The position numbers and the translations under genes were made by a program. A DNA stretch of 64,000 nt from Polytrichum commune (Eukaryota; Streptophyta; Polytrichopsida; Polytrichales; Polytrichaceae): positions 46,344,440 through 46,408,439 of the forward strand of contig OX485807.1 in the NCBI GenBank assembly GCA_950295325.1, written 5' to 3'. Positions 1 through 64,000 of this stretch are shown one piece after another (the first letter of the stretch is position 1; every line of letters starts with the position of its first letter). The notes below the pieces were generated by a model. The model was not told the DNA's origin. It saw nothing but the letters and a program-made list of their open reading frames with translations, and did not search any database.

Positions 1-2615
1 CTTGGTATGTAGAGGATGCTGTTAAAATATGAACCTCTGTACTGTTAGTACCGGTCTGGGATTTCTTGATCGCAAAGAGGTCTCTGTTGTGGGCCAAAGC
101 AAATTGAAAATTCTGGCCAGTCTCGTGAAGATTGATCCCTGATTGACACCGGAAGTGTTGGTAGTTGGCGTCGGCATTGAGGATGTGGATTTCCGTTGCG
201 CGGGACTCCGTGCCAAGCTTGTTGATGCAAAAGAGGTCATTGTTATCCGGTGCCACCAAAAAATCCCAGGTATGTTCGGTTTCGAAGTGCACATAGTTAT
301 TAAGGATGTGGTTGTCTGGTTCAAGGATGCCGGCCGTCGTCGGTTCCCAAACACCCGCAGAAGGTGGAATTAATAACAACGAATTCTTAAACAAGTCCAT
401 GACTTGGCTGGCAACTGTGATTCTGTCAATGACATGAAACCAACAAACAATCAATAAGGGTATCAACTAGACAATCAATTGGACAAACCTAATCACAATA
501 ATTACCATGAGCTTCCACACAGTAATATTCTGCCCAATTATGGATGAAGCGGCGGTCTGAAAATCAACGTTCACGGCTTGATAGCAAATTCGAAATTTCA
601 TAGCTCACCTGTACTCACTACGCATGGCAACCTCAGGATCCTCCTCCCTGTCCATGTCCTGAAAGTTGCAAATATTATCATCAATTAGATTCTGGTTGGT
701 CATCTATCTGTAGTTACAGATTGTTTTTGTAGGATGGCAGTTTAACAGTAGTTGGCGTGTCTGCGCGCCAACAATGTTTTTGTCATGACAACAGGACGAA
801 TGCACAGAGCTCGCAAATACTCCAAATATAAGCAGTTCAAAATTTTCTAAGTTAGTCAATTACCTCAACATGAGTTCGTCGAGTCTCTGAACAGTACTTA
901 ACCATCATCTTGATGTAGTTGTTGCTCGTGCTAGGGTGAATTCTGAATCGTGGCAAAGTTCCTTGGTCGGTTGTAGATGGTATTCCAATCAAAAGATCGT
1001 ATCTGACCTCTTCAAGCCTGTTGCAAATCTGTAAAAAGCTAGGCCTTGAATGAGGACGTCCATCCCAACAGTCTTTCACAAGTGCAACCAGCTTCTCAGG
1101 ATAAGCTCCTGGAGGGAGCGGTGGTCTCGTACCTGTCACTAATTTATTGTACAAACCAGTTTGGGGAATTCCATGAAACGCCTCTTTCAAAGAAAGAATC
1201 TCTGCGCATGTGATGCCAAAGCTATACACATCGGCTCTCATCCAAATGACCCTTCCTCTATCTCCTTCTTGCTGTGCATTTCTAAATACCTCTGGAGCTC
1301 TGTATCTTGTGGTGCCAGTATTTGGTACCGATATTGTACTTGACTTGGAAACTTCCACTTTGGTCCTTGACATACCGAAATCGATCAACTTCACACAGTA
1401 GGTGTCGACAAGATGTGGAATATTACTGACCTTGTTGATGACCACGTTTGCTGGTTTAAGGTCTCGATGTGCAATCCCAAGGTCATGCAGATAACACATC
1501 CCCCGTGCTATTTGCACAATGATATCAAGTGCCACAATCGGTGAAAACAGCGGTTCTCTGTTATCTGTTCGCGATTCAATAATATCAGAGAGGCTCGTGT
1601 CCATGATCTCCATAACTATGAAATAGTGCCCCTTCCGTGGGTCGTTTCCACAGCAAAAGAATTTTACAATATTAGGGTGATTGAGGCGAACCAGGATTCT
1701 GGTTTCGTTTACGAATGTAGTCTCATCCACTCCAGCAGTAAAAACCTTCATTGCACAAGGGATGCCAAGCCATGTAGATTTACCAACACAAGTGGCACCA
1801 GATCCACTTCCAATAATTTCCAAGTTCCCCCAAGTCCCTGGAGGTTCCACGTCAGTCACCCACAATATTTCACCGGACATGTCCAAGTCCTCCATTAATT
1901 GACCTTGTTGACGTAGGCTTTTCAGTTTCCCGAGCAAGTATCTTGCAAGGTGTTGCTTTCGAGGGTTAATTGAGGACGAAACACGTTTATCGCCAACTTG
2001 GTTCTCAAGTGCTTGCTGGAGCATTTGTTGATCTTTGCAAACCTCCTCCATGTCCACAAGTGAAATGGCATCTGGGTGTGGGCAAAGATTTTCTGGTAGT
2101 GTACAAAAGTTCCTTTCTTCAATCATGCAGTTTGCTTGGTCATAAATGACATTGTAACCTAACCCTACATCCAGCAAAATATCCTTAAATGCCTCTTCAT
2201 TTTGGACCTGAAACACTGATGCTTCACACCAATTTTCTTCGCTGCAGCAGTTATTAACAAGCGACTTCGCCTTCTCCAAAATCCTGCACAAGTTCTCCAA
2301 GGCTGGCTTGAAGGCAGTGGATAGGCTTGCTCCAGATTGTGGCGAGCTCACAAAGTTCATTAGTTCTTGGATATTGTGAACTGTGGTCATAAGCTTTGAT
2401 GACAAATTCTCACATTGCATCTTATTCAGCAGCAGCGTTTTAGACTTGAAAACGAGGTCATGAATCTCTTTCACACTCCGTATCAAAACATTTAAGCAAT
2501 CGACGGCATCAGAATTACAACCAGGCACTATGGGGATCAGCTGAGTTCTGGATGATGTGGATGGAGCCCAGAAACGCCGTAAGCTATCAACAACCTGCTT
2601 CAGCTTCCCCATCAT
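1..2615 (-). CDS. MLKL-like N-terminal region + protein kinase + C-terminal TEVHIL-type repeats, 3' partial
   Basis: Probable signalling kinase, running off the left edge. Exons read on the minus strand: 2615-864, 658-619, 556-506, 414 to beyond 1; all junctions are GT-AG and stay in frame, 752 codons visible. The start is the first ATG of an ATG-ATG pair at 2615. Residues 1-165 are helical and resemble the N-terminal bundle of plant MLKL-type proteins. The kinase domain is about 263-540: glycine loop GSGSGATCV (269-277), Lys290 in CAMKVF, Glu304, HRDLKPAN with Asp385, DFG 412-414, APE 440-442. All catalytic residues are present, so it should be active. After a linker (RRFIHNWAEYYCVEAHG) come two repeats about 52 residues apart, DLFCINK...TEIHIL (674) and DLFAIKK...TEVHIL (726), suggesting a beta-propeller or lectin-like tail. 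Reading through intron 1 gives a 587-residue kinase ending VID. The N-terminal family and repeat function are inferred; the kinase call is firm. Confidence 0.88.
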
Positions 2616-3540
2616 GCCGTTCTAATTGGGAAGTGAATTTAGTGTGTTACAAAAAATGCGGGGTAGGGATGAAATTAAGATAATCTACTGTTAGCTCGCG
2701 AGGATCTACAACTGAACGACCTCAAGTTGAAACCTAAGAGCCTAATTATATATCCAGATATTTAATATTTCTGAGGTTTGTGATATTGAGGAATAGCAAC
2801 ATACAAGACCTTGCAGGTGTTAGCCAGCCCTATAAACAGGGTAGTTCCAGCAGCAGGTGGGATATTATGATAGTCTGTGACAACTCTAATTATAACATTT
2901 AAGAGTGTGCAATGAAAGCACATGTTTCATCAGTGTGAGAGTAAGTATGAACTGATCATGGACATGGAAAGCCAAAAGTTGGACACCATACCCTCACGGA
3001 AACCTGGCTAGGGACAGGTAGGCTCAGTGAAGAGACTGCACTAGAAATCAATTTAAGCAGCAGTGATAATGGTATATACCCAGATGGAATAGATTATGAC
3101 GTTGCTCTGTGCATGAGGGAGAGTTGAAGTCTCATGAGCACTGATGAAGTGCAAATCATCCTCCCTCTTCTGGTTGTGATTGAAACTGCATCAACACCCA
3201 CAAATAATGAATCATGAGAGTGCACAGCTCGCCATCTGTCACAATTAAGAACCTGCCTCAACTCCCCGCTCTCACAAATCCCAACTGAACGCAGAACTAG
3301 GGTACGGACTGGCTGTGTAGCCAATAAACCTCAGACTCAGACTCTCACTCTCACAGACTGCGTGTGAAGAATTGAAGCTCTGCTGGGTATTTCCTACGCA
3401 ACTTGGAAATGGCAATACACAGTGACGAGGCAGAAGACAGTAAAAAACTACTCTTCATGAGTGTATATAGAGGTTTCCTTTGTGAACAAGGCAGATCTTT
3501 CGTGTGAGCATGGCAGTGGGTAGGCATGGCAAAAGATCGG
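2616..3540. other. Upstream flank of the kinase gene, no supported gene
   Basis: About 0.9 kb directly 5' of the minus-strand kinase. It should hold its promoter and 5' UTR, but I could not fix a TATA box, a transcription start or a 5' UTR intron. Short open stretches here (for example 3094-3324) show no family resemblance and no splice logic. Confidence 0.4.
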
Positions 3541-6500
3541 TCTAAAGTTTTTAAATTTTAAATTTTAATGATTCGACTCTACGACATGCCTATAATATCA
3601 AGTACTCTCAGCCAACAAGCTTGACGTTCTCTTTCTAGACCTAGTAAAGCCTACTCCTCTCTTCCAACCACTGCACGTCCGAGCTCATAATTGCATCCTC
3701 CACTTTTTTTTGTCTAGAACAGAGTTTGGGAAGTTTTTGAAGCCTTAGTGGCTAATTGCCGGTAGTTGCTTTGAAGGGTCGGATTTTTTCCAATTTACAT
3801 CGGCAAGAGCCGGTCTTTTGTAAAATCAATCGGCCAATTGCCTATATTTTCATATTTTCATTGGCCAATATCCGATTAAATAGAATTCATATCGGCACTA
3901 ATTGTTTAAAAAATGTATGAAAAGTTATTAGAAATCATTTCTTAGTACAAAATCTTGAATAAGTGAAAAGAAAGGCATGTTCAAAACTTTAAATTTGAAG
4001 AGTTAATATCCTTGGCAAGAATTGAACCTAGCAATGCCTTCACCGCTTGAAGGCCAAGGGTCCCCCAATTCTTCATAGAAGCAATTGGAATTGGTCATGG
4101 AAAGGTTGCATAATTCAAAAAGTTTAAGGTTTAGGGTACTTCCTCAAGTGCATCATCAGATGCCCCAGACAAATAAGTACGCTCTGGATGCTTCCGGCTG
4201 AAATCCAGTAACTCACAAGAAGAATCGGCTACATTTCCGGGACATTTTCTGGTCCATCGGCTAATTGCCAGAGGATTGAAATTATAGTCGGATTGCCATC
4301 CGATGGTTGGAAATTTGGACCGGCCATGAGGGGAAATCCATCGGCTGATAATGAACTAGCCGTCGATTTTCCCCGAACATAGGCTAGGATTATCCCCACA
4401 GTCAAGAACAATCTGTCCTTGCTTTCTCTCCAACCCTGAGATGCCCTGGGAAATTAAGGAAGCATACAAAATAGGCTTACTTTTGCACATGCTCGAACAT
4501 CACACCCCTTCAACTTGTCTGCTTCCACCTAGAGAGCTGCCCCTCTCACCTACAATTTGGGTCTTGGTGGACTTGTTGGGTTCTATTTGGGCAATAGAAT
4601 ATAACAAATTCATTACGACAATAGAGCAGTGAGATAAAGGTGATTAAGGGCTGGTCGGTGAGAAATCTGCAGCCAAAGACATTGAAGGTGCTGTTGATCC
4701 AGTTCCACCTGCAATTGATTCAGGTTCTTTTGGGGTCAAGTTGGGAGCAGTGTCCGGGGAGAGTTTTGCGCATAATCCTAGGGTTTCCAAGTCCAGCCGG
4801 GTACATGTTGTGATCTTTCAGGTTTCTTCCTTAATCCGAGGTATATTCCACAGATTCCTCTAAAATGATTGGTAATTGTCTTGATGTCTTGAACTTCAAC
4901 CACTTTCTCAATCTCAATCAGTTCATCTGTAACTAGCAGTCGATTCTCCCCGTTCATCGGTTGGGAGTCACTCGGCTCATATCGAATTCTTGGAGGATAA
5001 TTAATTGTCTTTCCATATCCCAAGACTCTGCCGAGTGCATTTCAGCTAACCTACAGAAAACTACTACTCTAATGTGAGGAAATCCCTGGTCAGTGGTGGC
5101 CTTTGAGCTTAATACTTGAAGATTACTTGCAGCCTAATCAAACAAATCAGGTTGTAATTGCCTCTAGAAGTTCACTTATGCTTTTTAGTTGGAATCATAC
5201 GGCTTGGAGGCTGTAAATCCAAAGAACACATCCTCTACAGACAGATCCTTCCACTACGTAGAGGTTGACCATTGCCATTATTATGAGCCATAAATGAATG
5301 GAATTAGAAATGTAGTCCAGTATATATATACAGAAAAGGACAAACTAATGAAAACATTCTCCCACAGAAATCTTTCCATGGGAAATTGTGGAGGTACAAA
5401 CGTCCTTCAAAAGTCAGACAACATGCAAAAGAAGTCCTCGCATGTGCCCATGCTTCCCCACATATATATACAATGAAGTATCATTCATAGAGCCCACATC
5501 AGGTGTCATAGAACTTTCTTACGTTGTTACCGATATCAACAAGGCTACGGTACTTCCGAAAAAGAAGACCTAGCATATTGAATATATGTATATAAGATCA
5601 CATATTGTGTGAGGACTATTTATTTTGAACCCGCTTCAAATTTTTGATACCATCAACAAACAATTTAAAAAAAAAAAATTGGTTGCATGTAGTTTCGATT
5701 TTTGGGAGAGGGTTGGCCCCGGGCATGATTTTTAGTTTGCCTTTTTTATTAGCCTAAATAACATATAGACAACTCTGAAGGTTATCATGATTTTCTTATT
5801 GCGTGTTGAGATTGTGTTCAATGATTCAAATGAAATCCAATTATAAAAGTTGTAGGCATACCATTTGTATATCAAATTGACTCTCATTACCAAGTATCTA
5901 ACAAATCTATTTACAAGGTATAACCCAACTATGATCAAATTTGATCTATCTGGCTACTATGAACAAATTTATCATTCGAATAGTTTTCGAGGTATTACTT
6001 TTCCTCCAATAAGGTATACATGCCTAAATTGATTACTCATCAAAATTGGACACCTAGATTTGAGTAGTACATGGTCAGGTGAGACTCCAAGAACAAATAG
6101 CAGAAAGACACGTGCCCAAAAGAGTTTGGACTACGTGCTCAAAATATGCTAACTACTATATGTTCAATAGTCAATAGGGTTTGGGGACCTATGTGACCAC
6201 TTAATGAGCATGAGGATCTTCACTTAGATAATAATTTAGAATTTCATGTGAGCTCTAAAAAGTATGAGGCAAGTGGTTACAAACTCAATTTGTATTTGTT
6301 AAGCATAATTCACTTTTTGTGTGTTCCATATCCTAGGAGAAGTGGGCTAGTCAGAAAGCATCCATTCAAGACCCATTTAAACCTTAATATATGTGATGCT
6401 TTATTTGTTTTCAAGATTGGTTATACAGTAAGATTTGCAAGCTTGCTTTATGAAAAAATCATAAAGAAAATTTTGTTGACACAACATCCATACAATTGAA

Positions 6501-9500
6501 CCTTTTATATAAAAGTCATGAGCTTTGTGTCAGCATTTCTAGAGCAGAATGTGTAGACTAATTTCATAAAATGGAGACGACATGAGCTTCCTTAAATATT
6601 TTGAAGATATGTTCATGCTATTAAAAATTATGACTTATTTCAAAATGCATGAAAGGTTACAATCATATGTGTACAGTGCGAACAACATAAATTTTTAATA
6701 AAATTGAAAGAATTTCATTCTTTTTAATAAGTTCACAAATAGTGTCACCCTAACTTACTTTCAGTTCATCCACTTTTGGTATATTTTGATCCTAATATGT
6801 AATGAGATATTGTCATGGATGATTGCATTTGGATGAAAGAACACTTAGTGAATGACATTTTTTGCAACATTGTATATTCTATAATGCCCAAAAGTTTTTT
6901 ACAAGGAATGACGAATAATGTTAGGTTTGCATTTGGCGTTGATGACACTATATGGGCAGTTTACAATTAGTGTGGAGTAAGACAAATAGAAATGGTGACA
7001 CTAATTACAATATTTAGTTTAGTTTTCACTCGGGTGGGGCACTGGGTGCATTTTACAAACGATATGTGGCATGATACAGGGATGATAAAAATTATAAAGG
7101 AATTCCAAACAAGAAAAGGTTTATCAAAAGTAGACAATCCCATTACAAGTAAAGTAGACAAGTATAAATGTGGGCCATTATATTTTTGTAGAAGTAATAT
7201 AGGGGTTGAGTTTGAGGATACTAGAATTTATGTTTAGTATCATTCATCTGTTCATAAATGTGTTCGCAATGGAAACCGCAAGTGACTAGTGTTCTCAAAT
7301 ACTATAAAATTTCAAAGTTCTACATTTCAACTAGAATCTTCACTCTAATTTTAACTTCTAAGTGCATGTAAAATTGTAATATGGTGTACGTGGCTCCCAC
7401 ACTTAATTCATTTCTTTTCTTTTCTTTGGAGGGGGGGGGGGGTAACGTCCCTTGCGTTTTGGCATAAAGTTGGCATAATAGATAAATGCCAACAATGTAT
7501 AATTCATAATCCTTTTAGAACTACCAAAGGGTGATGTAGAATATACCTGAAATTCTTGGGATTATATAGACCATTCAAAGAATATATCTCAATCAATTTA
7601 ATAGTGACTCCTTTAGCACACATGGTATACAAAAAATTACACAGTGACTTCCATGCATTAGGTGCAAGCCATAACACTGTTAAGCTCCATTGTTAGTCAA
7701 CCTCACCATGAGAATAAAATGGTCAAGGGTCCAAGTCTTAGTGCCGCAACGAGGTCTTTTGTTGGGCCATGCCTTAATCCAAGGACCACGCATTCACTTG
7801 CGTCTACAAGACCTTAAGGCTAGAACTTAGAAGTAGCAATGACCTTCAGTTTGAGAAGTAGGTAGCTATGATTGATATCTATGAAAGTGTGGATGTTGAA
7901 GACTCTAGTTTAGGATGGTAGTAAGCAATTTGGGACAAGATCTCTTACGGTTATACCTAATACTACATGATGTTAGTGGACAATTCATTACGTGGAACGA
8001 TGAATATATAAAAACATACTTTTAATGAACTAACGGGGAGGTCACTGGCAAAAATCGTAGAAACAACGTGCGATTAAAAATAAGGTCTAATATATTCATT
8101 GTAGGTAAATTTGGAAGAAAAAAAACGTACATATAATATAGGGGTTTTTTAAATAATGAAGCATATTTACATGTATAAGAATAGCATCACATATAATGGC
8201 CTTTTTTATCTAGTCAGTACATGTAAAACAATGTGGAAACAATTACTAGGGGTAGCAGGTCTAGGGTAGGGTCTATGCTAGTGGATGGAAAAAAGGAAAT
8301 CTTCTGTTAAAAATGCTTGGATGGATGACTTCGCACATTGGCTTGCTTGAACGTTACTGAACCAGCGATTCCAATGTGGAGTTAATGGTCTCTATCCACG
8401 TGCCGGGAGGAAAAATTTCAACGCTTTGTTTGACTTTATTTTACAGTCTAAGACAATGCTTCAGTTGCATGCCTTTGCCTTAGGTTTATTGTTTTGATTT
8501 AGTTCATGTGAATTTAGCATTGTGGCTGAACTTCATAAATCATGGTTGTAGAAGAGAAACGTCCTTCATGAAAAAAAATGTCACTTACAGAACCAAAGAA
8601 AATGGGGGTGTACAAAACAAAATGCGGTTTAAGAAAAAAAATAGACAACAGTTGGGCTCTGAGAAATAAAAATCGGGATAATGATAAACATAGTATAATA
8701 ATAATGTATGATAAAACCATGGTTTTATTTGATCATGAAGTATACACCCATAATAGTATTGAGTTCATTGTTGCTTCGTTCAATTTGCACATTCGAAAAG
8801 CATTGCATGTCATACCTCAATCTAATTCTTTTGGAAAACTACATTTCACTTCACCAAAAAATACACACTTCACCAATATCATACAAGAAGGATTTCACAA
8901 TGTACAACTACTATAGAATTTTGTGTATGGGTGCATAAGTGATCTACATTAATATGTGGAGTTAGATTGTTGTCACAAATAGTTGCCTTTTTATCAAACT
9001 ATGCAAATTAATTTGGCTCACCATCAAATCACAAATACTTATTACTCTGTGTATTCATCCATGTAGAAATCACAGTAACAAAATAATCACTATACTTCTT
9101 TTTTTTAATTGTGAAATGTCAACAAATTCATGTGGAGCAACTCAATTGCACATATTAGTGTACAAATACTTACAAAACCGCAATTCAAGCAAATAAGACA
9201 TCCTTGCAAGGCAATCAATCAAAGCACCTATGGCAATGGATTTCACATATATGCTAGAAATTACACATACAAGGGGTGGGGTGGCTCAAAAAGTCAAGGT
9301 GTAACACCAAGAAAGAAAAGAAAAAGGAATGTCAATGTTTATATCTTACACCGACATGCAATGTTTGTTCACCACCTCCTACCCATATCTGCACGGGCAT
9401 GGGGGATGCAAAGGTGTCTTAATGCCTACTTCAAAGAGGTGTATCCCAACTTGAGTGTAGTCAAGACAAATCCACGTGGTTTACTCAAAGCCCATAATTT

Positions 9501-10060
9501 TCCAACCTAATTACCAAATGAGAATATGGTATTTCCAATGGATGTTGAAAGGGCCGTGAACTGAGGTTTGACCATTTAAGGTATGCATGAGTTGTTCAAT
9601 TACTTTTCATGATCGAACACCTATATTTGATTGGTGTGTAGATCAAAGGATGGGCATCATAACCACAAATGTCTAGAAGAGATTGGACTACATCTTCAAG
9701 GTTCACTAATGTCAAGTGTCGTGTGTTTACAATCTAGTATGCACAAAGAAGATAATAGTTAAACAATCCGAACGGCAAGTGTCATGTGTTTACGTGTTGA
9801 CCTTTCACAACATTGCTTCTTTACACTACTGAGAACATCATTGTCATAATATAAGTGACTCATATATTGACATACTATTGTCAACATATTATTGAGAATA
9901 TTATTAAGCACACTAATGCCAAGTGTCACAAGGTTACATTAATAGTCAAGTTGTTGACCATTAGTGTAACCTAACATTGGCCTCATTATATTAGGGTAAG
10001 TGACGCTACTACGCAAGTGACACTAACTACCTTAAACTGTGTAGCCATGTCCAGATATGC
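3541..10060. other. AT-rich intergenic DNA with decayed repeats
   Basis: No gene supported. The stretch 3750-4380 contains many scattered copies of short phrases such as CGGCTAATTGCC and ATCGGC, as expected from an old repeat. 4770-5030 holds the first copy of the PGWTWK coding relic. 8030-8110 resembles 25105-25190 (a GGGGAGGT..AACG...ACGTG.GAT motif series). 9350-9430 resembles 16485-16575 (GACATGCAATGT...CTCCTACCCAT). A G10 run lies near 7432. Open frames here are short, AT-biased and unrelated to known families. Confidence 0.5.
4776..5025 (-). pseudogene. Decayed coding repeat with PGWTWK motif, copy 1
   Basis: The minus strand reads an uninterrupted peptide of about 80 residues that includes IEKVVEVQDIKTITNHFRGI, then GIYLGLRKKPERSQ and HVPGWTWKP before a stop. 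The same sequence, more decayed and with stops, recurs on the plus strand at about 10065-10235 and 46020-46200. I do not recognise a family. Conservation of the same reading frame in separate copies suggests part of a multi-copy gene or mobile-element protein rather than chance. No initiator, splice sites or flanking domains could be found, so it is annotated as a relic. Confidence 0.45.
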
Positions 10061-10064
10061 AGCA

Positions 10065-10235
10065 GTTGAGTGTGAGAAATAACCGGTCGAAGTTCAAAAC
10101 TTCATGAGATTCACCAATCATGTTAGAGGTATTTGAAGAATATACCTCAAATTAATAATGAAAGACCCGAAAGATGTCAACACATCTTGGACACACAAGG
10201 ATCTCGACTGATTATGTCCCACCCGGACACTGGAA
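10065..10235 (+). pseudogene. Decayed coding repeat with PGWTWK motif, copy 2
   Basis: DNA-level match to the relic at 4776-5025 but in opposite orientation: it shares the successive blocks GAAATAACCGGTCGAAGTTC, TTCACCAATCATGTTAGAGG, GAATATACCTC and the tail AAGGATCTCGACTGATTATG. The reading frame is broken by stops and small indels. It lies just upstream of a MITE at 10307. Confidence 0.45.
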
Positions 10236-10306
10236 GTCATCTTTTACTGTGCATCGACAAACCTTTGTTGTCTCCGAGGAACACAGAAATAGTACCTGAA
10301 ATAGTA

Positions 10307-10678
10307 CACTAACTATGTTATTTAGTGTCACCAGTTCTAATTGTCTTGCTCAATACTAATTGTAAATTGCGGTATAGTGTCACCCATACTAAATTGGTTT
10401 CCAACATTATTTGTCGTCCCTTGTAATTTTTTGGGGGATTATAGTTTGACAGTGTTGCAATTACTGTCACCTACCAAGTGATTTTCCATCCAAATTTCAA
10501 TCATCCATGACAATGTTTCATCACAAGTTGATGAGAAGAGAAGGTAGGGTTTTGGCCAGTGGATGAACTCATCCATCATCCATCACAGTATTTGTTCACT
10601 CATTCATAAGAAGTGTCATCCGAAAAAGTTACCAAAGAGACGTGAAATACCATATGACACTAAATATGTTATTTAGTG
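10307..10678. mobile_element. MITE-like element, 372 bp, family A copy 1
   Basis: Begins TA-CACTAACTATGTTATTTAGTG and ends CACTAAATATGTTATTTAGTG, so each end is itself a small palindrome and the ends are inverted relative to one another. The copy at 46610-46981 has exactly the same length and matches throughout (shared blocks include TCTAATTGTCTTGCTCAATA, GGGGATTATAG, GAACTCATCCATCATCCATC). The left flank is TA; the right flank is GA, so the right target copy has mutated. There is no coding capacity. Confidence 0.75.
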
Positions 10679-12050
10679 GAGTTCTTGTACTTGGGGAGCG
10701 ACGAAATCTGACAATTCAAGTATCAAGCTGCTATTCTGGACACTCATAGCTGTGATGTCACATGGGCTATCTGATGATCCAGATACATCATCGCGACCTT
10801 ACAATTCCCATGTGGACATTCATTGCTCTCTCTCCGAATACACCAAAACTTTGATGTTACGTTGCCAACATTAAGAGACTCTGCAAAATTACACTCACCA
10901 AAGCATATGAACATACCTGATCTAATTAAGAACTTGCAAGACCCCGGCTTCCGAACCCTCGAAGAGCCGATTTGCATCGAGTGGAGTCGTTTCTATACCA
11001 AACAACTCAACTAAAGGTATACGAAATCTGAGCATACCTTTCCATAATCTCCTTTAGTCACAAATTTCCCCAAGAAGGCAAGCGAGCGATGAATCACAGA
11101 GTCTCGACAGTCAGCTTCACACGTGCTCCAAGACCCGGTATGATTTCTGGACTAGTATTAAATTCGAAGACCAGCTGCACCCCTGCACATCAAGCAGCCT
11201 GCATTCAATTAACTCATTGTTGCTCGGGCCTCGGCCTCCTCCTCCAGTGATGGCCACAGGGTCGATGGCTCTGCATAATACAGCGAAAACCGTGAAAATT
11301 CACCGTAGGTTACGAGTGGAATTGCAACATCTTTTTCCCATCATAGTCTGCATGTTGCTCCTGTGCGAGGTGGAGGCCAAGGATCGTGATTTTGGGAAAC
11401 TGGAGCCACCTGAAGAGCACGGCACCGGCTTTTGTGGGCTTTTTGTACCTCCCTCCACCTAAACATGTGCCGGATTCAGTGTCTACAAGAGTTTCAGCCT
11501 CTCGATCGAGCCCACTCTGGTGGCATTTCCTTGCATGGAATCAATAATCGATTCTTAGAACTGCACTGACCTAATCAATTCCATGCAAATTGCTTGTCCT
11601 TCAAATGAGACAATGAGTCTACATGAATGTTTTTGGTTTTCCCTCACCTAGTGGACATTGAGGCTCCGATGCAAAACTGATTTCAGCTCATGCCTTCTCT
11701 ATATATTAGTTCTCTTCATGTAATTAGCAGCTTCCAAGTTTGCAAACGAAAAGCTATCTGTAACCTACCTTCAGTACATTTCAAACAAATTCACTTTGAC
11801 GGCATCGCCTCTTGAGTCCACTCTGTTGGGATTTGCCTTGCATGGAATGAATTATGTTGAACTTTGTTCGGACCTAAATCCCTCCTGAAGGCAACTTACA
11901 AGTCCTGCAACTGCGACAATCCAGCTACCCCTTTTACATTCTTCACTTAGCTGTGTACATTGACAAACTCATATACATACTATGTACATACCTACACATG
12001 CCAGATGGATTTTAGCATGCCTTCTCTATACTTATAGTCACGTGAATGTA
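10679..12050. other. Intergenic DNA with diverged direct repeats
   Basis: No gene supported. Two diverged direct copies about 300 bp apart are visible: CCACTCTGGTGGCATTTCCT then CTTGCATGGAATCAAT at about 11513, and CCACTCTGTTGGGATTTGCC then TTGCATGGAATGAATT at about 11819. Each is followed some 200 bp later by CATGCCTTCTCTATA (about 11690 and 12017). An open frame at 11217-11462 sits in the first copy and has no recognisable product. Confidence 0.4.
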
Positions 12051-12382
12051 AGAGCATCCCCACTGATGGAGCCACAAACGAGCCTCTATCATCAGCTTTT
12101 GAGATCTAAATCTGAGGCAAGGCTGCATGCTCTGTCCTTCCCCAAAGGTCATATCTATCCAAAATTGCTTTGGCTCCATACATTTGGAGAGCCGAAGACA
12201 TACAAATGTTGCATGCATTTGGGAGTCAAGAGGGAGGGCCGTCTATAACATAATCAATGGGCAATAAGATTTCAAAATATTTGCAAGCTTTCGGGAAGGA
12301 TGGAGCATGCAACAATTGCCTTTTAAGGTCTAAAAAAGTGACAATAGAGGTCCGTTTGCGGCTCCATGAGTGGGGATACTCT
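12051..12382. mobile_element. MITE-like element with 30-bp terminal inverted repeats, 332 bp
   Basis: The left end AGAGCATCCCCACTGATGGA is matched, in inverse orientation, by the right end, whose complement reads AGAGTATCCCCACTCATGGA; the match continues through GCC(A/G)CAAACG, giving about 30 bp with three mismatches. The interior carries no transposase. The flanks (GTGAATGTA left, AAGTGTGCAAAA right) resemble the unoccupied sequence at about 13409-13440, which supports insertion into an older repeat. The superfamily cannot be fixed because no clear target duplication is visible. Confidence 0.7.
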
Positions 12383-15300
12383 AAGTGTGCAAAAGGCTTG
12401 TAACTAACACACTTTGCAGATTTGGAACAAAATTCGCAAATTTCAAGTGGAGACTAGAGATGGAGACAATGTGACTCCAGGTGTAGTTTCTTCATATATT
12501 GAACATTGAGACTAGTCTAATATACCTAGTACATGCCTACCCATGGCAATTGAACTCCAGCATGGCTTCGATATCACGTTTCTAATCCATAGTTGCAACA
12601 CGCATGTCGAAACATCCTTTCAAAACATATGAAACATGCTTCAAAGATTATTCAAAATGTTTCAAAACACACAAATTTCATGAAAAAAAGCTAGAGTACA
12701 TCATAAGCTCTAGGGTTACAATGCATCATTTGTACAAAGCCCTAACAAGGCTAAAGCGTGGATTTTTGCAAGAATAAACATGAAGATCTTCATATCTGTC
12801 AATTCCTTGCAAACTGAAAGCAATTAAATCATCTAAACTACTCAAATGGTCATCATGACTGCCACTTTTAAAATCATCATCATCATCATAAGTGTTACTT
12901 TTCAAATTGCATGTTTTCAAAAGGCTTGGGCTTGAAGTAGAGCTTTTTTGAAATTGAGATTAATCTGTTGAAGTTGGAATGGCCAAAACTTCATTCAGAC
13001 TCTTAGATTCCCATTTCCATGGCACACATTGAGATGGATGAGCTTTTTCTTCATACAAGAAAGAATACCAATCTTCAATTTCCAGCCAAGAAGGCAAAGA
13101 AGGAACCTTGATAATGTCAATTTCCATCGGGATTTAATTCTTGAATGGCATCATGAGTTCCCATGCTCTCCAACATCCTCAAGTTCATTGGAATGACAAC
13201 TAACTTTTTCATTTGAGAGAAGGATAATCTAATGTGTTTTTTGGGTTCTTTTGTAGTCTCCGATTACAAGTACAATAGAAATACAACGTCTCTAGAAACG
13301 CTTGGAAAAGTAGGAGTGCCGCATGCACAACCACAATGGAACCCCAAAACCTAGACTCTAGTTTCAAAACGGACATGAACGTGTTTCATCGCAACTATGT
13401 TCTAATCACATGAATGTAGGCTTCCATGTGTGCAAAAATGCTTGTAACTAACACACGGGCTCGTTCATAGATGTTGAAAATCCTTCCAAAATTTGCAGGT
13501 GAAGATGAGAGCACTTTGACCTGCCATATGAGAATCTTGAAGCAAGAAATTTTTTTAAAAAAAAAGGTTGTGTAAGATATTGCGATCATCCAACATTGCG
13601 CGTCTAAGAGGCTATGGGGCCTAATCTCCATCCACAAAAACGCATTTTCTTCCACTCTTAGCTAATTGTGTAAAAGTAACTTAATTTAAATTTGACTTAT
13701 TTATCAAGTGCCACACTTTTCAAATCAATTGAATTCCTAATGTTATTGAAGACTTAAGTTTCAATACACAACATGAATGCCCTTAGATGCAAATACGTAC
13801 TTAATAAATATGTGTCTATATTGATCAAATTTACATTTTCAAATTGTGTTACATTAGCATATCTACGATGAAACATCAACGACAACCAGACTGAACACCT
13901 GAACTAGTTATGGTCACTAAAAGTGCATACTTGTCGGCTCCTTAACTGAATACAAAGGTCCTGCAAATTAAGTTGCATTAGCATATCTGCAATGAAACAT
14001 CAACAAAAAACCAAATTGAAAATCAGACCTCACCTTATTTAGTTATGATTATTAGAAGTGCATGGTTGTCAGTTCCTTAACTCACTACATAGGTCCTCCC
14101 ACTTATGTTCACAATGGAGTGTGAAGTAGCTAATAAAATTTTAAAGACATAGTCCACTCTCTTTTGAACATGTGTCTTTATAGTATCCGTTCTTTGATCC
14201 TCACCTAACCATACACCAATAAAACATAAGTGTCCAAATAAGAAAAGTTATTGAATAACACCTGCACACCTTGAATAACTCACTTCTCACAAAGGAGCTA
14301 TGCGTAATTAACCCCAAGAGTGTGCATATGTGGCTTGAACTATTAATGTTCCCACGAAACTCTCATATTGCTCATGACTATGGTACGCTCCTCATGTCTT
14401 GTATACATTTATGATCCCTTCAACCCTTAAAGGATGTGGGGTGTGTAAATACGGGTAACATGACGACTTGTGCACACCTTTAAGAACTCATGGATTTCTT
14501 TGTGATTAATGGTATTGAATCCGTTTTTGGTAGAACCTATTGAAAAGAGAAGTTGAAGATAAAGTCACATGTGATAACGGTTATTAATAGATATACATGG
14601 TATGTACTTAAGTCTAGGTCATTCGCACAAGCTCAAATGCCCCTATTAATCCATTCTACGTATATTTATGTTATGATTGAAATTGTGTGCATATGATAGA
14701 TGAGTTGATTTCTTTTTAAAGAAAAAATCAATTAGAAATATCATTAAATGTTAACCTTAAACCCCTTTGAATGACATCTTGAGGCCCAGCTTGGGCCTCT
14801 TAAACGTTTAAGGGTTAAATCCACATGACTTTTGGCTAGGAATCGATCGTTTTGCATACAACACACTTTCCTTGTTGGGTAAGTTTTGATCAGTGTATAC
14901 TTAGAGATGGTGTGGAAGATTGAACAAAGATGGTGTAATATTTCACTTCATTGAGGATCAAGCTCATTTTGAGAAGCTAAGATGTGCTAAAGTTGAGTTT
15001 GGCCCTCAATGAACCAAAATAAACTACCATTTACTCACACACAACCTCCGAGCATGCAACACAAGTGAAAGAAATTAATGATTCTACATATGTAAAGCAA
15101 CAAATAGGAAATCATGGAGGATGAACTCCAAACAAAAAGTCCCCGAGTCGAAGGATAACTTGATTGACTTCACTACCATGGATTGAAAGTGAAGACTTCC
15201 ATGTCGACTTGGTATGAAATATCGCATCCTCACAAATGCTTGATGGCCAATGCAGAACTTTTGGGATTGGAGTTGCAATGACCACCTAGTGAAAATAGAT

Positions 15301-16838
15301 CGACCCACACTGTTGCAATTCATTCACAATCGCACCAAGGAATTCGTCTTCTACGCCGGCTTCTCTCAGGTGCAGCAGTTTCACCTTCAAACTGTAATTC
15401 AAAGTTTGTCAGTGAATTGTTGGATGCCCATGAAACGTTAAAATTTTGGCAGTGGGCAGAATTGGAAGCTGAATCTACCACAAACTTTGCAATGACGTAG
15501 GCTTCCTGTGTGCTGATTCAATTGGCAGTGCACAATGACGGGATTAGCGACATTTTCAAAGGGCTCCACTCTGAATGTGGTGGCAGAAGCAGCCTTGCTA
15601 AGTCCTATTTCTTCATTGAACCACAGCACATCCCCTGTGGTGTCTGGAGCTGCACTTCTATACATAGATGAGATTATTCGCACAGCTTGATGGTTTGAAT
15701 GAACTGAAATGAACTGAAATGTGACTTTGAAGACCAAGAAGCCAAAAGGCTTATGGGACTACAATGCATCAAGATGGTGTTGAAAAGGCTAATTCCCTAG
15801 AGTAACGGAGTGCAATGGCCTCATGAAGGAGGTCCACGCCAATAAGAACTTGATGGTTCCATTGGCCATAGAACCAAAGAGGTTATTCGCAATAATGTCC
15901 GCTAGGGGGCAGGTTTGGTGCAAAATGAATTTGACATAACTTGCATCTAGTGTGTTACATCACTACAGGTCCAAACTGTTGCTTCAACAGTACTCGACTT
16001 CCATTTTACGAGAATTTTGAGTTGCAGCCCACCTCCATGTCCACAATTGGCCCAAAGTAAGCTCTATCTATATGTTCCCTCCCCGACAAATGCCCTATAA
16101 AGGTCATCAATGTGAGGAGCAATCCCACATACCACTGGCCATTAATTGCAGTGACCTTGTATCCACGTGTTTCATGATTCTGATAGAAATTGTGGCAATG
16201 TGTTCCTAGTTTCATGTAAGTTAAGGTATGCACCCCCATTGTGTGCACTTTCCAACTCCGCATACAAATTTGGCCATTGGGTTAAATTGGGAATTGTCCC
16301 ATTCAAGTAGTAATTGTGATGAATCACACATATTGTCATTTCAAGTTTCAAAAACTAAGTGAAGATACAAAGGCTATGAGAGGTCAAAGTGAAGAATCTC
16401 TCTTTTCAAGTGACCACACAAGCTCTCCCACTTGTGTGAACTATTGAGCCTAAGAAAAAGAAAGAAAAAAGAAAATGAGTGTTTTACATTGACATGCAAT
16501 GTCTGTTCTCCAACTCCTACCCATGTTTGCATAGGCATGGGAGGCATGGGCACGGGAGACAAAGAGGTGGCTTATTGCCTCTCTTTTTTAAATATTGAGC
16601 CTAGAATGGTGTCTATATATGAAGCATATAGTCCAATCTCATTGTGCTATATGTCGTTTTGGTGTACATTCATAACAAGAAGCCTTGCCAATACCACTCA
16701 AATATAGGTGTCCATTTAAGAAGAATGAGCACATAAGGGCCACAAACCTTAGATCCTTAGGCACATGTGTATTCTTGTGGGTGCATAATCTTAATCTTTG
16801 CCAAGCGACCACAAGGGCCCTCCTAACTGTGTGAACTA
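12383..16838. other. Repeat-rich intergenic DNA, no supported gene
   Basis: Contains a copy of dispersed repeat B at 13848-14300. On the minus strand between about 15084 and 16263 several protein-like fragments lie in different frames, for example HSNHQAVRIISSMYRSAAPD (within 15438-15737) and INGQWYVGLLLTLMTFIGHL (within 16006-16263). They are broken by stops and I could not assign a family, so this may be a dead gene. 16381-16450 and 16801-16838 are duplicated host sequence and give the empty and filled site of the next element. Confidence 0.4.
13848..14300. repeat. Dispersed repeat B, copy 1
   Basis: Ordered blocks GATGAAACATC, TTAGTTATG.TTA, AGAAGTGCAT, TAGGTCCTCCCA, AAAGACATAGTCCA.TCTC, CATGTGTCTTTAT and TTCTTTGATCCTCACCTAAC also occur at 25018-25100 plus 25985-26120, at 40670-40970 and in part at 46430-46510. 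The first block is present twice here (about 13866 and 13988), indicating a partial tandem duplication. No ORF and no terminal repeats were found; the element class is unknown. Confidence 0.6.
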
Positions 16839-17256
16839 CACTAAATATACCAATTAGTGAGGGTGGTACTAATTCATGTCATACGCACAATCTAGCCAAA
16901 TCTCAAAGTAGCCGAGCATTGAAGTTGCTAATGAGTACAACTGAGTGGCACTAAATTCATGAAGGCGGTAAACTCTATGCTTATTTACCATAGATCAATG
17001 CTTGCTTGTGATTATTGCATGCCATATGCTTGCCAATGAATAGTGCCAAGTGCTAGTACTTTAGTAAATAGTGCCAAGTGCCATTACTTTCATGCCAAGT
17101 GCCCATACTTTAAGTGATTAGTATCAAGTGCCGAGATGAACAATGCTTCCTAGATCTTTGGTAGCACTAATTCATAGTATAAAGAAATTTAGTATCACCT
17201 TCACTAATTTCTCACCCTCACTATTAGCCCACACTCGCTCATTGGTATATTTAGTG
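16839..17256. mobile_element. TA-flanked MITE, 418 bp, family A relative, with empty site nearby
   Basis: The left terminus CACTAAATATACCAATTAGT and the inverted right terminus CACTAAATATACCAATGAGC form terminal inverted repeats that stay similar for about 28 bp. TA lies immediately outside both ends (16837-16838 and 17257-17258). The flanks join as GTGTGAAC-TA / TA-TTGAGCC, and the unoccupied sequence GTGTGAACTATTGAGCC exists at about 16434-16450 with a single TA. This directly shows a TA target duplication. The interior has several GCCAAGTGC repeats and no coding capacity. A TA target is typical of Tc1/mariner-related MITEs; assignment to that group is an inference. Confidence 0.85.
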
Positions 17257-19648
17257 TATTGAGCCTAGAATGGTGCCTATATCTTGAGCACATAGTCCAA
17301 TCTCATCCTACCATATGCCTTTTTTGTATCCATACATAACAACAAGCCTTGCAAGATACCAAGAAGAGCGCCACATAGCTTACTGAAAGCACAAGATGAT
17401 TGAATGCACTAACACAAGTATTCGTGTGGTGCAAATCTTAATCTTTGCCAAGTAGTGTGCTCTGGGAAGTTCAGCGAATACAGCTACAGATTTGTGGGAA
17501 ACTCGGGGAGGTATTCCTCAGCCACTCCTCCAGAGTATGATGTTTTTGCCATCCCCATATCATTGCCAACTCTCCCAGTGCACAGAGGCAACGATGCCAG
17601 CGGAGATCCCATAGACGTCACCAACCTCGTCAACAAGCTCAAGGGACTCCCGCAAATTCTCTACTGGCCAAGCTTGACTTTGTGGTAGGAATGACTGTCG
17701 ACATTCATGTATATGCTCACATTATCAAGCTTTTCCAAGCATAACAGAATTTAGGGTAGCCCTAAACCCCAATCCCTCCCACTGGGTTGATGATCACCTG
17801 CACGTATTTTCCAACCTTGTTAGTTTTGCCATTGGGAAGAAGGTCTAGAGAACGAGAGCGTTGAGCATCAGTAAGCATGTTCAGCCACAACCACAAATAA
17901 GCTTGCTGAGGTCGCAGTTCCTCCCCCGAACAGATACAGCACTGCGCCTCATAGACACAAGCACTGCGCCTCATAGACACAAGCACTGCGCCTCATAGAC
18001 ACAAGCACTTTGTCTGCTCATCTACGTTGACATCAAAATCCTGCTCAGTCCACCATCAGTATAAGTTGGAGAAAACAATCAATATTAGTAGTAGCGGATC
18101 AAGTTCCCTTGAAGGAGGTTGTGTTTTCTCATGCTTGTACAGATGACTCATCGACATGCACATAGAATTCATGTGCCTGCCATATCTCTCTCATGCAGAT
18201 ACGATCCGAGTCTCATGAAACCTGCTTCTTTCAGAGTTAACGAAGTCCTGGTTTAGGGTTGTGCTCCAAATTGTTGGATGATTGCTTACACCTGTGATGG
18301 TTGTTCCAGAAGCATATTGCTAGGAATCTACTTGCACATAGATCTGACCAACCAAAACACACAAGGGCGAAGTAGACAAACTTCAATTTGCCTACGTCAG
18401 ATAGACAACTTTATCTGAAGTAGACTTATTTGCACATGGGCACTTCAGATAAGTTTGTCTACCATGAATTTGTGCTTGTAGAAACTTCTGGATGAAGTAC
18501 ATAGCACACGTTGGCAGACTGCCACAACCCATGCCAACACTTTAACAATGTCCTCGCTCATGCTTAGCACAGGAAATGACTAGGAAAAGGCTTTTCAGTG
18601 GTGTTCAAGGCTAAAACTGCAGACTGTCAAAACTACTGGACTCCTTCACTTGTATTCTCTCCAAAGCCCATTTGCTGCACCTATTTCCTGTCAAAGATAG
18701 CACCTTGATAATGGCCTTGATACACTCCAGCAAAATTAGTCGTGAGAACTTGGGCCTCACTCTTACTGACAACAATTCAATTTCACCCAGTCATTCTTGC
18801 TTGACACCGCAGCAAAACAACAATACACTATGACAAACTCCCAGCTCTTGAGGATGATCTAGTCCCTATTGCACTGAAAGCAGCCATGGAGTTTGTAGCT
18901 CCCACACAACCCTAGCATCACACCCCCAATCACAGTCAATGACAGATTTGTTGACAAGAGTACAACCTTGAGTCCCTATGCCAAGATCTGTTCAGTACCA
19001 AGACGCAACCTCCAGAATTTTTTAAGGGAGTGGACCTTGCTAATGTAGTGCTTGCACCAGATACTTGAGCTTGGAAGCATTAAATGAAACTTTAACCTTC
19101 TAAGTCACAAGACTGCAGAAATGCAATTCAAAGATGAAAAGAAACCTCTGAAAGAAAATGAAAGGAATTAATAATCTGGAGAATGATCTAGCTCATGGCA
19201 CATCAGGTATGGGAGAAATGTATCTCTAATTTCCTCAACAGCAGCTCAAGTCCAGACTGAATGTGCAACGAGTGCCAGTAAACTGGACCACTTCAAGATT
19301 TATAAATCTAATGTTGTAACAAAATTTTGTTTTGCTTGAGGATGCAAAACACTTCAAGATCGGAACTGCCCGCTCCATAGCATGCTCAACGGGCAATGGG
19401 AACCATATAATCACTAATCCTTTCCCGATGCACAAGCCCACACAAAAATGAGGGACATAGAGTTTTTCTTGACCAGGCACAAGCACGGAAGGATAGGTTG
19501 AGGGTTGTACAAATATATGGTGGGTTTGGTTAATGTATATGGACAACCACTGTACACAACAGACTCAGGCGATATGATCTGCAGGAGGGGGGGTACATCG
19601 CATGTCAATGCTACACCCCTGTGAATGGGTATTCAATAGATAAAAGTT
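17257..19648. other. Intergenic DNA downstream of the OBERON gene
   Basis: Probably includes the 3' UTR of the minus-strand OBERON gene near its right end. An open plus-strand stretch at 17455-17688 encodes a protein-like peptide (ATPPEYDVFAIPISLPTLPV and VNKLKGLPQILYW), and 18840-19010 has further protein-like fragments (KLPALEDDLVPIALKAAMEF). Neither belongs to a family I recognise and no splice context connects them, so a decayed gene is possible. A 20-bp inverted repeat with a 20-nt loop lies at 18402-18461. Confidence 0.35.
17939..18004. repeat. Tandem repeat, 22 bp x 3
   Basis: Three identical head-to-tail copies of a 22-bp unit containing GCACTGCGCCTCATAGACAC, followed by a five-base start of a fourth copy. 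Identical units imply recent expansion. Confidence 0.9.
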
Positions 19649-22600
19649 TCACTTCCAGCTATGCCTTTTGGAAGCATCGAGTTGCTTCAGAAGTTCATGT
19701 AGTTCATTTAGCAAAGGTAGGTTCAACGCATGGAAATCCGCTTGAGCTTGGCGCAAGCCTTGCACGGTATCACGGTGCTTGCGGCACCGTTCTTCAGCAT
19801 CCTCCATGCCCAACTTCGAGAGCTTGTTTGTATATTCTTGTTCGATCTTTTCTGCTTTGGCCAGCATAATGCGCTGCAGCCCCTCTGCTTCACGCCGTGC
19901 CTCATCAGCCCGTACTGAAAACATCTTAGCCTCTGCCTGCTTGATACGAACAATGCTTTCCAACTCCTCTATTTGTGCCTTTTTACGCTCACGCTCCTGC
20001 TGAAGCTCAGCTGCCTCCTGCCTCTTTTCCTCTAACTCAGAATCATAGGCCTGTAGAGCAGTCCGTGCCCGCTCTAGTGTATCACGTGTGCTCTTTTGTC
20101 GACTATTAATAGCTGTCGGCGACAACTTCATTGAATCTTTTGTCACAGTAGTTGTCTGAGCTGGTGTTGCTCCAACTGCCTCACCATCTGTCATACAATG
20201 AACATTACCCAATCAGAACGCTAATAACAGAGCCTGCAGGTACAGCACTAATGGGCTTATATATTGATGAAACTATTCCTGCAGCAAAAGATGCAGGAAA
20301 ATGTCTTGAAAATGTCTTGAAAATGTTCAAGAGAATGCAAGGATGTCTTCCAACTCAAGAGAATATCACATGGGGGATTATTGTACCAGTTATTAGCAGA
20401 AAGTTTCTTTCACATCTTCAAAATCTACAGAAAAGCTTGGCAACAGAAACTCACCCTATAAAACTGGCAACTGTCGTCCACTTTATGTATCAACTAGAGA
20501 GAAGCTGTTCCCAAAGGAGTTCTTACATGTGAAATGAAATAAGGCACGTGCATACGCCTCATAAGCATTGATAGCGGTGCATTACGAAAAGAAGAATTCA
20601 TGAGAACCTACTGTCACCACATATGGAGCAGCCTAAGCACATAAAACCTTCGACCTCAATTAATCAGTCAAAGAATCTCATTCATGCTGTAGAACTTTAG
20701 AGCTCACCATTGAAAAACTTTATCATGGCACGGCAGGCAATAGCTGCATCCACCTGAGAGTTGAGCTGCTGCAAAACCTGTTCTGCCTTATTGCAGAGTT
20801 GCTGTCCACGTGTATCGGCACTGCCATGGAATATTCGCTGAACGCAATCTAACTCTGCAGCTAGTACATCCTTGCCCCACTCAGCAGCACATGTACAGAA
20901 CACATCCTTCACAAAGCCGTAGAGCTCACTTGTATGAGTGCAGGCAATGCAATGAAATTGCATCTCAGTGGTGCCTTCTGCTCCCGTGAGGCTAGGGCCA
21001 GGAGTAATATAGGACATTCGTATACCACAATCAGTGTGGCACCAATGTAGGCAGAAATCACAACCGATCCACCGGCATGTATTGGCATCAAAGTCAAATT
21101 TGGAGCACACTACGCACATACAGGAGTTGCAGAACCCCGACTTCTGAGCACACAGCTTACAGTCACACTCATCTGCTGGTAACTGGTTCTGACAGCCAAA
21201 GTTCCGACACCTCTGTTGTAAAAACACTTCAACCAAGGAAGTGTGGATCATTGGAATATCATTTTGCAAGAATGCAAGAATTCCTGTCTTCACAGCAACC
21301 AAAATCTCCAGCTGAGTGCGATGTGCACGCAACAAAACATCAGTGGTAAGATCCGTTCTAGCTGTTAGCCTCTGCTGGAGTTGCATGAATTGCTCGCGCT
21401 TGTCTATGCTGTTCAGCATCTCCTTCAGACTTTCCTTCAACCCTGCCAAGAAGCTATCAGGGAGTTCCTGGAGTTTGCGAGCCATAGATGGAACTGGCTC
21501 TGCCACAATATCCTCCACCCCTATGCTTGTAAACTGTCTCTCTGATCCTGCTGCCTCCTTCTCCCTCTGTCCAGCAAAACTCTTTTCCCCCTTGGATGGC
21601 ATGTCCCGTGGTTGCGTCTCCCTGGAGCTTCCACTACGTGATGGCGAGGACCAGACCTCTCCAGTTTCCCCGTGTCGCATTCTGTGCTGCAATTCTTTGC
21701 GCATCGCACGTCTGGCCTCAGAGGATTGACCCAGCATGCCTCCATCTGCCATAGGAACCTGATGACTACCATGAGAGTTGTCAAGACTTTCGGAACCTCG
21801 ATCTTTTCCACCCTGTCCTCGTGAACGCTCATCACCTAGAGAGCCCTGCACGATTTGTGGGTTATTTCCTGATAGAACCCTTTGATACAAAGGCTTTGGC
21901 TTCCGCTTGTCATGCGCCATTGATGCCATCATCCCTTCGTTTCCCTGACTACTTCCAAAAGAAATTGGCCAACTCCCATATGACCCTTGCTCCTTGGCAA
22001 CTGAGATTTGTTGGCTCCCACTAGACATCTCTGTCTTGTCCAGGGATGTCTGGGTCAACGAGCAACTGGGATTGTGATGAAAAGGCAGTGATTGAGAAAG
22101 AGAGAGTGACTCGCTGAATCCCCCCCTAGAGTGTGTATGTGCACCTCCCTGGGAAGGATGCGAATGTGCTCGATGTTGATGATGCTTTTGAGAGCGGCTG
22201 CGTGGATCCCCAGAGGAAAGCGACAGTGAGGTATCAGGCAGAGCTAATGAAAGAAGAGCGCCATTATTCTCTACTCTCTGCTTCTTCTCATTGGGTCTGT
22301 CCTGTTCCCTCGAATCCTGTCTCTCCTCCTCCTCCTCCTCAGCTTCCCTCTGCCTTTCCCTCCCACTACCACTTGACCCCATAAGGTTCTTACCTGCATT
22401 CTTCATCTCTTCTTCCAAAGGACTTTCTTCGCCCGAAGCACTTATGCCAAATTCCCTCTCTCTCCCAGCTCTCCGTCCTCTCTCCTGACTCGCATCCTCT
22501 TCTCGCTCATGTATTTCCTGTGTTTCAACCCCTTTCTCTGCCGCCCCAAGCTTCAAACCCCATTGCGGTGGCTCTCTTACCACTTCCTGCACCACAGCAT

Positions 22601-23489
22601 CCGCACCCGCGCCCGCAGCCTGCTTCACCGAGGTTTCAATAACCTGCTTCACTGTCTCCTCTACATCCCCATCCACAGCCATGTTAACCATGGCATCTCC
22701 CCCTTCCTGTTCCTCTTCTGCTTCTCCTCTCTCGCCAGCCTTCACATCCCCAACAACCTCTTTCCCACCAGAATCTTCTTTACCTATCTGGTCCACTTTG
22801 GCCTCCTCTGCTTCTTCCACCTCTCTTCTAGCCTCCTCATGATCGTCACCGCCAGCCTCGGGCTCCAGCTCGCCCTCCTCCATGTCGCTGCTCTTCTCTG
22901 ACTCTGCAACAGTAGTCTTGTTGACTCCTGCCTCCTGCTCCGCCTTCACTTCCTTCCTCGATTTCCGCCTCTCTCTGTCGCCTTCAATTCCCTTGGACGA
23001 GCTCCCACCACCTCCTTCCTCATCTTTTGCTGGTTCTCTCCTCGCAAACGCACCTGCCTTACCCGATCGGCTATGGTAGTGCTGCTGCATACTGCTCCCT
23101 TTTTCTGCACCCAAGGGTTCCTTGTTCGTCCCTCTTGATGATGACCTGACAGTGGTGCTCTCTTCCTTGTTGCCAGCCTGTTGTTGTTGATGTTGTTCCC
23201 CATCGTCCACAGGCTCCGAAGCCCGTTCGGACCTACTACCCTGCGCGTGGTGCCCAGAGGAGCCTCCGTCTCTTCGCCTGGCGTGATGATGAGGACGATG
23301 CTCCTCCCCCTTCGACCCTTCCCGTTCCGAAGTAGACCTCCCGTGATGATGGCCTGACCCTCCGTCCCTGCGCTTAACACGCGCACTCTCATGGCGAACT
23401 TCCTTCCCCGAAATCCCACCTGCCTCCTGCTCCCTCGATGAGCTCTCCACCTTCACTATCGCCGCATCGTATGACCTCTGCCTCTTCAT
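19649..23489 (-). CDS. OBERON 3/4-type protein (OBE PHD-like finger, coiled coil)
   Basis: Nuclear OBERON family regulator; in Arabidopsis these proteins act in meristem and embryo patterning. Two coding exons, 23489-20708 and 20187-19649, joined AATG|GTGAGC ... GACAG|ATGGTGAG, give 1106 aa. The start is the ATG of MKRQRSYDAA at 23489; codons upstream in frame lack an ATG. Residues 1-630 are low complexity (Glu/Lys/Arg/Ser-rich, many His-rich stretches). The OBE domain begins near 700, and a Cys/His-rich PHD-like finger covers about 761-850 (CDCKLC, CNSCMCVVC, CDFCLHWCHTDC, FHCIAC). The second exon is a charged coiled coil (RARTALQAYDSELEEKRQEA onward), the usual partner-binding part. Domain order and the N-terminal MKRQRS motif favour OBE3/OBE4 over OBE1/OBE2; this is a recollection of the family, not an alignment. 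The 520-bp intron shows no gene. Confidence 0.9.
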
Positions 23490-24140
23490 CTCGACACCAC
23501 CACACTTTTTTTCTCTCCAACGAAACAAACAATCCCCCTCTCCTCCCCCCTCCCCTCCCTCAATCCCTCGCTCACTTTCTCCTCCACCTCAAACCCTCAC
23601 CCTTGTCCCCACGGCCTCCCACTTCCATTCCAATCCCTCCGCTCTCAGCCATCGCTTGCAAAAGAGAGACTGGCGTGAATCAGCGATGCTTCACCCTTGC
23701 TCAAAGCATGTAAACTTTTGCAAACGTTGCAGGTCGCAGGTTGATGGTAATGAGTTGATGAGTGAATATGAGTGAATGAGAGACGTTTCGCCCTTGATCA
23801 AAGCCGCAAACTCATATGTAAACCTCCTTCCAACCAAACAATCCCCTTCTCCTCTCCCCTTCTCTCTCTCAATCCCAAACTCACTCCCTCCTCTACCTCA
23901 AACCCTCACTGTTGTCCCCACGGCCTCCCACTCCCATTCCAATCCCTCCGCTCGCGGCCATAGCTTGCAGGAGAGGGATGACGATGCAAACTCAAATGTA
24001 AACTTGCAAAACGTTGTAGATTGACGTGAATGAGTCAATGAGAGAGGCTTCACCCTTATCAAAGTCATATGTAAACCTGCCTACGTCATAGCTTGGCGTT
24101 GGCTTGATTGAGAGACGCTTCACTCTTGATCAAAGCCCCA
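23490..24140. promoter_or_regulatory. Duplicated 5' UTR/promoter region of the OBERON gene
   Basis: Pyrimidine-rich on the plus strand, so GA-rich in the transcribed direction. A block of about 140-150 bp at 23526-23672 recurs at 23835-23975 (period 309 bp), both copies running from CAAACAATCCCC to CCCCACGGCCTCCCAC and AATCCCTCCGCTC. A second motif, GAGAGACGCTTCACCCTTGA-type followed by TCAAAG, occurs in four versions (about 23681, 23779, 24041 and 24111), three of them near CATATGTAAACCT-like sequence. It is the immediate upstream region of the minus-strand start, so promoter or 5' UTR function is likely but not shown. Confidence 0.6.
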
Positions 24141-27100
24141 ACCTACATATGTCCTAGGTCTGACCTGAACGAGAGCCACTTCCCAATCCGGAAAAACTCA
24201 TATGCAAAACCATGGACTCCCACACTACTCCCTCCACTTCACACCACCAATTCCTCCACACGCTACACAAAACCCTCTCCACCCACAACCGCACACTTAA
24301 TCCCGCTTCCCCCCTCGCACCACATCGCATCCGTCTCCCCAAACCCTACCATCGCACCACCACCAGATCACACCACACCTGCAATCGCCAATTCAGCGGC
24401 AGTGACGGAATCAAGCGACAAAACTAAAACTAAAGACACCAAAAACTAAAAAAATAAAAATAACTAAGAACACACACAGTAACAGGCTTCGCGAGCTGAA
24501 CTGCGAGAAGTCGGAGCCAATTTCTCGAGTCGAAGTGATGACGGAGTGGTGATGAAGTTGAAAGGCTTGGCAAAATGGAGACTGCAAGGGGGGCCAAATT
24601 TAGGTCCAATCTGAGTTACGATAGTTTGGAGGAAATTAGGAGGCGTGATGCAAGGAACTTGAGGTAGGAGATGTAATTATGGCCATTTTGATTCCATCGA
24701 ATCATCGTGGAGGACGATTGAGAAGCTGTGACCGAAGAAGCGAGGGAACGGAGGAAGGCGAGTGGGGTGGGCTTGTTGTTGTTGTTGTTGTTGTTGTGTT
24801 GTGGTCGGAAGGGGTCTTGATTTCCGGGACTTGGAGGGAAGTCTTTAGACCAAGACTCCTCCCTCCCTCGGTCTTCCTCTTCCCCTTCCCCTCTCTCCTC
24901 TCTCTCTCTTTCTTCCTACCCTTAAGGGATGTGGGTGTTATTTGGTTCATTTGTCATGTTCTCCAACATCTACCAATTAGATTTACACAATAAAAACTCG
25001 TGTTGCATTAGCAAATTTGTGATGAAACATCTGCAAAAATCATATTGAAAATCGGACTTCCCCTTATTTAGTTATGGTTATCCGGAAATGCATATTTGTC
25101 TCGGGGAGGTGACTAACGGAATTTTAGAAAACCACGTGAGATTTTTTTTTTAAATGGTCAATTTAATTTGTTTAGGGTAAATTTTACAATCTTGTTAGAT
25201 CTATCGTAGCATTGGAAATATGTCCCCTACATGTTTATATGTAGAATAGGGTGATGGATAATTCCTCCATTTTAGTAATCAGTAGAAGAAAAAAAAATTA
25301 AGGTCATAGACATAGGACCCCCTAAAAGTGTGTAGTAGGATCTGTAGAATAGTTATGGGTTTGACTACTTGGATGAAGAAGTGTGTAGTTTTTGTTTAAT
25401 TAAGCATGTTAGTATGGAGGGAAATGTCATGGGATTTTTTGAGGGGGAAGGAATGTGTTGGCGCTCCTCAATGGCAGTTGGGGTTTTGCAACGAGGCTGA
25501 ACATGTGGGACCTCACTGGATGCTTGTTATTTCAGCTTGTATATTTTTTTATCTCCATGTTTATTGGTAACCCTTTAACTAGTCTTAAGTGGTATTGGTT
25601 ATGTTTTGAATAGTACTTTGAATGGTCTAGGATTGGTATTATTAATTAAAACCAAATGAATGACAATTTGAATGATATGGAATGTTTGTTGTTCACATGG
25701 TCGGTTTCATTATGCTATAGTATTTTGTCCACTATTTGGTACTTGTACGATTTATTAAAATGAAAATGAAACTAACAATCATGCCAAAAAAAAATAGCCT
25801 CTCTAAACAATTACAAATAAATATAGGGTGCTAGGAAATACATCAAAGTAGTTTTTTATCTACAAATAGGGAGGGAGAAAATATTGAGAGGTGCATAAAT
25901 AACCCCCCGTTAAATAACCCATTATCGCACGTGATTACAAAACGTAAGGGGGTGTGATTGCCCAGAGATATTTGTTGATTTCTTCATTAGATACATAAGA
26001 CCTCCCGATTTTGTTCACTATCGAGTGTAGAGTAGGTAATAATATTTGAAGACATAGTCCAATCTCTTTTCAACAGGTGTCTTTATGATGTTTGTTCTTT
26101 GATCCTCACTAAACCACAAACCATAGTACCTTTACCACTTCAGCACTAATTATGTTATTTTATTAAAATTAAAAAATAAAATTAAAAAATAAATTAACAT
26201 GAGAAATTCCATTTTTCCTTTAAATCGGGGTTTTTGAGTCTACAAATAGATATTATAATATTTTATGTGCCTACAAATAGCCTAAGTGGTAAAGGTACTA
26301 TGGTACCAATCAAATATAAGGGTCTTAAGAAGACGAGCCACTTAAGACCTATCTACCTTGTGCCTTCTTCCATGGGTCTTCCATGGGTCTTCAAATACAA
26401 TATGTCCCATCTGTTACAAAAGAAAATGAGAAGATGAGAGAGTAGTGATGGGTAAAACTTTGTGAGCAAGAGAGCCCAAGAGATATTTCTTTATTTGCCT
26501 TCTACTCATGTATATACAGAAGGTTTGATACTTTTGAGGTAACATGCCTCGTTGGTAACAATGACTAAGCTATAGGCCCAAGATTGCAATGCATGCAATT
26601 CCAAGATAACATCCTATGACGACGAAGTTGGGTCTCATGACACCCAATCGCCGTCAACGGTGGTGTCTTAATACATTGAAGTTGGGTGAGTTCCAAGATT
26701 ACAATTATTTATATGTGCTAAGGTGGAGATGGGTCCTGAATGGTCACTTTTTTCAACTAACCCACTTCTCTTCAATATAAAACACGAGATTTAGTACAAG
26801 ATCATTAGCAAATCCACATTGAAAATATAGGCACTTTCCTCATACTTTTTGGAGCTCGTGAGACTATCTTATGCATTGTCAAAGTGACAATTCTCGTGTT
26901 CATTAGGTGGTCAAATAGGTCCTCTCGATTATGTTGACTATTGATCTCATAATGGTTATTATATTATGTGTGTGTAATTTGATCTCCTCTAAACACACGT
27001 CTCTTTGGTTTCATTTCTTGGAGCCACACCAAAACATGTACTCAAATATGTGTGTACAATTAGGATAAGTAATTGAATTAGGCACATCTACCTTAAGGAA

Positions 27101-27890
27101 AAAGTAGATGTATGCAACAAGCAACGAAATAAGCAGAGCATGGAATTGTTGATTAATACGTTGTTATAGTTATCAAGCAATGGTTGGGATGAGGTAAATT
27201 TAGGTTTTCAAAGGCTATGGGTTTTCATGATGTCTAATTGAAGCACCTAGTAGATGAACTCTCCCATCCTCGCTCGCCTCCCAAGGGCCGCTTAGTCCCT
27301 TTAATATTGAAATGTTTACAGTGTCCCTAACCCATGCCCTCAAGTGTTTATTGAAGCTCAAGTACGTTGCAAGATTGTAACTGTGTGTTATGATGAAAAA
27401 AAGTAAAAGGCATGTGAGAAGCGGAGGAAAAATCAAGGAATACATTCAACACATACAATTATTAGTTAACATAAGAAGTACTCATAAGTTGTCAAGCAAT
27501 GGACATGAGTTAAAGTAGTACATTGTTTATGGTATTCAAGTCTTGGGTGCGAGCATGGTAAAGTGGACCAACAAAGTGCTCCGGTATACTAAAATCATAA
27601 TTTTTTTGGTCAAAGGCTTAAAAGTAGTAGCAAAGTGCAATGAACAGGGAGTGTCAACTGTTAATTACAAGTTAGCTGGTTGATTTTGAGAATTTCCGAA
27701 TGAAATAGAAAGGTTTGGGAAGGGGTTCCAAAAGAAAAATCAAGGTTTTCGAAAATGAGTTGATTAGAAGAAGAAAAAAATGCCGGCATTTAGGCAAGCT
27801 GCCCTAGGAGTATCCACGGCAAATTACCGATTGAAAAGCATTTTCACGACAGGCAACCGACCATACATATATTTTTTAGGAAATCCATGT
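24141..27890. other. Intergenic DNA, no supported gene
   Basis: 24540-24900 is less AT-rich, with a (TTG)n tract at about 24773-24798 and a CT-rich tract at 24893-24913; it might carry a further 5' exon of the OBERON gene, but no splice pair could be proved. From 24990 on the DNA is AT-rich. Repeat B is present in two parts (25018-25100 and 25985-26120), separated by about 890 bp that look like a later insertion. Open frames are short and unrelated to known families. Confidence 0.4.
25018..26120. repeat. Dispersed repeat B, copy 2, split by an insertion
   Basis: The head GATGAAACATCTGCAAAAAT and TTATTTAGTTATGGTTAT with GGAAATGCATATTTGTCT ends near 25100. The tail resumes near 25985 with TAGATACATAAGACCTCCC, GTTCACTATCGAGTGTAGAG, AAGACATAGTCCAATCTC and TTCTTTGATCCTCAC. 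In copies 1 and 3 these blocks are contiguous, so 25100-25985 is probably inserted DNA. Its ends carry AACCACGTGAG and, inverted, AATCACGTGCG, which may be degenerate terminal repeats. Confidence 0.5.
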
Positions 27891-27904
27891 TTCACAGCTT
27901 TTAG

Positions 27905-28560
27905 ATGACATGGTCTAGGCTTGGCATTGACTTGGAGGAGGCATTGATGTTCCAAAAAAAAATTGCACAAGTTGTTTGTTCCGCCCTTGATGCACGCTTT
28001 AGTGACAATGACTTGATTTCTTACTTCATGGTTTTGAACCCAACTAATATGCCTTCAAGGCAAGTGGGCTTACAAAACCGGTGTATCTCTGAAGTGGATA
28101 CTTTGTTGGCCCAACATGGGGTAGACCGCTCACATGGAAGCTTCAAACTCCCTCTTTTTGTGGACCATGCAGCATGTACGCGTGAATTTCTAGCCTTTAA
28201 ATTTCAATGCACTATAGAATGGGGGGCTAAGAATTTCAAGAATTTGTGGGGCATGATAACTTGGAATCATGCTTTGCAAGCACAGTACCCCAACCTCCTC
28301 ATTCTTGCAAAGTTAGCTCATGTGCAATGTGTTTCTACAGCGACATGTGAGCGTGCTTTTAGTGTGTAGAATTTGATCAAGCCTAAAGTTCAAAATAGGT
28401 TGGGCAATAAGAGTCTCAAGGCAATGTTGTGAATTGCCTTGGAAGGGCCAGATGAGGGGGTAGATGACATCATCAATGACATTGTCCCACTTTGGAAGAA
28501 TGACATTAAATACCATTTTTTGTATGTTAATCCCTCTTCTTATTTGAATTTTTCCTAATC
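27905..28560 (+). pseudogene. hAT transposase C-terminal part (ZNF862-like), decayed
   Basis: The plus strand encodes a hAT-type transposase C-terminus with its dimerisation region: AQYPNLLILAKLAHVQCVST, then ATCERAFSV, a stop at 28367-28369, and in the same frame NLIKPKVQNRLGNKSLKAML, a second stop, then IALEGPDEGV. The ATCERAFS block and the following NRLG block are the hallmark of the hAT dimerisation motif in ZNF862-like proteins. The N-terminal catalytic and zinc-finger parts are missing upstream, and no terminal repeats or 8-bp target duplication could be found, so it is a dead fragment. Confidence 0.8.
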
Positions 28561-31138
28561 TTGTTCATTTGGGCCAGTTGATACTAACGGCAATGGTACG
28601 CATATTTCGTGACTTTCAATACTAACCAACCTCCGCAAAATACTTCGACCCTTCGTGGATCTTGTATTTTCTGAAGGCTACATCCTTGGCCCTAAGATGG
28701 TAGGGGCTTTGCCATGTTCAATTCTTGCTAAGAATATTATTTTGACTAAAAAAAATAGAGAGTGAATACCAACATATTTTAATCCTGAACACTTGAAAAA
28801 AAAATAATGAATGACAATGAAACTTAAAGAAAACAAAATGGGGAGGAATAAACATCCACCACCAAAATACAAAACCGGCCCCATTTTAGACATTTAGGAA
28901 ACTAGATGAATGAAAAAAGAAATGTCGGCTAATTGCCTAAATACATAAGGAAATGGGATACATCATCCAATAAGATTTTCACTCTCTAGGCTCACTGCTT
29001 CCGGGTAAAAGTCAAAAATCCGAGCCACCTCCTAGAAGCTAGGAAATTATCCATTTTCTCTATAGAACTCCCCGGACTTTGGCAAAGCGTTATTTAAATT
29101 GGAATTTTTTTTTTATGATGACCTTTATTGTTGTGTTAAATACTCAAATGTAGAATATCAAGTTGAGATCTTCAATACTTAGGGCCAGTCTACAATATGG
29201 ACCAAGAAGTCATCCCATGGCGTTGTAAGAGTGTTGATTGGCTATTGGAGTCATCTCAAGACCACTTCAGTTTACACCAAGGAAAAAATGGCAGAGTGAC
29301 CATGGAGGTCCATGTCCCCAAAAGACATATTTTAAGGCCCAATTAATATATTGACATGGTCCAACGGGTTTTGCGGTGAGAGAGGCAAGAGAGGTGGTTT
29401 GGTAGGAAAAGGCAAAGGCCCATGGCAAAGAAGTACCATTATAATGTTTTTTAATTTATTTTTTCGGGGGGGCTTTTTATACAACTCTTCCCACTAGGTA
29501 AGGCTCATGAGGCACACTTTTGAGCATCTATATGATGTAATCAATCTTGAGAAGCAAGTCCGCCCTCTATGTGCCTAGATCATATCATACCCCATGAGAC
29601 AACCCATTTCTTCCATGCCCTACCCCTTAAACTTGCTCTCACATGTTTCATTAAAACAATGTGGGATATCTAGAACTCAAGAATTTGAGTAAACATGGTG
29701 AAGCGGGCTGCAAATTATGCTCAATGTACAACACAAGGTACATGTCACACGAAAATTACATTGATCATGCACAAATTAAATTGCTCATCTTTTTTGTAAA
29801 AATTGTTGTGAGAAGATTTGCAAGCCACATCTTCGACACATTTAACAAGAAGTGAAGACAAGTAAAGTCCAAGAGAAGACAAGAGAATGAGCAAACTTGA
29901 ATTTATTTTTTTCCAAAATGCCCTTTTTGGGCTTATATTAAATAAAATCAGCACATTCACTTTTTGGTGCATGGTTATTCTTCTTGGTCTGCATTCAATT
30001 TACACCTAGTGAGGGGCCCAAGGCTTTCAAAAATGATGCTTTAAGAAGTGGGACCATTGAAAAAGGCCCTCTTCCATGGTCCAACCTCATGGTCTATAGT
30101 GTAAACCGGCCCTTACCATCACTTTTGATGCTCAAAAGCAAATAATTGAGTTTGGTATTGGACGTAGATTTTATGACCTTAACTATTTTGAAATTGGATT
30201 TTTTGGTATATTCCTTGAATTCATTATCTACTTGAGGGCATCATCATAAAACTTTGTAGAAAACCATCAATTTCATGTTATGCTATCATATTTTAAACAA
30301 ATTTTAGACAATCACTTATTCAATATCACCTACTTGCACACCACTTGCACCGTCTTCTAAAACATGTAGACTTTTCTTGGTTTTTTTTTTGCATTATAGC
30401 TTGCTTGGCTTTGTAGATCATTGTGTTTTTGAAATGTATATGATTTTTTTTCTTCACAAAATTCAAAGTTAGTACATAAAATCGAATCACTTTCACTTAA
30501 CACTAGGCAAGGATTAGGAGTTGTCCACTTTACCGTGCTTGCACCCTCTCACATGTGTAATAGTGTCCCTTCCCCTATTTTGAGACGTATCATGGGTTAC
30601 TCTAATGATCAACAACCGTATCATTGATGTTCTCCTATGACACTTGGCATTCCAATGGACATTGGTACATGTGCTTACTGGCATCTTGGCACGAGTATGT
30701 TCAATAATGTTATGAGGTGTATGCCTATGCTACATAACAGTGTATGAGTCTATTCAAATGACACTTGGCATTAGTATGCTCGACAATATTGTCCTCTTAC
30801 ACACTAAAATGTAAAAACATGACACCTATCATAGGTGATACTCAAAGACACTCAAAGAAATCTTCTCCTTGCATACTAAAATGCAAAACTATCATCTCAC
30901 ACTAGTTATTTGACATTGGAAAGAATGTCTTTTGAGATGGTTATAGGGATTCTAAACATGTGTTAAAAATTTGGGCATCCCCCGAGGTGGGTGTCAAAAT
31001 GGGTGTTATATATTCTAGTCATTGGAGGCCCACACTAGTCAAGGGAAGTGAAGTGCCAGAATGCCAACACTCATTAGTATTTGGGGTCTATATATATATA
31101 TATGCATGTGTTGGTGTACTTCACCCATTGGCAGTTGG
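28561..31138. other. AT-rich intergenic DNA
   Basis: No gene supported. Stretches at about 30120-30540 are similar to 39960-40440 (shared phrases TTGGACAATTACTTGTTCAA-like, TGCACACCACTTGCAC, ACATGTAGACTTTTCTTGG, AAAATTCAAAGTT), so both are copies of another dispersed repeat. Homopolymer T and A runs are frequent. Confidence 0.45.
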
Positions 31139-31165
31139 CTTATTTATGTGAGCGAGGCTTATATA

Positions 31166-31272
31166 GAGTTACTTAATCTCATAAATGTATAAACCGCGCT
31201 CACATAAATAAATCGGGATTGATGACTTATTTATGTGAGCGCGGTTTATACATTTATGAGATTAAGTAACTC
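31166..31272. repeat. Near-perfect hairpin, 46-bp arms, 15-nt loop
   Basis: 31166-31211 is an exact reverse complement of 31227-31272 (arm ends GAGTTACTTAATCTC and TTATTTATGTGAGCGCGG), separated by 15 nt. Similarity continues outside the arms after a 4-base offset (CTTATATA on the left, CTATATGTAAG on the right). A further direct copy of the inner arm, CTTATTTATGTGAGCGAGG, sits just left at about 31139. Perfect arms imply a recent origin. Confidence 0.9.
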
Positions 31273-31855
31273 ACTCTATATGTAAGTATTGACGGAGCCT
31301 CTGTACTCCATACTTGGACTGAGACTATGGTGAGTCGGGGGGGGGGGGCTCAAAACGATTACTGGTCCCTTTTTTAACTAGTACCAACAAGGAAAATGAT
31401 TTAGGATATCATTGTGGTCATGGTTGGCAGTCCAAAGACGCCACGTCCAAGAAAAATCCATATTATTCTCTAGAAGTCTTAGTCACAAGACGCAGTGTAA
31501 AGCATACTTAGACCAAAACATAGTGATTTTGGTGAAGTTTTTTTTTAAAAATAACTTTGTTACATTCATACATTTCTAATTAAATAAGTTATTAAAATCA
31601 TTTTCATTCTTATGATATGATCACCTTATTTTATGTCTAGACAACTTATTTGGGTCCTCCCTTTGTAAAATCCAGGCAACTATCAGACATTCAGGATTCC
31701 ATATCACTTCCATGTCACTTTCTCATTTGTTTTTGACATGGTTCTTTTTATGGTTGGTGACCTTGTGTAAAACAAAGTGATACCACTTGTTTCTCAACCA
31801 ATGACAATTTTTGAAAAGCGGTGATCATGGTCATTGGTTACTAGAGAAAACATGC

Positions 31856-32125
31856 ATGGTCCAAGATGACCCTAAACTACCGGGTGATAGTGGAGAGGTA
31901 CCCATTTCCAAATGAAATGGTTAGCGGTTCGATTCCCACTATAAAATCTTCTCTCTTCTTTACGGGAAATAAATAACTAGGTAGGTAGGTGGGAAGCCAA
32001 GATCCCACCCACCGCAGGGGAGAGAGTAAACCCCACCCTGCATCAAGAGGATTCTTGAACATGGTAGAATCAACATGCTCAAATTTACGTTGGATTGCCC
32101 AAAGTTGGTTATTTGTTTAGTTATT
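31856..32125 (+). mobile_element. tRNA-derived SINE, copy 1
   Basis: An internal RNA polymerase III promoter is visible: A box TAGTGGAGAGG at 31888-31898 and B box GGTTCGATTCC at 31926-31936, 27 bp apart, as in tRNA genes. The body shares most of its 270 bp with the copy at 33676-33940 (AGATGACCCTAAACTAC, CATTTCCAAATG, CCCACCC, GAGGATTC). Flanking GAAAACATGC (31846-31855) and GAAAACAAGC (32126-32135) look like a target-site duplication with one change. The 3' end is TTATTTGTTTAGTTATT rather than a poly-A tail. No coding capacity, as usual for SINEs. Confidence 0.85.
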
Positions 32126-33675
32126 GAAAACAAGCCCTAAATGCATTCAATCAAAAGGTGGAATTGCATTGGAATTAGTGTGCATTTTGAGGATACATTA
32201 CACACTTTCAATTGGTAGTATAGGACTCATGACTCTAGGTCACATATTTATCAAGGATGCAAGGAAATAGTGAGATTTTGATCATTAAGTTATACTATGA
32301 CAGTGGTGCCAAAACCCGGTCTATTTAATCAGGTATTTAGAACTCATATTTGTTATAAACTTTCAAACTAAACGAAGTTAGATCTTTAAAATTATGAAAA
32401 GGCCACAAAATTTGACTCAAACATGCTCATATGGAAATTGCAATGGATTCCAAACGTGTCATATGTGTCACACTTCTATAGGTATTCAAATTTCAGGTAT
32501 TCACAACAAAAACACACTACTTATCCAAACAAACTAGATTGACTTTAAACTTGGAAGTTTGTTTATTTTGTTTAGCCTATGTAGTATCCAATGCTAGCTT
32601 ACCATCAAAAACCTCAAATTGGTTTTAATACTAGGACCTCCATTGATACATATGTGCAATTAGGTTGCCCCACACTAATTTATCAACATCCCACTCTATT
32701 TTGATTATTTATTACCACGCTTGCAAAATGAGTCATGGATGGTCCAATGAGCTTACCATCAAGTACACACGTGTTCCTACAAAGTCAATGTATTGACAAT
32801 AACAAAAAAATCTTACAAAGTTATTCTCTAGAGAACTATAGTGTGATGTGAGGTTATTAAATTTTTTACAAGTATAAATAAGTTATATGTCATATCCAAT
32901 TATATTTAATGAAATTGTCATTTCAAGTAATGCCATGTGCCCCTTGCAAATTGGAGAATGAACTAGTTCAAATGAATATATATGATATGTGGATATCAAA
33001 ATAATAATTCTAGAGTGTTTTTTTTCTATCAATGTTTTCAAAGTGTTTATGATGTAGTCACAAAAGGAAACATCTTCAAAGAGATCATCATATTGGGGAG
33101 CTTTTTAAAGTGTGTAGGTCACAACACAAAATATCATTCACAAAACATCTTCTTCAAACCAACATGTCTTTCTACCAACCTTATTTTTGTAAGCGAAAAA
33201 AAAATATTGCAAAATCTAGAAGTAAAAATAAGATAGTTTTGCCATTTCTCATGGACTGACATCGTCATAGACATCCTCTGAAATCACAAAATGAATGTGT
33301 CCACATGTAATATCATCCACATGTGGTTTTTGTCACTCCAATGATTGTCACCATTTCAACTTTCTTGAAAAACTTGAAAAATTAAAACATGTTGGCAACC
33401 GTAGTACCATGACAATTTTCGCATTAATCAATTCGTTTTGCCCATTATAAAGTTGATGTGGCACAAAATAGATACAATTCAACATGTACGTGAATTGTGG
33501 AACTTCGCCATGGTCTATGGTAGTTGGACATCAATGTCGTCTCTTCAAAACAATGGACCGTAGCATACAATTTTAAGGTACTTAAAGTCGACTATTGTAT
33601 ACTAATACACATTATTTAAAAAGAGAACTAATCAATATTTGGAAGGAATGTGTAAAAGTGTAAAGTGCACAACGC
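32126..33675. other. AT-rich intergenic DNA between two SINE copies
   Basis: No gene or structured element identified. Open frames (for example 32982-33236) are AT-driven and have no resemblance to known proteins. Confidence 0.4.
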
Positions 33676-33940
33676 AAGGTTTGAGATGACCCTAAACTAC
33701 TGGGTGATAGTGGAGAGGTACTCATTTCCAAATGGAGTGGTTGGTGGTTCGATTCCCGCTATGAAATCTTCTCTTTACTTGACGGAGGAAAAACCAGCTA
33801 GGTAGGCAAGAAGCCAAGAGCCCACCCACTATAAAGTAGGCAGTAAACCTCACCCTGCACCCAGAGGATTCCTGAGGAGGGTAGGGCCAACGAGCTTAAA
33901 TCCACGTTGAATCGCCTGATGTTGGTTATTTATTTATTTA
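33676..33940 (+). mobile_element. tRNA-derived SINE, copy 2
   Basis: Same element and orientation as the copy at 31856-32125. A box TAGTGGAGAGG at 33708-33718 and B box GGTTCGATTCC at 33746-33756 are unchanged, although the rest of the element has diverged by many substitutions and small indels. The 3' end is a (TTTA)n-like tail. GCACAACGC on the left and GGACAACAC on the right may be a worn target duplication. Confidence 0.82.
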
Positions 33941-34173
33941 TGGACAACACGTGATATATTACAATTGACTGAAGTCAATATTGAGTTTAGATGGTCTCAA
34001 GAGTACTCATAAGATTTTCCGGCACTTGAAGGTGATAATACCGTGCCATTGAGAAATAAGAATAAATAAGTAAAATGCACTATTACTTGAAAACTTGAAT
34101 AGTTGATATGGACCTTCTTTTTCTTTCCTTTTTCCTTTTTCGTTTCTTCTTGATTTAATTCATGTCTACAAAG

Positions 34174-34857
34174 TATTGTATTTAGTGTCACTGTTTCTAT
34201 TTATCTTGCTCAATGCTAATTGCCAAACTACCCGTGTAGGGTACCATCACTAAATGTAAACCTAAAAGTTATTTGTCATTCTTTGTGAAACAATTTGAGC
34301 ATTGTTGCAATTGTTGTCACTTACTAAGCGATTTGTCATCCAAATTGCAGTCATTCATGACAATATTTCTTTAGAGAAGTGAAAGGGTGCAAAATATACT
34401 ATTAGTGGACAAACTTAAAGTAAGCTGGGACGACAATATTTACAAACTCATTCATAAGTACACTAAATGGTGCTATTAGTGTGGGTGGAAAATTAGTGTG
34501 GAAATAATAAGCGTGGGCCACACGAATTTTCTAGTAATTAAAGGTGGAATTAAAGTGGGCCCAAGACCCCGGGTCTTCCCCTAAGTCATTGTGAAGGCTT
34601 CCAACAAACACACTGAACATCACTTGTAGGACAAAAGTAGCACCCAAAAAAAAAGATCGCCCATGTTAATTTTCTAGGAAAACAGTTACTGTGGCCCACG
34701 TTATTATTCTACTATAAATTTAGTTTGGGTTGAAAATTAGTGTGGGCTCTAAAAAACTATTGTGGACCACAATAATAAGATTGTTTAGTGTAGTTTCATT
34801 AGAAAAATTACCACAGTTGCATAAAATATCATATGACACTAAATACGATATTTGGTG
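34174..34857. mobile_element. MITE-like element, family A copy 2, with nested insertion
   Basis: The left part (TGTATTTAGTGTCACTG, TCTTGCTCAATGCTAATTG, GCATTGTTGCAATTGTTGTC, ATTCATGACAATATTTC) and right part (CATATGACACTAAATACGAT then ATTTGGTG) match the 372-bp elements at 10307 and 46610. The total is about 684 bp because extra DNA lies between about 34470 and 34790. That insert has its own inverted repeat, with GCGTGGGCCACAC and AATTTTCTAG at about 34511-34533 and the complement of both at about 34668-34705. TA follows the right end. Confidence 0.6.
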
Positions 34858-37065
34858 TAGTCACTGGCCCAACCCTCTTTGACCATGGCTCCTTTTGAGG
34901 TTTTGGTGTCTTGGTTGTGTATTTTGTATTCTCTTGCAATAATAACCATATATATATATATATGATTTTATTCCAAAATGAACTCCAATTGGCATAGAAG
35001 TTGGACACACTTTGTTTATCATTACCACAAGTAAATATGTGAGCATTTTTCGAGCGTATCTGGTGTGAAGTATGTGGGCCCAAGCATTTTTCAAGGTTTA
35101 ATGTCAGAATGTTCCAAAGGTCTTCTACATAGAGGAACTTATATTTAAGCTACTATGTAGGTCTAAGTTATTAACTTAGTAATTACAAGGGGCTTTGTGA
35201 CTTTGCAACTGGCATGGCCCCAAGTATTGGCAAGAGAATTCAACCCTCGGGCTAAACAATGTTATTATGGTCATGTCAAGGTTTAGTACTAAAAGTGCTA
35301 CCAAAAAGTGACATTGATTTGAAGATGTGTCATGAACTTTCAAAGAAGCTATAAGTTAGCTATTTTAGAACCACAAATAAAATCAGTCAAACTTGAAGTC
35401 CACTAGATAGACGTACTAGGTAGAAGGTGGGAGAAGAACTTAATGAGAGTTTGCTCGATTTGATACTAAGCTTTGACTTCGTGATGTGCGTTTTCAACCG
35501 GGGGAGACTTGAAATAGCCACCCGCCTAATTAACTTCCCATGCTTTTTATTACAGAACCATCATGCATGTGTTTGATTACTAACTTCGGAAGTGTAATTT
35601 TCATATGGGATTCGAGTGGGCCCAACAAGTGTTCCTAATTTTGGGCTCCGTGAGACCAAACTACATCAAAAATATTTTTTATTTGGTTTATTTTATAAAT
35701 GTCCTTTCAAAGTAAACTTTAAAAAAAAAAGGTAAAAGAATCCAACAAGGCAACGAGGTTTGGCGGGTCATTGCCAACTCTGCATCAAGTATGCTCCCCC
35801 CCCCCCCCTTCCCTCCTTATGACCTACTTCCAATTCAAAAGGAAAAAGTTACATTTCATCCTCATTTTTACATTTGGATAAAAATAAACAATAAATCAAA
35901 TGGCATTCTTCATGATGCATTGTGCATTTAACATGCAATCACTCGCGAGTTTACTTATTAGGAAAGAAAAGAAATATCAGACCTGACTCCCAAACAATGA
36001 AAGAAATGCCACGTGGTAAAGGAAAACATGTCATGATAAGTCAAGCATCATCTCCTAGGTAAGTACACAAAGATTACATTTGGTGAAAGAATGCTTAGGA
36101 TTGCATGTCTACACCATTAGTGGTAATTTTTGTCATTTACTATATGGAATAATGCAATGCTACTTTTTTAGCTATATTCGTCTACCAACAAAGGTGAAAT
36201 AGGTTGTTTTGACTTTGTAGAACATAAACAACCGATAAAAGCTTACATTCTAAGTGAACTTTTTTAGCATTAATCAATCAAATTGTAGTATTTCCTCCTC
36301 TCCTTTTTTGAGTTTCCGGAGTAATTGTAAAATTGCTCCTTTGGTAAGATGAATTCAAAGAATTGCAAACTCAATTTTATGATTTTACAAACCAATTTAG
36401 CTATGGCTTGTACCGATTTCATTGGAATCATGAACCAAGTTCACTATATAGACAACCATTTTAATTTGAACTTTCAAACACTTTCACTACATGTTATGAA
36501 CTATTTCATGATTTGGCACCCCATATTCACAACTGCACAAAATCAATATCATGAACCGTATGATATTATTTCACAAAGTACGGTACACCATGTATAAGAT
36601 TCTCCTAATTGTTCCCCACGACTACCTCTACCAAAATTTTGATTGACCTCTCTTATCCAACCTTGGACCATGTCTGTAGTGATTGCTCATAGACCAACAT
36701 AAATGTGACCTACTAATGTTCAATAGTGTTGGAGATCATTCCATCATACCTAGCTTTCAATGTGTCCAAATACTCATTTTGCAACATAGAGAAATGGACT
36801 ATATGATTGCAACGAGAAGGCAAAGAATGCGAAACAAAGAGGTTGAGAAGTCGAGAGTACGAGAACCACAAAGTGCGAAAAGATTTATGAAATTGGTTTG
36901 GAAGATTCATGAAATTGCTGAAGGTAAAGGTCCATTATCATGAGACTGAGGCGTGCCACATGTCAAGTTGGCTTAGAAGATTCATGAACTAATTTAGTAG
37001 GTGTATGAAATTGGTAGAACACTATGGTAACATTGGTTGGAAAGGATCATGGACTGCATTGTTTC
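34858..37065. other. AT-rich intergenic DNA
   Basis: No gene supported. Contains a (TA)n tract near 34950 and a C run near 35797-35808. Open frames such as 36349-36597 and 36683-36943 are isolated, have no splice context and resemble no family. Confidence 0.4.
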
Positions 37066-37631
37066 GTCTAATTAGTGTGGCCCACATTCATTTTGTAGTA
37101 CTTGCCTTGGTTGACATCATTTTGGATGAAATTTTTATTATCATCCCAAACACTTCGTCCATGTACGTTTGGGGTTCTTTGTGGTGGGCCATTGGACAAA
37201 AATAAGGTTTGAGCACAATTTGAGCGTATACTACATTGTCCGTCTTTTCTTTGTTGGCAAGCTTAATGGAGGAGGAGCCGCTTGACACCGACTGAAATAA
37301 GTAGGTATCTATCTTTAGTGTTTCACTTTTGGTTTTTCATCTCATCTTCATTGTTAGATTGCACTTGTAATTTTGATCTTTAATAAATAAGGTCAATTAT
37401 TGGAATGTCTGCTGAGATATTTTTAAGTCACTGGATTTTGGTTATCAATACCGCTCATCTTTGATTTTCTAACATTTCTTGCAACTGTGTACATGTGTCA
37501 ACTGAGGATGGATGCAAACGAAAAAGCCCACACTATTTTTTCACACTTGGATGGATTACAGTGGGTTGCTTCAAAGAATCAAAAGAATAGTGCGGGTAGT
37601 TGGTAATTAGTGTGGCCCACACTAATTAGAC
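37066..37631. mobile_element. Putative inverted-repeat element, family C
   Basis: Starts GTCTAATTAGTGTGG (37066-37080) and ends with its exact inverse CCACACTAATTAGAC (37617-37631). The right end is part of a 25-bp palindrome, TAATTAGTGTGG-C-CCACACTAATTA. An isolated end with the same sequence occurs at about 46523 (GTCTAATTAGTGTGGG). Length about 566 bp, no coding capacity. A target duplication is not clear, so the borders are tentative. Confidence 0.45.
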
Positions 37632-40581
37632 AAAAGCAGTGTAGCTCGGAACGTTCGTGGAACTGAATGTGCACTTTTGTGAGGTCATCTTACCAAAGAA
37701 GTAATGAGCACAATGCAGTTGGCCTAGTAATTTATTTTTCATTTTAAAAAAATTAACAAAATTTTGGGGAGACCCTGCATATATAGAGAGCAGTCAAGGT
37801 GGATCCCACCGACTCCATCAAAGCCAACAACAGTCAATGTGTGTGTGTAGATAGATATTATGATTCCTCATTCATTCACAACCGACCAATGGTTGTTAAA
37901 TTGCATCCCCAAATTCCACACACTCCCTCACAAGAATCATGCGACTTCTTTAATCTCCAATGGACCCAATCTCCTCTCTACTTGACGTAAAACTTGCCAG
38001 GTGGTGAATTGCCTCCTGTGCTTTGGCGCTGGCCTGTCGGCCTTCTGTCTCCAAAAAAAAAAAACCAATGGACCCAAAGGGCCTTCTTATAATTATTACC
38101 CACCCGGACCCACGCTCTCTCCTTCAACAACCGCCGAATAACATCTTGGGCCCCACTTCACACTTGAGCGAAGAGCCGTGACCATGAAATTGCGAGAGCC
38201 CATAAGAAAAGTGTCCAAAGGCCGCCCCAACACACCTCCAACATCATGTAGTAGTGTGGTCACGGATCCTCAAGTGTAGTGTGAAGTCATATGTGACCGG
38301 GCCCTCAACCAAATGCCATTTCAATGAATTTCTATTCATGCAGGTCCTCACACATGATAAAATGGAATAAACCAACGGTTGTGAGCGTTCGGAGTGAAAC
38401 GGTATCCTGGTTTTGTGTTAGGCCTATCATTAAGAGGTGGTTTTTGAAAACAGTCCAAGTGACCATGAAACATGATCTATTCGATGCTATGTAGGAATCC
38501 ATGTAGACTTTTACATCCATCTTGCATTCACATATTTCCTTGGTCCCTCGAGTGTAGTGTGAAGCGAACTTGGACCAGCTATGTTCTTTCCACCAATGAG
38601 AGTGCTTGGAGTGTAATGGTCACAGGCTCTTAGTCGCGTGTGTGAAGTGGCCCTTAACCTCTTAATGCTAAGGTGGCCGACCAATTCCCGACCGCCACTC
38701 CATTTTTGCAGCTTAGGTTAACCTGTTTTCATGCAACACGATATCAAGCTCTAACCAAATGTTGGCATGTCATGGTTGAAATCCGACTTAGCAGCAAAAT
38801 GTTAGTAGCTAAGTTGACTACTCTACACTCCACAATGAACATAATTGCACGGACCTATACGTATCGAGGTTAAAAACCAACAAACATGCACTTTCGATGC
38901 CCATAACCAAATGAGCGAAAGTCCGATTTCTCAATCCGAGTTTTACAGCTATTTCACCACATATCTACAAATACAACACGATACATTTTGTTATGTAAAT
39001 GTAGTCGCATCGGTAGAAACGCAAGAACATGAAAAGAACACAAACCAAATAACACCCACATACCTTAAGTAGTTGGGAATGGGTGGGCCACTTTACAATC
39101 AAATGGTAGTGTTGGAAAAGGGGGACGGGTGTGAGGTGGCAAGGGGCTCGAGCGTAGTCAACACAAGTGGGTCGCTTGGGAAAGGCCCTAAAAGTTGGAC
39201 TTACACCCGAAAAAGTTTCTAGCCCCCCCCCCCCCCCCCCCCACTCGACTGACTTCAAGGGTCACCGGTCGAGTCAATTAGTAGCATTATATACATATAT
39301 ATGCCCCTTTGGAATTTATGACCCTAGCTAGCTAGTTATTTTCCCCAAGTGCCATGCATCCTTTAATTCCTTCCCACGAGTCCGCAACATGTGTGGGGGA
39401 TTAAGAAGCAAGCAAGTTGTTACATTCACTCACGTGCCCCGCGCGGCTTTTACTTTTTACCCACCTTAAACTTACAACTTCCCCCCCCCCCTCCTTTCTC
39501 GACTCCCGCTAGTAGGTAGCTAGTAAGTAGTAGGTTCGCTCGCTCGCTCGCTCGCTTGTTTTAATCAATTTGGGAGCGTGTGGACTTAGGGCCACTTCAC
39601 ACACGAGTCAAGGGTTGTGATGATCATGTCATTGTGAGGGTCCCTAATTCTCATCCAAGGGCCGTACTGGTTGTTTAATTGACCTAGTCTGCTATGTAAG
39701 AATCAATGTAGGATTTTCATTCATGACAACTCTTTTTTTGGGACTCTTAGGGTCTTCACCTTCTAGTGTGAAGTGAACTTAAATGGTCTTGGCCTCTTCG
39801 ACCAATCAGAGATGGCTGCGAGCATGGTAAAGTGGACCAAAATAGTGCTCTGGTATACTAAAACCAAAGCCTACAAGCGGTAGCAAAGTGTTGTGTAATT
39901 TGGATTTTCTTTTCTTTTCTTTTCGTGATGACCGTTGTTGTTGTGTTAAATACTCAAGTGTAGGATATCAAGTTGAGATCTTGAAAACTTATCATTAAAA
40001 GTGATGCTCAAAAGCACATGGTTGAATTGGATTTTGAACGTAAACTTCATGACCTCATATATTTTGAAGTTGGTTCCTCTTTTCCTTTTTTCATATTCCT
40101 TTAATTCATTGTATACTTGTGGAAATCATCAAAAAAATTGTAAAATAAAAATTAATTAATTAATTAATTAAACGTAATTTTATCATATTAAAAAACATTT
40201 TGGACAATTACTTGTTCAATATTGGCTACGTGCACACCACTTGCACTGTCCTCTAACATATGTAGACTTTTCTTGGAATTATTTTTGTCATCAAAAACTG
40301 CTTGGCTTTGTAGATCCATGTGTTTTTTTTAAATGTCAATGATTTTTTCTTCACAAAATTCAAAGTTCGTGTATAGTTTTGAATCACTTTCACTTGACCC
40401 TATGCATGAATAAGAACTTGTCCACTTTCTCGTGCTTGCACCTACATCTTAGAATGCAATGGTCACGGACCTTTAGTCTCATGTGTGAAGTGGCCCTCAT
40501 GGTAGATTTACCAATAGGGTTTGGGTCCAATAAACTCGAGGTCATAAACACCCCTTTAAGGCATATGGATGTTTAAGTGGA

Positions 40582-40618
<37 letters not shown>

Positions 40619-40660
40619 AAAATATGGTTCATTGGGTTCTCTGGCTTCTATTGATCTAAT
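37632..40660. other. Intergenic DNA with simple repeats
   Basis: No gene supported. A CT/G-rich phrase ending in A12 at about 38010-38066 (CTGGCCTGTCGGCCTTCTGT then CTCCAAAA) looks like the tail of a retroposed element. A run of 20 C residues lies at 39223-39242, a second C run near 39481, (CGCT)n near 39538-39553, and (TA)n at about 40588-40616. Confidence 0.45.
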
Positions 40661-40669
40661 CTTTGTTTT

Positions 40670-40970
40670 CAAAATTGTGTTGCATTGGTAAAGCTATGAT
40701 GAAACATCGAGGAAACCCAAATTGGAAATCATACCGCTCTTGATTGAGTTATGGTTATAGGAAGTGCACATTTTTTTTCCTTAACTAAATACTTGAGTCT
40801 TCCCATTGCATCCACTAATGAGTGTGCAATAGTTAATAAATTTGAAGACATAGTCCTATCTCTCTTAAACATGTGTCTTTATGGTGCATGTTCTCAGTTA
40901 TCACCTAACCACATACTGATCAAATATAGGTATCCAATTCAAAAAAATGATTGAATAATGCTCACATAAC
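40670..40970. repeat. Dispersed repeat B, copy 3
   Basis: Contiguous copy with the blocks TTGTGTTGCATTGG, GATGAAACATCGAGGAAA, GAGTTATGGTTATAGGAAGT, GAAGACATAGTCCTATCTCT, AAACATGTGTCTTTATGGTG and ATCACCTAACCACATACTGA. It shows that the two halves at 25018 and 25985 were originally adjacent. No ORF. Confidence 0.6.
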
Positions 40971-41500
40971 TTATGAACCTAACTTTTGGACTCAAGGTTG
41001 TACCCAAGTTTGAAGATCGGTTTCACAAATTAGGAGGAGTATTTTTTTGAGTTGGGATGGACAAAATTTGGTGGGAAAGTGATGCCATATTAATGTCACT
41101 ACAATTTTTCCATACCTTGGATATGGACCCTAGTGCATGTACTCTTGAAGTCCAAAAGTTGGCTCTTGAGCATTGAAATCGCACGAATTTGGAGTTTCTT
41201 TGGCCTTGGAATATATATATATATATATATAGTAGAAGTTCCCTATACAGGTGAATGTTTACATAAGCTCTACCCACCTTACTTTATCTTCACATTCTAT
41301 GTATGATAATCAAACCTTGGAACATTTCCATTGAGACGATGACATGTTTCATGTATATCATAACAAACCTCCAAATGTGATTTAATTACTTTAAAATCAC
41401 ATCTAGTGGTGTATAACATAATATGATATATTTGATACATTATCATCATTATTATTATTATACAATAGATTTTGTAAATAGGAGCAAAATACTATGGTTC

Positions 41501-41546
<46 letters not shown>

Positions 41547-43120
41547 CATAAGTATTTTATTTACCATGACATTTATTGAAAGATTATGACGTTACATTCA
41601 ATGTTTTGAATGTTTTGTGATATTTAACCTTTAAGTGCCCACAATAGCATGAGAACTCATCTCTCGGAGGGAAATCCTCCCATTGCAATTAGGTGCGACC
41701 ACGTCCTACAGCTGGTATTGGAGATGATAACCCTAACAACAAACTCTCAATACAAAATTGTTAGGGAGTTCACTTCACAACTTGTAATTGGATTGTACTA
41801 ATTTGCCAACATCACCTTCAATTCTTGCCCAAGGAAAAATAGCTCAAGATCGCATGAGAGGATGCTTCAAGTTTTGGACGGACAATTTTAAGTTTGATTT
41901 GGACATACATTTTAGAAGTTAGTACGTGAACCACCCCAACCTTTTGAGTCAACACACTATTACCATCCATAACAAGGTTTGAATTTAGACTTACATAAGC
42001 TTATGTTGAACTTGTGTAGTATATTATTGTCGATGATGGATCGAAAATGAATATTTCATCTAAATTTTCATGCAAGATGAGTAATAAGAACCCGCTTTTC
42101 TTTTTCTTTTTCTTTTTCCCTTTCCCTTTCCCAATCTTGCTCTAATTTGGAAACTTTGGTCTTGATGGGCTCTTGCGGTCTCATGGCCGTGTTGAAATTG
42201 GTCCCATTGGGTGGGTTGACTACATGGTCCAATTGATTCCAATGAAAATCTACAAAGGAAAAAGCGGTTTAAAATGTTGCACAAGACATGGATTGCTTTA
42301 AGCTTTCAATGACGATCCCCTTCTCTTGTGGCCATGGGGCAATAAAGGGTTAAAGGAGCAGTCAATTAGATGAAAGTTGGAGCCAACATGGTTCTTGAAG
42401 TTCACTTTTTATTTTAGCATAAGATGGGTTCACAGTTTGGCCCAAGACGAAAGAAGCTCCAAAATCAAGCAATGCTATTAGTTGAGAACATACTTTTGGA
42501 CCCAAAGTATTGTATTAGGGTCAAGTCCAAAATATGAAAATAAGTGTCACTCATATGCAACTAATTTCGGGTCATTTCCTCTATAAATCTTGTATGTCTC
42601 AACTCCAAAAAATATCCCTTATTAGTGTGACAACCCATTCTTTAGGCTTGGGTCCAATCTTGAGTCTCATAGTAAGGTCCATTGTGGGGGCTTTTTGAAC
42701 CTTGAGTTTACTAGACTTGGACCGTAATGTAAACCTTAGCTTAGAAAATCTCCCCACGTTCAACCCCCGTACAATCTAGATACAACACTAGTAATAGTAG
42801 CTTTAGGAGTGCGGAATATTACAATGGGATCACAACACGAAGGCTAAACATGAGCCTAGGACCTTGTATTGGCTTGATCCCATGCACATACGGAGGCAAC
42901 TAAGATATTGGCACTTTAATGGATCATAGTGCCATGTTCATTGTCTTATTCATGCCTTATTCATGATTCCTATTGACCAAATAAAGTTTACTCGCCCCCC
43001 CCCTAAAAAAAAGGCCAAACACCAAAATCATACCATAAAGTGATGTGGCAAATCTCTTAACAAAACAAGTACATCCAAATCCTCAATCATTCATTTTGTT
43101 ATAATCTTTCAGACCTTTTA
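40971..43120. other. AT-rich intergenic DNA with microsatellites
   Basis: No gene supported. Holds a (TA)n tract near 41211-41231, an (AC)n-(TA)n compound microsatellite at 41504-41547, and a CT-rich tract at about 42095-42132 made of CTTTTT and CCCTTT units. Confidence 0.45.
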
Positions 43121-43124
43121 TAGT

Positions 43125-43325
43125 CCATTAGCTAGATGGGCTAGCCCATGTTTTTCAGGCCTCAATCTAGCTATAGCTAGGCTAGCCCATATGGCTAGAG
43201 CTAGCCTATATTTTTCAAGCCTCGATCTAGCCATAGCTGGGCTAGCCCATATTTTTCAGGTATCGTTTTCAACCATATAGTTGGGCTAGCTGACTTAAAA
43301 AGCTAGCTCAACTAGTTCATATATT
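43125..43325. repeat. GCTAGCCC minisatellite
   Basis: Imperfect head-to-tail units of about 55 bp, each with GGGCTAGCCCAT, ATTTTTCAGGC or AAGC, and CTCGATCTAGC.ATAGC. A second, shorter set of the same units lies at about 43810-43955. The 480 bp in between differ and include an open stretch (43407-43631) with no recognised product, so one unit array may have been split by an insertion. Confidence 0.7.
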
Positions 43326-46300
43326 GAATTTAAGGAGGCGTCGTTTCATCAATACAATCATATTTCATATCAGTCGAAATCACTTATTATCATCAATGTC
43401 TAATTCTTGTTGCTCGCCATTCTCTACCAACAGACCGTCATTGTCCTCTATCTGCAACTCCTCATCGAAAATAGGGTGTTTTGGAATGTGATTCTCCCAA
43501 TCGAATTGTCCAACAATATTAGTTTTTTAGGATCATATGGCATTAGATGCTTGTTCAACTTCAACATCACCGACGTCTCTGCAAATCCTCCCCAAAGTGA
43601 TGATATCTTTGGGGGTGATGATATCATTTAGATTGCCAAAGTCACTTCTAGCCCACCTGATCCAAGCTTGGATGCTAGCAAACCGGTGGCTACTTCTGCC
43701 AAGCATGGCATTCTAGGTTTAAGCATTTAAAACCACAATGCCCTAAAGTCAGGTGTGGTTGGGCCTTAGCTTGAGCCAATGAAGCTACATGACCTATCTT
43801 TAGCTAGTTAATAACTAGCTGGGCTAGCCCATATTTTTCAACCCTCGATCTAGTTGTAGATGGGCTAGCCCATTTTTTCAAGTATTGTTTTCAACCATAA
43901 CTCTTAGCTATTGCGTTAGCCACTAGCCCAATAAGTCCATGGGCTAGCGGTTGTACAAGGTATATAATCTTTCGTTGTAAATAAGGTGTGAAATCAAGAA
44001 TCTTGAGAAGGCAAATCTAAAGAGTCCAAGCTCACTTCACGTGTTTAAGGATCGAGGGAGAAATCGTCAAAATCCGTATAGAAGAGCATGCAATCTTATG
44101 GTCATTGGAGTTTCAAGATTATATTTGTATCAAAAGTTTACTTGTTAGTTAATAATTTATTTTTCTATAATTGGTGAAAAATAAGCAAGACTTGAAGGAA
44201 ATAGTAAGAGCCACCCCTAGAAGGTCAACCAAAGGATGTCAAATCACAAGAAAGAATCATGTGTTTCCTAGGTTGTTATACTTTTGTATAGATTGCCTCT
44301 CCCGTCTTGTGACAAAGAGTTTTTCTTCTTCTTTACATGTTCTAGGATGTAGCTTCCACGTGGGATACAAGTGGGTCTTAATGAATGTGAGCATGCCACA
44401 TGACAATTTTGAGGGGAAGATATTTTCTTATGTGTCAAAATAGTGAGCCCTCTACAACATTCTCTACCTCATCGGAGTTTATTCCCAAGTTTGACCGTTT
44501 CCTCTTTGGAACATGTAAAGTGAACTTGGGAACTTGCTCGGAATCGCTTGAGAACCTTGAGGTTCATGGACCAGCATGTCTATATTCAATAGTATTTGTT
44601 GGGAACATAGTGTATCCCACTAAAACACCAAAGACAAGATGCACCTGCCGATGTTGGATGGTTGCTCCACCCATTTTAAGGACAACTCTACGAAATACCA
44701 TTTGAAAAATTTGGAGGTGTTTGTTGGAGGTGAACACCACCTCGAGCTCTACTAGATGTCCCTAGTTGAAGGAGGCACGGTGACTTGTCACCCCATATAA
44801 AACCTCATTTCTCTTCCAATTATGATTCATTTAACCCATTTAACCATTTGTGAGGTGATAGCCCCTTCTTAATAATAGCCCCTCTTCTTCCCACTCATTG
44901 TTTGCCCTTCCCCTCTACATATCCTCCAGCCATGATTGGCCAAATCAATTCACTCTCAAAAACAAGTTTTGACGAAAATAAAAATTTCATGATTTTGCCC
45001 AAATTTCCATTTAAAATTGTATATTTTTTCTTTAAAAATGATGGAGATTTGGGTGTTTTAGAAAGAATATTATTTCCAATGAATCGACCTAGGGTAGAAT
45101 GGTATTGAGGACTTAGTAATGTGGCACCATGTTTGAATAAGTCCATGTATTCTATGTTCAAATCTTATATCTCAAGAGACAGAATGAATATTTGAAGGTG
45201 TGGATGTTGTTGAATCAATGCTTAAAATGCATGTAACATTTTAAAGTTCACTTAGAATATATATTAGTTTGTATGTACATACTCCATTGTCATTCTCATA
45301 TACCATATTAAGTAATATATTATATTTTAATTTCTCTTGGTTTTGGCAAGACTACCAAAAGTTATGTCATCTAATTTTGGTGGGACATGCAAGCAACCAT
45401 CACGATGTATAGAATATGCTAAATATGTTGAATTAGTATGGTCCACACTATTCATCATCGACTCTCACTAATTACCTTGGAATCATTGTGTGGCAATCAC
45501 ACTAATCAACTAATTTAGTGTGATCCACATTAATTGTTTTGCAATCACTAGGTGACAACTAGAAAACGTGTCCAATTGTCACATGACAAGTCATGAACAC
45601 CACTTTAATCATCATGCCATACCAATTTAAAGACTTCAATAAATAAAATGTTTAGTGTAATCACTACTTACGTTATTCCAAAATTAGAGAATGTGTGTAT
45701 CAGGAACGTTCTTAACTACTCACAACAAACATAACATTACTAAGCAAGTAGACAATGGTCCTTTTTTTGTCCAAAGAAAGAGGTTGTCTTTTAAAAAAAG
45801 ATTGAATTTATAGTTGCTTGTCAAAAACTTCACATTACACAACCTGAGTGTTCCACATTAACATAGAATCCTGGAAATAAAGGAGAATTATGCTTGCCCG
45901 ATACTTGGTCCAATGGAATGCAACCAATGAGCTGAGTCATGCTATGAATACAAACATTTCATTCCCGAATTAACTTATGTCAGAAAAAGTGACAAGACTT
46001 GTGTAGGGATCTATGATAAGGGAGAACCGGTTGAGTTTGAGAAATAACCAGTTGAAGTTGAAGACTTCAAGAGAATTACCAATCACTTTAGAGGAATCTT
46101 ATAGAATATACCTCCAATTAATATAGGAAAACCGGAGGATTTGAACATGTAAGCCAGTTGGACTTGCAAACACTAGGATCTCAACCGATTATGCCCACAA
46201 ATCTCCCCTCTAGAAATCCCTTCATTGGTATAGTTAGTGAAGTTAATGGCAAGTATGTGATGGGTGCCTTCCTAGTTGATTCCAAAGTGCTCCAATAGCG

Positions 46301-46609
46301 GGGTTGGACTCCCGAGGGTCCGTAACCACCCTTTCCACTACACTAGTCAAATTTGGACAACATCACGAAAGCATCTCCACCGCATGCCCACCACATCTCC
46401 CTCCATCTATGACAAAACGTCACCAAACGTTGTATTGAAAATTGGACCTCTCTTGATTTAGTTATGGTTATGTTGATTATGTAAAGTGTGTTCACTATCG
46501 AGTGTGGAGTACACCTTTTTGTCTAATTAGTGTGGGTTACCATTTGGAAGCACACATTGCTATAACAGTTTATTGAGAGCATATTTTTTTTACCAAAATA
46601 ACACAAGTA
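43326..46609. other. Intergenic DNA, no supported gene
   Basis: Includes the second GCTAGCCC array (about 43810-43955), the third PGWTWK relic (46020-46200) and a fragment of repeat B (46430-46510). Several small palindromic phrases of the TAGTGTGG/CCACACTA type occur at 45430-45540. Open frames here (for example 44171-44443, 44400-44705) have no resemblance to known families. Confidence 0.4.
46020..46200 (+). pseudogene. Decayed coding repeat with PGWTWK motif, copy 3
   Basis: Matches the relics at 4776-5025 and 10065-10235. In one frame it still reads RITNHFRGIL and later ASWTCKH, but the frame has several stops. Shared DNA blocks include GAGAATTACCAATCACTTTA, GAGGAATCTTATAGAATATA and AGGATCTCAACCGATTATG. 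Confidence 0.45.
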
Positions 46610-46981
46610 CACTAAATATGGTATTTAGTGTACTTTGATTCTAATTGTCTTGCTCAATACTAATTGTGAAATGTGGTGTAGTGTCACCAACGCTAAATGT
46701 TAAGCTAACTTTATTTGTCATTCCTTCTAAATTTTCTTGGGGATTATAGATTTACAGTGTTGCAATTACTGTCCCTTACCAAATGGTTTTTCATCCAATT
46801 TTCAATCATCCATGACAATATTTCATCCGAAGTTGTTGACAAGAGAAGGTAGGGTGTTGGCCAATGGATGAACTCATCCATCATCCATGACAATATTGGT
46901 CACTTATTCATAAGAAGTGTCATCCAAAAAGTTACCGTAGTGACATAAAATAACATATGACACTAAATATGATATTTAGTG
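46610..46981. mobile_element. MITE-like element, 372 bp, family A copy 3
   Basis: Intact copy: TA at 46608-46609, left end CACTAAATATGGTATTTAGT, right end CACTAAATATGATATTTAGTG, TA at 46982-46983. Its length is identical to the copy at 10307-10678. The outermost bases CACTAAATAT are shared with the 418-bp element at 16839-17256, so the two groups probably used the same transposase. No coding capacity. Confidence 0.8.
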
Positions 46982-46983
46982 TA

Positions 46984-49052
46984 GTTGTAACATGAATTCA
47001 AAAAGGTCTCAATCAATGTATGAATGACATGTGGCATGGTTTGAGGTAGAGGGCCCTCTACTTCATAAATGAATCTCTTTCCTAATCACAACTCTTTCAA
47101 TGCTAGAAAGTGCCATTTTCATTTAACAATTATTGCAAAGTATTTAGCCCTACATGATTACTCATTGATATCAAGACATACACATTAACATATTTTTGGG
47201 ATTATGTTATTACACTTAGAATTTTTGTGAATTATTAAGCCATCCACATTCAACCATCATGATCTCAGCTTTCACCAGTCACCTTCAATAGCCACAATCC
47301 AAAACTAGGAATGTGATGGAAACTTGGATGTACATTTATCATGGAATTTATCCAAATTTCAGGTATTTTATCCCAGGAATAATAACATGAATATGATGCA
47401 AAGGCCCTCCTTGCAATGTCAATTGAAGCTGCAATTTTTTTGTAAGACTACACAATATGTTATTCCCAACTCCATTTGCCTTGGAAAGTGCAACAGAGGA
47501 GCAAACAAGTATGGGAAACAGAGAAGATTCCTCCAACATGTATACTTTTGGTTAGTGTTGAATATATCCTGTGAAGCATCTGTCCACATATGCTAAAATG
47601 TAAGGTAACTACGTACTCAAAAGCTAGAAGTCTGCAACAACTAAATCTAGCACTCATTTTCGTCTGCTCCAAGGGGATTGCAAGCATGTCCATTGATTCT
47701 CCTAACATTAGTATTCTATAAGCACCAAAGCCACAGTAGCTGGCAAGTAATCAGTACTCTACATGACTTCCACAAGTATTTCTGCCAACTTGCCATTGGA
47801 AGCAGTTGGCAATTGAATTGCCAACTGCTATGCTTTTCAAGCACAAGTTAGATGGATTGGTGTCTAGCACCATGATACCTGTCTCAGTTCACAGCAAGAG
47901 AAAAATCAGCAGTTGCCAAATCCAATAAAACATTGAACTGCACATGTCCAGGATTAGAAAACCTGTGTTACATTTATCAATAAAGTATAGGTATTCTTGT
48001 AAGGGTCGATGTTCAAACAACACTTACAGATAAAGGATACCAGTAACCTGATCCCAAGTTTTTTGAGTTACATACTCAGTACAAAGCAATCTGAAACTAG
48101 AATGAATTAGAAAACCAAATCACACATGCGGCACTAGTGAAATGGTGGCCCATAACAATCCATCTACATGGAAGAAGCCACTTTCCACAATAATCCCACT
48201 GACTACTTCATCAGTTCCCGACAGTGGATATATCCTTGTGTTGATAAGTTTCTGCTTTTGATCTCTAGATATAACAGGAAGACTCAACCAAATTGTTGTA
48301 TATCATGTGTACTAAGACCTCAATTTTGACATGAGAACCAGGAGAGATATGACAATCACCTGTATTCATAAAGTACGAACAACGGGTCTATGTTAAGAGC
48401 GATTTGATTCATTCTACAGTTCAACCTGGCATTTGACCAGAAGATACAGCTGCATGAAGGGTCAGCACAACTAGTAGGAAGAAAGTATCCTGGGTTTAAT
48501 GTGCCTGACATACCTTCCTTTATCATTTGGAACAGTCTTGCAGTGGGTTGTCTGCTAAAAGCTCTGGTTGGTGACACTCCAAAACAAAATGCTAAGAATA
48601 CAGCACTTAACGTTCAACTGCACCTGCTCAAAAGTAACTCAGTTTTACTCGGAAATCCTCTTTGGCCCTATCGCTGATTTAAATTGAAGGTACACATATC
48701 ATTCTTCTTCTAAAGACTCACAGTGTAAAAGATTTGGGTCACACAGAGGCGAACCAACCCAGAGGTTTCCATCACCTATGATTGCTGAAAATGAGTTGCC
48801 TGTGTCTGCTACCATTGTGTGGAGTGTGGATGTTTTTAAATTGACGAGTTTCCAAAGGTAATGGCTTCAGACTATGGATAAGTGACCTCGAAACATGCTT
48901 TCAGTGTCAAGCTGTAATTCGGCTTAAACCTAAGAATGTAGGTCTTACCATACTATAATTCCAAAATCTATACAGTTCTGAATATCAGAATAACTACAAA
49001 TAATCTCTGACAGTAACAATTCGGCTACACTACGTCAGCCTTGCAGCAAGTA
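46984..49052. other. Downstream flank of MON1, no supported gene
   Basis: The right half probably holds the 3' UTR of MON1, whose stop codon lies at 49053-49055. Short open frames (47324-47596, 48356-48577) show no homology that I can name and no matching splice partners. The 3' end of the transcript cannot be placed. Confidence 0.4.
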
Positions 49053-52000
49053 TTACCAGCTGAAAGGAGTCACCCCAAGTAGGAAAATTTCACTTTCCAA
49101 GTCTCGTATCCATTGGCACACTTGGTTGCACACTGTAACAGCAGAACTCTGCATCAACAGCATACAAATGGGAACCTTAAAATGACAAGAGAAGGATGGA
49201 ATTAGGTAGTATTAACTTGAAAATATCAGAATTCGAGGAATCTTATGTTAACCCAGGGGCATGCATGCACTCACAACAATGAAAGTACCCAGCACAAGGC
49301 TCCATGGAACATAACAAAAAGAAATTCATCAGCTAGTGAGTCGAAGACATCTGGAACATACCTTGTCGGCCAAAGGATCAAAAGCAGCATAAAGTTCGAA
49401 ATCTGAGGTTCTCCATGACAATAAGACTAACCGCCACCCAAGGCAAGAAATATATCAGTTTAGACTGAATGCTCATGAGGTTCACAAGAGCTAAATAGAC
49501 AACCATAGAGCTAAAGTTTGTGAATGTATCTGAACATGCAATAATTACACACCATTCACTTCATGCTTTCATAGAGATATTATGTCAAAGATTCATAAGC
49601 TTAAATGAGAACTCCAGTTTGACACATGGTGGTAATGATAGATACCGTGGTGTTCATCACGCCGATATTGCATCTTGTGTGGACCTGCTCCTCCAGCATC
49701 ATGCATAGATGTATAGAGTTTCTGATAAGCCCTATATAATCTTGAGGATCAAGGACAAACATCAACGATAACAATAGGAAATATTAGAAAACAGAAATAT
49801 GTGGTATGATGAAAAAGACTCATTGACCCAAACATTACCAATACATATGTAAGTGACCAGTTCCGACCAATACATATACCTGTAACTTCATCAGACCTTG
49901 ACACTGTAATATCCAGCATCTGTCATGTTGCTCAAAGTAACAAGATATCAGTCATGTGGCTGGATACCACAAGCTGTGACCCACTGGCTAGTTGAAAAAT
50001 TCTACTTCAAAACACAATTTTCATGGCAACCAGAAAATAATAAAGATGAACAAAGCCTTTACAATCTATTGTGGATACATAATCCAACACTGGTTGTAAA
50101 TGAAGTAAGAGAGTATACCTTTTTTGAGCATGGGCATTGTGCAATGGAGGAGAGAATTCTGAAGCCACATACTGGTCCAAATAACTACTTCTGTACATAA
50201 AATGCCAAAGCCCAGATGGACCTCCTGTTCCTAATACGCCTTGCCTTGTTTCTCCTGATGGGCCAGGTAGATCATGGTCACCATCAGTGCCAAAAACAGA
50301 TCTTGTCTTAGAGTCCAGTACAGAGGATGGCCAAGTTTTGGGATCCCGTAGATCCTCAACTCGAAGACCTCCACGTCGTACTGCATTGGTTACTTCCAAT
50401 AGGACATTTGATTCTCGAAGAAGAACTTCAATTCGAGCTCTGCAATAGTGTGAGGCCAAATCAAGAAAGCCTAAACAAGAATCTTATGCTCAGAGCTCAC
50501 ACAAGGATCCCTTTCGAAGGAAGAGAACAAACATGGACACTTCAATCACAGAAGAATTCACACCCAAAAAAGCCTGCAAACTTCTGTGAGCCTCAAAAGC
50601 TGCAGGGGGGATTTTGAAAATACCTGCACTCCTTGAGTTGGAAAAACCCATCTGGGTCGGCAGTGAGAAGAAACAAGCATGTATCACTCTGAACCAACCA
50701 AAAACAAAAGCAACAGTATCCTTTGTGAGAAACCCTAGGCAGTCTGTAAAATTCACAGCTATGACCTCCCCAGTGTCCACAACCATATAAATTTGCAATT
50801 GTCAATATAGAAAGCCAATGGAAATCAGCAGGAAATTTGAGGGGCAATGATGATTGATAATATATTAAGAAATGAAACACAGAATGAAACAGGCCACTGA
50901 AAGGGAACTCTGCAATGAATAGCTTCAGATTGTCAAAGATGTGCCAAAACAAATATATCTCAAAGAATTAATACTTACATTTAGATACTGCACATATGCA
51001 TACAGGAATGCCGTTGGATTATACCCAGGTAAACAGACTGGAAAAAATGATTCTGTAGTTCTGCATCCATGACCCATTCATATTATTTCCCAGAAGTAGA
51101 GAGACCTAGTATGGAACCTAGTAACTTAAAACATTGCCGTCATTGAAAAGTATTAGAAGACTCTGTCACCCTGCACTTGATTGAGATGATGAGACTTGCC
51201 TGAAAGAATCTGAAGAAGACACATAATTGGAAAGGAGGAGGATGTCATTTGAAGACAGTGAGCCCTTCCGAGGACTAACCACACTTATAACCTGAAGAGA
51301 AGGAAGGATGAATTATACATCAGATCTTCTGAAGAGCATCACACGAGCTCCCAAACTACTAATCTTCATTCCAGGTATTTCTGGTCATTAGATGCCCATC
51401 AATCTGATTCTAATAATTATATGCCCAGAGGTTGGTGATGATTCAGATCTATGGTACCCCAGACTACCTTCATATCAACCACAGCACTTCAGACACGGGT
51501 AGGAAGAAAGATAACCTTGCTGCCACACATAAGAAGACAAAATAAAGCGCCTGAATCAGGCATGTCTTGAAGAGCTGCTCCAGCTGCTTGCCTTGTCGCA
51601 TAAGGAAGTGGAAGACAAGTGTAGGCATGTAAGAAAGTGGCGGGATTCCTGCAACATCAAGTTTGTAATTAATGGGTTGGCGCAGTTCCATCCATTTTGA
51701 AGAATAACCAGTACAAGATGGCAAGCATAGTGGAATAAGCATTCCATAAAATAAATTTGGAACACGCACCAGCTGAATGCATGAATGAGATAAGAGAAGA
51801 CAAAATCAGTCCCTCCAAGAAGGGGACGCATGTCAAACTTCGAGTTCTTCACGAAGCATTTCTCAACTCCTTTGGTCAGTATGAGGATGAGCTGCAGGCA
51901 CAGCATAAACTCCACTTTATTTACCAGGTTCATCAACATGGCAGGGCAGATGATATGATCATAATATGCATGCTACCATACTTATTGACATTTATTCAAT

Positions 52001-53884
52001 GATAGAAACCTTGCAGATCTTGTAACATATTGTAGGTTTCAAACCCCAATTACGACCTCTACACTAGAAAGTCTAAATTATGTAGATCATAGTGTTTTTA
52101 TAGACCCAGAATGATTTCCAACTAGGTGGATCACAAAGAGCATGCACAACACACATGGTTTGAAGATGATCTCTTCTGAGATGAGCTTTCATGTTGCTAA
52201 TTACCTAATTTTCCATTCAAACTATTGATCGATCCACACTAATCAATCCACATTAATCACGGACCTGGGCATGGAGGAGCTCCAGTTGCCACCTGATGAC
52301 TTGAGCTGGCTCCTCAGTTGCACTTATTGCCACTAAATACAGTGGGCCCTTCACTAAGAAAACAATCTGCACCATATTACAATATTTAGGAGCGCCATAA
52401 TCTACAAATACCATTATCTGTTGTGCATCTATCGAACTTGACGGCTCAGCAAAATAGAAAAGAAACCACTCACATATGCTGACCAGTTTGGTCAAAATTA
52501 GGTGAGCTGAAGGGTCAAACCTGATGATCACCAGCGCGGACAAACCGAATGGTGTCTCCACTTCAGCACTCAAGTTGCAATTACCCACAGCACAATCCAA
52601 GTTAGCATCATAATTATTGCATATTAGGTCTCAGTTAGGTCCTGAAAGTCCCTAAAGTATTCAGACTCTAGCATTCAGGATTTAAAGAACCATTCAACTC
52701 ATACCTGTTCTCAACAAATGACATTATTGCTTGCAGTGTTGCTGAGAAACCTGCTAGCTTGTGCTCATCTCCATATCTGCAAGGCAGACAACGTCAAGAC
52801 AGTTGAGTGCTTGATGCAAAAAATGAGATCTTGTACTTCGATCCATTGGGAAATCGCACCAAATAAAATATATGGAAATACGATATGACTGCAAACCATA
52901 AGACATCTGTAACCAGATTATATGATAAGGAGGTGGACAGAAATTGGTGACTTGATCAACCTGGAATATATCGGTTTCCCTGCATTGCTGAGGATGAAGA
53001 AGTGCTTTTTGTGCTTCCGCCATGAAGCAGATGTATCATCCTTAAAACAACCATAAGCAATGATTTAATCAGATTTATTCTTAGCATGCACTACGATCAT
53101 TTCGGTCCTAAAGTAAGGAAATCTACCATGAGGACTTCAAACTAGCAAATCCTTGACAAACTTGAGCAACACAGCTGCTAAACAGACAACTTGCAAGTCT
53201 TCCAGAAGAAGCCTAATTCTCAAAAATAAAAGTCAATTGTGATTGTTACAAGATCAACCAGCACCACTACCTGATTTGGTTTTCACTTATCTGACTACTT
53301 CTTCATACATACAGAGTGCAGAATAAGACATCAGAGAATTTAATACCTCTTCTGGATGGCGTTTTCCAGGAATCCAAGTTCGCCTTGTCGTTTGGATAGA
53401 CTCCTGACCTAGTATTTGATCAGCATTTTCATTTGCTCCACTTACACTACACATACTGACCGTGCTACTACCGCTGCCACTTCCTGCAAGGTAACCGCTC
53501 GTCCCGTCCCGACTGCTGCTAGGGCTCACAGGGCTTTCTTGACCCCCTTCCTCTGATAGTATATCTCTGTCTACATCTTGAGTGACAAGAATCTGAGTAT
53601 CGGTGCTCGTAGCTTCAGTGTCTGTGCTCAAAGTCAGATTGGCTATCGTGTCTGCACCATTTCCAGTCCCTGGATCCTTGGAAAACCAGATATACCAGCG
53701 CCAAAACTTAAAAAGCTTGCTAGAAGTTTAAACAGCTGACAACGGAAAACATAAGTTGATTGTACTCAAAGCTCCTGGTGAAACAATACAAGCACAGCGT
53801 GGAGCAGGTAAAAAGGGAATTTGAAAATATACCAAGCACTGGCTCGCATTCATATCCTGATCCAGTATTTCCATCAGCGACCAT
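49053..53884 (-). CDS. MON1: Vacuolar fusion protein MON1 (SAND family)
   Basis: MON1 pairs with CCZ1 as the guanine-nucleotide exchange factor that activates Rab7 on late endosomes and vacuoles. I reconstructed 15 coding exons (579 aa): 53884-53833, 53669-53347, 53040-52961, 52776-52705, 52560-52521, 52366-52265, 51891-51770, 51648-51516, 51291-51200, 51060-50979, 50688-50624, 50439-50119, 49740-49646, 49426-49362, 49148-49053. Every junction keeps frame. Family blocks appear in order: [149 protein letters not shown], and the terminal [10 protein letters not shown]. Exon 9 uses a GC donor (AG|GCAAGT). The ATG is preceded in the same exon by untranslated sequence starting at 53925; a 5' UTR exon ending at 54508 is likely. 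Exon 2 is a Ser/Thr-rich acidic linker. Family certain; the exact N-terminus is less sure. Confidence 0.92.
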
Positions 53885-53924
53885 GTTATTGAATTGGATT
53901 GGACCAGAGCTTCCGCAAGGGAAA

Positions 53925-54650
53925 GCTGAAAAGGAAAATCCAAACAATATCAGTAGCCAATAAGTAGCAGTTTGCCCGTAGGTTAGAGAAACTCCACAAC
54001 TATTCAGAAATGCTCTGTTGTCTACTCCTCATATGGTCTTCAGAAATTCTTATCAATTGATGAGTCTTGAAAACTCATTGAATTTGCAAATAATCTTCTG
54101 TCTGAGCACTCCAACCCTAATATGGTAATTTTCCTCCACAATCGTACGAGACCAGAATAGCTGCACTGCTTCCACTTTAACTTTCACAATTCTCGTTATA
54201 CCATGATACCGCGGCTTCCACATATCTTCGCATGCAAGCTCGAGGGTTTCACATCCTGTTGTAATCCTTGGATCCTTAACTCCCACACCATTCACCACCA
54301 AGACCTCCAGAACCAGAAAAATCAACCAGAAAGCTACAGAAAGGAGAACCTCCCCGTCGAAGAGAGATTCCGCTCGCTCTCACTCTCGCCAAAATTCATA
54401 GCACAATGTTCCTCAACAAAGGGACAGAGAGACACCAAAATGGGGTCTAAAAAGCTCGTCAGGCGCTCAAATGAAGCGACACAATCCTCAAATGAAGCGA
54501 GAAATACCTCGAATTGTTGCGGAAGCTGGTGGCGGTAGCGATTAAAACTCCTCAGCAGCGATCTCCGGTGAAGAGATAGAAGTTTGGAGATCGCAGCATT
54601 CGGAAGAGCAGCAGAGAAACCCAGACAGAAGTGACCGGGGTAACCGACAC
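53925..54650 (-). promoter_or_regulatory. MON1 5' UTR intron and leader exon (predicted)
   Basis: A donor CGAG|GTATTTCTC after 54508 and an acceptor CCTTTTCAG before 53925 bracket a 581-bp intron that lies wholly before the MON1 start codon. The leader exon would run from roughly 54650 to 54508. The precise transcription start is not visible. Confidence 0.5.
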
Positions 54651-57000
54651 GCTGGAGGATGGTGACTGGATTGGCAGGTCGCCACTTACCCCTAACTTGT
54701 ACTCAAATTCAACACTTCTTTTACCGTACGTTCAGGTCTCATTGGGAAAGTCTCTACATAAATTGATTTTCTACATATTCTTTTACGAGGTTCCAATGAT
54801 ACAACCAATCATATGACGACACGTGTCATTGTTTAACCAAATTTTGTATTTTGTTCAATCTGACCTGCACGGGGGATGTTTCAATCAAGGAATTCAACCA
54901 TAGCGTTTACTCAGTCTGTGAAGCTTGATCTCATTCTATACCTAATAAAACCTACTTTCTCTCTTTCATTCACTTCATATTCTAAGTTGAGATTGAATCA
55001 AGATCACGAATTTTGCATTTTTACTCTAGAATCAAAATGCAATCAACCAAGATTTTCTCCATGGGAAAATACTGTCCATGGCTCTATGTTTTAAGTATCA
55101 CAAACTTTAAAGAAAACAAAATTTGCGCTCCATACTTCATCCTTGAGATATGGAAACTAATGTCATGCTCGTCATAAAGCACATAAAGAAATTATTGGAT
55201 ATCGTGTGGATGGATCATGGGAATGTGGATACTTAATGCTGATTTTCTTGCAAATTCAAATCCCCTTCTAATTTTACATGATTAACCATAAAGATGCCAT
55301 AATGAAATATTCACATTTGGGGTCAACCCCATTGTTGCCCAAATATTCCAGTCTAGACCAATAATCAACACAAATATATCCATTCACATTTTGGGCTTCA
55401 ATTGCACATTGAATGCCATATAGAATTCATCGGTGTTGAACACACTTGAAGTATTTATGATAGTGCAATTGTATTTTCAAGATGTTCCCTGTCTACACTT
55501 GAGAGGCTCAAATTGTTACAAGGAAACATTGTTGTGTGTTGTGTTGAAATCCAACATCATTCGAGCATCTCATCATTGAACCTTTGGCCTATCATCCCCA
55601 CACCAAACAAATGTCAATGAATCTTAATTGCATGGGCCTTACTATGGTCACTCTTATTGATTGGACACCCATATTTGTGTGGTACACGACATGGTTCGTA
55701 GTTGAGAACGGACACTAAAAAGACATGTCCCCACCATATTGGATTTCTTGTTCATAATATACTCGCTACTTTAGGTTCAATTGCTACCACATGTAATTAC
55801 TTCAAATAAAATATAATCTTTGCTTTGACCTCTCACAACTTTTGCAACTATGTTCTGATCACAAAACTTAAAACACCCATGCAATGCGAGGACACATTTT
55901 GTCATGATTCCATATTCATTGGAGTTTATTAGGTATGTCATGTTGCAACTAAAGAAAAAAGAAAAAAGATCAAAATTCCAAATGGCGTGATCATTCTCAG
56001 GCACCTAGGGATTTAGGTGTTAAAGATAATTTCATTGGCTCCAAATGCATGGAAAGCTCATGTAGTAAAGTTACGCTTCTTGAGATCGAACTTTTTGGTT
56101 TGGGTTGGTTAAAATGTGAGTATTAGAACATATCAACAAAGTAACTCAAGCTTTCTTATGGCTTAAATGAACATGCTCAAATAATGGTGTTAAATTATTA
56201 AGAACCAACTTTCTAAGCTACCGAATTAAGATAGGACTATGTATCAAGTTAGCCTTGTCAAGGTCAATTTGGGATTTAAGGTGGACTGTCCCATAGAAAA
56301 ACCTTATTTTGAATCCTAAATTCTCTCAATTTTTCTGGAATAACCAACAAGAAAACGGTAGAAATGTAAGGCTTTGTCATTTCTTATGAAAGACGATAAC
56401 TATAGTTGTCCACTTTGCTCATGTCAGTCCATGGCTATTTACCATACATATAACCAAACATTTCTTGGATTTTGTGCACCTTCTTTTGAAATGCGGGTGA
56501 AGGACTGAAGCTACTCATCTATCACCCGAAAATTTAACAATTGCCAAAATATCTATAGTTAACTAGATTTGTCGAGAAGAAGTCTATGGGAGGTGAAATG
56601 AGCTTCTGGCCTCTCGTGAGGCCACGTCGTTCTTTCACAACGCTACCTTGGAGACTAGATTTGCATTTCAATACATTTTGGGGAGCAACTATAATATTAT
56701 AATATAGAGCAACTATAATGTTAACTAGATATATATGATTATAGTTAACATCCACATGAAATAATCTCCCGAACCCTGGCTCCGACATATCACGGCCTAA
56801 GAAGCTCCTAATAAAAACACTGTCAAAGATGGATGAAACCCAGGGCATGGTCCCTATTTGAGACACTTTATGCATACACTAGCTCTAATGAGAGAATCAT
56901 TGTACAGTCACAGTCACAGGAGTTGCCCCAGTGGTAGAGGGTTAAAGCCCGAGCGCCAGAGGCCCTGACTAGGTATACCAGGTCAGGGTATTGTTTCATG
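54651..57000. other. Intergenic region between divergent MON1 and OBGC
   Basis: About 2.3 kb between two genes pointing away from each other, so it should contain both promoters at its ends. The middle is AT-rich without a gene; an open minus-strand stretch at 56534-56875 has no recognised product. At about 56930-56960 a tRNA D-arm-like phrase (GCCCCAGTGGTAGAGGG) is present without a T-arm. Confidence 0.45.
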
Positions 57001-57190
57001 GGTATGGGCAGGGTAAGGCCGGGGCTCCTCATCCTGTTTAGCGCCGACCGGAGGAGGAAGAGCTTGAACTTGCTCTATCTCCGAGTCTTCTTCTCAGCTT
57101 CGTATCTCATTGCGTTTAGCTCCATTTTGGCTGCGGATTGCGCCGTCTCTATTGGCAGATGCTTCCTCACAACAATTCTCTCTACCAGCG

Positions 57191-61469
<4,279 letters not shown>

Positions 61470-63335
61470 GAGTGTTATGTGTACGAGTTTAGGATTAAGG
61501 TGGGCCTCATACATTTTTAAGAGAATCTGCACACCTGTTTGTAAATTGTGAAACCCCAAAGAAGTGAAGATACTGTAGGTTGGGTGCACATTGCAATAGT
61601 GTAACATCACTAGTAGATGCCTCGTTTTGAAATCTTCACTGATGATTGTTACTTGTGCTTAGTGTATCTCTAAGGCAAGCACATGAAATTTTAGTACTGA
61701 AGGAGTCAGATTAAACAACTATCTCATCGAGCAGATGGGTGTAAAATGTACAATGATTGTCATGAAGAGCGTAGGTATGAGAGTAGGGCATTTTATAGTA
61801 TCCCTACTATACATGAATCTTGTGATCAGTTGCCATAGCGTTTGCAATTGGAAAGTGGACAATTCATCAAGACCATTTGCCATCAACACCTTGAGATCTA
61901 ATTTATTTTCATTCTCATCTACCTCAAGTAGTTGTTGAGCATTTTTGCATTTGGAAATGATGCATGAAGAGAAGACATCACTTGTAAAAATTGGTAATTG
62001 CATTCATCCAGGGAGATACATTCAGGGTCACCACCTGTTGGACCCTGTGATTCCGGTCAGACACAGTTAGCTAGACTCCAAGCACATCCTCCTACAATTC
62101 CCTAATTTCAGTAATATGGCAACAGCGTGAGACTCTTGTATGGAAGACATGAGAAAATGTTGTCCCTATCCATATGTCCTGGCAGAGGGATCAGGCTCTG
62201 GCATCTGAAAGAGAGATGAAAATTAACTCGAGCATTAGATTCAAGAGTTATACTGCTCTTTGCCTTGAGGAACCAAATTTACCCACCCATTGGGAAGGAC
62301 GAAAACGGATTTTCTTTACTTCCTTTGTACAACTGAGAGCATTTGAGCATATGACTGTCGACTGATAAGACACTTGTTTCTCTAGATTCAGTAAAACATC
62401 ATGCTCAATGATTTCAGAGCTTTGTCATCATTGTGATATAATTTCTTGAGGATACGATATCACTGTGCTCACTTCACAAAGTATCTCAAGTCAAGGCTCG
62501 ACCCTCAGTTTTCCCCTAACTCTCCTACCTACTCTTCAGTAAAAAGAACCCCTCAAAGTTTGTTGTAGATGCATTCCAACCGATTCTGGAACTCAATAGC
62601 TAATTTAGAGACTATGAAGGTAGTTCCGGTGTTGATGTAGTTAAAAGATGTATATGCCAGACTATGAATGGTTCCACTGAGTTTTCACCTGGTACGTGTG
62701 GAAGGGCCTTGTCCACCATGACTGCTAGACAGGACTACTGCCAATTTGTTGCCTGCTCTTTACTCTGAATTGGTAAATATACTACTTACCATCTTTGCTT
62801 CAAAAACTAATGTTAGAAAATAAATCATGTACTGGAAAAACCCATCATCGCTTACCACAGACATCTCCAACCTCACATCCAATCAGACCTGAAGAACAAT
62901 CAACATAGTAAAACAAAATCAAAGTCCAGAGCAAACTCTGCAGTGATTCATGTCGGTGTGGATATAGAACGTCCAGAAGCCCACCATAACCCTGTTAAAT
63001 AACAGACTCAGAAGTAAACAAACAGAAAGGTCCTCACTTTGACCACAAAAGATTATTTCAAAAATGGGCCTGAGTAATCCAGAACTGGGCTCTAATTCAA
63101 ACCCTTCTAGGTAACCACAATTCAAGGAATGTAAAGAATGTCAATACATCAGTGTATAAATTAGCCGTGGAGAGGTCAAGAAGGTCTTCTTGTTTAACCA
63201 TGAACATCTCTCTCAGGGCGGTAAGGAATGCAGCAAGTTTTTCGATCCAATGGTGAACAAATTGAGTTTCAGGGTCTTAAGTACATGCTCATGTCATGAA
63301 GCAGGAACAGCCAGGTTCACATCACGTTGCCGATT
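61470..63335. other. Region between convergent OBGC and the phosphatase gene
   Basis: Contains the 3' UTRs of both genes. I see no further gene. On the minus strand 62880-62995 reads an open stretch (GYGGLLDVLYPHRHESLQSL) after an acceptor-like TTTAACAG. It might be a 3' UTR exon or a chance open frame; no family resemblance was found. Confidence 0.4.

Positions 63336-64000
<665 letters not shown>

Follow-up and report, generated by a model that had tools for sequence, protein, structure and literature searches.

A predicted fusion of an MLKL-like kinase with FG-GAP-like repeats in the moss Polytrichum commune

Plant MLKLs have been described as a seed-plant family (PMC9950082). They contain a helical bundle, a brace and a kinase in this order, and no propeller is carried by those of Arabidopsis or by wheat Pm13 (PMC10951266). 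The Arabidopsis and animal MLKLs are pseudokinases; the catalytic residues of Pm13 are intact. In mosses, a class of genes combining a kinase with NB-ARC (PNL class, PK-NBS-LRR; Xue 2012, PMC3352924; also termed Pkn-NLRs, PMC11218826) was reported to be moss-specific and to have a conserved phase-0 intron that separates the kinase from the NBS (PMC3352924). A Physcomitrium kinase N-terminal domain caused a modest and variable response in Nicotiana (PMC11218826). In the accessible literature the kinase fronting moss NLRs is treated as a plain kinase, and an open literature search, in which absence proves little, found no published report of a moss NLR kinase as MLKL-type. In wheat kinase fusion proteins, e.g., Lr9/WTK6-vWA and Sr43 (PMC10260399, PMC10260397), a kinase is joined to an extra domain proposed to serve as bait or sensor.

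Here we describe a locus, gene A, at the left edge of a window of 64,000 bases (C5:46344440-46408439 of the 408-Mb genome); the contig to the left of the window was also examined. The minus strand carries a kinase ORF (852-2615), and directly behind it on the same strand comes a series of propeller-like repeats. Both elements are real, and their domains are sound. With a probability of roughly 55%, the product of gene A is a kinase fusion protein with a length of about 1,158 residues. It would begin with an MLKL-like bundle of four helices and a brace, continue with an active Ser/Thr-type kinase belonging to the family of the moss kinase-NLRs, and end in an FG-GAP-like propeller at the place where its relatives have NB-ARC-LRR. 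The features are as follows.

864-2615, minus strand: exon 1, 584 codons, with a predicted phase-0 donor GAG/GTAATT; the unspliced ORF ends with VID and a stop at 852
2160-2507, minus strand: HeLo/MLKL-like four-helix N-terminal domain, about residues 37-152, suggested by Pfam, profile comparison with the PDB and AlphaFold2 helices
1836-2159, minus strand: brace-like segment linking the bundle to the kinase, about residues 153-260, placed by collinearity with 6lba
1011-1823, minus strand: protein kinase domain, residues 265-535, from Pfam, the family alignment and the 6lba alignment
659-863, minus strand: predicted intron 1, 205 bases
609-658, minus strand: predicted exon 2, 50 bases, of which 44 are identical in the decayed copy D, where its splice sites also persist
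423-608, minus strand: predicted intron 2, 186 bases, with an acceptor that is the weakest of the four splice sites
1-422, minus strand: portion of the tail exon inside the window; another 1,253 bases of the exon lie further left, up to a stop at C5:46343187
128-286, minus strand: repeat unit 1 (FETEHTWDF...INL), full unit
1-127, minus strand: repeat unit 2 (HETGQNFQF...), cut by the window edge, with most of the unit inside

A sequence-only reading of this stretch had taken exon 1 for a complete, active kinase of 587 residues with an MLKL-like N-terminus. In agreement with this, the region 852-2615 forms one minus-strand ORF of 587 residues with a helical N-terminus and a kinase domain that Pfam assigns to Pkinase with an E value of 8e-39 (residues 265-535). 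The catalytic residues K290, E304, H383-R384-D385, N390 and D412-F413-G414 are all present and are invariant in an alignment of 16 family members, which predicts an active enzyme. The two PDB entries closest in sequence to the gene A kinase are 6lba and 6ka4, whose files carry the names "protein kinase family protein" and "F22L4.1 protein" and which we take to be structures of Arabidopsis MLKLs. When a profile of nine family members was compared with the PDB, 6lba was aligned over profile positions 39-514 of 560 with an E value of 5e-63 and 6ka4 came second at 1e-49. The third match, an entry named EGFR (1e-43), had no stretch passing on its own, and ordinary kinases followed from about 1e-36. 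The 6lba alignment shows bundle, brace and kinase to be collinear in a single polypeptide, the order also found in Pm13, and this collinear match over nearly the full length favors the fusion reading. The gene A kinase is thus related to MLKL, but because the K, E, HRD, N and DFG residues are all intact, as in Pm13, and canonical MLKL is a pseudokinase, we do not file it as a canonical MLKL.

For the N-terminus alone, Pfam gave only sub-threshold matches (MLKL_N, E 0.004; RPW8, E 0.026), and MLKL_N was matched below threshold in 5 of the 16 family members. A profile limited to the N-terminus (122 positions, compared with all PDB sequences) yielded 14 entries up to an E value of 10, with 6lba at the top (0.007), ADR1 second (0.029), followed by a designed protein and by several animal MLKLs near 0.2. 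Although each of these matches is weak, MLKL and ADR1 families fill the top of the list, and we therefore read the N-terminus, with moderate confidence, as a HeLo/four-helix bundle of the plant MLKL type. AlphaFold without relatives predicted helices at residues 37-57, 65-89, 96-123 and 140-152 with low to moderate confidence (block-mean pLDDT 54-80 across residues 41-130). The structures listed as matching this low-confidence model were generic helical bundles, MLKL not being among them, a result that excludes nothing.

A search of the moss's own genome revealed 67 loci of this kinase family, with tandem parts merged. At least 26 of them are followed on the same strand by NB-ARC at a distance of 284-872 bp, the same scale as the approximately 450 bp between kinase and tail in gene A, which argues for the fusion. 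As most of the loci preceding NB-ARC start to match gene A at residues 35-63, the bundle belongs to the kinase-NLR module, too. The exon family that provides the gene A kinase also serves as N-terminal module of the moss kinase-NLRs. Many of the kinase loci upstream of NB-ARC are clustered (C6:24.2-24.4, 34.1-34.3 and 36.3-36.9 Mb; others on C3, C5 and C2), and these clusters are arrays of kinase-NLR (PNL) genes whose kinase part includes the MLKL-like bundle. Gene A differs from them in its C-terminal part: downstream of the kinase lies a repeat exon instead of NB-ARC or LRR, and among the matches listed no NB-ARC was found near gene A or its nearest paralogues. The family also occurs as tandem bundle-kinase-bundle-kinase ORFs of up to 1,231 amino acids (C2:412000-738000; L050 616-3822; L042 1432-4563), and the existence of such fusions likewise favors a joined gene A. 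At another locus, adjoining C1:994664-996160, a family kinase is followed on the same strand, after about 460 bases, by a second, MAPKKK-like kinase domain with HGN replacing HRD (L047 3-866, minus strand).

The repeats had been described as units of the form DLF.I.K....TE.HIL.A...YQ, spaced by about 52 residues, running past the window edge and forming a propeller-like domain. The first part is confirmed: the window holds one full unit and most of a second, and the tail exon, up to its stop, comprises about 10 units, mostly 51-54 residues long and all within one exon, the sixth being irregular and the last short. Nothing credible was found for the tail in Pfam, NCBIfam, the PDB, phages or viral contigs. 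A Deinococcus gobiensis plasmid protein, WP_169331077.1, matches it with an E value of 2e-15 in a region that Pfam calls FG-GAP_3. A profile built from the moss units only recovered this protein at 5e-24 (scaled to 100,000 sequences); of 200 shuffled versions searched alongside, not one was reported. At the level of sequence, the moss unit is thus homologous to FG-GAP-type repeats, and it shares with the FG-GAP/VCBS proteins (PF13517) a unit of about 50-60 residues. The bacterial units, however, carry a DxDxDG-type calcium loop that is absent from the moss units, which are 4 or 5 residues shorter at this place. Homology to FG-GAP-type units combined with the missing loop makes a propeller without that calcium site the likely fold. 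This part of the earlier description is backed by the bacterial homology and gained nothing from structure modeling, as AlphaFold2 without relatives returned mostly strands with a pLDDT of 37 for a 133-residue window piece of the tail, a model that is unusable. A match to Acholeplasmatales (L066) was rejected as a chance match of a short peptide. A protein of D. gobiensis plasmid P6 (L067 2340-6812) has FG-GAP-like units followed by RHS repeats, and its gene adjoins one annotated as polymorphic toxin-type HINT protein.

An in-frame exon chain linking kinase and repeats, as had been proposed, exists, but the best-scoring one contains one short exon and a long tail exon rather than three short exons. 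This chain runs from 2615 to 864, from 658 to 609, and from 422 onward, and keeps the frame open over 1,158 residues. Its sites scored 5.7, 4.8, 4.6 and 1.9 bits with approximate plant splice matrices, so that these figures and the spacer frequencies below are rough. Both donors and the first acceptor score well, in favor of the fusion; the last acceptor is low and speaks against it. When the spacer was swapped for random window segments, 29% gave some chain, 11% equaled the weakest site and 7% equaled the mean score. Since random spacers match the chain in 7-11% of the trials, the splicing of the kinase to the repeats is a plausible inference. A short middle exon at about 557-506 was rejected as poorly supported: it would require either weak sites or an intron of 51 bases, and with the strongest sites it runs into a stop.

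A splice chain not beyond chance also suits two neighbor genes in tandem. In this reading, the first gene would encode an MLKL-like kinase of 587 residues that is complete at 852, and the second a propeller protein of its own, begun at the ATG at 400 or at another start close by. This alternative is a serious one, although it falls short of even odds. The kinase ORF is complete when unspliced, and in the nearest paralogues (L037-L041) it ends in a stop codon at about the same place. A second tail, copy B (C5:46329044-46330747), stands alone as an intact repeat ORF of 567 residues with its own ATG and without a kinase, and decayed tail copies elsewhere also lack kinases, from which it follows that the tail can be a gene of its own. 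On the other hand, the parts of gene A lie on the same strand only about 450 bases apart, leaving little room for a terminator and a promoter, and the first 53 residues of B are unrelated to the start of the gene A tail. Moreover, the best donor of gene A is predicted in phase 0 at the very place where kinase-NLRs have their phase-0 intron (PMC3352924). We consider the join of kinase and repeats somewhat favored, mainly because family membership marks the kinase exon as a first exon with onward splicing in phase 0. In L037-L041 and L045 a consensus splice donor (GTAAGT or GTAAGC) shares bases with the TAA stop of the kinase ORF, and these kinases may also continue into further exons. No convincing counterpart of exons 2-3 of gene A was found within 1.5 kb in the paralogues.

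By analogy with MLKL, Pm13 and the wheat kinase fusion proteins, the fusion protein might act as a sensor or cell-death kinase, as had been suggested; this suggestion holds up in kind, as the family provides the N-terminal module of the moss kinase-NLRs (PMC3352924). The wheat proteins belong to another kinase subfamily and carry other extra domains, and function is proven only in wheat. The propeller would bind a microbial or modified host ligand or serve as bait. Ligand binding would free or cluster the kinase, which would phosphorylate itself or a partner, and the helical bundle would then be released to drive membrane-linked cell death or immune signaling. As a tentative generalization, which may well prove wrong, the MLKL-type bundle and active kinase could constitute in mosses a swappable executioner module that is spliced at phase 0 to varying sensors on its C-terminal side, namely NB-ARC-LRR, another copy of the module, or, in gene A, a bacterial-type propeller without the calcium loop. 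If a whole MLKL module fronts moss NLRs and can also join a propeller, NLR, MLKL and kinase-fusion immunity would be linked in one lineage, and a cell-death role of moss kinase-NLRs would become directly testable.

Further copies bear on whether gene A is intact. Copy D (C5:46240900-46254420) keeps the order of kinase, middle with exon 2, and tail, but is a pseudogene with insertions, stops and frameshifts. Its order and the presence of all four predicted splice sites of gene A favor the fusion; as D is decayed and the aligned middle is 77% identical, however, the kept sites lend weak support and are no sign of selection. A decayed kinase copy at C3:57567599 starts to match at the same point as D (window 1785). 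Further tail copies on C1, C2, C3 and C7 (L025, L030, L031, L033, L034, L035) are disrupted by frameshifts and stops, and within 1.5 kb of them nothing matches the kinase convincingly. With so many decayed copies, gene A might itself be a decaying or unexpressed remnant in which the joined reading is incidental. We regard this as very improbable, as both ORFs of gene A are open over their full length and most differences between the tails of A and B are silent. Over 508 codons, dN between the two tails was 0.186 and dS 0.699; the resulting dN/dS of 0.27 shows purifying selection on both and adds to the case for the fusion gene. The stretch between tail A and tail B contains a Ty3/Gypsy-type retroelement whose gag-pol ORFs are broken and include an apparent chromodomain (L009 2170-6767, minus strand).
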